This document shows, in pieces, positions 1-64,000 of a stretch of DNA of 64,000 bases; position 1 is the first letter of the stretch, and each line of letters opens with the position of its first letter. The DNA is from Halosimplex rubrum (lineage in GTDB: Archaea; Halobacteriota; Halobacteria; Halobacteriales; Haloarculaceae), in the NCBI RefSeq assembly GCF_013415885.1, contig NZ_CP058910.1, forward strand, positions 3,224,001-3,288,000. The letters run 5' to 3'. A model generated the notes under the pieces. The model saw only the letters and a program-made list of their open reading frames with translations, was not told where the DNA came from and searched no databases. Position numbers and translations under genes: made by a program.

Positions 1-1107
<1,107 letters not shown>

Positions 1108-1206
1108 GCCTCCGGTCGCGTCCGCCGCCCCAACAGCCCCCTGCCGGCACACGACGGCCCCGCCGTCCCGGTCGGGAACTCGGTCCGGTCCCGCGCGCTC
1201 GCACCC

Positions 1207-2022
1207 TCAACCGCGGTTGTCCTCGAACCACTCGACGGCGAAGTCGACGAGCGCGGGCTGGTCGACCAGCCGCGCGTCGGCGGCGCCGACGGTCCCGCGC
1301 TCGACGGCCCCGGGAACCCCCTCCTCGAAGGCCGCGCCCAGTTCCTCGAAGTCCGACGTGTCGGTCTCGATGTCCTCGTACTCGACGCGGACGCGCTCGC
1401 CGTCGTCGAGCACGGGGGCGTCGTTTGTCGTCCGCGCTTTCGGGAAGTCGGCGCGGTACTCCGCGAGGTGGATCGAGGTGTTGGTGTCGTACCCGGTGCC
1501 GAGCAGCAAGACGCGCCCGTCGCGGTCGTAGACCTCCGCCAGCGGCGATTTCTCGCCCAGTCCCTCGTCGTAGGCGTGGTCGGCGACGACCGCCTCGGCC
1601 CCCGCGCCCCGGGCGGCGAAGGAGACGGTCGGGTGGCGGCTCCTGACGGTGTCGGGATAGCCGCGGAAGCACTCGGCGACCGCGCCCATCCCGCGGGTCG
1701 GCGTGCTCTCCGGCCGGAACGGCGGTCGCTCGGCGCGGACCGTCTCGACCCAGTCGTCGGGGACGGGCGGGTTCGACCACATCTCGGGGTCGGTGTACTG
1801 ACCGGTGTGGGCCGGCATCACGAGCGTTCCCGTGTCCGTGACGGCCTCCCGGAGCGCGTCGACGACCGCCTGCGCGTCGCCGCAGACCCAGCCGAGCGCC
1901 GAGAGCGACGAGTGGACGAGGAGGGTGTCGCCCGGACGGACACCGAGCCCGCGGAGGTCGTCGGTCAGCGTCTCCGTCGTGGCGGGCTCGTCGACCCGGT
2001 CGACGGCGTCGCGTTCTCCCAT
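1207..2022 (-). CDS. AAC(3) family aminoglycoside N-acetyltransferase-like protein
   Basis: This is a 271-residue protein close to the usual length of the AAC(3)/YokD family, which transfers acetyl groups from acetyl-CoA to amino groups. The conserved LLVHSSLSALG block lies at residues 34-44, and LVMPAHTGQY and a late GVPGAVERGTVGAADARLVD segment also fit the family. The start at 2022 gives MGERDAVDRVDEP just in front of the family region. Haloarchaea often carry this family without any known aminoglycoside exposure, and bacillithiol- or sugar-related acetylation has been proposed for some members, so the real substrate is open. It reads towards the truncated nnrD and away from surE. Confidence 0.8.
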   Translation of the reverse strand: MGERDAVDRVDEPATTETLTDDLRGLGVRPGDTLLVHSSLSALGWVCGDAQAVVDALREAVTDTGTLVMPAHTGQYTDPEMWSNPPVPDDWVETVRAERPPFRPESTPTRGMGAVAECFRGYPDTVRSRHPTVSFAARGAGAEAVVADHAYDEGLGEKSPLAEVYDRDGRVLLLGTGYDTNTSIHLAEYRADFPKARTTNDAPVLDDGERVRVEYEDIETDTSDFEELGAAFEEGVPGAVERGTVGAADARLVDQPALVDFAVEWFEDNRG

Positions 2023-2115
2023 GGGTCGGCTTCGGAAACTGCCGGGTTGAGTGTTTCGGGCCCGTGGGAACGGGTCACGGTCGGCCCGACTCGACTCGAC
2101 TCGACGCGACGACGC

Positions 2116-2910
2116 CTACGCCGTCGGGTCGTAGGTCTCGGCGAGGGCGTCGAGCTCCTCGTGGTGTTCGGTGGTGTGGGGCGCGGTCAGCGGCGAGACG
2201 CTCACCTTCCCGTCGACGACGGCCCGGCGGTCGCTCCCGTCGGGGTCCGGGATCGTCCCCTCGGCCATCCGCTCCCAGATGCGGTCGTGGAGCCGGATGT
2301 CGCCGTCGTCCTCCCGGGTCGCGGTCATCTGGTACACTTCCGAGGGGAAGGTGACGGCCATCTCCGCCGGCCCCCACTCGGCGACGGGCGCGTTGACGTT
2401 CAGGTAGTCCGCGCTGTCGAACACGCCCGTCCCCGTCGCCCGCTCGACGAGGTACTCCGTGGCGCGAGCGGCCTCGGCGTAGCTGTCGGGGTTCACCTGC
2501 ACCTCCTCGAACGCGGCGTCCTCGCGGACCGGGATGTACATCGACACCGCGATCGCGGGCACGTCGAAGAAGGTCGCCTCGACGGCCGCCGAGACGGTCC
2601 CGGAGCGCCCGAGGACGTACGACCCGAGGTTGGCGCCCTGGTTACACCCCGCGACGACGATGTCGGCGTCCGGGACCAGCGACCCCAGCCCCGCGACCGT
2701 GCAATCTGCGGGGGTCCCTTCGACGGCGTACCCCAGGTCGTGCTCGTTGACGGTCACGTCGTGAGAGAGCGACCGCCCGACCGCGCTCTGGTCTTCCGCC
2801 GGGGCGACGACCGTCACGTCGCCGACCTCGGTCAGCGTGTCGGAGAGCGCCCGGAGCCCGGCGCTCTCGATCCCGTCGTCGTTCGTCAGGAGGATCGACG
2901 GCTCGTCCAT
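2116..2910 (-). CDS. surE: 5'/3'-nucleotidase SurE
   Basis: This is a 264-residue SurE, a metal-dependent phosphatase of nucleoside 5'- and 3'-monophosphates. The N-terminus carries ILLTNDDGIESAGLRAL with the metal-binding Asp11-Asp12. The other family blocks follow: VVAPAEDQSAVGRSLS near residue 35, and AGCNQGANLGSYVLGRSGTVSAA near residue 90, which holds the Asn that completes the metal site. I chose the ATG at 2910 because it puts the strand-1 motif directly after the start; an in-frame ATG at 3048 would add an unconserved extension. The gene stands alone between the acetyltransferase and the Rsm22 gene, all on the minus strand. Confidence 0.93.
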   Translation of the reverse strand: MDEPSILLTNDDGIESAGLRALSDTLTEVGDVTVVAPAEDQSAVGRSLSHDVTVNEHDLGYAVEGTPADCTVAGLGSLVPDADIVVAGCNQGANLGSYVLGRSGTVSAAVEATFFDVPAIAVSMYIPVREDAAFEEVQVNPDSYAEAARATEYLVERATGTGVFDSADYLNVNAPVAEWGPAEMAVTFPSEVYQMTATREDDGDIRLHDRIWERMAEGTIPDPDGSDRRAVVDGKVSVSPLTAPHTTEHHEELDALAETYDPTA

Positions 2911-3082
2911 ACCACCCCTGTCGGCGGTACCGGCAAAAGCGCACCGACCATCGCGGGCGGACGTGATTTCCCTCTCCGATAGCGGGCGTCGAAACGAGCC
3001 GCCACACTCGCCGGCAGTAGCCGCGTCCGCCGGAAACGAGCGATACACGCTCTCGGCACCGCCCGCTCGACTCGCCTGCCAC

Positions 3083-4567
3083 TCACACGGGCACCCGGTC
3101 GACGACCGTCTCGCCGTCGATCACGAGGTTGACGGCGCCCTCGTCGTCGTTCCAGAGGACGAGGGCGTTCTCGACGGAGAGCACGTCGCCGTACTCGGCG
3201 GTCAGGAGGTCGCTGTTGAGCATCGACTCGTCGGTGAGGACGGCGAAGTGGTCGACCCGCTGGGAGCCGTCGCCGACGCGAAAGAGCGGGTGACCGCCGT
3301 CGGACAGGTCGCGACCGAGCTTCGCGAAGTAGACGTTCGCCCGCTCGGTGATCAGGTCCTCGCTGTCGGCCAGTTTCGCGACCCGCGAGTCGTCCGGCGT
3401 GAAGTCGACGCGCCGTCGGCCGTCGGTCCGGAGGTAGGTGTAGGCGTACTGCACGTCGACGTTCTCGAACTCGCCGTCCCGGCGTTCCGGGCCGTCGAGC
3501 CCCGACTCGCCGGGCTCGCCGTCGTCGAGCCGGCGCTGGAAGACGGGCACCTCGATATCGGGTTTCACCTCGAACGACCAGCAGTCGTCCGCGGGCGTCT
3601 CGCCCGGCCACAGCCGAACGGCGGGCCCGTAGATGGTGAGGGGGCCGCGGTCGGCGACGGCCCGCTCGACCTTCCGGAGGCCGACGGCCGTGTTGCGGTC
3701 CGCGGGCGCGAGCCCGGCAATGGTCCCCTCGTCGGCCAGCGCGTCGGCGTACCGCCGGACGACGCTCTCGGGGTCGTCGAGCTCGCTCAGGACGTTCGAG
3801 AACAGGATCAGGTCGAAGCCGCCGCCGTCACTGCCCTCGCCGTCGTCGCTGCCGTCGGCGAGCTCCGACGCGACCGCAACGGGGTCGAACGCCTCGGCGG
3901 TCTCGCGGTGGACCGTGTGGTGGACGTTCCGGCCGGTCTCGTCGAGCATCGCTTCGAGCACGTCGGCGGCGTCGCTGGGCTCGACGGCGTGGTAGTCGAC
4001 GAGCGCGTCCTCGGGGACGAAGTCGGCCAGGCCGAGCGCCGGCCCGCCGACGCCGGCGCCCACGTCGAGGACGCGCAGGCGCTTGGCGAGCAGTCCCTCG
4101 CGGGCCAGATCGGCGAGGACGTACCCCGCGACGGCGTAGTAGTCGGGAAGGTGATAGAGCGCGTACGCCAGCGCCGTCTCGGCGTCGTACTCGACGGCGC
4201 GCTGGTTGAAGTAGTCGTCCTTGAACGAGCGGATCCGCTCGCGGAGGCGGTCGCCCGAATCCCCGTCGGGCCACCCCGGGCCGTACTCCGCGACCAGCCG
4301 GTCCTCCAGCACCCGCCCGTACTCGACCGGGAAGGCGTCGACGCCGTGGAACGAGACGGAGAGCGGCCCCTCGTCGACGGGTTCGAACGTCCCGTCCTCA
4401 CGTTCGACGAGCCCCAGGTCGACGGCCGACTCGCGGAGGACCTGCGCGACCGCCGCCGGGTGGGGCTGGCCGTCGACGTACTCGTGTATCTCCTCGGGGT
4501 CGACCGGCCTGACCCGCCGGAGGTACTTCGCGTTCGAACGGACCTGCTCGCGCTGGTCGCCGTTCAT
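3083..4567 (-). CDS. Rsm22-family small-ribosomal-subunit SAM methyltransferase
   Basis: A 494-residue protein with a class I SAM-binding motif VLDVGAGVGGPALG at residues 166-179, an acidic ribose-binding region DYHAVEPSD after it, and LILFSNVLSELDD as a later Rossmann strand. The N-terminal ~160 residues are helical (KDDYFNQRAVEYDAETALAYA), as in Rsm22/mitochondrial ribosome methyltransferases, which act on the small subunit. The C-terminal half forms a beta-rich domain. The ATG at 4567 overlaps the tyrA stop codon by ATGA, so translation of the two genes is probably coupled. The exact rRNA or protein target is unknown. Confidence 0.8.
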   Translation of the reverse strand: MNGDQREQVRSNAKYLRRVRPVDPEEIHEYVDGQPHPAAVAQVLRESAVDLGLVEREDGTFEPVDEGPLSVSFHGVDAFPVEYGRVLEDRLVAEYGPGWPDGDSGDRLRERIRSFKDDYFNQRAVEYDAETALAYALYHLPDYYAVAGYVLADLAREGLLAKRLRVLDVGAGVGGPALGLADFVPEDALVDYHAVEPSDAADVLEAMLDETGRNVHHTVHRETAEAFDPVAVASELADGSDDGEGSDGGGFDLILFSNVLSELDDPESVVRRYADALADEGTIAGLAPADRNTAVGLRKVERAVADRGPLTIYGPAVRLWPGETPADDCWSFEVKPDIEVPVFQRRLDDGEPGESGLDGPERRDGEFENVDVQYAYTYLRTDGRRRVDFTPDDSRVAKLADSEDLITERANVYFAKLGRDLSDGGHPLFRVGDGSQRVDHFAVLTDESMLNSDLLTAEYGDVLSVENALVLWNDDEGAVNLVIDGETVVDRVPV

Positions 4568-5385
4568 GGACTCTCCCCGTCCGCGCCACCGTTCTCGCTT
4601 CCGTCCCCGTCCGCGACCGGCTGGAGCGCGGCGTCCGCGTCGCGGTACAGCGCCTCGAAGGTCTCGCGGTCGGCGTCGGCGACGCGGCTGGCGGCCGCGG
4701 CGACGCTGTCGGCGCCGTCGAAGGCGGCCTGGATGTCGGCGTAGACGCCGGGGTCGTTGCCGGTGACGGTCCCCAGCACGTCGAACAGCGCCTCCGAGAC
4801 GGGCGTCCCGAACTCGTCGGGGACGGGTTCGGCGGCGAGGCCGAACGCGAGCACGGCCGCGTGGGCGCGGGCCTGCACGGTCTCCATCGCCCGGTCGTGC
4901 TCCCGGGCGGTGGTCTCGAAGGTGTCGTTGCCGGCGTCGGCCAGCGCCGCGCGGAGTTCGTCGGTCACGGGGCCGGGCGCGTCCGCGACGACGGCGACGT
5001 TGCCCGGCGCTCTGGCCGCGGCGAACAGCGGGTGGAGACTCACCCGTTCGAGGTCCGGACCGGCGGCCGCCATCGCGTCGACGGCGGGCCCCATCACGCC
5101 GGACACGTCGACCAGCGCACGGTCGGCTCGGTCGGCGTAGGCCGGGACCACCGATTCGACGGACGGGATCGGGACGGCGAAACAGACCACGTCGAAGGGC
5201 CCGTCGGCGTCGGACGGGACGGCGCGGGCGTCGGTGCTGTCCTCCGAGAGGCGGGCGGCGGCCTCGCGCGCGGCGCTCGGGTCGGTGTCGGTGAACGCGA
5301 CCGTCGGGGGATCGGGCGTCCCGGCGGCGACCGTCCGGGCGAACCACCGCCCCATCTCGCCGGCCCCGACCACGAGCAGGTTCAT
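4564..5385 (-). CDS. tyrA: Prephenate dehydrogenase (TyrA)
   Basis: A 273-residue NAD(P)-binding protein beginning MNLLVVGAGEMGRWFART, with the Rossmann GxGxxG at residues 7-12. The segments VVCFAVPIPSVESVV, LVDVSGVMGPAVDAM and RVSLHPLFAAARAPG match the prephenate/arogenate dehydrogenase family; the HP pair lies in the catalytic loop. TyrA oxidatively decarboxylates prephenate to 4-hydroxyphenylpyruvate in tyrosine synthesis. The ATG at 5385 was chosen because the first beta strand starts there; the upstream ATG at 5427 adds a basic, unconserved stretch. The stop codon overlaps the Rsm22 start, so this is the first gene of a two-gene unit. Confidence 0.85.
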   Translation of the reverse strand: MNLLVVGAGEMGRWFARTVAAGTPDPPTVAFTDTDPSAAREAAARLSEDSTDARAVPSDADGPFDVVCFAVPIPSVESVVPAYADRADRALVDVSGVMGPAVDAMAAAGPDLERVSLHPLFAAARAPGNVAVVADAPGPVTDELRAALADAGNDTFETTAREHDRAMETVQARAHAAVLAFGLAAEPVPDEFGTPVSEALFDVLGTVTGNDPGVYADIQAAFDGADSVAAAASRVADADRETFEALYRDADAALQPVADGDGSENGGADGESP

Positions 5386-5502
5386 GCGCCCGGCTACTGT
5401 GGCCCGTTTCAAAAGCCGTTCGGTCACCCGACACCGGGTCGGGACGTGTCAACATGCCCCGTTCTGAAAACGCTTATCAGTCCGCCCGCAGATATCCCGG
5501 TC

Positions 5503-6282
5503 ATGAGACGCGTCCGCTTTCGCGATTCTGCCGGCAACGTCCGCGGCGGTCGGTGGACCGTCAGGGACGGCGAGGAGGTGGTCACCGCCGCGGCGGGCCC
5601 GTACGGACGCATCGCCTTCGGCGACGAGACGTTCGACCCCGACGAGGTGGACGTGCTCGCCCCCTGCGAACCGACGAAGATCGTCTGCGTCGGTCGCAAC
5701 TACGCCGACCACGCCGACGAGCGCGACGAGGAGGTCCCCGACCGCCCGCTCCTCTTCCTCAAGACGCCCAACACCGTCGCGACCCACAACAGCACCGTCA
5801 CGCTCCCCGCCGGCAAGGAGCGCGTCGAACACGAGGCCGAACTGGGCGTCGTCATCGGCGAACAGTGCCGCAACGTCGACGCCGCCACCGCCGAGGACGT
5901 GATCGCCGGCTACACTCCCTTCAACGACCTCTCGAACCGCGACGACCAGGACCGCGAGCAGAACTGGGTCCGCGGCAAGGCCTTCGACGGCGCCGCCCCG
6001 ATGGGCCCGGTCATCGCCACGCCCGAACACCTCGCCGACGACGCCACCGTCGAGGCCCGCGTCAACGGCGAGGTCCGCCAATCGGAATCGATCGACAAGA
6101 TGATCTTCTCCATCCCGGAGCTCATCGAGGAGATCACGACCTACATGACCCTCGAACCGGGCGACGTGATCGCCACCGGCACCCCCGAGGGCGTCGGCCC
6201 GCTCTCCGACGGCGACGAGGTGGAGATCGAGGTCGACGACGTGGGAACCCTGCGACACACGGTCCGGTTCCCCGACGAGTGA
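5503..6282 (+). CDS. Fumarylacetoacetate hydrolase (FAH) family protein
   Basis: This 259-residue protein has the complete FAH catalytic fold: VCVGRNYADHADE near residue 65, LFLKTPNTVATHN, the metal-binding HEAELGVVIG near residue 110, YTPFNDLSNRDDQ, and GDVIATGTPEGVGPL at the end. The family cleaves or dehydrates 2-oxo acids with a divalent metal. A TATA-like GCTTATC lies about 30 bases before the ATG at 5503, so the message may be leaderless. The substrate cannot be read from sequence. The haloarchaeal 2-keto-3-deoxy-pentonate dehydratase also belongs to this family, which matters because the window has the other xylose-pathway genes, but general FAH hydrolases are common too. Confidence 0.88.
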   Translation: MRRVRFRDSAGNVRGGRWTVRDGEEVVTAAAGPYGRIAFGDETFDPDEVDVLAPCEPTKIVCVGRNYADHADERDEEVPDRPLLFLKTPNTVATHNSTVTLPAGKERVEHEAELGVVIGEQCRNVDAATAEDVIAGYTPFNDLSNRDDQDREQNWVRGKAFDGAAPMGPVIATPEHLADDATVEARVNGEVRQSESIDKMIFSIPELIEEITTYMTLEPGDVIATGTPEGVGPLSDGDEVEIEVDDVGTLRHTVRFPDE

Positions 6283-6303
6283 GCCGGGGGGACCGGACGG
6301 TCG

Positions 6304-6699
6304 TCACAGGACGACTGTCTCGATCTCTTCGATGCCCTCGAAGTCCGGATCACCGGTGTACAGCGTGTCACAGTCCCCGTGGACGACCGCCGTCGCGAGG
6401 TGAATCGCATCGGCGTACGATAGCTCCCGGTCGCCCGGCTCGTAGTACTCGGATCGGAGTTCCGCCGCGTACTCGCCGATGTCGTCGACGACGGGCATGC
6501 TCTCGACGTGGTCGAAGTCGCGGATCGCGCGGATCGCCGCTCGGGCCGTCCCCTCGTCTTCGACCCGGCGAACTCGATACGAGACCTCCGAGACGACCGT
6601 CGGTGCGACGAGCCCGCCGACGTCGGGGGAATTGGCCCGCTCGATGACCGACTCGGCCTCGTCGGCGCTGTCGCCGTCGAACACGAACTCCAGCCACAC
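6304..6699 (-). CDS. VapC-like PIN-domain protein, N-terminus uncertain
   Basis: The readable product has 131 residues and three of the four acidic residues of a PIN nuclease: Glu38 (VVSEVSYR), Asp97 (SYADAIHLA) and Asp117 (YTGDPDF). The expected first catalytic Asp, in a LLSLDSWVWLEF stretch, is encoded just in front of the GTG at 6699. No ATG, GTG or TTG precedes it in frame within the last ~35 codons of the reductase gene. The start may be unusual, or the N-terminus is decayed. VapC proteins cleave tRNA or other RNA and normally sit behind a vapB antitoxin; here the upstream gene is the reductase and no antitoxin is seen, so this is an orphan copy, possibly inactive. Confidence 0.7.
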   Translation of the reverse strand: MWLEFVFDGDSADEAESVIERANSPDVGGLVAPTVVSEVSYRVRRVEDEGTARAAIRAIRDFDHVESMPVVDDIGEYAAELRSEYYEPGDRELSYADAIHLATAVVHGDCDTLYTGDPDFEGIEEIETVVL

Positions 6700-6736
6700 C
6701 CAGGAGTCGAGGGAGAGAAGCGAAAGGACCGTGGGC

Positions 6737-8098
6737 TCAGACCTCGTACTCGTCCTGTCGCAGCTGCACGTACTTCCCGTCGCCGAAGCCCCGCTTGGTC
6801 CACCTGTAGTCGGCGACGAGTTTCAGCGCGGTCGTCCCCGACTTGAGGGCGCCGCCCCAGTCGTAGCCCCCGCGATGTTTCATCGCTCGCGTCGCGGCGA
6901 AGATGCGGTCCCAGTCGGCCGGCTCCCAGCCGCGGACGACCTCGGCGAAGGTGACGTTCCGCAGGACCTCCTCGCCGATGGCTTTCTTCCAGCGGCCGTT
7001 GTAGGCGAGTAGCCGGTCGTTGGCGGCGAGTTCGCCGGCGATCTTGCCGGTGCGGACGGCCACGTGGTCGCCGCCCTCGTGGAACGCCGAGGTGGTGCCC
7101 ATGGCGCCGCCGACGACGGCGATGCCCGCCGCGGTCGGCGAGTCGATCGGTCGCGTCGAGGAGATGGGGTAGGCCTCGGTGCCACCGCGCTTCCCGCGGT
7201 CCTCGACCAGCGGGAAGTCCTCGATGTCGTAGCCGGGGTACTCGCGTTCGAGCAGTCGCTCGAGGTAGGTGGCCCCCGCCGGGATCCGCTCGTCGCCCGG
7301 TTCCAGAAGGGCGTACGACTCGGGCCGTTCCACGTCGGCCAGATCCATCCCGATCGGCATCGTCAGGCCCACGCGGGCGACGTTGTCGTCGTTCGGGAAG
7401 ATCCACGGGTAGGCGGTGTGGCCCGGGATGACGCCCCACCAGAACTTGATGTGGGCGGGGTCGAACAGCTCCTCGGGGATGCGCCGGTGTTCCTGGTAGG
7501 CGATGTGGTTCGCGGTGTCGGGCGACAGATAGTCCGAGACGCTCCGAGAACCGGGGAGGAACCCGTCGAGGACGCCCGTCGTGATCGTCCGCTGGGGGCC
7601 GTCGGCGAGGATCAGGTAGTCGGCGCCGATCCGCTCGCCGTCGGCGAGTTCGAGCGTGTGGCGCGGGTCCCCCGAGAGGTCGGTCTCGACGGCGTTGACG
7701 CTCGTGCCGACCTCGTATCGGCCGCCCGCGTCCTCGGCGCGGTCGCGGAGCCAGTCGTCGAATTTCGCGCGGTGGAAGGCGAACCCGAAGTGGTCGTAGG
7801 CGGCGTCGATCCCGGTGGATTCGAGCGTGACCGACTCCGAGGGGCCGATGAACTCGGCGCCGTCGAGGACGCTCAAGATCACGTCGTCGGGAAGTTCCTC
7901 GGCGGGGATGTCCATGATCTCCAGCCAGTAGTCGAGCATCCCGGCGGCGTCCGTCGAGTCGGGGCCGAGCCGCTCGCGGTCCGCCCGGGGCACGCCCTTC
8001 TCGACGACGACGGCGTCGGCCCCCTCGTCGGCGGCCGCCCACGCCGCCGCGGTGCCGGCCGGGCCGCCGCCCACGATCGCGACGTCTACGCGGTCCAT
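6737..8098 (-). CDS. Geranylgeranyl reductase family FAD-dependent oxidoreductase
   Basis: A 453-residue flavoprotein that begins with the FAD-binding MDRVDVAIVGGGPAGTAAA. It has the mid-protein YLILADGPQRTIT segment and the late GIAVVGGAMGTTSAFHEGG block, which corresponds to the second FAD contact of the geranylgeranyl reductase family. Such enzymes saturate isoprenoid chains, for example in archaeal ether lipids or menaquinone side chains. The length and layout fit. The start at 8098 is fixed by the dinucleotide fold; longer frames give only low-complexity arginine-rich extensions. It faces away from the thioesterase gene, from which it is separated by about 150 bases. Which isoprenoid is reduced is not known. 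Confidence 0.85.
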   Translation of the reverse strand: MDRVDVAIVGGGPAGTAAAWAAADEGADAVVVEKGVPRADRERLGPDSTDAAGMLDYWLEIMDIPAEELPDDVILSVLDGAEFIGPSESVTLESTGIDAAYDHFGFAFHRAKFDDWLRDRAEDAGGRYEVGTSVNAVETDLSGDPRHTLELADGERIGADYLILADGPQRTITTGVLDGFLPGSRSVSDYLSPDTANHIAYQEHRRIPEELFDPAHIKFWWGVIPGHTAYPWIFPNDDNVARVGLTMPIGMDLADVERPESYALLEPGDERIPAGATYLERLLEREYPGYDIEDFPLVEDRGKRGGTEAYPISSTRPIDSPTAAGIAVVGGAMGTTSAFHEGGDHVAVRTGKIAGELAANDRLLAYNGRWKKAIGEEVLRNVTFAEVVRGWEPADWDRIFAATRAMKHRGGYDWGGALKSGTTALKLVADYRWTKRGFGDGKYVQLRQDEYEV

Positions 8099-8252
8099 AC
8101 GCCTACCCCTGCCTCGCCGGAGTATAAATCCCCCTCCATTCGAGGCGGTTCGGACCGGCGAACCGGCCGCGGTTCGCCCGGCCGGTCGCGGTCGGCGAGC
8201 GCGAACTGCCCGAACGGTCAGCCATATGGGCTCGCCCGTCCAACCGCCGTCG

Positions 8253-8705
8253 ATGCCAGACCTGATGGACACGTTTCTGGAGAACCGCTGGATGGTCCAG
8301 CCCAACCACGCCAACTCCCTGGGGACCACCCACGGCGGGAACGTGCTCAAGTGGATGGACGAGGTCGGCGCGATGGCGGCCATGCGCTTCGCCGGTCGCG
8401 ACTGCGTCACCGCCCGCATGGACCAGGTCGACTTCAAACAGCCCATCCCCGTCGGCGAGACGGCCCTTGTCGAGGCCTACGTCTACGAGACCGGTCGCTC
8501 CAGCGTCCGCGTCCGCCTGCGCGTCTTCCGCGAGGACCCCCGCTCGGGCGAGCGCGAACTCACCACCGAATCGTACTCCGTCTACGTCGCCATCGACGAC
8601 GACCGCGACCCCGTCGAAGTGCCCGCCCTCACTGTCGAGACCGAGGAGGGCGAGCGGCTCCGCGCGGAGGCGCTCGACGGCGACAACAAGGAGAGCACGT
8701 CCTGA
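8253..8705 (+). CDS. Acyl-CoA thioesterase, hotdog fold
   Basis: The protein of about 150 residues has the hotdog signature NHANSLGTTHGGNVLKWMDE, where the Asn/His and the helix after GGN form the active site, followed by CVTARMDQVDFKQPIPVGE. It matches the cytosolic acyl-CoA hydrolase (YciA/BACH-like) family, which releases fatty acids from CoA. I start at the ATG at 8253 (MPDLMDTFLENRW), where family similarity begins; the ATG at 8226 would add nine residues. The role in an archaeon is uncertain because isoprenoid lipids dominate, but haloarchaea commonly carry this gene along with acyl-CoA synthetases such as the one at 21.9 kb. Confidence 0.85.
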   Translation: MPDLMDTFLENRWMVQPNHANSLGTTHGGNVLKWMDEVGAMAAMRFAGRDCVTARMDQVDFKQPIPVGETALVEAYVYETGRSSVRVRLRVFREDPRSGERELTTESYSVYVAIDDDRDPVEVPALTVETEEGERLRAEALDGDNKESTS

Positions 8706-8816
8706 ATCGGCGTCGTCGCGGGTCCGGATCCGCTCGCGCTCCCTCGTCCCGCCCCACCCTCGACCGCCGTGGACGGTGTGCGTGGACTTATCCGCCGACC
8801 GCTCTTAGCCCGGACC

Positions 8817-9278
8817 ATGCCTCTCGACGCCGACCCGCCGGACCCGCCGGAACTGGAGACCATCGACCCCAACGAGTACGAGGACGCACAGGTCGTCGAC
8901 GACACCGACTACCGCCGCGAGGAGATCGAAGGGTACCTCCGCGAGGGCGCCTGGGACCGCGCGTTCGAGGAGTGGGCGGCCGACTCCGCGATGGGCGCCG
9001 AGGACTACGCGATCGTCGTCGACCTCGACCTGATGGAGCGCTTCGACTTCTTCTGGGATTCGTACGCCGAGCGCGTCGGCTACCACGCGCCCGGCCTGCC
9101 GGAGGACTGGAAGCGGATGGACATCCACCCGGATCTCGACTCCTGGGGCACCGTCTCGGCCATCAACGCCGGGCTGACGGAACTCGGCCAGAAGGTCTGC
9201 GACGTGCTCAAAGGCGAGTACATCGAGTGGGAGACTGAGTACGAAGCGCCCGACGACCTCCCCGACTTCGGCGAATAG
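8817..9278 (+). CDS. Conserved acidic hypothetical protein
   Basis: A 153-residue, highly acidic protein that begins MPLDADPPDPPELE. I do not recognise a named domain. It has no signal peptide, no membrane segment and no cysteine pair. Charged and aromatic residues are spread evenly (RAFEEWAADSAMG, LMERFDFFWDSYAERVG), which suggests a folded helical cytosolic protein. The ATG at 8817 sits about 25 bases behind an AT-richer CTTATCC and follows no better start. It is in the same direction as the thioesterase and 111 bases behind it. Confidence 0.7.
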   Translation: MPLDADPPDPPELETIDPNEYEDAQVVDDTDYRREEIEGYLREGAWDRAFEEWAADSAMGAEDYAIVVDLDLMERFDFFWDSYAERVGYHAPGLPEDWKRMDIHPDLDSWGTVSAINAGLTELGQKVCDVLKGEYIEWETEYEAPDDLPDFGE

Positions 9279-9309
9279 GCCGCGGTCCCACTGGTGTCAC
9301 TCCCGCACC

Positions 9310-9453
9310 TCACTCCCGCGGCACTGCCACGTTCTTGACGCGACCGCCGCACTCCGGACAGGCACCGACGGTCCCGTCGGTCGTCACCCTGTGCAGACAC
9401 TCCACGCACTCGTACCGCGACTTCGTCGCTGTGTACGGATCTTCACTGTGCAT
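9310..9453 (-). CDS. Small rubrerythrin-like zinc-ribbon protein
   Basis: I translated this 47-residue gene by hand; it reads leftwards from the ATG at 9453. The product has two CxxC knuckles, YECVECLHRV and GACPECGGRV, separated by a short hairpin, which is the rubredoxin/rubrerythrin-like zinc ribbon found in many tiny haloarchaeal proteins. The first six residues and the last eight are variable. Its role is unknown; such ribbons bind zinc or iron and often mediate protein contacts. It lies between the hypothetical gene and the HEWD gene, on the opposite strand to both. Confidence 0.75.
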   Translation of the reverse strand: MHSEDPYTATKSRYECVECLHRVTTDGTVGACPECGGRVKNVAVPRE

Positions 9454-9622
9454 GAGATTATGTGAACGTTCATCACGAAAAGCGTTGCTTCAAGGATCTT
9501 CTAGGGATATAATCTCCGAACGGCCGGTCGTTCGTCAACGTCGTCGGCCGGTCGAAACGCCCGGTCGGGAGCGATGGTCCGAGCCCGCGAGATTAATTAC
9601 CCCCCGCGATAGACGGTGGTGT

Positions 9623-9808
9623 ATGACAACTATCGTCCCTCCGAAGGAGCGAGAGTGCGAGCGCTGCGGCCGAACCGACACCTGGAACGACGATTCGGGC
9701 ACCTGGTCCGTCGTCGAGCGGGACGGCGACCGGCTCTCCGGCGACCCGTTCTGTCTCCACGAGTGGGACATCAACGGCGCGTACAACCCGCTCGAAGGGG
9801 GCGCCTGA
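9623..9808 (+). CDS. HEWD family small zinc protein
   Basis: A 61-residue protein with one CxxC pair (CERCGRTDTW) and the haloarchaeal family signature CLHEWDINGAYNPLEG at its C-terminus. I place the start at the ATG at 9623, because a clear TATA-like GATTAATTA lies at about 9590-9598, the right distance for a leaderless message. The family is small, conserved among haloarchaea and of unknown function; one cysteine pair plus Cys/His in the signature could bind zinc. Confidence 0.82.
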   Translation: MTTIVPPKERECERCGRTDTWNDDSGTWSVVERDGDRLSGDPFCLHEWDINGAYNPLEGGA

Positions 9809-9859
9809 GTCGTCGAAAGCCGGGGATACACCTTAGTTCCCGGATGCAAATGCGGTGGT

Positions 9860-10729
9860 ATGGACCGTCGACAGTTTCTCGCGGCCGGCTTCGCGGTGAG
9901 TTCGCTCGCTATCGCCGGCTGTGGGAGCGACGACGACTCCGGCGGCACAGATGCCGGCGGTGACGGGACGGCGACGCCCACGTCAGGGGGGCAGTCCGAC
10001 AGCGGGTCCGGCGGAACGGACACGGGGACCCCCACTTCGGCCCCGGTCGACACCTCCACGACGGGCCACACCGAAACCGCGGCCGACACTCCCACGGCCA
10101 GCCCCACCGAGACGCCGACCGACAGCCCGACCCCGACGAACAGTCCGACACCGACGGCGACTCCCTCCCCGACGCCGACGGCGACACCGGTCCCGGCCCA
10201 GTCGTTCAGCGGGTCGGGCCAGGAGGTACGGGACGGCGTCTCGATCATCGGCGGGTTGACCGTCGTCGAGGCCAGTTACTCCGGGTCTGGTAACTTCGTC
10301 GTCACGCTGGTCCCCGAGGAGGGCGAGTTCGACACGATCGCGGTGAATTCGATCGGCAGCTACGACGGGGCGACTGCGCAGTTGGTCAGCGCCGGCTCTT
10401 ACCAGTTGGACGTGGACGCCGAGAGCGATTGGGACGTCTCGATTCGCCAGCCCCGTCCGAACTCGGGCGAGTCGGTGCCGGTGTCGCTCGATGGCGACGG
10501 ACCCGGCGTCTACGGCCCCTTCGAGTTCCCCGACGGCCCCTACACTGCGGCGGGGAGCCACGACGGGCAGAGCAACTACATCGTCGAGGTCGTCCCGCTG
10601 GAGGGGATCGCACCGACGGTCGTGTTCAACGAGATCGGGCGTTTCGAGGGGGAGACGACGTTTCGGCCGCCGGCACTGGGGTACGTGAGTGTGACCGCCG
10701 ACGGGTCGTGGACGTTGGAGATGGAATGA
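9860..10729 (+). CDS. Secreted lipoprotein with a Thr/Pro linker and two repeated domains
   Basis: The N-terminus has twin arginines (MDRRQFLAAGF) and a lipobox SLAIAGC with Cys near residue 21, so the 289-residue protein is probably exported by Tat and anchored by a lipid. Residues 22-115 form a low-complexity Asp/Gly then Thr/Pro/Ser linker, likely glycosylated. Residues 116-200 and 205-289 are two copies of one beta-rich domain: FVVTLVPEEGEFDTIAVNSIG matches YIVEVVPLEGIAPTVVFNEIG in the second. Each ends in a (D/G)W-containing strand. The function is unknown; the design suggests an extracellular binding or wall protein. It lies just upstream of a tRNA on the other strand. Confidence 0.85.
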   Translation: MDRRQFLAAGFAVSSLAIAGCGSDDDSGGTDAGGDGTATPTSGGQSDSGSGGTDTGTPTSAPVDTSTTGHTETAADTPTASPTETPTDSPTPTNSPTPTATPSPTPTATPVPAQSFSGSGQEVRDGVSIIGGLTVVEASYSGSGNFVVTLVPEEGEFDTIAVNSIGSYDGATAQLVSAGSYQLDVDAESDWDVSIRQPRPNSGESVPVSLDGDGPGVYGPFEFPDGPYTAAGSHDGQSNYIVEVVPLEGIAPTVVFNEIGRFEGETTFRPPALGYVSVTADGSWTLEME

Positions 10730-10742
10730 GAAAAGTGCCTGA

Positions 10743-10816
10743 AGCCAGGGCAGGGATTTGAACCCCGGGAATCTCGATTACAAGTCGAGTGCTTGAACCG
10801 CCCAAGCTCCCCTGGC
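10743..10816 (-). tRNA. tRNA-Thr (anticodon TGT)
   Basis: The minus strand folds into a full cloverleaf. The acceptor arms are GCCAGGG (10810-10816) and CCCTGGC (10745-10751), the anticodon arm is CTCGA-CTTGTAA-TCGAG with TGT in the loop, and the T arm is CCGGGGTTCAAATCCCTG. TGT reads ACA, a threonine codon. The 3' CCA is not encoded. No intron is seen and there is no integrase beside it. Confidence 0.93.
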
Positions 10817-10827
10817 GCAGATGGGGA

Positions 10828-11310
10828 TTACTCGCCCTCCTTTGAGTGGGTATCGGTTTCCAGCGGTTTCTCCAGCTGGACGCGGTGGGTGTCGTAGCCG
10901 TGGCGACGGTAGAACCGCCGGGCGGCGAGGTTGTCCGCCATCGCCTCCAGCGTGACCGTGTCGGCGCCCAGCTCGTCGAGTCGCGCCTCGGCGGTTTCCA
11001 GCAGCTCCGTGCCGACCCCCCCGTCGCGCCGCCCGGGGACGACGTAGAGGTTCTCGACGACGCCCTGGGTCACGTCCATCTCGTAGCTGCCGCGGTCGAG
11101 CGTGAACATGACGAACCCGACGATCTCGCCGTCGTCGGTGGCGACGACGAGGCGGTCGGTGACGGCGTGGCGGGCCAGCTCGTCGGCGACCGAACTCCTG
11201 TTGCGCTCGGCGAGGACGTGCGAGTCGTGCTGGGTCTGCTCGTCGGCCAGATCGACCCACAGGTCGGTGACGCGCTCGGCGTGGGCGACCGTGGCGAGTT
11301 CGATCTCCAT
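10828..11310 (-). CDS. GNAT family N-acetyltransferase
   Basis: A 160-residue protein of normal GNAT length. Motif A is VENLYVVPGRRDGGVGTELLETAE, in which RRDGGVG forms the acetyl-CoA pyrophosphate loop, and motif B is NLAARRFYRRHGYDTHRVQLEK. The N-terminal strand MEIELATVAHAERVTDLW is typical. The acceptor substrate cannot be predicted. The stop lies 12 bases from the tRNA-Thr on the same strand, so the tRNA could be read through from this gene or have its own promoter. Confidence 0.88.
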   Translation of the reverse strand: MEIELATVAHAERVTDLWVDLADEQTQHDSHVLAERNRSSVADELARHAVTDRLVVATDDGEIVGFVMFTLDRGSYEMDVTQGVVENLYVVPGRRDGGVGTELLETAEARLDELGADTVTLEAMADNLAARRFYRRHGYDTHRVQLEKPLETDTHSKEGE

Positions 11311-11493
11311 TCGGTGGCCGGGTTGTGGAGGGCGACCGACTAAGCTTTTCGGCCGGCAGGCGTCGAAGCGGCTTCCCTCCTCGGCGTCTCCACTCCCTGA
11401 GATGTGTGTTCACCGAGCACGCGATTCGGTGCCGGGGGTCGGGTCGGAGCCGGGGAGTCGCGGGGTCGGGCTCGCCCCACGAGTGCGTCGGGG

Positions 11494-12087
11494 TCAGATG
11501 TCCCGGCAGTCCGGGCAGAGCAGCTGTCCGTTGAACGGCGAGAGCTCCCGCGAGAGCGACCCGCAGGCCTCGCACAGCGACTGGTCGTCGAACCGGGATC
11601 CGTCGCTCCGGCGCGTCTCCGGCGTCTCGGCGGCCGGTTCGCCCCGCCCTTCGGTGACGCCGGCGACCGCCCGGTCGGGCTCGGCCATCGCGGCCCCGTT
11701 CGCCGTCCGGGCGAACGGCGAGGCGGTCAACAGGTCCTGCTCGGTCAGCACGCCGAGGGGTTCGCTCCCGTCGGAGACGAGGACCCGCTCGGTCGACCCC
11801 GCCGAGAGCTCGTCGGCCGCCTCGCCGATCGTCGCCTCGGGCGAGATCGTGGGCAGCGCGTCGGTCATCGCCTCCGACACGCTGGTCGATGCGCCCCCGG
11901 CGTCGACGAACGCCGCGAGGGCGTCCCGTTCCGTGACGACCCCGACCGGGTCCGCTCCCCGCAGGACGACGGCGCTGTCGACCCCCTCCTCCAGCATCAA
12001 CTCGGCCGTCTCACCGAGGTCGTCGCCCTCGCTGACGCCGACGAACTCGCGGTCCATCACCTCCCGAACGCTCGCGTCTCGTTCCAT
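11494..12087 (-). CDS. CBS-domain protein with C-terminal zinc ribbon
   Basis: A 197-residue protein with two CBS repeats at about residues 5-62 (VVLRGADPVGVVTERD) and 68-122 (RVLVSDGSEPLGVLTEQD), a linker rich in Glu/Thr, and a zinc ribbon with Cys172-Cys175 (CEAC) and Cys191-Cys194 (CPDC). CBS pairs bind adenosine nucleotides and sense energy state. The zinc ribbon suggests contact with nucleic acid or a partner protein. No catalytic domain is attached, so it is likely a stand-alone sensor. It has a gap of about 110 bases to the GTP cyclohydrolase gene. Confidence 0.85.
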   Translation of the reverse strand: MERDASVREVMDREFVGVSEGDDLGETAELMLEEGVDSAVVLRGADPVGVVTERDALAAFVDAGGASTSVSEAMTDALPTISPEATIGEAADELSAGSTERVLVSDGSEPLGVLTEQDLLTASPFARTANGAAMAEPDRAVAGVTEGRGEPAAETPETRRSDGSRFDDQSLCEACGSLSRELSPFNGQLLCPDCRDI

Positions 12088-12198
12088 GTGCGGACGTTTA
12101 CCACACTGCGTCTAAAAGCTACCTGCACCACGCTTAAGACGGCGCGCGGTGTACTTTTCGGGTCGCAACTATCCGCCGGGAGGGGCCGGACGGACCGG

Positions 12199-12987
12199 TC
12201 ACGCCGAGCGATCGGCCTCGCCGGTCGCCCAGTCGACGCGCACGTCGTCGCCGGTCGCGCGGCACTCTTCGAGGGCGTGCTTGGCGGCCATGCCCGCGTC
12301 CTGAGCGACGCGGCCGCGGCCGACGCCGACCTTGAGTTCCACGTCGACCGCGTCGCGGACGTGGTCGACCGCGTCCTGATACTCGGCGGGACCCATGTCG
12401 GAGCAGACGGCGATGACGTTGTCGCCGCCGACGAAAAAGGAGAGCGAGTCGTAGGTGCGGCGCATGTAGCGCATCAGCTCGGCGTAGCCCTGTTCGATCC
12501 GAATGAACGTGTCGAACTCGTTGAGCCGGTCGGTGTACTTGCCGGTCGCGTCGTTCACGTCGAAGTGGGCGATCTGGAGGTCCTCCTCGGTCCGGAACTC
12601 CTCGTCGATGGTACGCCCGCGCAGGATCTCCCTGCGGGACTTGTCCTGTGCGCTCCCGGCCTCCTGCAGCGCCTCCGTGGCGGTGCCGAGCGCTTCCGCC
12701 GGGGTCGTCCCGGTGGCGACGCTGAGGCTCATCGTGACGGGGTAGCGGTTGCCGACCGATTCCTGGACGAGGGCGTGGTCGTCCTCGTCGAGCCCGTTGG
12801 TGACGGCGATCATGTTGTCGAACCGCGAGAAGAAGACGTAGCCGCCGCGGTTGCCGACCAGCTGCGAGAGGTCGGCGTACAGCCGCGACTGCAGCGTCTG
12901 GAGGTCGACCTCCCGCCGGGGTTCGGGCGTGACGGTCCAGGGACCGTAGTTGTCGATCTGGACGTGCGTTACCTGCGTGTTCGTCAC
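12199..12987 (-). CDS. gch3: GTP cyclohydrolase III
   Basis: This 262-residue protein matches the archaeal GTP cyclohydrolase III family, whose two halves each resemble a nucleotidyl-cyclase/GGDEF fold. The motifs are VFFSRFDNMIAVTNG in the N-terminal half and FVGGDNVIAVCSDMG in the C-terminal half, where the GGDN residues bind metal and GTP. The start MTNTQVTHVQIDNYGPWT is conserved. The enzyme turns GTP into a formamidopyrimidine nucleotide, the first step of archaeal riboflavin/F420 precursor synthesis. There are no other riboflavin genes nearby. Confidence 0.9.
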   Translation of the reverse strand: MTNTQVTHVQIDNYGPWTVTPEPRREVDLQTLQSRLYADLSQLVGNRGGYVFFSRFDNMIAVTNGLDEDDHALVQESVGNRYPVTMSLSVATGTTPAEALGTATEALQEAGSAQDKSRREILRGRTIDEEFRTEEDLQIAHFDVNDATGKYTDRLNEFDTFIRIEQGYAELMRYMRRTYDSLSFFVGGDNVIAVCSDMGPAEYQDAVDHVRDAVDVELKVGVGRGRVAQDAGMAAKHALEECRATGDDVRVDWATGEADRSA

Positions 12988-13124
12988 AGTACCCGGCGGT
13001 TAGGAAGCTGCCTGTATTGTTCTTTCCGTTCGGTCACCCGCGTGCGGCGGTCGTCGACCAGTGGACTCCCCAGCCGGTCCGGCCCCCGGCCCGGTCCCGG
13101 TGGTCCACCACCGCCGCGGTGCGG

Positions 13125-13556
13125 TCACCGCGGCGCCGAGGGGTCGTCGACGCGGTCGCTCGCCTCGCCGGCGTCGTCGCCGAGCAGTCGCGGGTCGTCG
13201 GTCGCCAGCTCGACGGTCCCCACCAGCGAGTCGTACCGGACGACGCCGGTCGCGGTCAGCTTCGGGAGGTGGCGCTGGAACAGGTCCGACCGGGCCGCCT
13301 CGACGGCGTCGTCCGGTACCGCGTCGGCCGGCTCGTCGCGCTCCACGGCGACCACGCGCCGCGCCAGGTCCGTGACGGGCATCGCGTCGCCTCGCTCGGC
13401 GAGACGGTCCAGCGCCCGTCGGCACCGCCCGCTCGCGCGCAGGTCCGTGACCGCCGACGCGGGGAGGCGTACGTTCCCCGAATCCCTCCGCTCTCCCCCG
13501 TCCGTCGCCGGTGTTCGCCCCTCGGTGCCCCCGTCGGCGCCGTCGGATCGTGTCAT
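13125..13556 (-). CDS. DUF7344-like winged-helix protein
   Basis: A 143-residue protein. After a charged disordered stretch of about 45 residues it has a compact HTH-like domain: CRRALDRLAERGDAMPVTDLA, then DLFQRHLPKLTATGVVRYD and VELATDDPRL. The pattern of a repressed marker helix, recognition helix and wing is that of the haloarchaeal DUF7344/ArsR-like family, thought to be transcription regulators. The start at the ATG at 13556 (MTRSDGAD) was preferred over 13619. It is divergent from the nucleotidyltransferase gene. No ligand-binding part is seen. Confidence 0.72.
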   Translation of the reverse strand: MTRSDGADGGTEGRTPATDGGERRDSGNVRLPASAVTDLRASGRCRRALDRLAERGDAMPVTDLARRVVAVERDEPADAVPDDAVEAARSDLFQRHLPKLTATGVVRYDSLVGTVELATDDPRLLGDDAGEASDRVDDPSAPR

Positions 13557-13758
13557 GATCGCTCGGTCGTCAACGTACGCGCCGCCCGCTTTAGTATGTG
13601 TCGCGGTATCACACCACACTGTCGTGCGTCGATGGGGCGGGAACGGCGGGGCGGCGGGTGAGACGGTCCGGACACGTCGTTATGCGGCGCCTGAACCGGT
13701 GTGTCACCGCTGTACGTTGCGGTACCACTATGGGCCGTCCGGGCGAGCGATGGGGTAC

Positions 13759-14943
13759 ATGCAAGTCGTCCTGCTGACGGCCGGGGAGGGAACCCGGATG
13801 CGTCCCCTGACGGAGTCGCTGCCCAAGCCGATGCTGCCGGTCGCCGACCGGCCGCTGGTCGCCCACGCGGCCGACGCAGCCGTCGACGCCGGGGCCTCGG
13901 AGCTGATCCTCGTCGTCGGCTACGAGGCTCAGGCGGTCAGGGAGTACTTCGGCGACGAGTACCGCGGCGTCCCCGTCGAGTACGCCGTCCAGGCGGAGCA
14001 GCTCGGGACCGCCCACGCCGTCGACTGCGCGAGCGACCACCTCGACGGGCCGTTCGTCGTCCTCAACGGCGACGACCTCTACGACCGCGCGAGCGTCGAC
14101 GCCCTGTTCTCGGCCGACGGCCCGGCGGTCGGTACCTACCGCGTCGACGACCCGACGAGCTACGGCGTCTTCGAGGTGGACGGCGGCGTCGTCACCGGCA
14201 TCATCGAGAAGCCGAGCGACCCGCCGACCGACCTCGTGAACGTCGGCGCCTACCGCTTCCCCGCCGAGGCTCGTGAGTGGCTCGACGTCCCGATGAGCGA
14301 GCGCGGCGAGCACGAGATCACGGACGTGCTCTCGAGAGTGATCGACGAGCGCTCGGTCAGAACCGTCGAGGTCGACCGCTGGCTGGGCTGCGGTCGCCCC
14401 TGGGAACTGCTGGAGGCCAACGAGTGGAAACTCTCCGAGCTCGACCGCGACCTGCGGGGGGAGGTCCACGAGTCGGCCGACCTCCGCGGGGACGTGGTCG
14501 TCGAGGCGGGCGCGACCGTCGACGCCGGCGTCGTCGTCGAGGGGCCGGCGCTGATCGCCGAGGGAGCCGAACTCGGGCCCAACGCCTACGTCCGCGGCGC
14601 GACGCTGCTGGCGGCGGACACCCACGTCGGCAACGCGGTCGAGATCAAAAACAGCGTGATAATGGCGGGGACGCACGTCCCGCACCACTCCTACGTCGGC
14701 GACAGCGTGCTGGGCCGGGACGTGAACTTCGGGGCGGGGACGAAGGTGGCGAACCTTCGCCACGACGGCGGCGACGTATATTTCACCGTCAAGGGCGACC
14801 GCATCTCGACCGGCCGGCGGAAGTTCGGCGTCGTCGCCGGAGACGGCGCCAAGACCGGCATCAACACGAGCCTCAATCCCGGCGTGAAACTCTCCGCGGG
14901 CGCGACCACCGCGCCCGGCGAGTCGGTCACCCGCGACCGCTGA
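13759..14943 (+). CDS. GlmU-like sugar-1-phosphate nucleotidyltransferase with left-handed beta-helix
   Basis: The 394-residue protein begins with the nucleotide-binding signature LTAGEGTRMRPLTESLPKP, with FVVLNGDDLYD near residue 98 as the metal-binding Asp and IIEKPSDPPTDLVNVGAYRF behind it. Residues about 235-390 form hexapeptide repeats of a left-handed beta helix (AGATVDAGVVVEGPAL, NFGAGTKVANLRHDG). The layout is that of the archaeal bifunctional GlmU/Sugar-1-P transferase group, making UDP- or dTDP-activated sugars for glycans. The acetyltransferase half may or may not be active. I use the ATG at 13759; one at 13750 adds three residues. It stands alone. Confidence 0.85.
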   Translation: MQVVLLTAGEGTRMRPLTESLPKPMLPVADRPLVAHAADAAVDAGASELILVVGYEAQAVREYFGDEYRGVPVEYAVQAEQLGTAHAVDCASDHLDGPFVVLNGDDLYDRASVDALFSADGPAVGTYRVDDPTSYGVFEVDGGVVTGIIEKPSDPPTDLVNVGAYRFPAEAREWLDVPMSERGEHEITDVLSRVIDERSVRTVEVDRWLGCGRPWELLEANEWKLSELDRDLRGEVHESADLRGDVVVEAGATVDAGVVVEGPALIAEGAELGPNAYVRGATLLAADTHVGNAVEIKNSVIMAGTHVPHHSYVGDSVLGRDVNFGAGTKVANLRHDGGDVYFTVKGDRISTGRRKFGVVAGDGAKTGINTSLNPGVKLSAGATTAPGESVTRDR

Positions 14944-15008
14944 GCGGGGTAGTCGGGTCGGCGTCGATGTATGCGGTTAAGTGGGTCCGTACATACGACT
15001 CGGACACG

Positions 15009-15191
15009 ATGGTGGATACCACGTCCGATCTCAACGAAGACGTATCCGAGGAGGAGGCGCCGACGTGCGCCGTCTGCGGCGCGGCGCTGGTACAGGACCC
15101 CGACCACAGGGTCGTCACGCGCGTCGACGACGGTCAGGTGGAGACGACACACTTCTGTAGCGACGCCCACCGCGAGGAGTGGACCGGCTGA
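15009..15191 (+). CDS. Small DUF7576-like zinc protein
   Basis: A 60-residue protein. After an acidic head of about 18 residues it has a CxxC knuckle (TCAVCGAAL) and a later HFCSDAHREEW segment, giving three Cys plus two His for a zinc site like a TRASH/MYM-type knuckle. These small proteins are widespread in haloarchaea and have no known role. The start is the ATG at 15009; the upstream frame opens earlier but is a continuation of the opposite-phase frame. Confidence 0.75.
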   Translation: MVDTTSDLNEDVSEEEAPTCAVCGAALVQDPDHRVVTRVDDGQVETTHFCSDAHREEWTG

Positions 15192-15252
15192 CGGCGGAAA
15201 GTGTCAGGTTCTATTATAAAACCCTAAATCGGGTACCCGCCAACTGCGATAC

Positions 15253-15792
15253 ATGGTCAGAGGGGGGGTAGCGACCGTGCTGGTCGTCGACGACGACGAG
15301 GCGGTCGCGGACGTGTACGCGAGTCAACTCAGCGAGTCCTACGACGTGTTGACCGCGTACGACGGGGAGTCGGCGCTCGAACAGGTGACCGAGGACGTGG
15401 ACGTGGTCCTCCTGGACCGACGGATGCACGGCCTCTCGGGCCGGGAGGTCCTCGAACGCATCAGGGGGAGAGACATCGACTGCGGCGTCGTGATGGTCAC
15501 CGCCGTCGACCCCGGCTTCGACATCGTCGACATGGGCTTCGACGACTACCTGCTCAAACCGGTCGAGGGCGCGGAGCTGCAGTCGGTGGTCGCGGAGACC
15601 GTCAACCGACTCGACAAACGCGCCGTCGTCCGGGAGTACCACGCCCTCTCGGCGAAGGTCGCCACGCTGCGCGTCGAGAAGAACCCCGCCGAACTCGAGG
15701 ACAGCGACGAGTACCAGCGACTGCTCGACCGACTCGACGACCTCGAAGCCCGGATCGAGGCGGGCGGCGACGGCGCCCGGTCGGACGACTGA
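15253..15792 (+). CDS. HalX-type response regulator
   Basis: A 179-residue protein. Residues 8-120 are a receiver domain: acidic pair in VVDDDEAVAD (Asp13-Asp14), phospho-acceptor Asp55 in VVLLDRRM, and Lys102 in YLLKPVEG. The C-terminal ~60 residues (REYHALSAKVATLRVEKN and a helical tail) are the haloarchaeal HalX domain, of unknown function, without a DNA-binding motif. No histidine kinase is adjacent, so its partner is elsewhere. A TATA-like TATTATAAAA lies at 15213-15222, 31-40 bases upstream of the start. Confidence 0.92.
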   Translation: MVRGGVATVLVVDDDEAVADVYASQLSESYDVLTAYDGESALEQVTEDVDVVLLDRRMHGLSGREVLERIRGRDIDCGVVMVTAVDPGFDIVDMGFDDYLLKPVEGAELQSVVAETVNRLDKRAVVREYHALSAKVATLRVEKNPAELEDSDEYQRLLDRLDDLEARIEAGGDGARSDD

Positions 15793-15936
15793 CACGGGGA
15801 CCGGTCGGTTTCTCGGAGGCGTGTCGGCGAAAAGACGTTCCGCAGGGGCGACTCGGCGCCCCAGCCGTTCCGGAGAGCCGAACACCTCGCCGGCGTTTCC
15901 TCCACACTTTAGTAGAGGCCGCAAGTAGCCGCCGAT

Positions 15937-17178
15937 ATGGGACGAGACTACAGAGACCTCCACGACCCGAACGCGGAGTACACGATGCGGGAACTGTCGG
16001 CGGAGACGATGGGCGCCAACGCGAAGCGCGGTGGCGGCCGGGACGTGGAGATAACGGACGTACAGACGACGATGGTCGACGGGAACTTCCCGTGGACGCT
16101 CGTCCGTATCTACACCGACGCGGGGCTCGTCGGTACCGGTGAGGCCTACTGGGGCGCGGGGATCCCCGAGCTGATCGAGCGGATGACGCCGTTCCTCATC
16201 GGCGAAAACCCGCTGGACATCGACCGCCTGTACGAACACCTGATCCAGAAGATGTCCGGCGAGGGCTCCGTCGAGGGCGTCACCGTCTCGGCCATCTCCG
16301 GCATCGAGGTCGCGCTGCACGACCTGGCCGGCAAGATCATCGAGGTGCCGGCCTACCAGTTGCTCGGCGGCAAGTACCGCGACCATATGCGGGTCTACTG
16401 CGACTGCCACACCGAGGAAGAGGCCGACCCCGACGCCTGCGCCGACGAGGCCGAACGCGTCGTCGAGGAACTGGGCTACGACGCCCTGAAGTTCGACCTC
16501 GACGTGCCCTCCGGCCACGAGAAGGACCGCGCCAACCGCCACCTCCGCCCGGGCGAGGTCCGGCACAAGGCCGAGATCGTCGAGAAGGTCACCGAGCGCG
16601 TCAAGGACCGCGCGGACGTGGCCTTCGACTGCCACTGGACGTTCTCGGGCAACTCCGCCGAGCGGCTGGCCGAGGCCATCGACGACTACGACGTGTGGTG
16701 GCTCGAGGACCCCGTCCCGCCGGAGAACCTCGAAGTCCAGGAGAAGGTGACCGACTCGACGACGACGCCGATCACCGTCGGCGAGAACCGCTATCGGGTC
16801 ACCGAGCACCGCCGGCTCATCGAAGAGCAGGCCGTCGACATCGTCGCGCCGGACATGCCGAAGATCGGCGGCATGCGCGAGACCCGAAAGATCGCCGACG
16901 TGGCCAACCAGTACTACGTTCCCGTCGCGATGCACAACGTCTCCTCGCCCGTCGGGACGATCGCCAGCGCCCACGTCGGCGCGAGCGTGCCGAACTCCCT
17001 GGCCGTCGAGTACCACTCCTACGAACTCGACTGGTGGGAAGACCTCGTCGAAGAGGAGGGCCTCATCGAGGACGGCTACATGAAGGTCCCCGAAGAGAAC
17101 GGGCTGGGCGTCACGCTCGATCTGGACACCGTCTCCGAGCACATGGTCGAGGGCGAGACGCTGTTTGACGAAGCGTAG
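15937..17178 (+). CDS. gnaD: D-gluconate dehydratase-type enolase-superfamily enzyme
   Basis: This 413-residue protein belongs to the mandelate racemase/muconate lactonizing group of the enolase superfamily. The metal ligands are Asp231 (AFDCHW), Glu257 (WWLEDP) and Glu283 (VGENRY), with a KxD motif at 185-187 and a catalytic His333 (AMHNVSSP). Haloarchaeal members convert gluconate to 2-keto-3-deoxygluconate, the first step of the semi-phosphorylative Entner-Doudoroff route; KDG kinase for the next step is at 43.7 kb. A paralogue at 54.8 kb shares most of its length, so the split between gluconate and xylonate is inferred. A TATA-like CTTTAG lies about 25 bases before the ATG. Confidence 0.8.
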   Translation: MGRDYRDLHDPNAEYTMRELSAETMGANAKRGGGRDVEITDVQTTMVDGNFPWTLVRIYTDAGLVGTGEAYWGAGIPELIERMTPFLIGENPLDIDRLYEHLIQKMSGEGSVEGVTVSAISGIEVALHDLAGKIIEVPAYQLLGGKYRDHMRVYCDCHTEEEADPDACADEAERVVEELGYDALKFDLDVPSGHEKDRANRHLRPGEVRHKAEIVEKVTERVKDRADVAFDCHWTFSGNSAERLAEAIDDYDVWWLEDPVPPENLEVQEKVTDSTTTPITVGENRYRVTEHRRLIEEQAVDIVAPDMPKIGGMRETRKIADVANQYYVPVAMHNVSSPVGTIASAHVGASVPNSLAVEYHSYELDWWEDLVEEEGLIEDGYMKVPEENGLGVTLDLDTVSEHMVEGETLFDEA

Positions 17179-17261
17179 CTGAAGTCAAACTCGAAAATCT
17201 CCGATTTTCGGTGTTCGATCCGGCTCCCTGAGCCGGATCGAACCGGCGGACCTTCGGTCCG
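17163..17261. terminator. Stack of four inverted repeats between convergent genes
   Basis: Directly at the end of gnaD are four stem-loops. GTTTGAC (17163-17169) pairs with GTCAAAC (17184-17190) and spans the stop codon; CGAAAATC (17192-17199) pairs with GATTTTCG (17203-17210); CGATCCGGCT (17216-17225) pairs with AGCCGGATCG (17231-17240); CGGACC (17247-17252) pairs with GGTCCG (17256-17261). They sit between gnaD and the oppositely directed NUDIX gene, so they could end or separate transcription from both sides. No long T run follows. Confidence 0.6.
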
Positions 17262-17308
17262 ACACGTTCGACGAGACGTAAGCCGAGTCTGGGTCGAGTG
17301 GCCGCTTC

Positions 17309-17941
17309 TCAGTCGAGGAAGTACTGGACGAGCGCGTGGTGGCCGGGGGCCACCTCGTCCGGGACCGCGCCGAACCAGTCCAGGTTCGGGTTCGACGCGA
17401 TTGGTCCGGCGCCGGGGCCACCGGGTCCGGCACCGCCGGACGGCGGGCCGCCCGCGGGCGGTCCTTCTCCCTCCGATGAACCCTCGTCGTCGGGGCCGAC
17501 GCCCGGCGGCGGCCCGCCACCGGGACCCATCCCCCCCGAACCGCCCATGGCGGGGATCAGCGAGGCGGCGAACGCGACCGTGTAGCCGACGACGCTCTCG
17601 TCGCCGTCTTCGGTCCGGGTCTCCGTGCGGATCACCAGCTTCGGCTCCTCGATCTGGACGGGGAAGTGCAGCTCGTCCTCGGCCCAGCGGTCGGCGGCGA
17701 CCGCCCAGTCCTCGTCGGCGCCGACCGGGCCGTTCGGGAGCGTCCACCCGTCGACCCACTCGGAGTCGACCAGCAGGAGCCGGTCCTGCTCGTCGGTCAC
17801 CGCGACGACGACGAGCCCGCTCTGGTTCTCGGCGCCCTCGACCGCCTGCTCGAACGCCTCGTCGTCGACGACCTGCTCCTGCTCGCGGAAGTCGACGCCC
17901 GGCTCCTCGCGGAGCGACTCGGGGTCCCTGAGGTTGACCAT
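17309..17941 (-). CDS. NUDIX-fold protein with altered box and Gly/Pro-rich insertion
   Basis: The 210-residue product starts MVNLRDPESLREEPG. Residues about 35-125 look like a NUDIX beta-alpha-beta fold (VVVAVTDEQDRLLLVDSEW, TLPNGPVGADEDWAVAAD). The catalytic box is worn: a normal box has REUxEExGU, while here the text is RWAEDELHF, so the general base and metal ligands are changed. A Gly/Pro/Ser-rich segment of ~45 residues (GGSGGMGPGGGPPPG) splits the fold before the last strand. The protein may bind but not hydrolyse a nucleotide. It is transcribed towards gnaD. Confidence 0.7.
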   Translation of the reverse strand: MVNLRDPESLREEPGVDFREQEQVVDDEAFEQAVEGAENQSGLVVVAVTDEQDRLLLVDSEWVDGWTLPNGPVGADEDWAVAADRWAEDELHFPVQIEEPKLVIRTETRTEDGDESVVGYTVAFAASLIPAMGGSGGMGPGGGPPPGVGPDDEGSSEGEGPPAGGPPSGGAGPGGPGAGPIASNPNLDWFGAVPDEVAPGHHALVQYFLD

Positions 17942-17984
17942 GCCGTTACTCCGGTGGCTCCGGTTGTAAAGACTGGCGCCATCC

Positions 17985-18848
17985 TCACACCTCGACGATC
18001 TCGAAGTCGTACCCCACCCGCTCGCGGACGGTTTCGAGCGCCCCGACGACCCGCCGGACGGTCGCCTCGTCGGCGAACGAAACCCGGCGCGGCGGCCCCT
18101 CGGACGACCCGAAACGGTCGACGGCCCACGTAAACGTCCGCAACGCCGCGCGGAGCGCGCGGCTCGGTTCGCGGCCGACGCGCTCGCCGAGGGGTTCCCA
18201 GTCGACGACGACCTCGCGTCGCTCGCGGTCGACCGCGACACGGCGGACGTGTGCCAGCGACGCGCCCGACCCGGTCTCGAAGCGGATCGCCCGATGGTTT
18301 ACCTCGCCGGCGTCGGCCCAGGTGGCGACCGGTCCGGTCGGGACGACCGCGCACGGGCAGTCGGCGAGGCGCTCGCGCGCGCTGTCGACCAGTTCGGGGG
18401 CCGCGGTCGCGTCGAGTTCGAACCGTTCGTGGTGAGGGACCGACCGGTAGATCGAACGGCCGCCGCGGCGGATCTCGACCGAGGACACGTCCCAGACCCG
18501 CCACCGCGCCTCGCCGAGCGGGCCCTCGGCCTCGGGGTCCGCGACCGTCAGCGCGCGCACCAGCGCGTCGGTGCCCCCGGGAAGCGTCGCCCGCCAGGTA
18601 GGGTCCGCGCCGTCGGTCGCGTCGTCGGGGAGCCGGTCGAACTCGCCGTCGAGGATTCGCTGCGTGCGGGGACTCCGGTCGCTCACGTCGCCGGTCGACA
18701 TCGTCAGGCGCGCCTCGTCGCCGAACTCGCAGGCGACGGCGGCGAGACGCGTGTCCGCCGCGACCGCGTCGGCGGCGTCGCCCCGACAGACCACCTCGTG
18801 GGTCGGCGACCAGTCGGCCTCCGCTTGCGCCCCTCCATCGGTCGTCAT
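17985..18848 (-). CDS. Conserved haloarchaeal hypothetical protein
   Basis: The 287-residue protein has no signal peptide or membrane segment. It contains alternating strands and helices with several Asp/Arg-rich turns (EARLTMSTGDVSDRSPRTQR, PGGTDALVRALTVADPE, REVVVDWEPLGERVG). Two cysteines occur as DCPCAVVPTG. I do not recognise a family with known function. It ends 44 bases before the NUDIX gene starts, so the two could be co-transcribed. The ATG at 18848 was used because the first strand VVCRGDAADA follows soon after. Confidence 0.7.
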   Translation of the reverse strand: MTTDGGAQAEADWSPTHEVVCRGDAADAVAADTRLAAVACEFGDEARLTMSTGDVSDRSPRTQRILDGEFDRLPDDATDGADPTWRATLPGGTDALVRALTVADPEAEGPLGEARWRVWDVSSVEIRRGGRSIYRSVPHHERFELDATAAPELVDSARERLADCPCAVVPTGPVATWADAGEVNHRAIRFETGSGASLAHVRRVAVDRERREVVVDWEPLGERVGREPSRALRAALRTFTWAVDRFGSSEGPPRRVSFADEATVRRVVGALETVRERVGYDFEIVEV

Positions 18849-18967
18849 CGGAGGGCGCTACCGCCGGCCGACCCAAGGGCTTTCGGACGGTGTGAGAGCG
18901 AGTGACGCGCCCGGCGGTCGGTCCGGCCACCGAAACGTTCTCGTCGGCAGCGGCCGCGCCCTCGGGC

Positions 18968-19708
18968 ATGCGAACCATCGATGAAGTCCACATCGTGCCG
19001 CTGGGGTACGAGCACGACCGGATCCTCCGCCCCCTCCGCAAACACGACGCGGACGTGGTCTACCTGCTCGCCGCCGACGGCGAGCACACTCCGCTGACCC
19101 CCTATCAGGAGGCGCTCGTCGAGGAACTCGAAGCCGACGGCCGGACCATCCGCTTCCGCGAGACGACCCTCTCGGACCTGTACGACGTGCTCGCCGTCGT
19201 CACGACGGTCGCCGCCGACCACGACGGCGACGTGGTGCGGGTCAACGTCTCCAGCGGCGGCAAACTCGCCGCCATCGGCAGCGCCATCGCCTGTATGGCC
19301 ACCGACGCCACCGCCTACTACGTCCGCGCCGAGGAACACGTGCCCGACCTCGAGGAGCAGCCGCGCACCCGCGGCATGCGCGACGACGAGGTCCTCCCTT
19401 CCTATCCCATCGAAGCGGTCTCCCGCGACCAGGTCTCCGTGCTCGCCCACCTCGAAGAACGCAACACCGACAGCTACACCGCCAAGAAGTCCGATCTCAT
19501 CGAACACGCCGAGTCGGAGGCGCTCTCCTTTATCGCCGACGCCGACCCCGCCAACGACAAGGCGAAGTTCGCGCTGCTCAACGCCAACATCGTCGACCCG
19601 CTCGTCGACGACGGCTACATCGAAGTCGAGCGCGTCGGCCGACAGAAACAGATCCTGCTGACCGAGACCGGCCAGAACGTCCTCCACGCGTTCCGCCACA
19701 AGCTCTGA
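18968..19708 (+). CDS. HFX_2341-family transcriptional regulator with CARF-like sensor domain
   Basis: The 246-residue protein starts MRTIDEVHIVPLGYEHDRIL. Residues 1-150 form an alpha/beta fold with VYLLAADGEH and GDVVRVNVSSGGKLAAIGSA, where the Ser/Gly loop resembles the ligand pocket of CARF (CRISPR-associated Rossmann) domains. The C-terminal ~90 residues are a winged helix (KFALLNANIVDPLVDDGYIEV, QILLTETGQNVLHAF). The architecture is that of Csa3-like sensors that bind cyclic oligonucleotides, but no cas genes or repeats are in the window. It lies head-to-tail towards the stem-loop region. Confidence 0.78.
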   Translation: MRTIDEVHIVPLGYEHDRILRPLRKHDADVVYLLAADGEHTPLTPYQEALVEELEADGRTIRFRETTLSDLYDVLAVVTTVAADHDGDVVRVNVSSGGKLAAIGSAIACMATDATAYYVRAEEHVPDLEEQPRTRGMRDDEVLPSYPIEAVSRDQVSVLAHLEERNTDSYTAKKSDLIEHAESEALSFIADADPANDKAKFALLNANIVDPLVDDGYIEVERVGRQKQILLTETGQNVLHAFRHKL

Positions 19709-20633
19709 TTCGGCCGTTCGGTCTGCTGGGAGGTTCGTATCGGTACCCGATAGAGTACTATCGATACAACGAGTAACGATAGTATGAATTGTATCGATAC
19801 GATAGATGGTACCGAGATAGAAACTACATACCCGTTCCGCCTACCAGTAGATGCGCGCAGTTCGGTGGGTGCGACGGCCTCCGCGTCGCCCTGTCAGGTC
19901 CCCACCCGCTGACGCTTCGGCTCTCACGCCGCCCCCGACTGCGCCGCTGTCGCATCGCCCGCTGACCGATCCACCTGTGCCTCTGACACGGGGGCGACCA
20001 CCTCCGGTCGCCCCACTCCTGCTTCGACCGTCTTCGTCCGAGTGTTCAGTTCAAGTTGCGAGTGTATGTGTTGGTTCTGGCCGATTCGGTGTGAAAGGAA
20101 GTCGAACGACAGCGACCGGGCCCGACAGCAAGCGCCGAAAGCCCTCGACCCGCTCGCGGTCGCTGTCTCTGAAAATCGGATATTTTCAGGATGACGAGAG
20201 AGCTTCGCTCTCTCGAACCAAGACGGGATATCCGCGCTCTCGGCACCGTCCGCGCGGATAGTCGCCCGCTCAGGCGACCACGCGAACGCGAGCGCGCCTC
20301 GCCCTTTCAGTCCACCAGGCCAGCAACCGCCCAGCCCCGCACAGCACCGCGACAGGCCACGAACCTCCCCAACCGATTCGCTCCTACCGTCGCTCATCCC
20401 TCGCACGGCTATTTCGAGCGGCCCGCCACGAGGCGGGCACGCTCACGGGTCGCTCCGCTCCCCGCTCGCATCGAGGTCTCCCTTCGGTCGACCTCGCACC
20501 GCTCGACAGCGCGCGCCGACTGCAACCGCATCGCAACCGCAACTGCACCGCAACCGCTCACTACATTACCTGTACTGAGTATCGATACGGGCGGTTCGAA
20601 GCACCGCGGAAAGTCGGTCGGCGAAAACGGCAG
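19709..20633. repeat. Non-coding array of inverted repeats between convergent genes
   Basis: These 925 bases separate two convergent genes and hold no convincing reading frame. At least seven perfect stem-loops are visible: GACAGCGACC/GGTCGCTGTC (20108-20117, 20158-20167), CTGAAAAT/ATTTTCAG (20169-20176, 20182-20189), GAGAGAGC/GCTCTCTC (20196-20203, 20207-20214), TATCCGCGC/GCGCGGATA (20229-20237, 20252-20260), GTCGCC/GGCGAC (20261-20266, 20273-20278), GCCCGCC/GGCGGGC (20421-20427, 20432-20438) and CGAGGTC/GACCTCG (20472-20478, 20490-20496). The palindrome GTATCGATAC occurs at 19791-19800 and again at 20579-20588, near the two ends. A CGCAACCGCA repeat is near 20520-20560. The region may be a dispersed repeat element or a structured RNA. 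Confidence 0.6.
19741..19814. promoter_or_regulatory. AT-rich cluster of palindromes around GATAG/CTATC motifs
   Basis: This 74-base stretch stands out as AT-rich. CGGTACC (19741-19747) is mirrored by GGTACCG (19808-19814), CGATAG pairs with CTATCG around AGTA (19748-19763), and GTATCGATAC is a perfect palindrome at 19791-19800. The motif CTATCGATAC also occurs at 19758-19767. It resembles an operator or a recombination site, but neither neighbour has its start here, because both genes end towards this region. Confidence 0.4.
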
Positions 20634-21701
20634 TTACAGTTCGACGCGCTCGCCGGACTCGGCGGCCTCGTAGACGGCGTCGATGGCGCGCTGGTCGACG
20701 ATGCCGTGCTCGCCGTCGCCGTGGATGTCCGTGTCGGTCAGGAGGTGGTCGGCGAAGTACTCCAGGGAGCGACGGGTCTCCTCGATGCCGTCGAACTCGG
20801 TGGTGATGGTGGTCTCGCCGCGGGTGATCGTCAGCTCGCGGTCGCCGCTGAGGAAGGCGTCTTCGAGGAGGAGTTCCCCCTCGGTGCCGATGATCCGGAG
20901 GTTGCTGGTCTCCTGGGCGTTCTGACTGGCCGTGCAGGCGGCGACGACGCCGTCGGGGAACTCGACGGTGAAGGCGGCCCGCTCGTCGGGCACCTCGTCG
21001 AAGGCCTCGTGGCCCGACCAGTCCGTCGCGGTGACGGCGACGGGGTCCTCGTCGATGACGAACCGGGTCGTGTTGATGGAGTAGACGCCCAGATCGGTGA
21101 CGGAGGCGCCCGGGCCGGCCATGTCGGGGTCGAGCCGCCACTGGTCGTAGTTGTCGTTGATGTCCAGCAGGGGCTGGGACATGTTGCCGTGGACCATCGC
21201 CACGTCGCCGATGAAGCCGGCGTCGACGAGCTTGCGCATCATGCGGACGGCGGGCTGGACGTGCATCCGGTACTCGACGCCCAGCGTCACGTCCTCGGCG
21301 GCCTCGACGAGCTTCTCGGCGCGCTCGGTGCTGGCCTCCAGGGGCTTCTCGCAGAGGACGTCCTTGTCGAACTCCGCGGCGGCCTCCACGTAGGGGAGGT
21401 GCAGGGCGTTGGGCGTCGCGACGTAGACGGCGTCGTAGGCGTCGGTCGCCTCGCCCGCCTGGAACTCGTCGTAGGTGAGCCCGTGCTCGATGCTCTCGTG
21501 GTCCTCGGCGACGCCCTCGGCCTTCTCGGTCGTCGAGGAGACGACGACGGTCGTCTCCAGGTGGTCCAGCACCTCGGTCGCGGGGATGGCGAACTCCATG
21601 GTCCACCAGCCGAGGCCGACCATCGCGAACCGCACCGTCCCGTCCTCGGCCTGGGGCCAGTCGCGCGCCGTGAAGTCGTCGAGGTACGCCTGTAGATCCA
21701 T
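20634..21701 (-). CDS. gfo6: D-xylose 1-dehydrogenase (NADP+), Gfo/Idh/MocA family (Gfo6-type)
   Basis: The 355-residue protein has an N-terminal Rossmann domain (FAMVGLGWWTMEF near residue 25), the ATPNALHLPYVEAAAE and CEKPLEAS motifs (the EKP lysine is the usual catalytic residue of this family) and a C-terminal substrate domain (GPGASVTDLGVYSINTTRFV). It fits the haloarchaeal xylose dehydrogenase group known from Haloferax and Haloarcula, which oxidises D-xylose to xylonolactone. The start is the ATG at 21701 (MDLQAYLDDF); a start 27 bases upstream gives an unlikely MPVACAHSS. The rest of the pathway lies around 53-57 kb, not adjacent. Confidence 0.82.
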   Translation of the reverse strand: MDLQAYLDDFTARDWPQAEDGTVRFAMVGLGWWTMEFAIPATEVLDHLETTVVVSSTTEKAEGVAEDHESIEHGLTYDEFQAGEATDAYDAVYVATPNALHLPYVEAAAEFDKDVLCEKPLEASTERAEKLVEAAEDVTLGVEYRMHVQPAVRMMRKLVDAGFIGDVAMVHGNMSQPLLDINDNYDQWRLDPDMAGPGASVTDLGVYSINTTRFVIDEDPVAVTATDWSGHEAFDEVPDERAAFTVEFPDGVVAACTASQNAQETSNLRIIGTEGELLLEDAFLSGDRELTITRGETTITTEFDGIEETRRSLEYFADHLLTDTDIHGDGEHGIVDQRAIDAVYEAAESGERVEL

Positions 21702-21908
21702 GGACGAGTGCGCGCACGCGACCGGCATAAGTGATACGAAGGCGCCCGAGACCGGCCGTGTGAGCGGTTCGAGTTCGGTAATTTCGGACAGGTGATGGGG
21801 TCGTTCGGTCCCCTCCGTCCCGCCACCCGGAGCGGTCGCCGGTCTCCTCGGTGTCGGTTCCGGCAGCTGGTCGCTTACAGGTAGTCGACCCGGTCGGGGG
21901 CCGACCGC

Positions 21909-23537
21909 TCACTCGCCGAACTCGGCGGCGACGGCCTCGCGGTCGATCTTGTCGGGACCGCTCGTGGGGAGTTCGTCGACGAACGCGAGGTGGCGGGGGT
22001 GTTTGAACCGGGCCAGGCGGTCGTCGAGGAACGCGCGGAGGTCGTCGAGCGTCGGTTTCTCGGCACCGTCCCGGAGTTCGACGACGGCCCTCCCGACCTG
22101 GCCCCACTGCTCGTCGGGGACGGGGATCACGACGGCGTCGGCCACCGCCGGGTGGTCGACGACCGCGTCCTCGACCGCCGCGGGGTAGACGTTCTCGCCG
22201 CCGCTGACGAACATGTTCTTCTTGCGTCCCTCGATGGAGACGTAGCCCTCGTCGTCGACGCGGGCCAGGTCGCCCGTCGAGACCCACTCGCCGAACGTCT
22301 CGGCGCTCTCCTCGGGGGCGCCCCAGTAGCCGTCGGCCGCGTGGGGCGACCGGAGTTCGAGTTCGCCGATTTCGCCCGCGGGGAGGGTCTGGCCGTCGTC
22401 GTCGACGACGCGCGCGTCGACGTGCGGATCCGCCACGCCGACGGTGTGGGCCTTCTCGCGCGGCCAGTCGTCGGGCATGGCGAAGTTGTTGGGGCCGCAC
22501 TCGGTCAGCCCGTACCCCTGCGAGAGGTCGACGCCGCGGTCCCACCACGCCTCCATGACCGACTCGCGGCAGGGGCCGCCGCCGGACTTGACGAACCGGA
22601 GCGACGACAGGTCCGTCCCGCCCCAGCGGTCGTGTTCGGTCATCATCCGCAACACGGCGGGGACGGCGACGAGGACGCTCGCCGACCGCTCCTCGACGAT
22701 CCCGAGGATCTGGCCGGGGTCGAACTCGCGGTCGATGACGACCGTGCCGCCCATGTGGAAGACCGGGAGCGTGAGGACGTTCCAGCCGCCGGTGTGGAAC
22801 ATCGGGAACACCATCGGCGTCACGTCGTCGTCGCGGAGCCCCCACGCGGTGATCGTGTTGAGGGAGTTCCAGACGAGCGCCTCGTGGGAGAGCACCGTCT
22901 CCTTCGGCGTCCCCGTCGACCCGCCGGTGTGGAGAAAGAGGTGCGGGTCGCCGGCGTCGACGGCGGGGCCGTCGAACGCCGAGCCGTCGTCGGCGAGCAC
23001 CGCGTCGTAGGGTTCCCAGGTGGTCGATCCGCCCGCACGTCCGTCCTCGTCCCCGCGGCTCCCGTCGACCGGCAGCGACAGGATCGGCGCGTCGGCGTCC
23101 CAGGCGTCCCGGTCGGTCGCGCCCCCGACCAGGTCGGCGAACGGTTCCTCGACGACGACGAGCTCCGGGTCGACCGTCGCCAGCAGTTCGGCGAGTTCCG
23201 GCGGGGCCAGCCGGTGGGACAGCGGGGCGAGGACGGCCCCGGTCTTGCCCGTCGCGAAGAACAGATCGACGTACTCCGGACGGTTGCGCGAGACGACGGC
23301 GACGCGGGGGCCGGCGTCGGTCCCGGTATCGGCGGCCGTTCCGGGCTTCGCTCCCGCGTCGCCGTCGTCGCGGACGACGCCGTAGTCGTCCAGCAGTCGC
23401 GCCCAGCGGTTCGCCCGCCGGTCGAGGTCGGCGTAGGTGTACTCGACTCCCGTCGCGGCGTCGACGAGCCCGACCCGCTCGGGCGAGAGCGCCGCGCGCT
23501 TCTCGCTCCAGGCGCCGACCCACTCCGCCTCAGACAT
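21909..23537 (-). CDS. AMP-forming acyl-CoA synthetase
   Basis: The 542-residue enzyme shows the ANL superfamily motifs in order: FLHTGGSTGTPKE near residue 205 (P-loop), YGLTECGPNNF near 345, STGDLARVDDEGYVSIEGRK near 425, and GPDKIDRE near 530 with the catalytic Lys. A long insertion rich in Asp/Ala lies near residues 45-65. It activates a carboxylic acid as AMP ester and then CoA thioester; the chain length is not clear. It overlaps the hydrolase gene upstream by 8 bases, so both are likely in one transcript. Confidence 0.88.
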   Translation of the reverse strand: MSEAEWVGAWSEKRAALSPERVGLVDAATGVEYTYADLDRRANRWARLLDDYGVVRDDGDAGAKPGTAADTGTDAGPRVAVVSRNRPEYVDLFFATGKTGAVLAPLSHRLAPPELAELLATVDPELVVVEEPFADLVGGATDRDAWDADAPILSLPVDGSRGDEDGRAGGSTTWEPYDAVLADDGSAFDGPAVDAGDPHLFLHTGGSTGTPKETVLSHEALVWNSLNTITAWGLRDDDVTPMVFPMFHTGGWNVLTLPVFHMGGTVVIDREFDPGQILGIVEERSASVLVAVPAVLRMMTEHDRWGGTDLSSLRFVKSGGGPCRESVMEAWWDRGVDLSQGYGLTECGPNNFAMPDDWPREKAHTVGVADPHVDARVVDDDGQTLPAGEIGELELRSPHAADGYWGAPEESAETFGEWVSTGDLARVDDEGYVSIEGRKKNMFVSGGENVYPAAVEDAVVDHPAVADAVVIPVPDEQWGQVGRAVVELRDGAEKPTLDDLRAFLDDRLARFKHPRHLAFVDELPTSGPDKIDREAVAAEFGE

Positions 23538-24330
23538 CCTCGACGAACTCCCGGAGTTCGTCGGTGACCCGCTCGTCGCGCTCGACGAAAAAGAGGTGCG
23601 AGCCGCCCTCGACCGCGACGAGTTCCGCGCCGGGGATCCCCTCGGCCAGGAGGCGAGCGTTCTCCGGAGGGAGCACGCGGTCGTCAGTGCCGTGGAGGAC
23701 GAGCGTCGGCAGGTCGATCCCGTCCAGTTCGTCGCCGGCGTCGAAGCCGACGGCCGCCGCGCTCTGCCACTCGTAGGCGTCCGCCGACGGGTCGGTCTCC
23801 AGGCGCCAGTCGACGATCCGGTCGACGACCTCCTGATTCGCCGCCCAGAACTCGTCCGAAAAGGCGGGTTCCATCTTGTGTCGGATCGTCTCACTCGGCC
23901 CGTACTCGTCGGGGACGGCGAGCATCCGCGCCTGCGTCTCCTCGGGGATGGGAACGGCGTCGTCGCCGCCGGGCGTCGTACAGAGCAGGGCGAGCGACTC
24001 GGCGCGGTCGTAGTCGAGGGCGTACCGCTGGGCGATCATCCCGCCGAGGCTCGCGCCGACCAGATGCGTCCGCTCGATCCCCGCGTCGTCGAGGACGGCT
24101 TCGAGGTCTGCGGCCATCTCCGCGACGGTGTAGGGCCCCTCCGGCGCGTCGGAGTCGCCGGTGCCGCGGTTGTCCATGACGACCGTGCGGTACTCCGAAA
24201 GCGCCTCGCGCTGCCAGTTCCACATCCAGGTCCCGTAGGCCAGCCCTTCGAGGAACGTCACCGTCTCGGCCTCGGCGGGCCCCGCCACGTCGTAGGCGAT
24301 CCGGACCTCGTCGTTCGTCGCGTGCGCCAT
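23530..24330 (-). CDS. Alpha/beta hydrolase
   Basis: A 266-residue alpha/beta hydrolase with the nucleophile elbow GASLGG (Ser near residue 97), the Asp of the triad in TLVLHGTDDRVLP and the His in GGSHLFF. The oxyanion-hole region FLEGLAYGTWMWNWQ is in place. It resembles 3-oxoadipate enol-lactonase/haloperoxidase-like enzymes. The ATG at 24330 was chosen; one at 24360 would add ten residues. The gene overlaps the acyl-CoA synthetase start by 8 bases, so the hydrolase may act on an ester or thioester linked to that enzyme. Confidence 0.85.
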   Translation of the reverse strand: MAHATNDEVRIAYDVAGPAEAETVTFLEGLAYGTWMWNWQREALSEYRTVVMDNRGTGDSDAPEGPYTVAEMAADLEAVLDDAGIERTHLVGASLGGMIAQRYALDYDRAESLALLCTTPGGDDAVPIPEETQARMLAVPDEYGPSETIRHKMEPAFSDEFWAANQEVVDRIVDWRLETDPSADAYEWQSAAAVGFDAGDELDGIDLPTLVLHGTDDRVLPPENARLLAEGIPGAELVAVEGGSHLFFVERDERVTDELREFVEDV

Positions 24331-24594
24331 GGCGGAGGTATCGAACGCCCCACCCTTCAACCCGGACGTTCACGTGTGAACCCGGACCCGAAGCGACCGA
24401 ACGCTCGATAGCCCGATCGACCCCGTCGAAATCGACTTTCGAACCGTCTCCACGGACACAATTGCCCAGGGAGGCCGATTCATCATTACAGAATAGGATC
24501 GAGACCGGTTCCGTCCGCGGGCCCGGTCGTCACTTCCCGAATGCGGGGTACTGATCGATTCCACATACACGTTCCTGAGAAATTTCGAATTCCG

Positions 24595-24629
24595 CTAGAG
24601 TTTTACGAATGGCCCTGAGACGGACTGTT
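24595..24629 (+). promoter_or_regulatory. TATA-like promoter of ppc
   Basis: The sequence TAGAGTTTTACGAATGG has an AT-rich core at 24600-24606. It lies about 27 bases in front of the ATG at 24630, as expected for a leaderless haloarchaeal message. The ATG at 24609 falls inside this promoter and is therefore a poor start. Confidence 0.55.
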
Positions 24630-27326
24630 ATGGGATTACATGCCAGAGAGGTCAACCAGGACGTGCGGGAGCTGGGCGAGCTGCTCGGGGAGATAATCCG
24701 GACCCAGCGGTCCGACTCTGCGTTCGAGATAGTCGAACAGATCCGGACGGCCGCGATCGACTACCGGCGCGGCGACGCCGAGGACCGGGCGGCGATCGGC
24801 GAGGCGCTCGACGGGCTCGACCCCGAGGAGCAGGACGTCGTCGCGCGGGCGTTCACGACGTACTTCGAGCTGATCAACCTCGCCGAGGAGCGCCAGCGCG
24901 TCCGGGAGATCCGCGAGGGGAGCCACGAGGGAACGCTCGAGGACGGCGTGCGCGCGGCCGTGGAGGAACTCGCCGAGCGCGACCTCGACGCGGCGACCGT
25001 CGAGCGGGTGCTCGACGACGTGCTGATCCAGCCGACCTTTACCGCTCACCCGACAGAGGCGCGCCGGAAGACCGTCAAGGCGAAGCTCCGGTCGGTCTCG
25101 AACCACCTCGAACGGCTCGACGAGGTGCGGCTGACCCGCGACGAGCAGGCCGACGTGGAGCGCGACCTCGAAGCCGAGGTGACGAGCCTCTGGCAGACCG
25201 CGCAGGTCCGCGAGCGTCGGCCCGACGTGACCGACGAGGCGCTCAACGTCCAGTGGTATCTGGAGAACGTCCTCTTCGAGGTCATCAGCGAGGTGTACGA
25301 CGCGCTCGAACGCGCCGTCGACGACGAGTTCGACGGCGAGGTCGACGTGCCGAAGCTCTACGAGTTCCGCTCGTGGGCCGGGAGCGACCGCGACGGCAAC
25401 CCCTTCGTCACGCCCGAGGTCACGGAGGAGACGCTCGACCGCCAGCAGTCGGCCGCGGTGCCGCTGTACCGCGACCGCCTCAAGACGCTCTCGGGCGTCC
25501 TCAGCCAGGACGCGAGCGGGATCGACACCGGCGAGCGCTTCGACGAGCGACTGGCCGACCACCGCGACCGCCTCCCCGCGGTGGCCCAAGCGGCCCGCGA
25601 ACGCTACCCGGACGAGCCCTACCGGCAGAAGCTCAAGCTGATGCGCGAGAGCGTCCTCCGGGTCGACGACGTCCGCCCTGGCGGCTACGCCGACGAGCGC
25701 GCGTTCCTCGACGACATCGAGGCCATCGCCGAGAGCCTGCGCGCCAACGGCGCGGACGTGATCGCCGAGTCCCACGTCGACCCCCTCTATCGCACCGTCG
25801 ACACCTTCGGGTTCTCGCTGGCGAGCCTCGACCTGCGCGACCACCGCGCGAAACACACGAACGCCATCGCCGAGGCCGTCGACCGCGAGGGCGTCGACTA
25901 CGAGTCCATGGACGAGGACGAGCGCGTCGAGTTCCTCACGGAGGCCGTCCTGCAGGACCCGACCGTGATCGACCTCGCCGACCGCGAGGACCTCTCCGAC
26001 GAGGCCGCCCGCGTGCTCCGGCGGTTCGAGAAGACCGCCGAGTGGCAGGACGACTACGGCGTCGACGCCATCGACACCTACGCCATCAGCTGGTGCGAGG
26101 AACCCAGTCACGTCCTCGAAGTCCTGTTCCTCGCCGACCAGGCCGGCATCGTCGACCTGCCGGGCTACTGCGGGCTGGACGTGGTCCCGCTGCTCGAATC
26201 GAAGTACGCGCTGGACGGCGCGCGCCGCATCATGGGCACGCTGTTCGAGAACGAGGCCTACCAGCAGGCGCTGGACGCCCGCAACGGCGTCCAGGAGATC
26301 ATGCTCGGCTACTCCGACTCCAACAAGGAGAACGGGTTCCTGGCGGCGAACTGGAGCCTCTTCCGCAACCAGCGCCGCCTGGCCGCCATCACCGACGACT
26401 ACGACGTGGAGATGCGGCTGTTCCACGGCCGCGGCGGCTCCATCTCGCGGGGCGGCGGGCCGATGAACGACGCGATGCTCGCGCTGCCCAACGAGACGGT
26501 CTCGGGGCAGATCAAGTTCACCGAGCAGGGCGAGACCATCTCCGAGAAGTACGCCAACCGGCGGATCGCCGAGCGCAACCTCGAACAGATGCTCGACGCG
26601 CAGATCCGCGCCCGGCACAACGCGATGGAAGAGCCCGTCGAGGAGGTGCCCGACGAGTGGGCCGATGCGATGGAGACGGCCGCCGAGGCCGCCCGCGAGG
26701 AGTACGTCGACCTGCTCGAATCCGAGGGGTTCGTCGACTTCTTCGAGACCGCCACGCCGATCACCGTCATCGAGAACCTGAACCTCGGGTCCCGTCCCGC
26801 GTCGCGCTCCGAGGACCGGAGCGTCGACGACCTGCGCGCGATCCCCTGGGTGTTCTCGTGGACGCAGGCCCGCTGTATCCTCCCCGGCTGGTACTCGCTG
26901 GCGACCGGCCTTCAGGCGTATCTCGACGACGGTGGCGACGTCGAGACGCTGCGGGAGATGTACGACGAGTGGCTGTTCTTCCAGACGACGCTGGACAACG
27001 CTGCGCTGGCGCTGGCCCGCTCGGAGATGGAGATCGCCGAGCGCTACGCCGACCTCGCGCCCGACGACCTCCGCGAGACCTTCTTCCCGCGCATCCGCGA
27101 GGAGTACGAGGGCGCCGTCGAACTGGTGAAGACGATCACCGACCGCGACAGCCTGCTGCGCCGCGAGTGGCTCGCGGAGAACCTCGCCCGGCGCAACCCC
27201 TACGTCGACCCGCTCAACCTCCTGCAGGTGCGCCTGCTCGACCAGTCCCACCTCACCGAGGCCGAGGAGCGCACGCTGCGGCTGACGGTCCAGGGCGTCG
27301 CCGCCGGGATGAAGAACACCGGATAG
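24630..27326 (+). CDS. ppc: Phosphoenolpyruvate carboxylase
   Basis: This 898-residue enzyme is of the bacterial type. It shows FTAHPTEARRKTV near residue 137 (catalytic His), WAGSDRDGNPFVT near 250, MLGYSDSNKENGF near 560 and LFHGRGGSISRGGGP near 600, the glycine-rich loop for PEP and bicarbonate. It carboxylates PEP to oxaloacetate for the citrate cycle. I chose the ATG at 24630 (MGLHAREVNQDVREL) from the promoter distance; an ATG at 24609 would add seven residues. It lies in one direction with the stress-protein gene. Confidence 0.95.
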   Translation: MGLHAREVNQDVRELGELLGEIIRTQRSDSAFEIVEQIRTAAIDYRRGDAEDRAAIGEALDGLDPEEQDVVARAFTTYFELINLAEERQRVREIREGSHEGTLEDGVRAAVEELAERDLDAATVERVLDDVLIQPTFTAHPTEARRKTVKAKLRSVSNHLERLDEVRLTRDEQADVERDLEAEVTSLWQTAQVRERRPDVTDEALNVQWYLENVLFEVISEVYDALERAVDDEFDGEVDVPKLYEFRSWAGSDRDGNPFVTPEVTEETLDRQQSAAVPLYRDRLKTLSGVLSQDASGIDTGERFDERLADHRDRLPAVAQAARERYPDEPYRQKLKLMRESVLRVDDVRPGGYADERAFLDDIEAIAESLRANGADVIAESHVDPLYRTVDTFGFSLASLDLRDHRAKHTNAIAEAVDREGVDYESMDEDERVEFLTEAVLQDPTVIDLADREDLSDEAARVLRRFEKTAEWQDDYGVDAIDTYAISWCEEPSHVLEVLFLADQAGIVDLPGYCGLDVVPLLESKYALDGARRIMGTLFENEAYQQALDARNGVQEIMLGYSDSNKENGFLAANWSLFRNQRRLAAITDDYDVEMRLFHGRGGSISRGGGPMNDAMLALPNETVSGQIKFTEQGETISEKYANRRIAERNLEQMLDAQIRARHNAMEEPVEEVPDEWADAMETAAEAAREEYVDLLESEGFVDFFETATPITVIENLNLGSRPASRSEDRSVDDLRAIPWVFSWTQARCILPGWYSLATGLQAYLDDGGDVETLREMYDEWLFFQTTLDNAALALARSEMEIAERYADLAPDDLRETFFPRIREEYEGAVELVKTITDRDSLLRREWLAENLARRNPYVDPLNLLQVRLLDQSHLTEAEERTLRLTVQGVAAGMKNTG

Positions 27327-27408
27327 GGTCGCCTTACTCCCCGTTCGGCGGGGTCGCCGGCGATGAACCGACGAAAGGTGCTTGCCGGACCCCCCAGTCC
27401 GATCCCGT

Positions 27409-27852
27409 ATGGCACTCGACACAGTTCTCGTCGCCGTCGGCCCGGGTGACGAGGCGCGCACCGAACCCGTCGTGACCGCCGTGAGCAACGTGGCCGGCCC
27501 GGCCGGCGCGTCGGTGATCCTGGCCCACGTCTTCTCGCGCGAGCGCTTCGCCGAGGCGGGCGACCGCCTGGGATTCGGCGACGACGCCGTTCCCGACGCC
27601 GTGGCCGCCCGGCAGACCACCGTTCAGGCGTTCCGCGACCGTCTCGGCGAGGCCGGACTGGACGTGACCGTCCGTGGGAGCGTCGGCGAGACCGGCGAGG
27701 AGATCACCGGCCTCGCCGAGACGACCGACGCGGACCTCGTCTTCGTCGGCGGCCGGAAGCGCCGCCCCTCGGGGAAAGCCGTCTTCGGCTCGACCGCTCA
27801 GACCGTGCTGCTCGAGGCGCCCTGTCCGGTGACGTTCGTCAGGAGCGGGTGA
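27409..27852 (+). CDS. Universal stress protein (UspA) family
   Basis: The 147-residue protein has the UspA fold: TVLVAVGPGDEA at the N-terminus, a middle region VILAHVFS and the C-terminal DLVFVGGRKRRPSGKAVFGS with a Gly-rich loop that resembles the ATP-binding type (GG...G...GS). Such proteins bind ATP and respond to stress. The start at the ATG at 27409 follows a PEP carboxylase gene by 82 bases; the upstream in-frame start at 27382 is less likely. It is in the same direction as ppc. Confidence 0.87.
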   Translation: MALDTVLVAVGPGDEARTEPVVTAVSNVAGPAGASVILAHVFSRERFAEAGDRLGFGDDAVPDAVAARQTTVQAFRDRLGEAGLDVTVRGSVGETGEEITGLAETTDADLVFVGGRKRRPSGKAVFGSTAQTVLLEAPCPVTFVRSG

Positions 27853-27867
27853 GCGTCGCCCTGGCAG

Positions 27868-28065
27868 TCAGTCGCCGCGTTCGCCGAGGTGCGTCACCCA
27901 GGCGACCGCGGCCAGCGCCGGCAGACCGTAGAGGACCGCGTGGACGACCGGCTCGGCGCCGGCGAACCCGGCCGCGACGGTGACGGTGAGCAGGGCGATC
28001 AGCAGGTTCGTTCCGGCGGTGCTGGCGTAGAGGGGGACCGACCGGTCGGCGGCGCGTTCGGGCAC
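27868..28065 (-). CDS. Small two-segment membrane protein
   Basis: This 65-residue frame starts at a GTG at 28065 and has two hydrophobic segments, NLLIALLTVTVAAGFAG at about residues 19-37 and VVHAVLYGLPALAAVAWV at about 40-57, with a short charged tail. No family is recognised. It lies 42 bases downstream of glpC on the same strand and could be a small add-on of that operon or an independent gene. The GTG start is chosen because no ATG precedes it in frame within a sensible distance. Confidence 0.5.
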   Translation of the reverse strand: MPERAADRSVPLYASTAGTNLLIALLTVTVAAGFAGAEPVVHAVLYGLPALAAVAWVTHLGERGD

Positions 28066-28106
28066 GGCCCCGACTGGGACCCCGGCGGGCAAGAAAGTAC
28101 CTCGAC

Positions 28107-29543
28107 TCACTCCACCAGCGCCGCTTCGAGCACTTCCAGCGGGTGCCGTATCTCGTAGCCGGTGCCGTGTTCCATCTGCATGGCGCAGGTGGGACACTCG
28201 GTCATCCCGGTCTCGCCCTCGGCGCCCTCCATGTGGTCGAACATCTCCTCGCCGATCTCCATGGAGTAGTCGTACTTCTCCTCCTTCCAGCCGTAGGTGC
28301 CCGAGATACCCGAACAGGAGTCGCCCACGTCCTCGACGTCGACGCCGTCCAGCTCCCGAAAGAGTTCGACGGCCTGACGGTCCAGACCCTGATTGCGGGC
28401 GTGACACGGCGCGTGGTAGGCGAACTCCTCGGCCAGCTCGCCGGCCACGTCGGCCTCGGCGACGGCGCCCGACAGGTCCTCGTGGATGCGGAGGTACTCG
28501 ACGGCCTCGTAGGTGTGGGCGGCCACGTCGGCGGTGCCCTCAAAGTCGAACAGTTCGGGGTACTCCTGGCGGAGGCTCATCGAGCAGGAGGTGCAGGAAC
28601 AGACGGCGTCGTACCCCTCCTCGACCAGCGCCGACAGCGACGCGACGTTGGTCTCGGCATCGCGGCGGGCGTCGTCGAGCATGCCGTTGGCGAACATCGG
28701 CGTGCCCGAACAGCCCTGCTCGGGGACGGCGACCTGGTAGCCGAAGTGCTCGAACAGGCGGACGAGCGCCTTGGCCACCTCGGGGGTGTTGTACTCGGCG
28801 TAACAGCCGTGGAAGTACGCGACGCGCTTGTCCGTCGACTGGACCTGCGCGCCGCCCCGGGCCTGCCACCAGTCGGTGAACGTCTCGGTGGCGAACTCCG
28901 GGAAGTCCCGTTCGCTCGTGACGCCGAGGGTCTTCTCCATGACCCAGCGGGCCGGTCCGAAGTTCATCGCGGCGGTCGCGAGTCTGGGGACCTTGCTGGC
29001 GAAGAACGCCGAGGTCCGGTAGTTGGCGAGGATGCGGTTGCGCCAGTACTCGACGGAGAGCTTGCTCATCTGTTCGTCGACGTAGCGGCCCCGAGTCGTG
29101 TTGTGCATCTGGCTGAGCGGGACGCCGGAGGGACAGGCGTCGTCGCAGCGCATGCAGTTCGAGCAGGAGGTGACCGACTCGTCGACCTCGTAGTCCTCGT
29201 CGGTCTGGGTGAGCCGCCACTGCTCGGGCCCCTGGAACTTCGGCCCGGGGAAGTCGTCGTCGACCTCCGCGACCGGACAGCTGGTGTCGCAGGACGAGCA
29301 CTTGTAACAGGAGTCGGCGCCCGAGCGCAGGTCGAACGCCTCTGCCTCGCCGAAGACCTGAGTCGGCTCGTGGTTCTCGTCGGGATTCGGTGCCGCCGGT
29401 TCGAACTCGCTGGTGTGGTCGGTATCGCTCATGGGATCGGTCGTGTCGCCGGCCGCGTCGCTCGTCGTGCCGCCGTCCGGGACGCGCGGCCGTCCCGGCT
29501 CCGTCTCGTCGTCCGCGCCGTCCGCCGCCCGCTCGTCGCTCAT
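28107..29543 (-). CDS. glpC: Anaerobic glycerol-3-phosphate dehydrogenase subunit C
   Basis: The 478-residue iron-sulfur subunit has an acidic N-terminal extension of about 75 residues, then two ferredoxin-like clusters, CYKCSSCDTSCPVAE and CSNCMRCDDACPSGVP, and two Cys-rich CCG-type domains: HGCYAEYNTPEVAKAL with CSGTPMFANG, and YHAPCHARNQ with GDSCSGISGTYG. It passes electrons from GlpA towards quinone at the membrane. The ATG at 29543 overlaps the glpB stop (ATGA), so the start is well fixed. It is the last gene of glpABC. Confidence 0.93.
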   Translation of the reverse strand: MSDERAADGADDETEPGRPRVPDGGTTSDAAGDTTDPMSDTDHTSEFEPAAPNPDENHEPTQVFGEAEAFDLRSGADSCYKCSSCDTSCPVAEVDDDFPGPKFQGPEQWRLTQTDEDYEVDESVTSCSNCMRCDDACPSGVPLSQMHNTTRGRYVDEQMSKLSVEYWRNRILANYRTSAFFASKVPRLATAAMNFGPARWVMEKTLGVTSERDFPEFATETFTDWWQARGGAQVQSTDKRVAYFHGCYAEYNTPEVAKALVRLFEHFGYQVAVPEQGCSGTPMFANGMLDDARRDAETNVASLSALVEEGYDAVCSCTSCSMSLRQEYPELFDFEGTADVAAHTYEAVEYLRIHEDLSGAVAEADVAGELAEEFAYHAPCHARNQGLDRQAVELFRELDGVDVEDVGDSCSGISGTYGWKEEKYDYSMEIGEEMFDHMEGAEGETGMTECPTCAMQMEHGTGYEIRHPLEVLEAALVE

Positions 29544-30862
29544 CGCACCGCCTCCGCGGCGGCCGCGCCGGCCGCGTGGCCCGTCGCGATCGAGACACCG
29601 CTGCCCGATTTCTCGGCCGCGAAGTCGTAGCCGCCCAACACCGACCCCGCCGCTCTGAGGTTCTCGAACTCGGGGTCGCCCTCGGCGTCGAGCGGCCGCA
29701 GGTCGCCGTCGGTCGGGAGGCCGAACCGGGCGAACTCGTGGTCGCCGAAGGCGCCGGTGTCGAACCACTCGTAGCGGTCGGTCGCGTGCGGGACGTGGCA
29801 GTCGAAGATCGGTTCCTCGACGCGCTCCCGGTCCGAGCCGATCCCCTTCCCGACCAGCCCGCCCGTCGCGAGGACGAACTGGTCGGCCGAGAAGGGGATC
29901 CTCGCGCCGTTGCGGTCGATCGAGACCGACTCGATGCGTCTCGGGCCGTCGCCCCCGCCGTCCGACTCGTAGTCGACGACGGGGTTACCCGTCTCCATGC
30001 TGACTCCCGCGGCGTCCAGCGCCGCGTAGAGGTCGTCCTCCAGTCTGAGCCCGGGCAGCGAGGGGGGACCCATCGGCACCTCGAAGACGGGGACGCCCAG
30101 CGCGGCCGCCAGCGACTCGCGGACAGCGGCGGGGTCGTCGTCACCCAGCACCGCGGGGAAGCCGACGCGCTCTGCGCCGTCGAGATGCGGTTCGACCGCG
30201 TTCGCGAGCGCGTCGCGGGCGCCGCGGGTGGTTCCGGTGGCGGTCTCGACCGGACTGTCCTCGTCCAGCAACTTCGCGTAGCGCGTCACCTTCGCGTCGG
30301 CGTTCGGATCGCCGGGGAAGGCGATGGTCGCGCCGTCGACCTCGAAGGGGACGTCGGCGTTCTCCAGATGCGCGGCCGCGTGGGGGGCGTCGAAGTCGAC
30401 CAGCGTCTCGAACCCCACGAGCAGGGCGTCGCGGTCGTCGCTGGCGACGCCCGCCGCGGCGCTCGCGGGATACCGGGCGGTCGGTTTGACCGTCCCGCCG
30501 TGGGTCGGGACGAGCGCGTTGCGGTCGGTGTGGCCGCCGCGGTAGCGGTCGGCCACCTCGTCGAAGACCCCCATCGCCTCGCGGACGCCGTCGACGCCGA
30601 CGGTCCGGTAGGGGTGTTCGTCGGGGAGACCCGGGATCGCCTCGTAGGGGTCGACGAGCGGGCCACCGTCGGTCGCGGCGGTGTCGGCGGCGGTTCCATC
30701 GGGGGCGTACCCGAGCACGTCGACGAGCCCCGAGGCCTGGGCGAGGGTGCTCTGTTTGTACGAGAGCAGTCGCACGTCCGCGCCCTCGCGGGCGGCCCCG
30801 AGCGCGGCGAACCCGCCCGCCAGGCCGCCACCGACCACGACGACCGCCGACTCAATCGCCAT
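29540..30862 (-). CDS. glpB: Anaerobic glycerol-3-phosphate dehydrogenase subunit B
   Basis: The 440-residue flavoprotein begins [20 protein letters not shown] with the FAD-binding GxGxxG. It contains [11 protein letters not shown] and [19 protein letters not shown] near the C-terminus, as in GlpB, which binds FMN and links the catalytic subunit to GlpC. A long low-complexity insert (residues 55-70, Thr/Asp/Ala-rich) is unusual. The start overlaps glpA by 11 bases, and the end overlaps glpC by 4 bases, a tight operon. Confidence 0.9.
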
Positions 30863-32600
30863 CGCGGCCTCCGTCGGTCGCGACGCCGGTGTCCCCGGGT
30901 CCGTCGATTCCCTCCCGGTCCGTCGCCTCCGTCGGGCCGTCGTCGAAGGCCGCGAAGTCGACGGACTCGGCGGCGTCGGCGGGGTCGCGGTCGCGGTTCT
31001 GGGTGGTCGCGTGCAGCGCGTAGTTGAGCATCGCCTGGGAGAGCTGCTGGCCCCACAGCGCGTGCCGTTGGCCCTTCCAGCGCTCCTGGAGGAGTTCGTC
31101 CCAGGCCTCGCGGACGGTGGGCTCGTCGTAGCTGTCCTCCAGCTCGCCGGCGAGCCGGTGGGCACAGAACCCGCCCTGGCAGTTGCCCATCGTGGCGCGC
31201 GTCCGGATGCGGACGGCGTTGAGGTCCGAACCCGAGCCCTCGATCGCGTCCTGAACCTCCGCGCGCGTGACGGCCTCGCAGTTGCAGACGACCGGGTTCG
31301 GCCCGTCGGTGTCGAGCACCTCGTCGGCCCGCGATCCCAGGCGTTCGACGCTGCGGCGGCCGATCGGCGACTGTAGGCCGAACTCGTCCATGTAGTCCCG
31401 GAGGACGCTGAAGTCCTCGCTGCCCGGGAGCGACACGTCGGCGGTCCGGCAGGCGGCGTCGACGCCGAAGCGGTCGCAGACGTGGTCGACGATCTTCTCG
31501 GCCATCATCCGGTAGGTGGTGAACTTCCCGCCGACGATGCTGGTCATGCCCGGCAGGTCGTCGCGGTCGTCGTGGTCGAGCAGGAAGAAATCGCGCGTGA
31601 TGTCGGTGGGGTCGGTGCTGCCCACGTCCGGCGGCTCGTACAGCGGGCGGACGCCCCAAAAGGAGCGGATCGTCCGGGCGCCTTCGAGCATGGGGATCAG
31701 CTCCGAGAGCGTCTCGATCATCATGTCGACCTCCCACCGCTCCTCGGGGTAGTCCTCGGGGTCGTCGACCTCCTCGTCGGTCGTCCCGAGGATCGCCGTC
31801 GTCTCGTGGGGGACGACGATGTCGGCGTCGCCCTTGGGTCGACAGCGGTTGATCACGGTGTCGACCTGCCGGACGTTCATGATCGTCATCACGCCCTTGG
31901 AGGGGCGGACCTCGATGTCGACGCCGGCCATGTCGCCGATCTGGCCGGCCCACGCGCCGGTGGCGTTGACGACGTGGTCGGCGCGGATCGCCTCGCGGCC
32001 GCCTTCGGTGCCGTGGACGCGCAGGCCCGGTCCCGAGGCGTGTTCGACCTCGACGCCGACGACCTGGCCGCCCTCGACGAGCAGGTCGGTGACCTCGGAG
32101 TGGGTCTCGACGCGTGCGCCGTGTTCGACGGCGCTGGCGGCGTTGGCGACGACGAGCCGGAAGGGGTCGACCGCGCCGTCCGGGACGTGGATCGCCTTCT
32201 CGATGTCCTCGGCGAGGTGGGGTTCCATCGCGCGGGCCTCCGCGCCCGAGAGCACCTCGGCGGGGATCCCGCAGGCCTCGCAGCCCTCGAGCTTCTCCTG
32301 AAAGTACTCCTCGGAGTCCTCGGGGCGCTTGACGAAGAGACCGCCGGTCTCCTCGACGCAGTGGGCGGCGATGTCCCGGAGGACGCGGTTCTCCTCGATA
32401 CACTCGCGGGCGCTGGACTGGTCGGAGACCGCGTAGCGGCCGCCGCTGTGGAGCAACCCGTGCATCCGCCCGGTCGTCCCGTGCGTGAGGTTGCCCTGCT
32501 CGACGAGCGTCACGTCGAACCCGCGCATCGCCAGGTCGCGCGCGACGCCGCTCCCCGTCGAACCGCCCCCGAGCACCGCGATGTGGGGTGTGGATGCCAT
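30852..32600 (-). CDS. glpA: Anaerobic glycerol-3-phosphate dehydrogenase subunit A
   Basis: The 582-residue catalytic subunit starts [20 protein letters not shown] with the FAD-binding loop. The middle holds [13 protein letters not shown] and [15 protein letters not shown]; the C-terminus has a BFD-like iron-sulfur domain with [13 protein letters not shown] and [10 protein letters not shown], as in bacterial GlpA. It oxidises glycerol-3-phosphate to dihydroxyacetone phosphate. The ATG at 32600 precedes the FAD strand by a few residues. A further 30 residues of Asp/Gly-rich tail end the protein. It heads the glpABC operon, divergent from glpK. Confidence 0.95.
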
Positions 32601-32973
32601 CTGTTCGCAGGTTCGGCGCCCATCCACTTTACTTCACCGGCGAACTCCGCCTCTCGATAAATAAAATGGTTCTACCCCGCGAACGGAACGGTAACCCGGC
32701 GATCCGGTGGCGATTACTCGATGGAACGGACACCGTACTCCGTGAGACGAGCCGGCCCAACCACCGGTAAACGGTCGTGAACTGCCGTAGGTCCGGTACC
32801 GGATCACGTCGACGAGCTTTCCGCACCGTCCGCGAGCGTCCCGACGGGCGGTACCGGACACCTACTTTACCCGACGTACCCCAACCATCAGTAACATTTA
32901 TAACGATTCCGTATGTTGTTTATCGATAGGGCGGCACTCGGAGTAAATATTCCGCCACACACGGTGACAGACA
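32601..32973. promoter_or_regulatory. Divergent glpA/glpK promoter region with mirrored TCGATAAA motifs
   Basis: The 373-base gap has no gene. TCGATAAA occurs at 32654-32661 and its mirror TTTATCGA at 32919-32926, one near each promoter, so they are good candidates for a regulator site acting on both operons. A TATA-like ATTTATAA at 32897-32904 lies about 70 bases in front of glpK, and GAGTAAATATT at 32941-32951 is 23-33 bases in front of its ATG. On the minus strand ATTTTATTTATCGA lies about 55 bases in front of glpA. Confidence 0.45.
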
Positions 32974-34506
32974 ATGGCAGACACATACATCGGCGCGATC
33001 GACCAGGGGACGACCGGCACTCGCTTCATGGTGTTCGACCACGAGGGGCAGGTCGTCGCGAACGCATACGAACAACACGAGCAGATCTACCCCCAGCCGG
33101 GGTGGGTCGAACACGACCCCATCGAGATCTGGGAGAACACCCAGGAGGTCGTGACGCGAGGGCTCCGCGACGGCGGCCTGGACGCGACCCAGCTGGAGGC
33201 GCTGGGGATCACCAACCAGCGGGAGACGACGGTCGTCTGGGACGCCGAGACGGGGAAGCCGGTCCACAACGCCATCGTCTGGCAGGACCGCCGCACCACC
33301 GACCGCGTCGAACAGCTCGAGGCGGAGGACAAGGTCGAGTGGATCCGCGAGAAGACGGGGCTGGAAGCCGACGCCTACTTCGCCGCCACGAAGACCGAGT
33401 GGATCCTCGACAACGCCGAGCCCCTGAAGCTCCAGAGCTCTCGCGGCGAGAGCGTCCGCGACCGCGCCGAGGCCGGCGAGCTCCGGATGGGCACCATCGA
33501 CACGTGGCTCATCTACAACCTCACCGGCGAGCACATCACCGACGTGACCAACGCCTCCCGGACGATGCTCTACGACATCGAGGGGCTCAGCTGGGACCCG
33601 GAACTCCTAGAGGAGTTCGGCGTCCCCGAGTCGATGCTCCCCGAGGTCCGACCGTCCTCCGACGAGGCCACCTACGGCTCGACCGACCCCGACGGCTTCC
33701 TCGGCGCGGAAGTTCCCGTCGCCGGAGCCCTGGGCGACCAGCAGGCCGCGCTGTTCGGCCAGACCTGCTTCGACGCCGGCGACGCCAAGAACACCTACGG
33801 CACCGGTTCCTTTTACCTCATGAACACCGGCGACGAGGCCGTCGCCTCCGAACACGGCCTGCTGACGACGATCGGCTTCCAGCTCTCGGGCGAACCCGTC
33901 CAGTACGCTCTGGAGGGGTCGATCTTCATCACCGGCGCCGCCATCGAGTGGCTCGAAGACGTCGACCTGATCAACAACGCCGCCCAGACGGCCGAGCTGG
34001 CCCGGTCCGTGGAGTCGACCGACGGCGTGTACATGGTCCCCGCGTTCACCGGTCTCGGCGCGCCCCACTGGGACGGCCGCGCCCGCGGCACCATCGTCGG
34101 GATGACCCGCGGCACCCGCAAGGAGCACATCGTCCGGGCGACGCTGGAATCGATCGCCTACCAGACCCGCGACATCGCCGAGGCCATGGAGGCCGATTCG
34201 GGCGTCGAGACGACGAGCCTCCGCGTCGACGGCGGCGCGGTCAAGAACAACTTCCTCTGTCAGCTCCAGTCGGACATCATCCAGACGGAGATCGTCCGCC
34301 CGGAGGTCGACGAGACGACCGCGCTCGGGTCGGCCTACGCCGCCGGTCTCGCGGTCGGCTACTGGGACTCCGTCGACGAACTGCGCGACAACTGGCAGGT
34401 CGACCGCGAGTTCTCGCCGGAGATGTCTGGCGAGGAGGCCGACCGGATGTACGGGCGCTGGGACGACGCCGTCGAGCGCTCGCTCGACTGGGCCCGGGAG
34501 GAGTGA
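32974..34506 (+). CDS. glpK: Glycerol kinase
   Basis: The 510-residue kinase of the FGGY family begins YIGAIDQGTTGTRFMVFD, the phosphate loop, and holds GITNQRETTVVWD, WQDRRTTDRVEQL, GTINTWL-like TIDTWLIYNLTG, and VPAFTGLGAPHWDGRARG near residue 365. The FGGY-type glycine block RVDGGAVKNNFLCQLQSDI is present. It phosphorylates glycerol to glycerol-3-phosphate, the substrate of the divergent glpABC products. The ATG at 32974 follows a TATA-like box and the next gene starts only four bases behind the stop. Confidence 0.96.
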   Translation: MADTYIGAIDQGTTGTRFMVFDHEGQVVANAYEQHEQIYPQPGWVEHDPIEIWENTQEVVTRGLRDGGLDATQLEALGITNQRETTVVWDAETGKPVHNAIVWQDRRTTDRVEQLEAEDKVEWIREKTGLEADAYFAATKTEWILDNAEPLKLQSSRGESVRDRAEAGELRMGTIDTWLIYNLTGEHITDVTNASRTMLYDIEGLSWDPELLEEFGVPESMLPEVRPSSDEATYGSTDPDGFLGAEVPVAGALGDQQAALFGQTCFDAGDAKNTYGTGSFYLMNTGDEAVASEHGLLTTIGFQLSGEPVQYALEGSIFITGAAIEWLEDVDLINNAAQTAELARSVESTDGVYMVPAFTGLGAPHWDGRARGTIVGMTRGTRKEHIVRATLESIAYQTRDIAEAMEADSGVETTSLRVDGGAVKNNFLCQLQSDIIQTEIVRPEVDETTALGSAYAAGLAVGYWDSVDELRDNWQVDREFSPEMSGEEADRMYGRWDDAVERSLDWAREE

Positions 34507-34509
34507 GCG

Positions 34510-35655
34510 ATGTTCGACACGCTCCTCCAGGTACCGCTCGTCGGCATGGAGTGGGAGCAGTTCGCGCTCCTCCTCATCACCGCGCTCGCCGGCGGCGCCT
34601 TCGGCGCGGCGCTCGGCGCGCTGCCGGCGTTCATCTTCACCGGCTTCGTCGTCTTCCTCGGCGAGGGGCTCGCGATCCTCGAACGGTCGATCGGCGGTGC
34701 GGTCCCGGCGGTCGGACCGGGCGAACTCGCGACCGGCGTGACCGGCGTCATCGGCTTCGGTGCCGTCACCGGCCCGCACATCGCCTTCGCGGGCGGCGTC
34801 GCCGCCTCCGCCTACGCGGGCAAGAAGTACCCCGAGATGGAGCCGGAGGGGTGGGACTACCACTTCGGGAAGAACATCCTCTATGCGTTCGGGACCAAGC
34901 CGGACATCCTCGCGGTCGGCGCCGTCTTCGGGCTCGTCGGCGCGGTCATCAACCAGTTCGCGGCGGCGCTGCTGGCCGTCGGGAACACGCCCGTGACCGA
35001 CACCATCGCGCTGACCGTCGTCGCCAGCGCCTTCCTCGCCCGTATCGTCTTCGGCTACCCGATCGTCGGCCGCTCGGCCGGCGGGAGCCTGCTCGACATG
35101 TCCCCCTTCGAGCGCGAGGAACCCCGCGTCGCCACCGACGGCGGGGTCGCGAGCCAGGGGAGCGACCCCTCGCCGGACCCCCGGTCCGACGGCGGCGAGG
35201 TCCCCGAGGAACACGCCGGTCGGCTGGCCACCGAGCCGTGGCTGCCCCACCAGTACAAGTGGTCGGGCGTCACCGCCATCGGTCTCGTCGGCGGCATCCT
35301 CGGCGGCTACATCTGGATCCAGACGGGCAGCATCTTCATGGGCTACGCCATCTCGGCGATGAGCCTGCTGTTCCTGAACCTCGGCGTCGAGAAGATCCCG
35401 GTGACCCACCACATCACGCTCGTCGGCGCCGTCGGCGCGGTCGTCGTCGCCCCCGTCGCCGGCGGCGTCGTCGCCTTGCTCGCGGCCGGCGTCTTCGGCG
35501 CCGTCAGCGGCCTCCTGGGCGAGGTCACCCAGCGGATCTTCTACGCGCACTCGGGCACCCACGTCGACCCGCCCGCGATGGCGATCGCCCTCGCGATGCT
35601 CGCCGTCGGGGTCCTCGCGATCCTCGGCGTGTTACCGAACGCGGGGTACCTCTGA
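34510..35655 (+). CDS. Multispanning membrane protein of the glpK operon
   Basis: The 381-residue protein is strongly hydrophobic, with about eight predicted segments, including QFALLLITALAGGAFGAALG at residues 17-36 and TLVGAVGAVVVAPVAGGVVA near 305. A hydrophilic loop of about 50 residues near 205-250 (VATDGGVASQGSDPSPD) separates two halves. It starts four bases after glpK, so it is translated from the same message. In Haloferax a membrane protein beside glpK, called glpX there, was suggested as a glycerol transporter; this one fits that place. There is no GlpF-like NPA motif, so it is not an aquaporin. Confidence 0.75.
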   Translation: MFDTLLQVPLVGMEWEQFALLLITALAGGAFGAALGALPAFIFTGFVVFLGEGLAILERSIGGAVPAVGPGELATGVTGVIGFGAVTGPHIAFAGGVAASAYAGKKYPEMEPEGWDYHFGKNILYAFGTKPDILAVGAVFGLVGAVINQFAAALLAVGNTPVTDTIALTVVASAFLARIVFGYPIVGRSAGGSLLDMSPFEREEPRVATDGGVASQGSDPSPDPRSDGGEVPEEHAGRLATEPWLPHQYKWSGVTAIGLVGGILGGYIWIQTGSIFMGYAISAMSLLFLNLGVEKIPVTHHITLVGAVGAVVVAPVAGGVVALLAAGVFGAVSGLLGEVTQRIFYAHSGTHVDPPAMAIALAMLAVGVLAILGVLPNAGYL

Positions 35656-35768
35656 ACCCGCCGCGCGACACGGCGGCGCCCGGCGCGGCGCCGCGCCGGT
35701 CCGACCCATCACGATTCATTTATATAGCGAGACGGAACTGATTCACAACCGACCCGCCCGGAGCTCAC

Positions 35769-36944
35769 ATGGACATCGACGCGCGCATCAAACGACGACA
35801 GCGCCGGACCGACGGCCGCCGCCTCGTCGAGGACTACGAGTCGCTCTCGCCGGTCGCCCACGTCGACGAGCCCTCGGACCGCGGGCCGACGCTCGAACGC
35901 CTGCTCGACCACCTCGACCCCGTCTTCGACGGGCAACTTCCGGGCAACGCCTACGTCTCCGGCCCGGCCGGCGCCGGGAAGTCGGCCGTCGTGACCGCCC
36001 TGTTCTCCCACCTCGACCGACTGTCGACCGAGACCCGCTCTATCATCCACACGAGCACGCGCGCGGCGACGCCGACCTCCCCCGCGTTCGCCTACCTCGA
36101 CCTGCGCGAGACCACCAGCGAGTTCGCCTTCTACCACGCGGTCCTCGACGCGCTTGTCGAGGAGTCGGTCCCCGACCACGGCATCTCGACCGCAGAGCTA
36201 CGCGAGCGGCTCCACGACCTGCTCGGCGGGTCGCGCACCGGCGTCGTCGTCGTCGTCGACCACGTCGGCGAGCCCGAGGGAACCGGCGACGAGGAGCTGG
36301 TGGAACTGTTCGCCGGCCTCCCGAGCAACGTGAGTTGGCTCGCCGTCGGCCGTCGCGACCCCGAGGACGTGCCGCTGACCGAGTACACCGCGACCGAGAT
36401 CGCCGTCGACCGCTACCGCCGGGAGACGCTCGTCGACCTGCTGATGACCCGCGCCTCGCTCGGGCTGGCCCGCCAGGGCCTCGACCACGAACTCGCCCGC
36501 CGGATCGCCGAGTGGGCCGACGGCAACGCTCACGACGCGATGGCCGCGCTGTTCGTCGCCGCCGTTCGCGCCACCGAAGACGAGCGGGCCCGGCTCACCG
36601 AGGCGGACGTGACCGCCGCGGTCGAGGAGGTCCCCCGCGGGTCCGTCTCGCTCGGCCGCGTGCTCGCGCTCCCGGCGAACAAACAGCTCGTCCTCCGGGA
36701 ACTGGTCGATCTGGATCCCGAGGACCGGGCCTCCGTCACCGCGACGACCGAGGCCATCGGCGCCACCCCTTCGGTCGACCTCTCGCCGGGGACCGTCAAG
36801 CGCTACCTCTACGAGATGGCCGAGGTCGGCGTCGTCGAGCGCGTCCAGTCGGAGGTCACCAACGAACAGGGCCGGCCGCCGAGCCGCGTCGAACTCCGCT
36901 TCCCGCCGACGGCGTTCCGCCGGCTGTACGACCTGCGGGAGTGA
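35769..36944 (+). CDS. Orc1/Cdc6-like AAA+ ATPase with altered Walker B
   Basis: The 391-residue protein has a Walker A loop GPAGAGKSAVVTA near residue 65. The Walker B strand reads VVVVVDHVGEPEG, so the usual catalytic Glu after Asp is missing, and the sensor-1 region AVGRRDPEDV lacks the usual Asn. The C-terminal ~110 residues form a winged helix (KQLVLRELVDLDPED, GTVKRYLYEMAEVGVVERV). The layout is Orc1/Cdc6-like, but no origin repeat is seen nearby. The start is the ATG at 35769, with a TATA-like ATTTATATAG about 45 bases upstream. Confidence 0.75.
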   Translation: MDIDARIKRRQRRTDGRRLVEDYESLSPVAHVDEPSDRGPTLERLLDHLDPVFDGQLPGNAYVSGPAGAGKSAVVTALFSHLDRLSTETRSIIHTSTRAATPTSPAFAYLDLRETTSEFAFYHAVLDALVEESVPDHGISTAELRERLHDLLGGSRTGVVVVVDHVGEPEGTGDEELVELFAGLPSNVSWLAVGRRDPEDVPLTEYTATEIAVDRYRRETLVDLLMTRASLGLARQGLDHELARRIAEWADGNAHDAMAALFVAAVRATEDERARLTEADVTAAVEEVPRGSVSLGRVLALPANKQLVLRELVDLDPEDRASVTATTEAIGATPSVDLSPGTVKRYLYEMAEVGVVERVQSEVTNEQGRPPSRVELRFPPTAFRRLYDLRE

Positions 36945-37113
36945 CCGGCTCGAACGAGGAGCGCTACGCAACCGCTCGGACGCTCCTCGGCTATCGAATT
37001 ACGCCCGGTACAGACCCAGGTACGAGTGTCAGGGGCGATGACTGTGTGCGCCCCCCGGCCGACGGGCCGCACGTATATGAACTACTTTTTATTCGCCGTT
37101 CTGAGTCCGAAGT

Positions 37114-37545
37114 ATGGAACGGCGTGAATTCGTGACATCGGCCACTGCGGTCGGGGTCGGCGCCCTCTCTGGGTGTGGAGCGATAGGAATCGGGGGAGAG
37201 GACGAAGACCAAGCGGAGATCAAGCGCGTGAAAACCGAAGCGGAATCCCCGACCTGGGACGAATTGATGCGGCGTATCGACGAATGGGAGGGGAGATCGG
37301 TCCACTATCCGAACGTTCACGTTCAATCGATGAGAGAGGAGAACAACGGGTCGTACATACTTACCGTAGACCATCCCGACTACGGCACTCCCGGTACCGA
37401 CTCACTGCATTGCGACTGGTTCGGAGACCGTGTCGACAGCGACTACATCGACATCTGGGGGACCGTGGAGGGGACACACACCTATTCCGTTGGAGACGAG
37501 AACACGGTCCCAGATGTCTCTCTGGTCGAGATACAACCGAGCTAG
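37114..37545 (+). CDS. Small lipoprotein
   Basis: This 143-residue protein has an N-terminal signal with the twin-Arg MERREFVTSATAVGVG and the lipobox ALSGCGAI with Cys near 21, so it is probably exported and anchored outside. The mature part of about 120 residues is Asp/Glu-rich with a YPNVHVQSM and a HPDYGTPGTDSLHCDWF segment and is of no recognised family; it may be an OB-like fold. A TATA-like TTTTTATTC lies about 25 bases in front of the ATG. GC content is lower than in the neighbours, which hints at transfer. Confidence 0.75.
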   Translation: MERREFVTSATAVGVGALSGCGAIGIGGEDEDQAEIKRVKTEAESPTWDELMRRIDEWEGRSVHYPNVHVQSMREENNGSYILTVDHPDYGTPGTDSLHCDWFGDRVDSDYIDIWGTVEGTHTYSVGDENTVPDVSLVEIQPS

Positions 37546-37696
37546 TGATATCTCCGAGCGCTGGCAGCTCTACGGTCCCGTTTCTCGTCGCCGACACCGG
37601 CCGAGAGAACCACTCGGCAGGCGACACGAACTGAACCGAGAGTTCCGCAGGACACGACTACGTCGAGCGGTCGCTGACGCGCTCGCCCGACGGAGA

Positions 37697-38677
37697 TCAG
37701 TTCGAGCGAACGCGCGAGCGGTCGCCGGTGCCGCCGGTCATCGCGCTGGCGAGGGCGCCCTTGACGACCACGTCGTCGCCGAGCGTGGTGAGTTGCACGT
37801 CCGGGACGTTGCCGAAGACCACGTCGTCGAGTCGCTCGCGGAGCGGGTCGAGGACGCGGTCGGGGTTGTTGAGCGTGACGGCGCCGCCGACGTAGATGAC
37901 CAGCGGCGCGTAGGCGTCGGTCATGTTCGCGACGGCGATGACGTTCCACTGGGTCACCTGGTCGAGGACGTACTCGGCGAACTCGTCGCCCTCCGCGGCG
38001 TGAGCGAACACGTCCGCGGAAGAGAAGTCGGCGCTCTCCATCGGCATCGACGTGTCGACGGGGTCCTCGTCGTGGAGCCGCTGGGCGTAGCGGAAGATGT
38101 TGTTGCCCGAGCAGTAGGCCTCCCAGTGACCGTCGACGCCGCAGCCGCAGGTCATGAAGCCGTTGGGGTCGACCGTCATGTGCCCGACCTCGCCGGCGTT
38201 GCCGTCCCAGCCGCCGATGACGCTGCCGTCGACGCAGACGCCGGCGCCGATGCCGCTGGAGATCGTGAGATAGATCATGTCGTCGGGGTTGCGGTCGGAG
38301 TAGAAGCGCTCGCCGATGACGCCGGCGGTGGTGTCGTTGTGCAGGTAGATGTCGTCGCTGTCGACGAGTTCGCCGACGGGGCCGGTGAGCGGGATCCGGT
38401 CGATCGTGTCGGGGAGGTTCGCGGGGTTGTCGATCGCCCCCTCCGCGAGGTCGAGCGGGCCGATAGAGCCGATGCCGACCGCGGCGATACGCGTCGGGTC
38501 GACGGCCGCCTCGTCGGCGGCGCCGCGGAGCGCGTCGAGGACCGCCTCCGTGACCGCGATGCCGTTCGGTCCCTGCGGCGTCCCCGTGCGTCGCGACGCG
38601 ACGACCCGCCCCGTCTCGTCCCCCACGACGGCGCGGATGTTCGTCGCGCCGAGGTCGACCCCTGCGTAGGTGGCCAT
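37697..38677 (-). CDS. glk: ROK-family glucokinase
   Basis: The 326-residue sugar kinase starts YAGVDLGATNIRAVVGDE, the ATP phosphate loop. The signature GNAGEVGHMTVDPNG follows near residue 150, and CGCGVDGHWEAYCSG near 168 binds the structural zinc of the ROK family. LGIG-like AVGIGSIGPLD is also present. It phosphorylates glucose (or a related hexose) with ATP. Together with the Entner-Doudoroff genes of this window it handles hexose entry. The start is fixed by the first strand; the ATG at 38677 is the only suitable one. Confidence 0.9.
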   Translation of the reverse strand: MATYAGVDLGATNIRAVVGDETGRVVASRRTGTPQGPNGIAVTEAVLDALRGAADEAAVDPTRIAAVGIGSIGPLDLAEGAIDNPANLPDTIDRIPLTGPVGELVDSDDIYLHNDTTAGVIGERFYSDRNPDDMIYLTISSGIGAGVCVDGSVIGGWDGNAGEVGHMTVDPNGFMTCGCGVDGHWEAYCSGNNIFRYAQRLHDEDPVDTSMPMESADFSSADVFAHAAEGDEFAEYVLDQVTQWNVIAVANMTDAYAPLVIYVGGAVTLNNPDRVLDPLRERLDDVVFGNVPDVQLTTLGDDVVVKGALASAMTGGTGDRSRVRSN

Positions 38678-38781
38678 GGTACTCGATCGGTGTACCCTCC
38701 GCTACTTAACTGCACATATTCACCCGCCAGCGAGTACCTTCTTGGTCGGCGGACCGAAGCTCCCGCTACAGTGTTCCCCCG

Positions 38782-40554
38782 CTACAGGTCCCGTTCGGAC
38801 GCGCGCTCGCGCGCGCGACTCTGGATCGCTTCGTCGTAGACGATGCCGCGCTCGGCGTCCAGCGTCACGACGGTCCCCGATTCGACCTCGCGGGGCAGCG
38901 ACGCGTTGGAGATCATCGGCACTTCGAGCTCCCGGGCGACGATCGCCGCGTAACTGGTCATGCCGCCGTGGCGGTCGATCACCCCGCCGAGCTTCTCGAC
39001 GTCGCCGGCGAACTCCCCGTCGAAGTCCTCCGGGACCGCGAGGATCGCGCCCTCCGGAACCCCGGTGAGGTCGCCGTCCGCCGTCCAGTGCAACTCGCCG
39101 GAGACCAGCCCCTCCACGACCGATCGACCGGACGCGATGGTCTCCGAGGCGACGTGGACCTTCAGCATGTTCGCCGTGTTCACGCCCTCCAACTCGGTCA
39201 TCATCCCCGAGACGACGACCACGGTGTCGCCGCTGTCGGCCGCGCCGGTGTCCAGCGCCGACTGGACGGCGTCGTTGATGACCGCGTCGGCGCCGTCGGC
39301 GGTGTAGGGCGAACTCTGCGGGATGATCCCCCAGGATAGCGCGAGTCGGCGTCGGACCTCCTCGCTCGGCGTCGAGGCGACGATCGGGATCGACGGCCGG
39401 AACTTCGCGGCCTTCAGCGCCGTGTAGCCGGACTCGCTGGCCGCGACGATCGCCGCCGCGTCGATGTCCCGGGCGAGAAAGCGGGCCGAGCGGGCGAGCG
39501 CGTCGGTCTGGGTCTCGTCGGCGTTCGGCACGCGCTGCTCGCGGTTCTCCGCGTACTCCGGGGACTCCTCCACGTCGCGGACGATCCGGTTCATCGTCTC
39601 GACCACCCGGACGGGGTGGTCGCCGATGGCCGTCTCGCCCGAGAGCATCACCGCGTCGGTGCCGTCGAGAACCGCGTTGGCCACGTCCGACGCCTCCGCG
39701 CGGGTGGGCCTGCGCGCCGTTACCATCGAGTCGAGCATCTCCGTCGCGGTGATGACGGGCACGCCCTCCTCGTGGCACGTCCGGATGATCCGCTTTTGGA
39801 TCATCGGCACGTCCTCCAGCGGGCACTCCACGCCGAGGTCGCCCCTGGCGACCATCACGCCGTAGGCCGCGTCGATGATCCCCTCCAGGTTCTCGACGGC
39901 GACCTCCCGTTCTATCTTCGCGATGATCGGGATGTCCGCGCCGAGTTCGTCCAGCGCGGCGCTGATCTCGTAGACGTCGTCGCCGTCGCGGACGAAACTC
40001 GCCGCGACGAAGTCGACATCCTTCTCCGCGGCCACCCGCAGTTCCTCCCGGTCCTGGTCGGTGATGACCGGCAACCCGAGTTCCACGCCGGGGACGTTGA
40101 CCCCCTTGCGCGCCCCCAGGTCGCCGCCGTTCTCGACGGTCGCGGTCACGACCCCGTCGTCGACCGACTCGACGGTCGTCTCGATGCGCCCGTCGTCCAG
40201 CAGGACCACGTCGCCCGGGTCGACGGCGGAGATGTCGTGGGAGACGCCGATCTCCTCCGGCGTCGCCTCGTCGCCCTCGACGAACCTGACCGTCGACCCG
40301 CCTTCGAGCGTGATCTCCTCGCGGATCGGCGCCGTCCGGACCTCCGGGCCCGGCAGATCGAGCATCGCCGCGACCGGACGGTCGGTCCGGCGGTCGACCG
40401 TTCGGATACGGTCGACGAGTTCCCGCCTGTGTTCGGGCGTGCCGTGGCTCGCGTTCATCCGCGCGACCGACATGCCGGTCTCGGCGAGCGCCTCGATCGT
40501 CTCCTCGGACTCGCTGGCCGGCCCCAGCGTACACACTATCTTCGCGCTGCGCAT
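38782..40554 (-). CDS. pyk: Pyruvate kinase with C-terminal phosphohistidine-like domain
   Basis: The 590-residue enzyme begins with KIVCTLGPASESEETI and has MNASHGTPEHR near 35, IIAKIEREVAVENL near 220 with the catalytic Lys, and VMVARGDLGVECP near 242. Residues 345-470 form the third domain. Beyond 475 it carries the PEP-utilising mobile domain (LGGVIDRHGGMTSYAAIVAREL), where the expected TSH histidine is Tyr. It converts PEP and ADP to pyruvate and ATP. Transcription is towards glk with a gap of about 105 bases. Confidence 0.95.
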   Translation of the reverse strand: MRSAKIVCTLGPASESEETIEALAETGMSVARMNASHGTPEHRRELVDRIRTVDRRTDRPVAAMLDLPGPEVRTAPIREEITLEGGSTVRFVEGDEATPEEIGVSHDISAVDPGDVVLLDDGRIETTVESVDDGVVTATVENGGDLGARKGVNVPGVELGLPVITDQDREELRVAAEKDVDFVAASFVRDGDDVYEISAALDELGADIPIIAKIEREVAVENLEGIIDAAYGVMVARGDLGVECPLEDVPMIQKRIIRTCHEEGVPVITATEMLDSMVTARRPTRAEASDVANAVLDGTDAVMLSGETAIGDHPVRVVETMNRIVRDVEESPEYAENREQRVPNADETQTDALARSARFLARDIDAAAIVAASESGYTALKAAKFRPSIPIVASTPSEEVRRRLALSWGIIPQSSPYTADGADAVINDAVQSALDTGAADSGDTVVVVSGMMTELEGVNTANMLKVHVASETIASGRSVVEGLVSGELHWTADGDLTGVPEGAILAVPEDFDGEFAGDVEKLGGVIDRHGGMTSYAAIVARELEVPMISNASLPREVESGTVVTLDAERGIVYDEAIQSRARERASERDL

Positions 40555-40798
40555 CTCAGATCGATACCCCCGCGAGCGTGAGCGTTCGGTTCATGTGAAC
40601 GGATTCCCGCGGCAGGGATAAAGGGTTTGTCTACCGTTCTTTACCGCTGGTCGTCGCCGCGGTCTTCCCCGGAGCCCACCGCGCTCGGCCGCTATCGTGG
40701 TAGTGGGTGCCACCCCAACCGAACGCTCGAACCCGCGGCGTCGGTCCCGCGCAGGCTCTCGGTCTGGGGCGTCGCGACGTGACCGCTCCGGCGGCGCG

Positions 40799-42340
40799 TC
40801 ACGACCGCCAGTAGGCCCGCGTGAGCAGGACGAGCACGGGGAAGACCTCCAGACGGCCGATCCACATCAGGAACACCATCAGCAGTTTCGAGACGGCGGG
40901 GAATCCCCCGAAGTTCGCCATTGGGCCGACGGCGCCGACGCCCGGGCCGACGTTCCCGAGGGTAGCGGCGACTGCGCTGGTCGCTTCGAACGCCGACAGC
41001 GGCTCCGCCGTGTGGCCGATGACGACGACGAGGACGGCCGCGACGCCGAAGATGACGAGATACAGCAGCGTGAAGGCGTAGACGCCGCGGATGGTCCCCT
41101 CGTCGATGGCCTGGTCGCCGAGCCGAACGGGCTGGACGGCCTCGGGGTGGATCGTGGTGAACAGCTCTCGGAACAGCGACTTGACGATCACCACCCAGCG
41201 GATGACCTTGACCGACCCGCCGGTGCTGCCCGCCGAACCGCCGACGAACATGGCGAACAGGAGGACGTACTTGGCGTTCTCCCCCCAGAGATTGAAGTCC
41301 ATGCTGGCGTAGCCCGTCGTGGTGACGATCGAGACGACCTGAAAGACCGCGTGGCGAACCGACGGTTCGAGGGCGCCCACGAGCGCGTCGTGGCCCGGAC
41401 CGGTGAAGAGGAGCCCGGCGACCAGCGCCGAGAGCACGCCGATGATGCCCAGATAGGAGCCGAACTCCACGTCCCCGGCCACGGTCCGCAGGTCGCGGTT
41501 CCAGCAGTGCCAAAAGAGCGCGAAGTTCGTCCCCGCGGCGACCATGAACGGGACGACGAACCACTGGACGACGGCCGAGAAAGCCTCGATCGAGTGTGCC
41601 TCCGGGGAGAATCCGCCCGTCGGCATCGTCGTGAACCCGTGGGCGACGGCGTTGTACGGCGTCATCTCCGGGGCCATCCCCAGCCGGTGAAAGAGGTACA
41701 GCCCGAGGATCTCCAGGGCGGTCAGACCGATGTACAGTCCCCAGAGCGTGCGGGCGGTCTCGGCGATCCGCGGGGTGAGCTTCTCGATACCCGGGCCGGG
41801 CGCCTCGGCGTCCATCAGCTGGGCGCCGCCGACCGAGAGTTCGGGGAGGATGGCGATCGCGAGGACGACGATGCCCATGCCACCGAGCCACTGGGAGAGC
41901 TGGCGCCACATCATCAGTGCCCGGGAGTGACCCTCGAAGGAGATGGTGCCCATCACGGTCGACCCCGTGGTTGTGAACCCGCTCATCGACTCGAAGAAGG
42001 CGTTGACCGGCCACCGCAGCGTCGAGGCCGACCCGTAGGCGGTCAGCCACCCCTCGGCGAGATAGGGGACGGCGCCGACGAGGCTGACGAGCAGCCACGT
42101 GAGCGCGACCATCAGGAACCCTTCCCGGGCGCCCAGCGCTTCTCCGGGGTCGTCGTGGAGCCGTTCCAGCGAGTACCCGACCGCCAGCGCCAGGGGGACG
42201 GTCACGAGGAACGCCTCGATCCCCCGGCCGTAGTACAGCGCCAGCGCGACCGGGAACAGCATCGGTACCGTGAGCCACTTGACGACGCTGCCGGTGAGGC
42301 TGACGCTCGCCCGCCAGTCGACGCGGATTCCGGTACTCAT
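40799..42340 (-). CDS. trkH: TrkH-type potassium uptake channel subunit
   Basis: The 513-residue protein has about ten membrane segments and the four pore loops of the TrkH/KtrB fold, with filter glycines in FTTTGSTVMG, FTTMPTGGFS, VTTTGYASMD and AATLGNVGPG. A basic GGSVKVIRWVV loop follows the third. K+ uptake is central for haloarchaea, whose cytoplasm is K+-rich. The ATG at 42340 (MSTGIRVDWRASV) was chosen because it places an N-terminal cytosolic helix before the first segment. The likely gate protein with a TrkA-C domain is the divergent regulator at 42.9 kb; no stand-alone TrkA is in the window. Confidence 0.92.
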   Translation of the reverse strand: MSTGIRVDWRASVSLTGSVVKWLTVPMLFPVALALYYGRGIEAFLVTVPLALAVGYSLERLHDDPGEALGAREGFLMVALTWLLVSLVGAVPYLAEGWLTAYGSASTLRWPVNAFFESMSGFTTTGSTVMGTISFEGHSRALMMWRQLSQWLGGMGIVVLAIAILPELSVGGAQLMDAEAPGPGIEKLTPRIAETARTLWGLYIGLTALEILGLYLFHRLGMAPEMTPYNAVAHGFTTMPTGGFSPEAHSIEAFSAVVQWFVVPFMVAAGTNFALFWHCWNRDLRTVAGDVEFGSYLGIIGVLSALVAGLLFTGPGHDALVGALEPSVRHAVFQVVSIVTTTGYASMDFNLWGENAKYVLLFAMFVGGSAGSTGGSVKVIRWVVIVKSLFRELFTTIHPEAVQPVRLGDQAIDEGTIRGVYAFTLLYLVIFGVAAVLVVVIGHTAEPLSAFEATSAVAATLGNVGPGVGAVGPMANFGGFPAVSKLLMVFLMWIGRLEVFPVLVLLTRAYWRS

Positions 42341-42546
42341 CGCTGCCCGACAGGTCCCCCACGGGCGGTTCGACGGAGACCGATGCGGGGGCACGCCACC
42401 GGCTCACGGCGTGTGGCGCGCCGTATTCGCCCGGACACCCTCGAACCGACGCTTCGTTCCTGCATGGTTGGCTTCGTTCTCCGATCGCTCCCGTGCGACC
42501 GCCTAATTCAGTTTCGAACCGCGCCGGCCGGGCGCGGCCCTCCTGG

Positions 42547-42750
42547 TCAGTCGCGCCGGACCGTGAGCGTGTGCTCGCCGACCGCACCGCACTCCGGACA
42601 CTCGTGCGTGTATTCGACCACGTTACCGTCCGTCTCGCTCCGCCAGTGGCCCTCCTCGTCCTCGAAGCCACACTCCGGACAGACCAGCTCCGTGTCGTCG
42701 TAGTACTCCGTGAGCTGTTCGAGCGCCGATCTGGTCGTGTGATGCCTCAT
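42547..42750 (-). CDS. HVO_0649-like small zinc-finger protein
   Basis: The 67-residue protein has two CxxC knuckles: LVCPECGFED and THECPECGAVG, which would bind one zinc. The pattern YYDDTELVCPECG with a CPECG end matches the haloarchaeal HVO_0649 zinc-finger family of unknown role. The ATG at 42750 opens the frame. It lies between the potassium channel gene and the Lrp-type regulator. Confidence 0.75.
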   Translation of the reverse strand: MRHHTTRSALEQLTEYYDDTELVCPECGFEDEEGHWRSETDGNVVEYTHECPECGAVGEHTLTVRRD

Positions 42751-42928
42751 ACGATCTCGATACCACACCGGCACTGAAAAATATTTGGGACCATATTTTA
42801 CCGACTTAGTCAATATATTCGCCTCTATTTTTCGCATCAAAAACTCGAGTCCGTATACGGGTGTACCAGCGTCAGGTCGAGCGCGTGACGACGAAACCCC
42901 TATTGACGATCCGCAAATACACTCCGGC

Positions 42929-43675
42929 ATGAGTTATCGGATCGACGAAATCGACGAGCGGATCTTGTACTATCTCGGGAGGGATGCTCGAAACACCTCG
43001 GCACCCCAGATCGCGAAAGAGGTGGACGTGACGCCGGCGACGGTCCGCAACCGGATCCGACAGCTCGAAGAGGAGGGGATCGTCCGCGGCTATCACGCAG
43101 ACATCGACTACGAGGCGACCGACGGGAGGGTGACGACCCAGTTCACCTGTACGGCGCCGGTGAGCGACCGCTCCAATATCGCGAACGAGGCCCTCGGGAC
43201 TCACGGGGTCGTGAGCGTCCGCGAACTTCTGGCGGGACAGGAGAATCTGGTCGTCACCGCGGTCGGCGCGGACACCGACGACATCAACCGCATCGCTCAG
43301 CGGCTCTCCGGGCTCGGGGTCACGATCGAGCGCGAGGACATCGTCCGTGACGACGTCGTCCAGCCCTACCAGTCGTTCGCGCCCGACGCGGACCAGCCGC
43401 GGTCGGCGATCCGGGACTTCCAGAGCGTCGTCGGTGGCGCCGAAGTGGTCGAGTTCACCGTCTCCGAGAGCGCCGAGATCACCGACCGGACGCTCGAAGC
43501 CGCGAACAGCGACGGCCTCCTCCCCGACGAAGCCCTCGTCGTCAGCATCGAACGCGGCGAGGACCGCATCACGCCCGACGGGGACACGCGGATCGAGGCC
43601 GGCGACGTCGTGTCGATCTTCTCCCCCGAGCAGTTCCCCGAACGGCTCGTTCGAACATTCGAGGCAGCCGAGTGA
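42929..43675 (+). CDS. Lrp/AsnC-type regulator with TrkA-C ligand domain
   Basis: The 248-residue protein begins MSYRIDEIDERILYYL with an Lrp-type winged helix (QIAKEVDVTPATVRNRIRQL), then a short RAM-like middle region and a C-terminal RCK_C/TrkA-C domain at about 165-245 (EFTVSESAEITDRTLEAANS, ALVVSIERGED, GDVVSIFSPEQFPERL). TrkA-C domains bind cyclic di-AMP or nucleotides that gate K+ transport. A regulator with this build beside trkH suggests K+-linked transcription control. An AT-rich promoter (about 42785-42840) lies upstream. The start was chosen at the conserved MSYRID. Confidence 0.88.
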   Translation: MSYRIDEIDERILYYLGRDARNTSAPQIAKEVDVTPATVRNRIRQLEEEGIVRGYHADIDYEATDGRVTTQFTCTAPVSDRSNIANEALGTHGVVSVRELLAGQENLVVTAVGADTDDINRIAQRLSGLGVTIEREDIVRDDVVQPYQSFAPDADQPRSAIRDFQSVVGGAEVVEFTVSESAEITDRTLEAANSDGLLPDEALVVSIERGEDRITPDGDTRIEAGDVVSIFSPEQFPERLVRTFEAAE

Positions 43676-43693
43676 CGGTGACCTGCCGCTCGG

Positions 43694-44650
43694 CTACCGC
43701 GAGATACCGCTCTGTTCGCCCGACTCGACGACCCGGTCGACCTCCTCGGGGGTGACCAGGGCGATGTCGCCGGGGATCGTCCGCTTGAGCGACGCCGTGG
43801 CGGCGCCGTACTCCAGGGCGTCGGGGACCGACTCGCCGTCGAGCCACGAGGCGAGGAAGCCGCCGACGAAGGCGTCGCCGGTGCCGACGGTGTCGTACTC
43901 GTCGGCCTCGAAGACGCCCTGGGCGAACGCCTCGCCCTCGTGCAGCGCCAGCGACCCCTCGCCGCCGCGGGTGACGAGCGTCAGCTCGAAGCCGAACTCG
44001 TCGGCGAGTTCGCGGGCGATGGCCTCGGCGTCGCCCTCGCGGTCGAGGACGGTCCGGGCGTCGCGGACGGCGACGGCGAGCACGTCGATGTCGGGGAACA
44101 GCCCTTCGAGGGTGTCGCGGGCCTCGGCGGGCGACCAGAGCTTCGACCGGTAGTTCACGTCGAAGACGGTCGTCGTGTCGTGTTCGGTCGCGAGTTCGAG
44201 GAGGTCGGTCGTCGTCTCCAGCAGGGTCTCGGAGAGCGCGGGCGTGATGCCCGTGGTGTGGAAGGCGTCCGCCTCGGCGATCCGGTCGGTCGCCAGTTCG
44301 TCGGCCGTCGCCGTGGTGACCGCGGAGTCGGCGCGGTCGTAGATGACGTTCGTCCCGCGGGGTTTACCGGCCATCTCGACGTAGTAGGTCCCCATCCGGG
44401 CGTCGTCGTCCCAGACCACGTCGGCGTCGACGCCGTGGTTGCCCAGGGCGCTGGTCACCCGGCGACCGAGCGGGGAGTCGGGGAGTTTCGACACCCAGGC
44501 GGCGTCGAGGCCGAGCCGCTGGGCCGCGACGGCGACGTTGCTCTCCGCGCCGGCGACGTGTACGTCGAGTTCGTCCATCGCTTCGAGCCGCTGGTGGTCC
44601 GGCGGCGAGAGCCTGAGCATCGACTCGCCGACGGTCACGAGATCGGTCAT
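43694..44650 (-). CDS. kdgK: 2-Keto-3-deoxygluconate kinase
   Basis: The 318-residue PfkB-family kinase starts [17 protein letters not shown] with the Asp/Gly substrate motif and has [16 protein letters not shown] near 32 and the ATP/anion motif [17 protein letters not shown] near 250. It phosphorylates 2-keto-3-deoxygluconate to KDPG, the second step of the semi-phosphorylative Entner-Doudoroff route, after the gluconate dehydratase at 15.9 kb. A TTTAAG box on the minus strand, about 25 bases in front of the ATG at 44650, points to a leaderless message. Confidence 0.9.
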
Positions 44651-44786
44651 GCCCGTCGCTGGGTCGGGGCTCGGCTTAAATCCGCGGGGATCCGCGGCGC
44701 GCGGACGCGGTCGGCCGGCCGCGACACGGCGGCGATCCGGCCGGATACGTGTGTGATAGTCCGGAGCTGTCACGTAGTACTCCAAA

Positions 44787-44821
44787 ACTATATATGATAT
44801 AGTCGGACATGGAATTCCATG
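44787..44821. promoter_or_regulatory. Two palindromes in the promoter region of the receptor-like gene
   Basis: ACTATAT (44787-44793) is mirrored by ATATAGT (44797-44803) around ATG, which covers a TATA-like core. Five bases on is the 14-base perfect palindrome CATGGAATTCCATG at 44808-44821. The receptor-like gene starts at 44931, about 110 bases on. A palindrome that overlaps the TATA box is a typical repressor site; the bound protein is unknown. Confidence 0.45.
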
Positions 44822-44930
44822 GGCAACTGGGGCACAGCCGACAGGTCGAGTCAGGGCTCCGGGGTCGTCCCCCGGACGACAGTGACTCGAACGCGGGGTA
44901 TCGACCGACGACCGAACGGAGAGGAGACAC

Positions 44931-46844
44931 ATGAGTAGCGAAGACGGGGACAGCGGCGGTGGCGGTATCATGGGCGTCGTCCGGACGGTGGTGCCGGACT
45001 TCCTCAGGAAGCGGTTCGCGCTGAAGTTCCTCATCGTCCTGCTGGTGATGGGGCTGGCCATCGGTGCGGTCGGCCTCGTGGGCACCCAGCAGTTCGTCGA
45101 CCACACTCGCGACCAGGTCGAAAGCGAGTACCGCGGGCTCGCGACCCAGGAGTCGAACCTCGTCAACCAGTGGCTGGAGAGCAACCGGCTGTCGACGCGA
45201 CTGGCGTCGAGCGAACCCGTGTATCGGGGCACGGACGGAAGCCAGATGGCCGGGACGCTCCGGAACCGTCAGGACTCACAGATGCCGAACGACGTGACGA
45301 ACATGCACCTCATCGACACCGGTCCCGGAGGCGGGAACATCGTGGCGAGCACGAACGTCGGAGCGAACACCGACACCGCTGGAACGCCACAGGATTGGGT
45401 CACGGAGCGTAGCTTCTCCTCGACGGCCGACGTGCAGGTTTCGAGCGTCTACCAGAGCTCCAGCGGCGTCCCGGTCGTCGGCTTCGCCAGCAACGTCAAC
45501 GGCACGAACACGCGGTATCTCCTCGTGGAAGTGGCGATCACAGACATCAACAGCCGCCTTCAGGGGGAGGACCGCGCCGAGGGCGGATTCACGACCGTCG
45601 TCAACGCCAGCGGCACCATCCTGATGGACGAGCGACGGTCCCTGCCCGACACGAACACCGACCTGACCCTCGAACAGTACGGCGACCAACAGGTGGTGGA
45701 TGACGCGCTGGCGCTCACCGACGAGCCGAGCGGCGTCGTCTCCAGCCGGACCGACCAGAACGTGATGAGCGAGGAGTACGCGGTCGGCTACGCGCCCGTC
45801 CTCGTCTCCGGCGGCTCAGAGGACTGGGCGGTGCTCGTCCACGCGCCGACGGACGTGCTCTTCGGTGACGTCCAGCAGGTCCAGCAGTTCGGGATGTTCG
45901 CGACCGCCGGCGCCGTGCTGGTGATGCTGCTGATCGGTGCCGCACTCGGGTACAACACCTCTTCGTCCATCGACCGCCTGAAAGGCAAGGCTCAGGAGAT
46001 GGAGGAGGGGAATCTCGACGTGGACATCGATTCGGGGCGCATCGACAGCATCGGCCAGCTCTACGGCGCGTTCGCGTCGATGCGCGACTCGCTTCGCGAA
46101 CAGATCGACGAGGCCGAACGCGCCCGGAAGGAGGCGGAAGTCTCCCGGGCCGAGGCCATGGAGCTCTCGAACTACCTCCAGAGCAAGGCCGAGGCGTACT
46201 CCGAGACGATGCAGGCGTGCGCCCGCGGCGACCTCACTCAGCGCATGGAGCCCGAGGGCGAGAACGAGGCGATGGACCAGATCGCCAAGGACTTCAACGA
46301 GATGCTGACCGAGCTGGAGATGACGACCGGCCAGCTCAAGACCTTCGCCGCAGAGGTCGAGGAGAGCGGTGAGTCGGTCCAGCAGAGCGCCGAGACCGTC
46401 CGCGACGCCAGCGAACAGGTCGCCGACTCCATCCAGAAGATCTCCGACGACGCCTACGACCAGAAGGAGCGACTCCAGAACATCTCCGAGGAGATGGACG
46501 GCGTCGCCGCACAGCTCGAGGACTTCGCCGCCGACAACCCCAACGTCGACTTCGGCGACTCGCTGGACAGCATCCGCGAGGTCGCGAGCATGATCGAGCA
46601 GGCCGCCGACCTCGCCGAGGACACGATGTCCGAGAGCGAGAACGTCGCCGGCGCCGCCGAGGAACAGGCCGCCGAACTCAACGAGGTCTCCTCGCGCGCC
46701 GAGGAGCTCACACGCTACGCCCAGTACCTGGGCGACGGCCTGGGCAACTTCGAGACCGAAGAGGAACACGAGTTCGTCTTCCAGACCGGCGCCGGCTCGC
46801 CCGGCCCCGGCGGTCCCGACGCCGACGAACCCGCCGAGGAGTAA
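44931..46844 (+). CDS. Chemoreceptor-like membrane protein with HAMP but no standard signalling tip
   Basis: The 637-residue protein has a first membrane segment at residues 33-51, an external sensor region of about 270 residues, a second segment at 322-341, and a HAMP region up to about 395. The rest is coiled coil: [18 protein letters not shown] and [19 protein letters not shown]. The usual receptor tip that binds CheA/CheW, an EIVxxIxxIAxQTNLLALNAxIEAARAGE-like block, is replaced by [18 protein letters not shown]. So it may not drive CheA. A GGAGAGGAGAC run in front of the ATG is a Shine-Dalgarno-like site. There are no che genes nearby. Confidence 0.8.
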
Positions 46845-49800
46845 CGCCGTCGCGAGCCCGGACCGTCCGGGCCCACCGATTCTCTCCTCTCTCAGTCCAC
46901 GACCACCGAGTACCGTACTCTCTGCCGGAGTCCCGCGTTTCGAGCGGTCGCGTTTCTCTCCCGATCACTGTTCCGACGACAGCGATTTCCACCGGGTCGA
47001 ACGTGTCGCCGTCCGTCCGCTTCGAGGTCGCTTCACCAACAGCTTGACGAGTTCCTCGACGGGGTTCCGCGTGGCTGTTTCCGACGGGCTCGCTCGGTTT
47101 CCCGGGACGCCGTCGACCGGCACCGAGATCTCGGCCGCGCCATCGACGACCGGCCCGGGACGGTCCATCGCGACGGATGGCGGCGAGTCGACACCTTCGG
47201 CGAATACGACCCGTCGGCGTGTCGGTCACCGCCGCGAGATCGTCGAGTACCCGCGCCGACGCTTCGGCGGTCCGACAGCGCAGCGACGACCCGGCAGTCG
47301 TCTTCCACAGCGTCCGATGCGATCCCGACGGAAGGGGATCGGGAACCCACGCCCGGAACCGGCGAGGAACTCCGACCGCACCGCAGCCAGGCCGTCGCCT
47401 CGGTCCGTCCGTCGGTCGGTGTCCGTCGGACCTTCCATGCTCGTGTGGTCTCGAAACCCGACGAGAACGGCTGTGGGGCGGGATATCGTCCGTTCGAAGG
47501 GTCGCGATATCGGACCAACTCGACAACATTCCGTATAGCGGCATATAATTTATCTATGCGGTGTCGTGCAGTGCTCTCTTCTGGAACGGTTGTGTAAATT
47601 ACACTATTTCGCCGGCCAGGGGGGGATCGTACTCGGCGTGGCTCGGTCGGCGAACCAGTTCGATCTCGGTGGTTCAGTCGAATTGTTCGAACAGTCGGGG
47701 TCGTGCGCCCCCGGGAGAGGCATCGGTGGAAGGTCGACCAGAGCGAAACAGTGCCACGAGGTTGGGGGCCGAGCATTCGAGGGCGGGCCGCTGTCGCGGA
47801 CTCGACCCCACAGCTCGACGGCCGAGGGTGTCGTAACCCGGACTGGTCTCGTTCCCCGCCTGTCGTTCCTCCGGCGAGATAGCCGTCCGGACTGTGGAAG
47901 GGACCCGGCCAGAGCTGCTCCGCGGTCGGCGCGTCTCGTGTCGGCTCGAACCGCGCACCGACAGCTCGCGCGGGATGGGGGTCGGTCGGAGGGTCGGGTT
48001 CGACCGCTGGAACCTACTGTGTCTACTCGGGCCGCCCTGACTGGCACCTGCTGCTGACGTACTTCCCAGCGCCCTTGCGTTGCTCGACGGTCGCCGAACC
48101 GGGTGGCCGGTGTCGACGGCGAAGGGTGTAGGAACGATGGCACACTGCGACGGTCGCGCGTTTGCGACGGCGGTCCGGGCCGGCACCGACCCTCTCCAAC
48201 GCCCTGCCCCTCACGGTCGTCGCGGAGCGTTGAACGGGTCGCCCTGAAAGTACCACAGGGGCCGACGGTCGCGACTGCCCCGAGTTCGTCCTCCGACTGG
48301 TGAGACGGGGGCAGTCGACAGCGTGAGGCGAGTCGAGTCCCTGGCCGTCGCCCGACCATCGTCGCCTACGGACGAGTTCGAGCCCCGACGATTTCGCCGG
48401 CCGTCCGGTGAGAGACGGACTCGGCGGGGACCGTTCCCGCTGGGCAGCACGATAGGGGCCCTACAGCGACCCCGTCGATCTGTCGACCTCGACGAGACCG
48501 GCGAGCCACGCGGACCGTCCCCGAACGCGGTTTCCAAGGGGCGGTTCGCCCCCCGAATCGAACCCGCTGCCAAGTGCCAGGACAGTTCCGTACCGGCCAC
48601 AGTAGCGCCTCTGACGAGTTCGTTGTCGCAACCGGTCTTCGTCCGATACGGTGAACTGTCTACCCTCAGAGCGGCGATTGCGTTCGGATCGTGGTGAGGG
48701 CGGGTCCGACGAGTCGGCCCACCCTATCGTGGCGTCTCGAGGAAGCCACGCGGGACGTGCAACCAGGGCCAGACGCCGCTAGCGCCCCAGTCGTCCCGAA
48801 CACGTCTGAATTTTTATACAGAGGGGTGCGTGCGCCGGAACTCGGGTATCGCCCACGACTACGGGTCCGATCGGGCCGGCCCCGATTCAGAATGAATTAG
48901 ATGTGTATCTCGTTTCCTACGCCTATTTGGACCCATATCTACGCCTATTATCCATTCTATGGCCTCGTAATCAGCACCTCACTCACAAATAAGGGTCTTT
49001 ATCCGGGAGTCTAGACTCCTGGGTTGGACTTCTCTAGTGATTCGGTGTCTGAGTCGAACGCGAGGATGATCGCCGCTAATTCGTCTTTTGTCAGTCTTGA
49101 CTGATTATCATAATCTCGAACGTTCGAGTAGTTCGCGAGCGCCAGGAGCGTCCGAACCATGCCCTCGCGAGTGTGAATTAGCTTCGTGTGCGAGATACGC
49201 CGCCCTCGGTTCTAACGCGCGAAGTTTGGCGGGACTCACGAGGGAGGCCGTTCTCGCATGCGCTACCCCCAGGGGTTGCGTGATCGTGAGCCGTCGAACG
49301 GGGTTTCTCTGAGAGAGGTCTGAAGCGGCGCCGTCGCGGCGAGGTGATCGCATCGGCTCGTGGTCGGTGATCCGAATCTTCGATCCCGATCTCGTGCGAC
49401 GACGATCTGGGTGGGGCAACCTGTCTTCGACCGCTGGTCGAGACGAACCGAGCCACCTCTCGGCGAACCTGTCACTGAGGTAGCCACCGAGAGTGTGTGA
49501 CCGATTCCCGAAGCGTGGTTTCGTCGAGTGGGTATCGACTCGGAGTTCGAGCGGCGAGCGAGTGCCGGTTTCGGAGCAGAGCGTAGTTCTTCGGGGAACA
49601 CCTGCCACAGAACTCGATCACCGATCGGGACACGTCATACGCTGTACACCGTATGTCGGTATAGGCAAGGCGAACAATCTGAGGCAGAAGAGAGGTGGAA
49701 CTGGGAGTGAATCCGCAAATATCGACTTCAACGGATAAAAGCGTCGCTGATAGCAGTCCCCACATCCCGCCTCGCTCCGTCCCCAATGTTTTCGATATCT

Positions 49801-50070
49801 GTCGATTTGTTCTCGGAGAGGGGCTGAATTTTGAATCGGGATCCCGGCAGTACGAGGTCATAACCCCCATTGAGTGCCCCATCGGTCTCGCACTCCCGTT
49901 CGGGTTTCCTCCTGGCCCGGCTCACCAGAGAGTGAGCGAGTGGGTGCTCAAGGAGGTCGGCGCCGGGCCGCTGCGGGAACCGCAGCTGCGGAAGAGTGCC
50001 CGGGGACCAATCCGGCTTATGGGCAGAATATAACAGAATTGTTTAGAAATTCGAGAGAATAGTTATAACC
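46845..50070. other. Gene-poor stretch with decayed coding fragments
   Basis: No convincing gene is found in these ~3.2 kb. The reading frames present are mostly arginine- and serine-rich shadows. Around 46960-47440 the minus strand has coding-like text in shifting frames (MEGPTDTDRRTDRGDG; then AEASARVLDDLAAVTDTPTG; then PGPVVDGAAEISVPVDG), as expected for a gene with frameshifts. At 48900-49700 the base composition becomes AT-rich. A 14-base palindrome GGAGTCTAGACTCC lies at 49006-49019. Composition changes and remnants point to a region of past insertion and decay. Confidence 0.5.
49011..49205 (-). pseudogene. Remnant of an unknown gene, C-terminal end
   Basis: The minus strand carries about 64 codons without the usual arginine bias: GRRISHTKLIHTREGMVRT, then LLALANYSNVRDYDNQ and SRLTKDELAAIILAFDSDT, ending at a TAG at 49011. 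An in-frame TAG stands just upstream near 49205, so the protein is cut off at its N-terminal side; an internal ATG at 49160 opens 49 codons. The family is not recognised. It could be a real small gene of 49 residues, but the strong similarity to a normal coding end without a beginning speaks for a relic. Confidence 0.35.
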
Positions 50071-50547
50071 ATGAATATCGCACAATTTGAGTGGAATAAT
50101 GTATTTATACTATCTGGATTATTCTTAGATATTATCGGTGCTTTCGTTATTGCAATACCAGACATCAGCTATCTGAGAAGATTCCACAAGCCGGGAAGAC
50201 TGTGGTTAGCATTAAGAAATATAGAGATTGATGGAATAGACTCCCAGTCAACAGGCTATGAGGATTTTATGTCGGAATTGGATAATATAATTGATGAACC
50301 CGTTGATGAAGATATAATCGGAGTAGGAATAAAATACACTGCATTAGACATGTCTGGACCAAATGGTCAGATACATGGAATTAATGAGGTAGGGGATGAA
50401 CCAGACCCAATTCATGAAGGAAATTTTGAACAAATACGACGGAGGTTGCGAGAAGATATTAGAAAAGGCGAATCCAAAATTAGGGGAATTGGATTTCTAC
50501 TGTTATGTAGTGGATTTATCCTTCAAATGGTTGGGACCGCATTATGA
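50071..50547 (+). CDS. AT-rich orphan membrane protein
   Basis: The 158-residue protein is coded in DNA far richer in A and T than the rest. Residues about 13-32 (FILSGLFLDIIGAFVIAIPD) and 139-156 (GIGFLLLCSGFILQMVGT) are hydrophobic; the middle is acidic and soluble (IDEPVDEDIIGVGIKYTALD). It may sit in the membrane by both ends or form a hairpin. No family is recognised. Codons such as AGA, ATA and TTA, rare in the neighbours, suggest recent transfer, with the integrase 1 kb away. Confidence 0.65.
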   Translation: MNIAQFEWNNVFILSGLFLDIIGAFVIAIPDISYLRRFHKPGRLWLALRNIEIDGIDSQSTGYEDFMSELDNIIDEPVDEDIIGVGIKYTALDMSGPNGQIHGINEVGDEPDPIHEGNFEQIRRRLREDIRKGESKIRGIGFLLLCSGFILQMVGTAL

Positions 50548-50577
50548 TACGTCAAATATTGAAGGGTGCTGGGAGAA

Positions 50578-51150
50578 TTACCCTGATTCTGGCCGATGAT
50601 TTTTTAATATTTCGAGAAGCTCCGACCAGCCGAGATCACGAGCGAACAGTTCGGGTTCGAGATCCCACGCCCAGGGAGCAGAATCATCCAGCGAATACTC
50701 CACATTGGCGGGTTCCAGTTCCTCCAGCGGACCACCGAACAGCCGATCCTCTAACTTCCAGAAGCAGGGCGTCGCGAGCCGCTTCGCCTCGGGTGCATGA
50801 CCTTCCCGGTGTGACCGACGGCGCCAGCAGCGTCGACGGTGAGTTTCGCAAAGTGCTTCGCGAGTGCCGTCCACTGCGTAACGACCTCGTTGGAGTTCGT
50901 TCTCGGCGCTGAACCGGGCGTGAAGCGATAGGCCGTCAGCCCGTAGCTCGCCCTCCGTTACACCGACGAGGTGCGCCAGCACCGTGCTGTTGCCCTCGCG
51001 AAGCGCCTGCACAGCGGCGTCGACGAGGGGCTTCGACACGGTCTGCTCGCCCGCGCCCGTCCAGCGGTAGTACTTCGCAACCCCTCGGACGGATCGCTTT
51101 CCCTCGTTGATCCGTGAAGGTGGGGGTAGATTGATTGTGAACGGGTGCAA
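50578..51150 (-). pseudogene. Frameshifted gene of unknown function
   Basis: The minus-strand frame runs for 190 codons but its middle is arginine-rich and unlikely. The outer parts look coding: KYYRWTGAGEQTVSKP with LVDAAVQALREGNSTVLAHL at the N-terminal side and LFGGPLEELEPANVEYSLDD with ARDLGWSELLEILKN at the C-terminal side. Between them, at about 50790-50895, another frame gives better text (NEVVTQWTALAKHFAKLTVD, AAGAVGHTGKVMHP). Two compensating frameshifts would join the pieces. I do not recognise the family. It ends a few bases after the AT-rich orphan gene and faces it. Confidence 0.5.
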
Positions 51151-51161
51151 GTAGGCAGATA

Positions 51162-51593
51162 ATGAGCGAGAGCGACGTGGACACCTCGCGGACGGCCGTC
51201 AGGACGTACGTCCCGGCCTACCAGCGCGAAGAGTGGGACGACCACGCCGACGAACTCGGGATGAGCCGCAGCGAGTTCGTCCGGACGATGGTTCAGGCGG
51301 GTCGCCGCGGTTTCGGTAGTGACGACGCGGGGGACTCCGACCTCGACGGGGCAGATACACCGTCGGAGACGGATTCAGAGGAGGCGTCTTCGACGCCCGA
51401 CTCCGGGGGTTCGGGCCTCGAAGACAGGGTCGTCGAGGCGTTGCGGTCGAGCGACTACCTGTCGTGGGACGAACTGCTCGAAGCGGTGACCGACGACATC
51501 GAGGCGGGGCTGGAAGACGCCCTCCAGCGACTCCAGTCGGAGGGGCAGGTCACCTACAGCGGCCGCAACGGCGGGTACACCATCGATGAGTAG
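51162..51593 (+). CDS. DUF5805-type ribbon-helix-helix-like protein
   Basis: The 143-residue protein begins with TAVRTYVPAYQREEWDDHAD and ELGMSRSEFVRTMVQAGRRG, a pattern like the ribbon-helix-helix fold of small DNA-binding proteins, then an acidic linker and a winged-helix-like end (SDYLSWDELLEAVTDDIEAG, EGQVTYSGRNGGYTIDE). It fits the haloarchaeal DUF5805 family. Its last 8 bases overlap the integrase start, so the two are translated together and this protein may act as an accessory or regulator of the recombinase. Confidence 0.82.
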   Translation: MSESDVDTSRTAVRTYVPAYQREEWDDHADELGMSRSEFVRTMVQAGRRGFGSDDAGDSDLDGADTPSETDSEEASSTPDSGGSGLEDRVVEALRSSDYLSWDELLEAVTDDIEAGLEDALQRLQSEGQVTYSGRNGGYTIDE

Positions 51594-52611
51594 GGCCGAA
51601 CGCGGGACGGGGGACGCCGACGACCCCGTCGCGTACTTCCTCGACGACATCACGTTCCAGGGGAAGAGCCAGCGGACGCGCGACGCCTACGAGCGCGTCC
51701 TTCGGGAGTTCGAGGCGTACCTGACCGAACGGGGGCTCGACCTCGACGAGGCGAACCACCGGGACTGCATGGCGTGGATCCACCAGCTCCGCGGGTCGGT
51801 CGGCGAGAGCACGGTCGCCACGTACGCCTCCTACCTCCACCGGTTTTACGGCTACATGACCGAGGTGGGCACCTTCGAGGAGAACCCGATGGCGCTCGTC
51901 CTGGAGGAGATCGACGAATCGATCAACGTCGACCCGGAGCGACGCGACATCGCGATCCCCGCGATGCGGTCGTTCGTGGGCGAGGTGACCCATCCGCTGG
52001 ACAGAGCGGTCGTGGTGACGCTGCTCAAAACGGGGATGCGAGCCGGTGAACTGTGCAATCTCGACAGACGGGACCTGTCGCTGGCGGAGACGCCGTTCGA
52101 GTGGGCACATCGTCCGCAGTTGGACGGGAAACCCGACTCGGTCTACGTCGACGAGGAACCGAGCGCGGGCCACGAGTACAACGGCCAGCGGCGCACGGCG
52201 TCAAACAAGCGCAAACGGGCGACAACGATCCCCGTCGACGACGAACTCGCAGCCGTCCTCGTGGAGTGGCTGGCCGTCCGTCCGGACCCCCGATCGGACG
52301 CCGACCCGTTGTTCGTCAGTACGACCGACGAGTGGGGGAAGCGACTCACCCCGGACATGGTCCATCACATCGTCGAAACGCACGCCCGCGACCAGGGATG
52401 GTACCGAGACGGTGGCGGCGCCGAAGCGAACGTCACCCCCCACTACTTTCGTCACTTCTTCACGACGCATCTCCGCGACCGCACCGGCGACCGCGGCATC
52501 GTGAAGTACCTCCGCGGTGACGTCGCTCAGGACATCATCGACACCTACACCCACGACTGGGGCGACCGCGTCCGCGAAGTGTACTCCGAACACATCTACC
52601 GGCTTCTCTGA
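51586..52611 (+). CDS. Tyrosine recombinase/integrase (XerC/D-like)
   Basis: The 341-residue recombinase has an N-terminal SAM-like DNA-binding domain (RTRDAYERVLREFEAYL, TVATYASYLHRFYGYM) and the catalytic residues Arg in TGMRAGELCNLD, Lys near KRKRATTIPVDDE, the HxxR in PHYFRHFFTTHL and the nucleophile Tyr in IIDTYTHDWGDRVREVY. All key residues are present, so it should be active. It overlaps the DUF5805 gene by 8 bases. Such pairs occur in haloarchaeal chromosomes and in integrated plasmids; the neighbouring decayed DNA favours an integrated element here. Confidence 0.9.
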   Translation: MSRAERGTGDADDPVAYFLDDITFQGKSQRTRDAYERVLREFEAYLTERGLDLDEANHRDCMAWIHQLRGSVGESTVATYASYLHRFYGYMTEVGTFEENPMALVLEEIDESINVDPERRDIAIPAMRSFVGEVTHPLDRAVVVTLLKTGMRAGELCNLDRRDLSLAETPFEWAHRPQLDGKPDSVYVDEEPSAGHEYNGQRRTASNKRKRATTIPVDDELAAVLVEWLAVRPDPRSDADPLFVSTTDEWGKRLTPDMVHHIVETHARDQGWYRDGGGAEANVTPHYFRHFFTTHLRDRTGDRGIVKYLRGDVAQDIIDTYTHDWGDRVREVYSEHIYRLL

Positions 52612-53229
52612 ACGACCGGTAGTTCTGGGTCGATCCCGTGCCGAAACCATACTTCTACGCTCACATCTCGCGTCTGGTGCCACACGAATAAATCATATGG
52701 AGCTATATCGAATATCCGGCTCGGCCGTATCGCGTCTCGTCTCCTGTCCGGCCGTGTTTCGGGGTGGTCGGGGTATCACGTCCACTACTGGAGGATCCGG
52801 TCTGTCTCCCCCTTCGTGCAGGTCGATTTTGCGATTCGAGAGCGAGTTCTCCGGACCGATCCGGATTACACACGTAGTACTGTCATGCCTGCTAGTCCGA
52901 TCCACGCGGCCCGAATTCATTCGAACTAGCGTTCTACTGAGCCGAACGTTAGTTGCACCTATGGAGACGGTCGTCTCCACGCCAATTGGGTCGTTCCCGG
53001 CGACGATACACGAAATGCGTACGTCCTGACGAACGCTTCAGGTCATATAAGTTACCAGTATGCGTTCACCGGAACAGAACGATATTGAAGGTGGTGGGTC
53101 GTCGAGTCGAAGATACGGCGGCTACGGGCGTGTTACGTCTCGTCGTCGATGGCTGAAAGAGAGAATGTCCGGCGATACCGGACGGAGATGCCCGCTCTCG
53201 GCTACGGAGCGAGCGGTTGGATGGCGGGT
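52612..53229. other. Intergenic stretch without a recognised gene
   Basis: The 618 bases behind the integrase hold only short frames without conserved text. AT-rich words such as AATAAATCATATGG (52687-52700) and CATATAAGTTACC (53044-53056) resemble promoter boxes, but no gene starts at the right distance. The stop of the aldehyde dehydrogenase lies at 53230, so that gene and the integrase converge on this gap. I see no clear tRNA piece that could be an attachment site. Confidence 0.5.
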
Positions 53230-54681
53230 CTACGTGTTGAGGTAGACCGTCTTGATCTCGGTGAAGAAGTCGAGACCGGCGTCGCCCTGCTCGCGGTAGG
53301 TGTTGGTCGAAGAGTCTTTCACGCCGCCGAAGGGCACGTGAAGTTCGAGCCCGGTGGTCTTCTCGTTGACCTTCGCGACACCGGCTTCGGTGCGCTCGAC
53401 GAACTCGTAGGCCTCGTTCAGGTCGTCGGTGACGACCGAGGAAGAGAGACCGTAGTCGCTGTCGTTGGCAGCCTCGATGGCGTCGTCGAAGTCGTCGACC
53501 TCGGTGACGGCGAGGACCGGACCGAAGACCTCCTCCTGGAAGATGCGCATGTCGCGCTCGACGTCGCTGAAGACCGCGGGGGTGACGTAGTAGCCGTCGT
53601 CGTACTCGTCGCCCTCGAGACGCTCGCCGCCGGTCTCGTGGGTCGCGCCCTCGTTAGCCGCCACGTCGACGTATTCGAGCGTGGATTCGAGCTCGCTCTG
53701 GGTCACGTGGGGGCCCATGCCGGGGTCCTCAGTGCCGGGGCCGATGTCGATGGACTCGGCGTACTCGACGATGCCCTCGACGAACTCGTCGTAGACGTCC
53801 GTGTGGACGATGGCGCGGGAGCAGGCGGTACAGGCCTGACCGGTCACGCCGAACGCGCCGGCACCGACGATGTCGACGGCCTCGTCGACGTCCGCGCTGT
53901 CCGTGATGATGGCGGGATTCTTGCCGCCCATCTCGGCCTGCGCGCGGGCCATGTTGTCGGTGGCCGCGTCGTAGACATGGTGGCCGACTTCGGAGCTACC
54001 GGTGAAGGAGACGGCGTCGATGCCGTCGTTCGAGGTCAGCTCGGCGCCGACGTCGCTACCGGAGCCGGGGACGAAGTTGATGACGCCGTCCGGAAGGCCG
54101 GCGTCCTCGAGCGCCTGGACGATGCTGCCGGCCGGGCCGGGCGCGGCCGAGGCGGGCTTGAGGACGATCGCGTTGCCCGTCGCGAGGGCGGGGGCGATCT
54201 TCCAGGCCGGGATGGCGATGGGGTAGTTCCACGGCGTGACGAGGCCGGCGACGCCGAGCGGTTCGCGCTTCGTGTAGACCGACGTGCGGCCGCCGCTCGG
54301 GCCCTTGCGCTTGCCCGCGTTGTCCGCGGCCTTCGAGGCGTAGTAGTAGAAGATATCGATGGCTCGCTGGACCTCACCGCCGGCTTCCGAGAGCGTCTTC
54401 CCCTCCTCGCGGGAGAGCTGCTCGGTCAGCGCTTCCTTGCGCTCCTCCAGAACTGCGCCGGTCTCGCGGAGGATCGCGCCGCGGTCGGGCGCCGGCATCG
54501 CTTCCCAGTCGCCCTGGGCCTCGTTGGCGGCGTCGATAGCCTTCTGGGCGTCCTCGGTGGACCCCTTCGCGTACTCGGCGACCGTCTCGCTCGTGTCGGC
54601 CGGGTTCTCGACCGCGAACGTGGACCCGTCCTCGGCCGGGACCCACTCGCCGTCGATGTACAGGTTCGTTGTCTCTGTCAT
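53230..54681 (-). CDS. xacF: Aldehyde dehydrogenase, probable 2-oxoglutarate semialdehyde dehydrogenase
   Basis: The 483-residue aldehyde dehydrogenase has the LGVAGLVTPWNYPIAIPAWK block, the catalytic Glu in AEMGGKNPAI, the catalytic Cys in GVTGQACTACSR and the late IFQEEVFGPVLAV. It is of the type used for 2-oxoglutarate semialdehyde in the Haloferax xylose/arabinose route (XacF). The neighbours are a xylonate-type dehydratase, divergently placed 154 bases away, and an IclR regulator, which supports that role. The ATG at 54681 (MTETTNLYIDGEW) was chosen. Confidence 0.85.
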   Translation of the reverse strand: MTETTNLYIDGEWVPAEDGSTFAVENPADTSETVAEYAKGSTEDAQKAIDAANEAQGDWEAMPAPDRGAILRETGAVLEERKEALTEQLSREEGKTLSEAGGEVQRAIDIFYYYASKAADNAGKRKGPSGGRTSVYTKREPLGVAGLVTPWNYPIAIPAWKIAPALATGNAIVLKPASAAPGPAGSIVQALEDAGLPDGVINFVPGSGSDVGAELTSNDGIDAVSFTGSSEVGHHVYDAATDNMARAQAEMGGKNPAIITDSADVDEAVDIVGAGAFGVTGQACTACSRAIVHTDVYDEFVEGIVEYAESIDIGPGTEDPGMGPHVTQSELESTLEYVDVAANEGATHETGGERLEGDEYDDGYYVTPAVFSDVERDMRIFQEEVFGPVLAVTEVDDFDDAIEAANDSDYGLSSSVVTDDLNEAYEFVERTEAGVAKVNEKTTGLELHVPFGGVKDSSTNTYREQGDAGLDFFTEIKTVYLNT

Positions 54682-54835
54682 GCACCTAAACGGTCGTCTG
54701 GCGGCCACTTACGAGTTTCCATACAGGACACGACCTGCCTCGATCTCGATCGCTCTCACGGGCCCGCACAGAGGGGCGATTGGCCGAGCGGATGTGGGAA
54801 ACTTTAAGCGAGTTACGTCTGGACCTATACTCGTC
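54682..54835. promoter_or_regulatory. Divergent promoter of the pentose operon genes
   Basis: The 154-base gap holds a TATA-like AACTTTAAGC at about 54800-54809, which is about 30 bases in front of the dehydratase ATG at 54836. For the other direction the sequence near the semialdehyde dehydrogenase (CCACTTACGAG) is less clear. The IclR-type protein at 56.4 kb is a likely regulator that binds here, but I see no perfect palindrome. Confidence 0.45.
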
Positions 54836-56074
54836 ATGGTCGACTTCGACAAGATCAGCGATCCGAACGCTGAGTACACGATGCGGGACCTCTCCGCGGA
54901 GACGATGGGCGTCGAGAACGAGCGCGGCGGCACACGCGACGCGGAGATCACCGACGTACAGACGACGATGGTCGACGGGAACTACCCGTGGATCCTCGTG
55001 CGCGTCTACACCGACGCCGGCCCGGTCGGCAACGGCGAATGTTACTGGGGCGGCGGCGACACGGCCATCATCGAGCGGATGAAGCCGTTCCTCGTCGGCG
55101 AGAATCCCCTGGACATCGACCGGCTCTACGAGCACATGATCCAGAAGATGTCCGGCGAGGGCTCGATCTCCGGGAAGGTCATCTCGGCCATCTCCGGCAT
55201 CGAGATCGCGCTGCACGACGTCGCGGGCAAGCTCACGGACCTGCCGGCCTACCAGCTGCTCGGCGGCAAGTACCGCGACTCCGCTCGCGTCTACTGCGAC
55301 CTCCACACCGAGGACGAGGCCGACCCGCAGGCCTGCGCCGAGGAGGCCGACCGCGTCGTCTCCGACCTGGGCTACGACGCCATCAAGTTCGACCTCGACG
55401 TGCCTTCGGGTCACGAGAAGGACCGCGCCAACCGCCACCTCCGCCCGGGCGAGATCGAGCACAAGGCCGAGATCGTCGAGGCGACGACCGAGGCCGTCGG
55501 CGACCGCGCCGACGTGGCCTTCGACTGCCACTGGTCGTACGCCACCGGCAGCGCCAAGCGCCTCGCCAAGCGCCTCGAGGAGTACGACGTCTGGTGGCTC
55601 GAGGACGTCGTGCCGCCGGAGAACCACGACGCCCAGCGCGAGGTCACCCAGTCGACCGCCACGCCGACCGCGACCGGCGAGAACGTCTACCGCACCCACG
55701 GCAACCGCGACCTCATCGAGAACGAGGCCATCGACATCATCGCCCCCGACATCCCGCGCGTCGGCGGCATGCGCGAGGGCCGCAAGATCGCAGCCATGGC
55801 CGACATGTACTACATCCCCGTCGCCATGCACAACGTCTCCTCGCCCATCGGCACGATGGCCTCCGCGCAGCTCGCGGCCGCCATCCCGAACTCCCTGGCC
55901 GTCGAGTACCACTCCTACGAGCTCGGCTGGTGGGAGGACCTGGTCGAAGAGGACAACCTCATCGAGGAAGGCCGCATGGAGATCCCCGAGGAGCCGGGTC
56001 TCGGCCTGACCTTCGACTTCGACACCATCGAAGAGAACATGGTCGAAGGCGAGACGCTGTTTGACGAGGCGTAA
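54836..56074 (+). CDS. xacD: D-xylonate-type dehydratase (enolase superfamily)
   Basis: The 412-residue protein is a close paralogue of the gluconate dehydratase at 15.9 kb. Metal ligands are Asp230 (AFDCHW), Glu256 (WWLEDV) and Glu282 (ATGENVY), and His332 (AMHNVSSP) is the general base. It differs at several substrate-side places, for example YWGGGDTAIIERM instead of YWGAGIPELIERM. The location next to the semialdehyde dehydrogenase and an IclR regulator fits the Haloferax xac cluster, so xylonate (and arabinonate) is the likely substrate. The ATG at 54836 follows a TATA-like box. Confidence 0.82.
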   Translation: MVDFDKISDPNAEYTMRDLSAETMGVENERGGTRDAEITDVQTTMVDGNYPWILVRVYTDAGPVGNGECYWGGGDTAIIERMKPFLVGENPLDIDRLYEHMIQKMSGEGSISGKVISAISGIEIALHDVAGKLTDLPAYQLLGGKYRDSARVYCDLHTEDEADPQACAEEADRVVSDLGYDAIKFDLDVPSGHEKDRANRHLRPGEIEHKAEIVEATTEAVGDRADVAFDCHWSYATGSAKRLAKRLEEYDVWWLEDVVPPENHDAQREVTQSTATPTATGENVYRTHGNRDLIENEAIDIIAPDIPRVGGMREGRKIAAMADMYYIPVAMHNVSSPIGTMASAQLAAAIPNSLAVEYHSYELGWWEDLVEEDNLIEEGRMEIPEEPGLGLTFDFDTIEENMVEGETLFDEA

Positions 56075-56384
56075 GCCTCGGCAAACCGGCGAATCTTCGA
56101 TTCGACTCGTTCGACGAAGCGTACGCTTCGGCGAGCACGCTGACCGGATCGGACCAGCGGATCGTCGGTCCGCCCCGTGCGGATCAGACGCCGGCCGAGT
56201 CGTTTTTCACCGTTTCGACGCGTCACAGCGACGGACGGCGGCACACGAGAGGCCGTTTCACACTGTCGAACGCCGCTCTCACGGGACCGCCGTATTTTCC
56301 GATCGGAAACGAACCAATCGGAACGATACAGAACGGAGTTCGTTCGAAGGGAACAGGTAAGTGCGGCGGCGCGGATCATCCGGT
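56075..56384. promoter_or_regulatory. Hairpin-rich gap between xacD and the IclR gene
   Basis: The 310 bases hold CGAGGC/GCCTCG around the xacD stop codon (56065-56070, 56075-56080), GAATC/GATTC (56091-56095, 56099-56103), and a 16-base perfect palindrome CGAAGCGTACGCTTCG at 56115-56130, which may terminate transcription of xacD. A TATA box for the regulator is not obvious; the AT-richest part is around 56290-56345 (TATTTTCCGATCGG). No frame of note lies here. Confidence 0.45.
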
Positions 56385-57146
56385 ATGGACGAGCCGAAAC
56401 ACCCGGTCACGACCGTCGACCGGACCCTACAGATCGTCGAGATCATCCAGGAACTCGACGGCGCCGGCGTCTCGGAGGTCGCCGACCGGGTCGACGTGGG
56501 CAAGAGCGCGGTACACAACCACCTCAACACGCTCGCCAACCGCGAGTACGTCGTCAAGGAGGGCGAGGAGTACCACATCGGGCTCGCCTTCCTCGGCCTG
56601 GGCGCCTACGCGCGCAAGCGCAACGACATCTTCGACGCCGCCTACGCCGAGGTCGACAAACTCGCCGACGAGACGGGCGAGCTCGTCAACCTCCTCGTCG
56701 AGAAGAGCGGGCAGGGCATCTACCTCTACCAGGCCCAGGGCGACAGCGCCGTCGAACTCGACACCTACGAGGGCAAGCGCGTCAACCTCCACTGCACCGG
56801 CCTCGGCAAGGCCATCCTCGGGTTCCGCCCCGAGGAGGAGGTCGAAGGGATCCTCGACGACCACGGTATGCCCGCCGAGACCGAACACACGATCACCGAC
56901 CCCGACGCCTTCTTCGAGGAACTCGCCGAGATCCGCGAGCAGGGCTACGCCGTCGACGAGGAGGAGCGACTCAACGGCCTCCGCTGCGTCGCCGCCCCGA
57001 TCACCGACGACGACGACCGCGCCATCGCCGCCATCAGCGTCTCCTGCCCCGTCCACCGCGTCGACGACGACCGCTTCTACGACGACCTCCGACAGGCCGT
57101 ACTGGGCGCCGCCAACGTCGTGGAACTGGAGCACAACTACTCCTAG
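56385..57146 (+). CDS. xacR: IclR-family transcriptional regulator
   Basis: The 253-residue protein has an N-terminal winged helix at residues about 10-65 (RTLQIVEIIQELDGAGVSEV, VGKSAVHNHLNTLANREYVV) and the IclR effector domain behind it, with LHCTGLGKAILGF at about 135-147, and GLRCVAAPITDDDDRAIAAI near 205. Its place beside the dehydratase and the semialdehyde dehydrogenase matches XacR/ArcR, which activates or represses pentose genes in Haloferax. The ATG at 56385 was chosen over 56361. Confidence 0.87.
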   Translation: MDEPKHPVTTVDRTLQIVEIIQELDGAGVSEVADRVDVGKSAVHNHLNTLANREYVVKEGEEYHIGLAFLGLGAYARKRNDIFDAAYAEVDKLADETGELVNLLVEKSGQGIYLYQAQGDSAVELDTYEGKRVNLHCTGLGKAILGFRPEEEVEGILDDHGMPAETEHTITDPDAFFEELAEIREQGYAVDEEERLNGLRCVAAPITDDDDRAIAAISVSCPVHRVDDDRFYDDLRQAVLGAANVVELEHNYS

Positions 57147-57487
57147 CCATCTTTTTTTCCGACGGGTGTCCTCGGCGCGCTTCGCGCGCCTGCGGGCACC
57201 CGTCGAACAAAAACATGGGTGAAAAAGGCCGCATCTCGGCCTCCGGCCTCGATGCGGAGAACCGCTCGCTTCGCTCGCGGATGCTAAAGGGCCTTTCAAT
57301 AGTGCAGAAGTGACGCTACCACAACAGTAGCAATTGAACGTCCGCGCGAACGAAGTGAGCGCGGTTCACCGGTCGCAAGGGAGCGGAGCGACCGCAGCGA
57401 CCGGCCTTTTTCCCCAAGTTTTTCGGGCGGAGGATCCCCACAGCGGCGCGAAGCGCCGCGAGGAGCTCTCCGCCCGAAAAAGTGGGC
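57147..57487. terminator. Nested inverted repeats between convergent genes
   Basis: Behind the regulator stop are CTTTTTTTCC (57151-57160), then GACGGGTG (57161-57168) paired with CACCCGTC (57197-57204) with GGCGCGC/GCGCGCC nested inside (57174-57180, 57184-57190). Later CCGGTCGC/GCGACCGG (57369-57376, 57397-57404) is followed by CTTTTT, and a 14-base perfect arm TTTTTCGGGCGGAG (57419-57432) pairs with CTCCGCCCGAAAAA (57468-57481), enclosing GCGGCGC/GCGCCGC (57443-57449, 57453-57459). The set is likely a two-way terminator for the regulator and the chaperonin gene. Confidence 0.65.
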
Positions 57488-59176
57488 TTACATCATGCCG
57501 CCCATACCGCCGCCCATGCCGCCGGCACCGCCGGGCGGCCCGCCGCCGTCCTCCTCGTCCTCGCCGCCGACCGAGAGGTCGCCGGCGGAGATCACGTCGT
57601 CGATGCGGAGGATCATCGTCGACGCGTCGACCGCGGAGTTGACGGCCGTGGTCTTGACGCGCAGGGGCTCGACGACGCCGTCCTCGAACATCTCGACGAG
57701 TTCGCCCGTGTCGGCGTCGATGCCGACGTTCACGTCGCCCGCGTCGTGGCGCGCGGTCATGTCGACCAGCGCGTCGATGGCGTCGTGGCCGGAGTTCTCG
57801 GCGAGCGTGCGCGGTCCGTCTTCGAAGGCCTCGGCGAACGCCTCGACGGCCAGCTGCTCGCGACCCTCGACGGAGTCGGCTTCCTCGCGGAGCGCGAGCG
57901 ACGCCTCGATCTCCGGGGCGCCGCCGCCCGGCAGAACGTGACCGTCCTCGATGGCGGCGGAGACGACGCCGATACTGTCGACGACGGCCCGCTCGACCTC
58001 GTCGAGGACGTGCTCGGTGCCGCCGCGCAGGAGGATCGTGCCGACGCCCTCCTCGGGGAGGTCACCGAAGACGACCGTCGACTCGTGGTCGGCCTGCCGG
58101 CGGACGGTCACGTCGCGGATGACCCGCTCGGAGACGCTGCCGGCGTGGCCGAGGTGGTCGGCGGTCAGCAGCTTCAGGTCGCCGACGCGCTCGGCGCCGG
58201 TCGCGGCGGCGACGCGCTGGCGCTTGTCGTCGTCGACGCGGCGGAAAGCGGTGATGTCGTTCTCGACGAGCAGCTCGGCGGCGTACTCGTCGATGCCGCC
58301 GTCGGCGAGCACCACGTCGGCGCCCGCCTCGACGATCGCGTCGACCTTGTCGGCCAGCTCGGACTGCTCGCGCTCGACGAAGCCCTGCAGGTCGCCCATG
58401 TCGCCGACCGACGCCTCGGCGCCGACCTCGGTCTCGGAGACCTCGATGTCGCCCTCGTAGACGAGGACGTTCGCGTCGTCGAGGTCGCGGCTCATGTTCT
58501 GGTGGACCGGTTCGATGTCGAAGAGGATGCCGTCGACGAACTCCGAGTCGTCGATGGAGGCGCCGTAGAACTGGCGCACGTCGACGGCGTCCTGGTCGAC
58601 GGTGCCGTCCTCGCGGACCGCGGCGCGGACGGCGCTGACGACCATCGACGAGAGCAGGTCCTTTGCGGTCTCGGCGCCCTTGCCGGTCATCGCGGTGCCG
58701 GCGACCTGTTCGAGCACCTCGGTGTCGTCGGGGTCGACCTCGGTCGCGATGTCCTCGAACACCTCGGTGACCGTCTCGGCCGCGTGGCGGTAGCCGGAGA
58801 CGATCGACGTGGGGTGGATGTCCTGTTCGAGCAGCTCCTCGGCGTTCGAGAGGAGCGCACCGGCGAGGATGACTGCGGAGGTGGTGCCGTCGCCGACCTC
58901 CTCCTCCTGGGTCGTCGCCACGTCGACGACCATGTCCGCGGCGGGATGGTCGACGTCCATCTCTTCCAGGAGTGTCACGCCGTCGTTCGTGACGACGACG
59001 TTACCGCCCTGGTCGACGAGCATCTTGTCCATCCCTCGCGGGCCGAGGGTCGTTCGGATCGTCTCCGCGACTGCACGCCCTGCCTCGAGGTTCATCGACC
59101 GGGCGTCCTCGCCCGACGTGCGCTGGCTTTCGTCGGAGAGGACCACCATCGGTCCGTCGGCCATCTGTCGTGCCAT
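57488..59176 (-). CDS. Thermosome subunit (group II chaperonin)
   Basis: The 562-residue chaperonin has [15 protein letters not shown] near residue 43, [36 protein letters not shown] near 95 (ATP), and [13 protein letters not shown] near 400 with the ATP-linked Gly run. The C-terminal tail is Gly/Met-rich ([11 protein letters not shown]), as in other CCT subunits. It folds proteins in a ring of eight or nine subunits. Start ATG at 59176; an in-frame ATG at 59164 is possible. It sits between the pentose cluster and the transporter, in the direction of the latter. Confidence 0.95.
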
Positions 59177-59274
59177 GTGTGCTCACAACCGCGTCTGGCG
59201 GAAATAAGATTTGCTTTCCGAACGAGCGCGGCGACCGGTCGAGGGCCGACCGGGCGAAACAGGAACCGAGGGCG

Positions 59275-60459
59275 TCAGTCGCCGAAGGTCGAGGAGTCCT
59301 GGGCGTCGTACTCGTCTTCCTCGGCGTCGGCCAGCTCCGCGCTGTTCCAGTACTCGTGGGTCTCCAGCGCGCGGAAGCAGGCGGCGTTGCTCTCGCCGGC
59401 GGTGTCGAACCGGTCGGGCTCCTCCTGCGTGCAGACCTCGCGGGCCTCCGGACAGCGCGTGTGGAACTTACAGCCCGAGGGCGGGTCCTCGGGGTCGGGC
59501 ACGTCCACCTCGCGGACCGGCGGGTCCTCCTGGATCCGCTGTTTCGCCAGGTCCGGGTCGACCGTCGGCGTCGACCACTTCAGGACCTTCGTGTAGGGGT
59601 GGGTCGGGTTCCGGAGGATCTCCTCGGGCGGCCCGATCTCGACGATCTCGCCGAGGTACATGATGGCGATGCGCCCGCCCGCGCGCTTGGCGAGGTAGCG
59701 GGCGTTGGCCAGGTCGTGGCTGATGAAGATGTAGGAGGTGTCGAAGGTGTCCTGCAGGTCGAGGATGAGGTCCATCATCCCGACGCGGAGGCTCACGTCC
59801 AGCGCCGAGATGGCCTCGTCGGCGAGGATCACGTCCGGGTTCATCAACAGGGCGCGCCCGAGCGCGATGCGCTGTTTCTCCCCGCCCGACAGCTGGTGGG
59901 GATAGCGCTCGGCGTAGTCCTCCGGCGGCATCATGTCCACGAACTCCAGGAAGCGGTAGATGGTGTCCTCGCGCTCCTTGGGACCCAGCTCCGTCCGGTA
60001 CTTCTTGAGCGGGTCCGAGAGGATCGCCTTGACGCGTCGCGAGGAGTTCAGCGCGTTGGCGGGGTCCTGGTGGATGATCTGCATCGCGCGGCGGATCTCG
60101 GTGAACTCGATGTCGGCGTCGCGGGGGTTGGCCTTGGCGTCCCAGATGTCCTGGCCGCGGTAGGAGATCGACCCGCTGGTCGGCTGTTCGAGGCCGATCG
60201 CCGTCTTGCCGAGCGTGGTCTTGCCACAGCCCGACTCCCCGACCAGCACGACGATGTCGTTGTCGTAGAGGTCGAAGCTGACGCCGTCGACCGCGCGGAC
60301 CTTCTTGTCGGTCAGCGCTCGCTTGACGATTCCGCCCGGCGTGTAGTGGACGTTCACGTCGTCGAGCGACAGGATCGGTTCGTCGTCCGGTACGTCGGTC
60401 GCCGCCTGGTCGGCGGCGTCGTCGGCTACGTCGTCCGCCGTGGGTTCGTCTGTACTCAT
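59275..60459 (-). CDS. dppF: Dipeptide/oligopeptide-type ABC transporter, ATP-binding protein (DppF-like)
   Basis: The 394-residue ATPase has Walker A VLVGESGCGKTTLGKTA near 75, the Q loop IHQDPANALN, the signature LSGGEKQRIALGRAL, Walker B VILADEAISALD and the switch His in FISHDLANARY. The C-terminal oligo_HPY region ends with CKFHTRCPEAREVC, as in Opp/Dpp ATPases. The substrate may be peptides or sugars, since archaeal Opp-type systems take oligosaccharides too. The ATG at 60459 overlaps the stop of the second ATPase gene. Confidence 0.9.
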   Translation of the reverse strand: MSTDEPTADDVADDAADQAATDVPDDEPILSLDDVNVHYTPGGIVKRALTDKKVRAVDGVSFDLYDNDIVVLVGESGCGKTTLGKTAIGLEQPTSGSISYRGQDIWDAKANPRDADIEFTEIRRAMQIIHQDPANALNSSRRVKAILSDPLKKYRTELGPKEREDTIYRFLEFVDMMPPEDYAERYPHQLSGGEKQRIALGRALLMNPDVILADEAISALDVSLRVGMMDLILDLQDTFDTSYIFISHDLANARYLAKRAGGRIAIMYLGEIVEIGPPEEILRNPTHPYTKVLKWSTPTVDPDLAKQRIQEDPPVREVDVPDPEDPPSGCKFHTRCPEAREVCTQEEPDRFDTAGESNAACFRALETHEYWNSAELADAEEDEYDAQDSSTFGD

Positions 60460-61601
60460 CTGTCGTCCTCCGTGGTCCCGTGGTCGAGGCTGTAGCTCAG
60501 CTCGTTGCGGGCCTGGTCGGAGTAGAAACACGCCGCCTGGTGGTCGTCGTCGACCGTCACGAGGTCGGGATCCTCGATCTCACAGCGGTCGTCGGCGATC
60601 GGACACCGCGGGTGGAACGAACACCCCGTCGGGATGTTCACCGGGTCCGGCCGCGCGCCCTCGATGGGCTCCATCTCGTCGATGTCCGAGTCGATGCTCG
60701 GCACCGAACGCAACAGCGCCCGGGTGTAGGGGTGGCCCGCGTTCTTCAGTAGCGACCGCGTGTCGCCCACCTCGATGAACTCGAAGGAGTACATCACGCC
60801 GATGCGGTCCGACAGCCCGGCGACCAGCGGCAGGTCGTGCGTGATGAAGACGATCGTCAGTTCGAACTCGTCGCGCAGCTCGCGCAGCATCGAGATGATC
60901 GACCGCTGCATCAGCAGGTCCAGCGCCGCCGTCGGCTCGTCCATCACGAGCACTTCCGGTTCGAGCACCAGCGCGAGCGCGATGAGCGCGCGCTGTTTCA
61001 TCCCGCCGGAGAGCTCGTGGGGGTAGGAGTTCATCACGCGGTCGGGGTCGAGGTGCAGCGCCTCGAACAGGTCCCGGACGTGCTCCATCCGCTCCTCGAG
61101 GACCGCGTTGTGGGCCTGGATGGTCTCGTGGAAGTGGCCCTTGATCTTCATCGTGGGGTTGAACGAGTTCATCGCCCCCTGGAACACCATCGACACCTCC
61201 TCCCAGCGGAAGTTGCTGAGTTCGCCCTCGGACATCCCGAGCACGTCGATGGAGTCGTCCCCGACGGCGTCGTAGGAGCCGATCTGGTCGGCGCTCGGGG
61301 TGTCGTCGGTCTCGTCTTCTCTCGGGTAGTAGGTCACGTCTCCCGAGAGGTGCCCGGGGTCCTCGACGGCGTCCATCAGCGCGGCGGCGAACATCGACTT
61401 GCCCGAGCCGCTTTCCCCGACGACGGCGAGAATCTCCTCGCGGCGGACGTCCAGGCTCACGTCGTTGAGCACCCACGCCTGTCCGCGGGACATCCCGAAC
61501 TGCACGCGGGCGTCCTCGACGCTCATGACGATGTCGTCGTCCGGGTCCTCGGTCTCCGTAGTCTCCTCGTCGGTCGATTGGTTCGGTTGTCCGATTGCCA
61601 T
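60456..61601 (-). CDS. dppD: Dipeptide/oligopeptide-type ABC transporter, ATP-binding protein (DppD-like)
   Basis: The 381-residue ATPase begins with an acidic head (TDEETTETEDPDDD) and has Walker A VVGESGSGKSMFAAAL near 57, the signature ELSGGMKQRALIALAL, Walker B VLVMDEPTAALD and VFITHDLPLVAGL. The end holds CSFHPRCPIADDRCE of the oligo_HPY domain. Together with DppF it forms the two nucleotide-binding halves. It overlaps the DppF start by 4 bases and has a gap of about 40 bases to the DppC gene. Confidence 0.9.
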   Translation of the reverse strand: MAIGQPNQSTDEETTETEDPDDDIVMSVEDARVQFGMSRGQAWVLNDVSLDVRREEILAVVGESGSGKSMFAAALMDAVEDPGHLSGDVTYYPREDETDDTPSADQIGSYDAVGDDSIDVLGMSEGELSNFRWEEVSMVFQGAMNSFNPTMKIKGHFHETIQAHNAVLEERMEHVRDLFEALHLDPDRVMNSYPHELSGGMKQRALIALALVLEPEVLVMDEPTAALDLLMQRSIISMLRELRDEFELTIVFITHDLPLVAGLSDRIGVMYSFEFIEVGDTRSLLKNAGHPYTRALLRSVPSIDSDIDEMEPIEGARPDPVNIPTGCSFHPRCPIADDRCEIEDPDLVTVDDDHQAACFYSDQARNELSYSLDHGTTEDDR

Positions 61602-61643
61602 GTCAGCGCACCTCCGGTCGTCGAGTCGGTTCGCGAGCGGTCA

Positions 61644-62669
61644 TCACAGGTCACCCGCTCCGTCCTGTTCGTCCTCCGGGATCGTCTCCGAGTGGCGCGC
61701 CAGCAGCCGCGGGTTGAACACCCGGTCGAGCCCCTGCGAGAAGAGGATCAGCGAGAAGCTCACGCCCGAGATGGCCAGCAGCGGGAACAGCATCCAGTGA
61801 CCCGCGCGGCCGGGCGCCGAGATCGCGTTGCCCTGTTCGTAGGCCAGCTGCATCATCACGCCCCAGTTGAACGAGTTGAACGGGAGCACGCCGATGAAGT
61901 ACAGCGCGACCGACTGGAAGATGACCGCGACCGCGGCGCCCGCCGCCGAGACGAGCACGAACGGCGCGACCTTCGGGACGAGCTCCTGGCCGACGATCGT
62001 CGGCGTCGAGAGCCCTATCGACCGGGCCGCCTCGACGAAGTCCTCATCGCGCAGGGATAGCACCTGCGAGCGCAACATCCTGGCTAATCCCGGCCACTGG
62101 TCGATCGCGATGATGGTCCCGACGATAAAGGGGTCCTTCGGCGAGAAGATCGCCGCGAGGACGATGATCAGCGGCAGGCCCGGGAGGGTGATGAACACGT
62201 CGGCGATCGTCATCAGGACCGTGTCGACGACGCCGCCCTTGTAGCCCGCGATCATCCCGACGAGCACCGCGACGCCGACCGAGAAGACGATCCCGGCCAG
62301 CGCCATCTTCATCATCGCCGGCGTCGAGTGGACGAGCGTCTTGAAGACGCCGCGCCCGAGGTTGTCGGTCCCCAGCGGCATCGACCAGTCGACGAACGGC
62401 TGGAGGTAGTACGGCCCCTCGTTGATCTGGGGCGGCGGGACCAGCCAGACGCCGAGGGTCCCCATCAGGAGGTAAAAGAGGACGCCCACGCCCCCGATGC
62501 GCGTCCGCCAGTCCGACCACGCGACGCGGAACGGCGTCGCGATGTAGAAGTCGAAGGCGCGACGGGCGCGCTCGGCCGGCGGCGTCCGTCGGCGCTCGGT
62601 GTCGTCGTCGGTCCCGAAGATGCTTTCCTGCGTGACGCCTCCGTCGCTCCGCGGTTCTTTCTCGGACAT
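61644..62669 (-). CDS. dppC: Dipeptide/oligopeptide-type ABC transporter, permease (DppC-like)
   Basis: The 341-residue permease has an N-terminal basic and acidic head, then GVGVLFYLLMGTLGVWLVPP as its first segment, and about six segments in all. The EAA loop with VEAARSIGLSTPTIVGQELVP is the coupling site to the ATPase. A large external loop follows the first segment, as typical for DppC. The gene starts 2 bases after the DppB stop codon (62672), so they are co-translated. Confidence 0.9.
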   Translation of the reverse strand: MSEKEPRSDGGVTQESIFGTDDDTERRRTPPAERARRAFDFYIATPFRVAWSDWRTRIGGVGVLFYLLMGTLGVWLVPPPQINEGPYYLQPFVDWSMPLGTDNLGRGVFKTLVHSTPAMMKMALAGIVFSVGVAVLVGMIAGYKGGVVDTVLMTIADVFITLPGLPLIIVLAAIFSPKDPFIVGTIIAIDQWPGLARMLRSQVLSLRDEDFVEAARSIGLSTPTIVGQELVPKVAPFVLVSAAGAAVAVIFQSVALYFIGVLPFNSFNWGVMMQLAYEQGNAISAPGRAGHWMLFPLLAISGVSFSLILFSQGLDRVFNPRLLARHSETIPEDEQDGAGDL

Positions 62670-62671
62670 CG

Positions 62672-63694
62672 TTAGAAGCTCTCCCTGGACGCGCCGGTTC
62701 CGGCTCGCGGGTCGATGAGTCCGTAGGTGAAGTCGGCGATCATGATCGCCGTCACCGTGATGCCCGAGAAGAAGACGAACGCGGCCATCACGAGCGGGTA
62801 GTCCTGACTGACCGCCGCCTCGAGCATGAACCAGCCGACCCCGTGGTACTGGAAGATGACCTCGGTGATGACGTTCGAACTGAACATCCCCGCGATGCCG
62901 AGCATGAACCCGGTGTAGATCGGGAGGATGGAGTTGCGGGTCAGGTACCGCGTCAGGATGCGGTTCGTGCCGAGCCCGCGCAGTCGCGCCGACCGCAGGT
63001 AGTCCTCACCGATGACCCGCACGGACAGCGCCCGCATCCCGATCGCCCCGCCGGCGAAGCCGACGATGAAGTTCGAGAGGATCGGCAACGTCGCGTGTCT
63101 GGCGATCCCGACCATGTACTCGATGTTGAAACCGGGCGTCGCCGCCGGCGGCGCGCGGCCGCCGGTCGGGAACAGCCCCCACTGGAACGCCAGGACCGAC
63201 AGCATCACGATCGCGGCCACGTAGTACGGGATCGACCGCATGACCAGCACGAACACGGTCAGCCCGGAGTCGATCTTGGTCCCCTCGTGCCAGGCCATGA
63301 ACACGCCCACCGCGATGGTGGCCGTAAAGCCCAGCAGGAGGCCGTAGACGCTCAGGAAGATCGACCACGGCATCCCGCGAAAGAGGATGTCGAAGACGGG
63401 GTCCTGAAACAGGATCGACTCGCCGAAGTCCTGATAGAGGATGATGTCCCGAAGCCACTCGTAGAAGGCGATCGGGATCGGCGTGTCGGGGTTGATCCCA
63501 GTCAGCTGTTCGGCCATCTGGGCGACCTCCTGTGTGTCGACGGGCTGGCCCCGCTGTTGCATCTGCTGGACCCGGTCGGCGATGATCGCCTCGACCGGCC
63601 CACCCGGGACGAGTCTGTACAGTGCGAACGTGATGAACATCCCCACGACGAACGTCACGATCGCTTGCGCGAATCGGCGTATGTAATAGTTCAT
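62672..63694 (-). CDS. dppB: Dipeptide/oligopeptide-type ABC transporter, permease (DppB-like)
   Basis: The 340-residue permease starts MNYYIRRFAQAIVTFVVGMF with a first membrane helix that follows a basic head, then a long external loop (IIADRVQQMQQRGQPVDTQE) and five more segments. The EAA-type loop LRSARLRGLGTNRILTRYL binds the ATPase. The ATG at 63694 was chosen because the family starts there; further upstream codons in that frame are not conserved. With DppC, DppD and DppF it forms a complete importer. Confidence 0.9.
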   Translation of the reverse strand: MNYYIRRFAQAIVTFVVGMFITFALYRLVPGGPVEAIIADRVQQMQQRGQPVDTQEVAQMAEQLTGINPDTPIPIAFYEWLRDIILYQDFGESILFQDPVFDILFRGMPWSIFLSVYGLLLGFTATIAVGVFMAWHEGTKIDSGLTVFVLVMRSIPYYVAAIVMLSVLAFQWGLFPTGGRAPPAATPGFNIEYMVGIARHATLPILSNFIVGFAGGAIGMRALSVRVIGEDYLRSARLRGLGTNRILTRYLTRNSILPIYTGFMLGIAGMFSSNVITEVIFQYHGVGWFMLEAAVSQDYPLVMAAFVFFSGITVTAIMIADFTYGLIDPRAGTGASRESF

Positions 63695-63732
63695 ACTGTG
63701 TGTTGGAGTCTCACAACTTCTTAATTCTTCTG

Positions 63733-64000
63733 TCAGAGCGCGGTGAAGACGCTGTAGGCGATGTAGAGGACGTAGCCGGCGGTCGGGACCGCAGCGACCT
63801 TGTACGCCTCGCTCATGGTCAGGTCCCGGACGTCCTTGATCGCGTAGGCGCCGATGTAGCCGGTCCACAGCGCGAAGACGATGGCGACGGCGGTCGCGGC
63901 GATGACGACCGTCTCACCGCTGGCCTGGGACCAGACGAACGACGACACCTCGCTGGAGAGGCTCGTCGAGAGCGTGATGTCCTCCTCGGTGACATCCAGC
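63733..64000 (-). CDS. C-terminal end of a membrane-anchored protein, probably the transporter's binding protein (partial)
   Basis: The gene enters from the right edge and ends at 63733, 38 bases in front of dppB. The readable 89 codons include SGETVVIAATAVAIVFALWT and VAAVPTAGYVLYIAYSVFTA as two hydrophobic stretches, with a charged part DVRDLTMSEAYK in between. Because the gene stands first in the transporter unit, it may be the solute-binding protein anchored by its C-terminus, as in several haloarchaeal Dpp systems. The sensor domain lies outside the window. Confidence 0.55.
   Translation of the reverse strand, partial: LDVTEEDITLSTSLSSEVSSFVWSQASGETVVIAATAVAIVFALWTGYIGAYAIKDVRDLTMSEAYKVAAVPTAGYVLYIAYSVFTAL

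What the first reader, a model, noticed from the sequence alone, without database searches (positions are those of the whole stretch)
44931..46844. Chemoreceptor-like protein without the CheA-binding tip
Sensor, HAMP and long coiled coils are complete, but the conserved hairpin tip is replaced by an acidic stretch ([18 protein letters not shown]). It cannot be a usual taxis receptor. It may send signals by another partner or act as a receptor-array modifier.
Basis: partly seen in the sequence, partly recalled or inferred. Interest (0 to 1): 0.55.

Follow-up and report, generated by a model that had tools for sequence, protein, structure and literature searches.

The report
Kinase-blind chemoreceptor family in haloarchaea
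This salt-loving archaeon carries an intact, conserved relative of the receptors that steer swimming; it keeps the sensor and the adjustable methylation region but lacks the part that talks to the signalling kinase, so it probably tunes the system or reports to a different partner.

Summary
The tipless receptor is real: an intact 637-aa gene at 44931-46844 (+). It has a dCache sensor, two membrane helices, HAMP and a short helical hairpin. Relative to 10 alignable normal receptors of the same genome, 175-181 residues (flexible bundle plus kinase-binding tip) are replaced by about 12, nearly symmetrically. The acidic stretch is only a variable loop.

It is one clade (47 of 47 tipless proteins against 30 normal ones; UFBoot 99), found only in the window's own family (Haloarculaceae by Halosimplex): 49 of 391 class genomes. 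The methylation motif AAEEQ is kept in 43 of 47. A C-terminal motif EHEF[VY]F occurs in 42 of 47 tipless and 0 of 31 normal receptors. Helix 2 plus tail is under the strongest purifying selection. All 28 tipless-bearing genomes among 57 have CheR; none of 19 CheR-less genomes has one. Eleven of 47 sit beside a solute-binding lipoprotein gene (normal receptors 3 of 20), so that pairing is not special.

Best reading: a ligand-sensing, methylatable, kinase-blind receptor acting on the adaptation enzymes (confidence 0.42). Rival: an unknown cytosolic partner. New variant of a known kind; HtrM and Af1503 are shorter precedents.

The parts
44931..46844 (+). tipless chemoreceptor gene, 637 aa
   Evidence: orthologues
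45018..45086 (+). first transmembrane helix (about residues 30-52)
   Evidence: sequence; start of predicted helix 23-92, low confidence there
45117..45842 (+). extracellular dCache sensor (residues 63-304)
   Evidence: dCache_1 E 4e-4; model and Foldseek matches to solved dCache domains
45849..45947 (+). second transmembrane helix (residues 307-339)
   Evidence: low confidence there; matches SRII transducer chains from 313 on
45951..46100 (+). HAMP domain (residues 341-390)
   Evidence: Pfam 54 bits
46101..46334 (+). second HAMP-like region and linker (residues 391-468), most conserved stretch
   Evidence: (two HAMP stretches)
46335..46529 (+). first methylation-region helix (residues 469-533)
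46530..46565 (+). short variable turn replacing flexible bundle and tip (residues 534-545)
   Evidence: turn modelled at 536-541
46566..46748 (+). second methylation-region helix (residues 546-606)
46647..46679 (+). methylation motif [11 protein letters not shown] (residues 573-583)
   Evidence: A[AE]EEQ[AST] in 43 of 47 tipless, 15 of 31 normal receptors
46749..46793 (+). conserved C-terminal tail with EHEFVF at residues 612-617 (46764-46781)
   Evidence: 42 of 47 tipless, 0 of 31 normal
43694..44650 (-). divergent neighbour: PfkB-family sugar kinase
   Evidence: same neighbour in 11 of 47 tipless loci

Best explanation
It is a kinase-blind methyl-accepting receptor. The dCache domain senses a small solute, directly or in some members through a partner solute-binding lipoprotein; in this region the nutrient is probably sugar-related (inferred). 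HAMP passes the state to a short four-helix methylation bundle (inferred from homology). Because the CheA/CheW-binding tip is gone, it cannot drive the kinase (shown as absence of the tip; consequence inferred). What selection preserves is the CheR/CheB substrate helix and a receptor-specific C-terminal motif. The most likely output is ligand-dependent use or recruitment of the adaptation enzymes (CheR, CheB or CheD), which sets the methylation and sensitivity of the ordinary receptors (inferred).
For: Symmetric loss of bundle plus tip, keeping the methylation region. Methylation motif in 43 of 47. Conserved tail in 42 of 47 tipless and 0 of 31 normal receptors. Between the window gene and L024/L018, helix 2 plus tail has dN 0 at dS 0.24/0.19; against L020, dN 0.006 at dS 0.30. 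28 of 28 tipless genomes have CheR and CheW, 10 of 29 tipless-free genomes have CheR; 0 of 19 CheR-less genomes, and 0 of 7 with CheW but no CheR, carry a tipless gene. By genus, 10 of 10 tipless genera fall in the 15 CheR genera of 22, chance 0.005; within the 19 CheW genera 0.03. The new loop is variable, so no new contact surface lies there. Precedent: tipless HtrM attenuates phototaxis, and its authors suggest competition for CheB or CheR (PMC6450946, passages).
Against: No methylation, CheR/CheB binding or behavioural effect was shown. The tail is not the known CheR pentapeptide (a terminal xZxxZ), which was found in 0 of 2730 Halobacteriales receptors (PMC7390727, passages). Four ABC-operon members (L074, L076, L080, L083) have lost the tail, and 4 of 47 lack the motif. 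Against the more distant paralogue L023, dN/dS in helix 2 plus tail is 0.28, no longer near zero. CheR of 10 tipless and 10 tipless-free genomes shows no distinguishing feature. CheR co-occurrence rests on few independent genera. Neighbours are sugar uptake and catabolism genes, which may point to a metabolic output.
Confidence: 0.42

Rival explanations
1. It is a sensor with its own, non-chemotaxis output. The shortened bundle or the EHEF[VY]F tail binds an unknown cytosolic protein (a transporter, kinase or transcription regulator) and couples solute sensing to uptake and catabolism. Methylation by CheR would be an adaptation device retained from its ancestor.
For: Solute-binding lipoprotein gene next door on the same strand in 11 of 47 (gaps from about -4 to 30 bp in 7 of them), four loci heading ABC sugar-transporter-like operons, PfkB/pyruvate kinase, KDPG-aldolase-like or FGGY kinase neighbours in others. 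C-terminally shortened archaeal receptors of the Af1503 type are likewise near transporters (PMC4834066, passages).
Against: Solute-binding neighbours also occur with normal receptors (3 of 20). No common partner gene adjoins all members. It is never found without CheR and CheW in 57 genomes, which a free-standing metabolic sensor would not need. The window gene itself has no such partner: its downstream gap is 2.8 kb.
Confidence: 0.36
2. It is a mixed-array component: it joins ordinary receptors through HAMP or bundle contacts and dilutes or locks neighbouring signalling units.
For: Shares HAMP and methylation region with array receptors. HtrM without a tip dampens phototaxis when expressed in another species.
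Against: Array contacts known to me (recalled) lie at the tip, which is missing. The arm length differs by about 80 residues, so a mixed dimer would be out of register beyond the bundle.
Confidence: 0.12
3. It is a relic of a decayed receptor without function.
For: One member (L101) is a 272-aa fragment with altered motifs.
Against: Intact frames, repeated duplication, conservation across 10 genera and dN/dS near 0 in helix 2 and tail among close orthologues.
Confidence: 0.04

Closest known systems
Haloarchaeal methyl-accepting transducers (Htr/MCP, PF00015), e.g. BasT and CosT with lipoproteins BasB and CosB
   Same: Membrane topology, HAMP, methylation helices with AAEEQ, and in some members a partner solute-binding lipoprotein
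   Different: Flexible bundle and CheA/CheW tip absent; extra conserved C-terminal EHEF[VY]F tail
HtrM of Haloarcula marismortui (SRM transducer)
   Same: Haloarchaeal transducer without CheA/CheW tip (PMC6450946, passages)
   Different: HtrM also lacks the methyl-accepting part, has HAMP only, and pairs with a rhodopsin; [quoted passage not shown]
Af1503-like archaeal receptors
   Same: C-terminally shortened HAMP receptors, often near transport genes (PMC4834066, passages; HAMP match 4gn0)
   Different: HAMP is the only cytosolic part; often coupled to a short STAC-domain protein; no methylation bundle
Bacterial receptors with C-terminal CheR/CheB pentapeptide (NWETF)
   Same: Flexible tail with a short aromatic motif after the methylation helices
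   Different: Tail motif is internal, not xZxxZ at the end; normal tip present in those receptors (PMC7390727, passages)

Membership tests
Methyl-accepting chemotaxis protein (PF00015 signalling domain) | MCP signalling domain above curated cut-off | tested here: not met
   15.4 bits against 34.6; absent from own-genome PF00015 matches
Methyl-accepting chemotaxis protein (PF00015 signalling domain) | conserved CheA/CheW-binding hairpin tip (IEAAR motif) | tested here: not met
   12-residue turn in place of 175-181 residues; alignment of 47
Methyl-accepting chemotaxis protein (PF00015 signalling domain) | methylation helices with E/Q pair | tested here: met
   AAEEQ in 43 of 47, aligned to the same helix of normal receptors
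Methyl-accepting chemotaxis protein (PF00015 signalling domain) | methylation by CheR demonstrated | not testable with these tools
   needs labelling or mass spectrometry
HtrM-type rhodopsin transducer | adjacent sensory rhodopsin gene and no extracellular sensor | tested here: not met
   dCache sensor present; neighbours are sugar and ion genes
Af1503-like receptor | HAMP as sole cytosolic domain | tested here: not met
   helices 441-535 and 542-605 follow
CheR pentapeptide receptor | terminal xZxxZ (Z = F, W or Y) | tested here: not met
   C-terminus of the query ends ADEPAEE; motif HEFVF is internal
dCache sensor receptor | double Cache fold | tested here: met
   Foldseek matches to PctD, KinD, PctB domains, E 1e-8 to 1e-6, probability 1.00; Pfam below cut-off

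The most novel reading that the evidence does not exclude
A new class of chemoreceptor that signals only through adaptation: a ligand-gated receptor that docks CheR/CheB (or CheD) by a clade-specific C-terminal motif and controls the methylation budget of the whole array, without touching CheA.
Probability: 0.27. Interest if true: 0.78.

Novelty: new variant of a known kind. Interest (0 to 1): 0.55.

Why it matters
Chemoreceptor logic is built on CheA control at the tip. A conserved clade that dropped the tip once, kept the methylation helices and gained its own tail suggests that the adaptation half of a receptor can be selected on its own. It offers a natural test of whether methylation enzymes carry information between receptors. 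In H. salinarum, demethylation and adaptation persist when the stimulated HtrI lacks its methylation sites, so methyl groups turn over on other transducers (PMC2857822, passages). I found no description of this family in print in searches (open-licence papers only).

Tried and rejected
Rejected: frameshift or assembly artefact (47 homologues including the window); functional acidic tip (variable); independent repeated tip losses (one clade); solute-binding partners as the special feature (3 of 20 normal receptors also have one).

Led nowhere: CheR alignment for a tail-binding difference between tipless and tipless-free genomes. Two literature searches returned nothing or mostly off-topic papers. 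One candidate tipless protein outside the family (L123) proved to have a degenerate tip on reading. L110 was fetched, but my gene caller missed its tipless gene, so it is not in the 47. Three duplicate loci (L025, L072, L096) were dropped before counting. One lipoprotein-pattern hit (L106) was judged spurious and left out of the 11. L123, L131 and L135 were left out of the 31 normal receptors because my tip pattern missed them; they were given to the tree. Of 34 normal receptors given to the tree, 30 were used (2 gave no match, 2 were too short). The 40 loci fetched around tipless genes were chosen by me for spread over genera, not at random. In the class and phylum searches only the 7 best candidates per genome were scored, so copies may be undercounted; the family, class and phylum samples overlap.

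Full report
What is there. The ORF at 44931-46844 (+) is intact, 637 aa. A ribosome-binding-like GGAG lies just upstream of the ATG (sequence). Pfam gives HAMP (54 bits, cut-off 25), a weak dCache_1 and no MCP signalling domain above cut-off (15.4 bits against 34.6). The own genome has ordinary receptors by PF00015, and this locus is not among them. AlphaFold2 on a 9-sequence alignment (mean pLDDT 61; sensor mostly 80-90 up to about residue 210, lower to 304) gives sensor 63-304, helix 307-339, helices 369-431, 441-535 and 542-605 with a turn at 536-541, and a disordered tail. Foldseek finds solved dCache sensors. The transmembrane-HAMP part matches sensory rhodopsin II transducers in the PDB.

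How much is missing. Profiles of the two arms were placed on 13 own-genome receptors carrying a tip motif. In the 10 where both arms were found, the first arm ends 83 residues before the tip motif in all 10, and the second begins 93-99 after it. The query has 12 residues there. So the flexible bundle and tip are gone almost symmetrically, and the methylation region stays.

A clade, not an accident. Eight orthologous loci came from named genomes: six in Halosimplex species, one in a Halobacteriales MAG, one in Halorhabdus salina. A profile of residues 391-612 (A1) separates the tipless form cleanly. In 57 genomes of the same family, 39 places in 28 genomes and 10 genera score 222-431 bits, and the next match scores 134. 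In 391 class genomes, 73 places in 49 genomes, all in the same family, score 199-429 bits, and the next scores 168. In 392 phylum genomes only 10, all in that family, match at E <= 1e-50. The family is Haloarculaceae by Halosimplex. On the region outside the deletion, 47 tipless proteins form one clade against 30 normal ones (FastTree 0.986; IQ-TREE UFBoot 99).

What is conserved. The motif A[AE]EEQ[AST] stands in 43 of 47 tipless and 15 of 31 normal receptors. The tail motif EHEF[VY]F (loosely written) stands in 42 of 47 and 0 of 31. A DNA pattern for it gave 7 hits in 5 genomes, 6 of them at tipless coordinates and one elsewhere; the reversed control gave 0. Between the window gene and two close orthologues, helix 2 plus tail shows no amino-acid-changing difference while synonymous change is 0.19-0.24; the sensor changes fast. 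With the more distant paralogue L023 the ratio in this part rises to 0.28. This points to helix 2 and the tail as the working parts.

Link to the adaptation system. Of 57 family genomes, 28 carry tipless genes; all 28 have CheR and CheW. Of the 29 others, 10 have CheR. Seven genomes with CheW but without CheR, and 12 without CheW, have none. Counted by genus, the chance of this is 0.005, or 0.03 within CheW genera. Some CheR-less genomes are incomplete (57-87%), and genera are not fully independent.

Neighbours. Of the 47, 11 have a solute-binding lipoprotein gene next door on the same strand. Seven were confirmed by Pfam as Peripla_BP_6, SBP_bac_1 or SBP_bac_8 and four by clustering with them. 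In seven of the 11 the intergenic gap is about -4 to 30 bp. Four loci (L074, L076, L080, L083) are followed by ABC-transporter-like operons with, in L083, a divergent IclR-type regulator. Eleven, including the window, lie near a PfkB-type kinase, often with pyruvate kinase. Normal receptors also have such lipoprotein neighbours (3 of 20), and BasB, CosB and two further putative binding proteins copurify with transducers in H. salinarum (PMC3579733, passages). The pairing therefore says what is sensed, not what is sent.

How it may work. Sensing by dCache, relay by HAMP, and a methylatable short bundle are inferred from homology. With no tip, kinase control is very unlikely. Everything conserved in the cytoplasm belongs to HAMP and the adaptation branch, or is the new tail. 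I therefore favour an effect through CheR/CheB/CheD (0.42), with an unknown separate partner close behind (0.36). For HtrM, which lacks both tip and methylation part, attenuation of phototaxis was measured in H. salinarum and competition for CheB or CheR was suggested (PMC6450946, passages). Against my reading: no biochemical proof, loss of the tail in four ABC-operon members, no visible CheR difference, and a tail that is not the known pentapeptide (PMC7390727, passages).

Novelty. HtrM and Af1503-like receptors (PMC4834066, passages) show that shortened receptors exist. A methylation-keeping, tip-lacking clade with its own tail was not found in the papers searched (open-licence library only). 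I call it a new variant of a known kind.

Noticed in passing
window 46845-50070: About 3 kb without a convincing gene lies downstream of the receptor; a similar gap follows the orthologue in L024 (2.9 kb) and a shorter one in L020 (1.5 kb).
   Followed up: no
window 51162-52611: A DUF5805 protein overlaps the start of an integrase-family recombinase gene; the same pair follows the receptor in five other loci (L020, L024, L082, L084, L085).
   Followed up: partly
window 38782-40554: Pyruvate kinase with a PEP-utilising mobile domain fused at its C-terminus.
   Followed up: no
L074 7720-9594, L076, L080, L083: Tipless receptors heading ABC-transporter-like operons keep the methylation motif but have lost the conserved C-terminal tail.
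   Followed up: partly
L101 7980-8798: A 272-aa tipless fragment without membrane part and with altered motifs, possibly decaying.
   Followed up: no
L030 865-2805: An own-genome 646-aa histidine-kinase-like protein has a sensor and HAMP related to the query (28% identity), so this sensor is shared with kinases.
   Followed up: no
L103 5970-10051: Two tandem tipless receptor genes followed by an FGGY-family sugar kinase gene.
   Followed up: no
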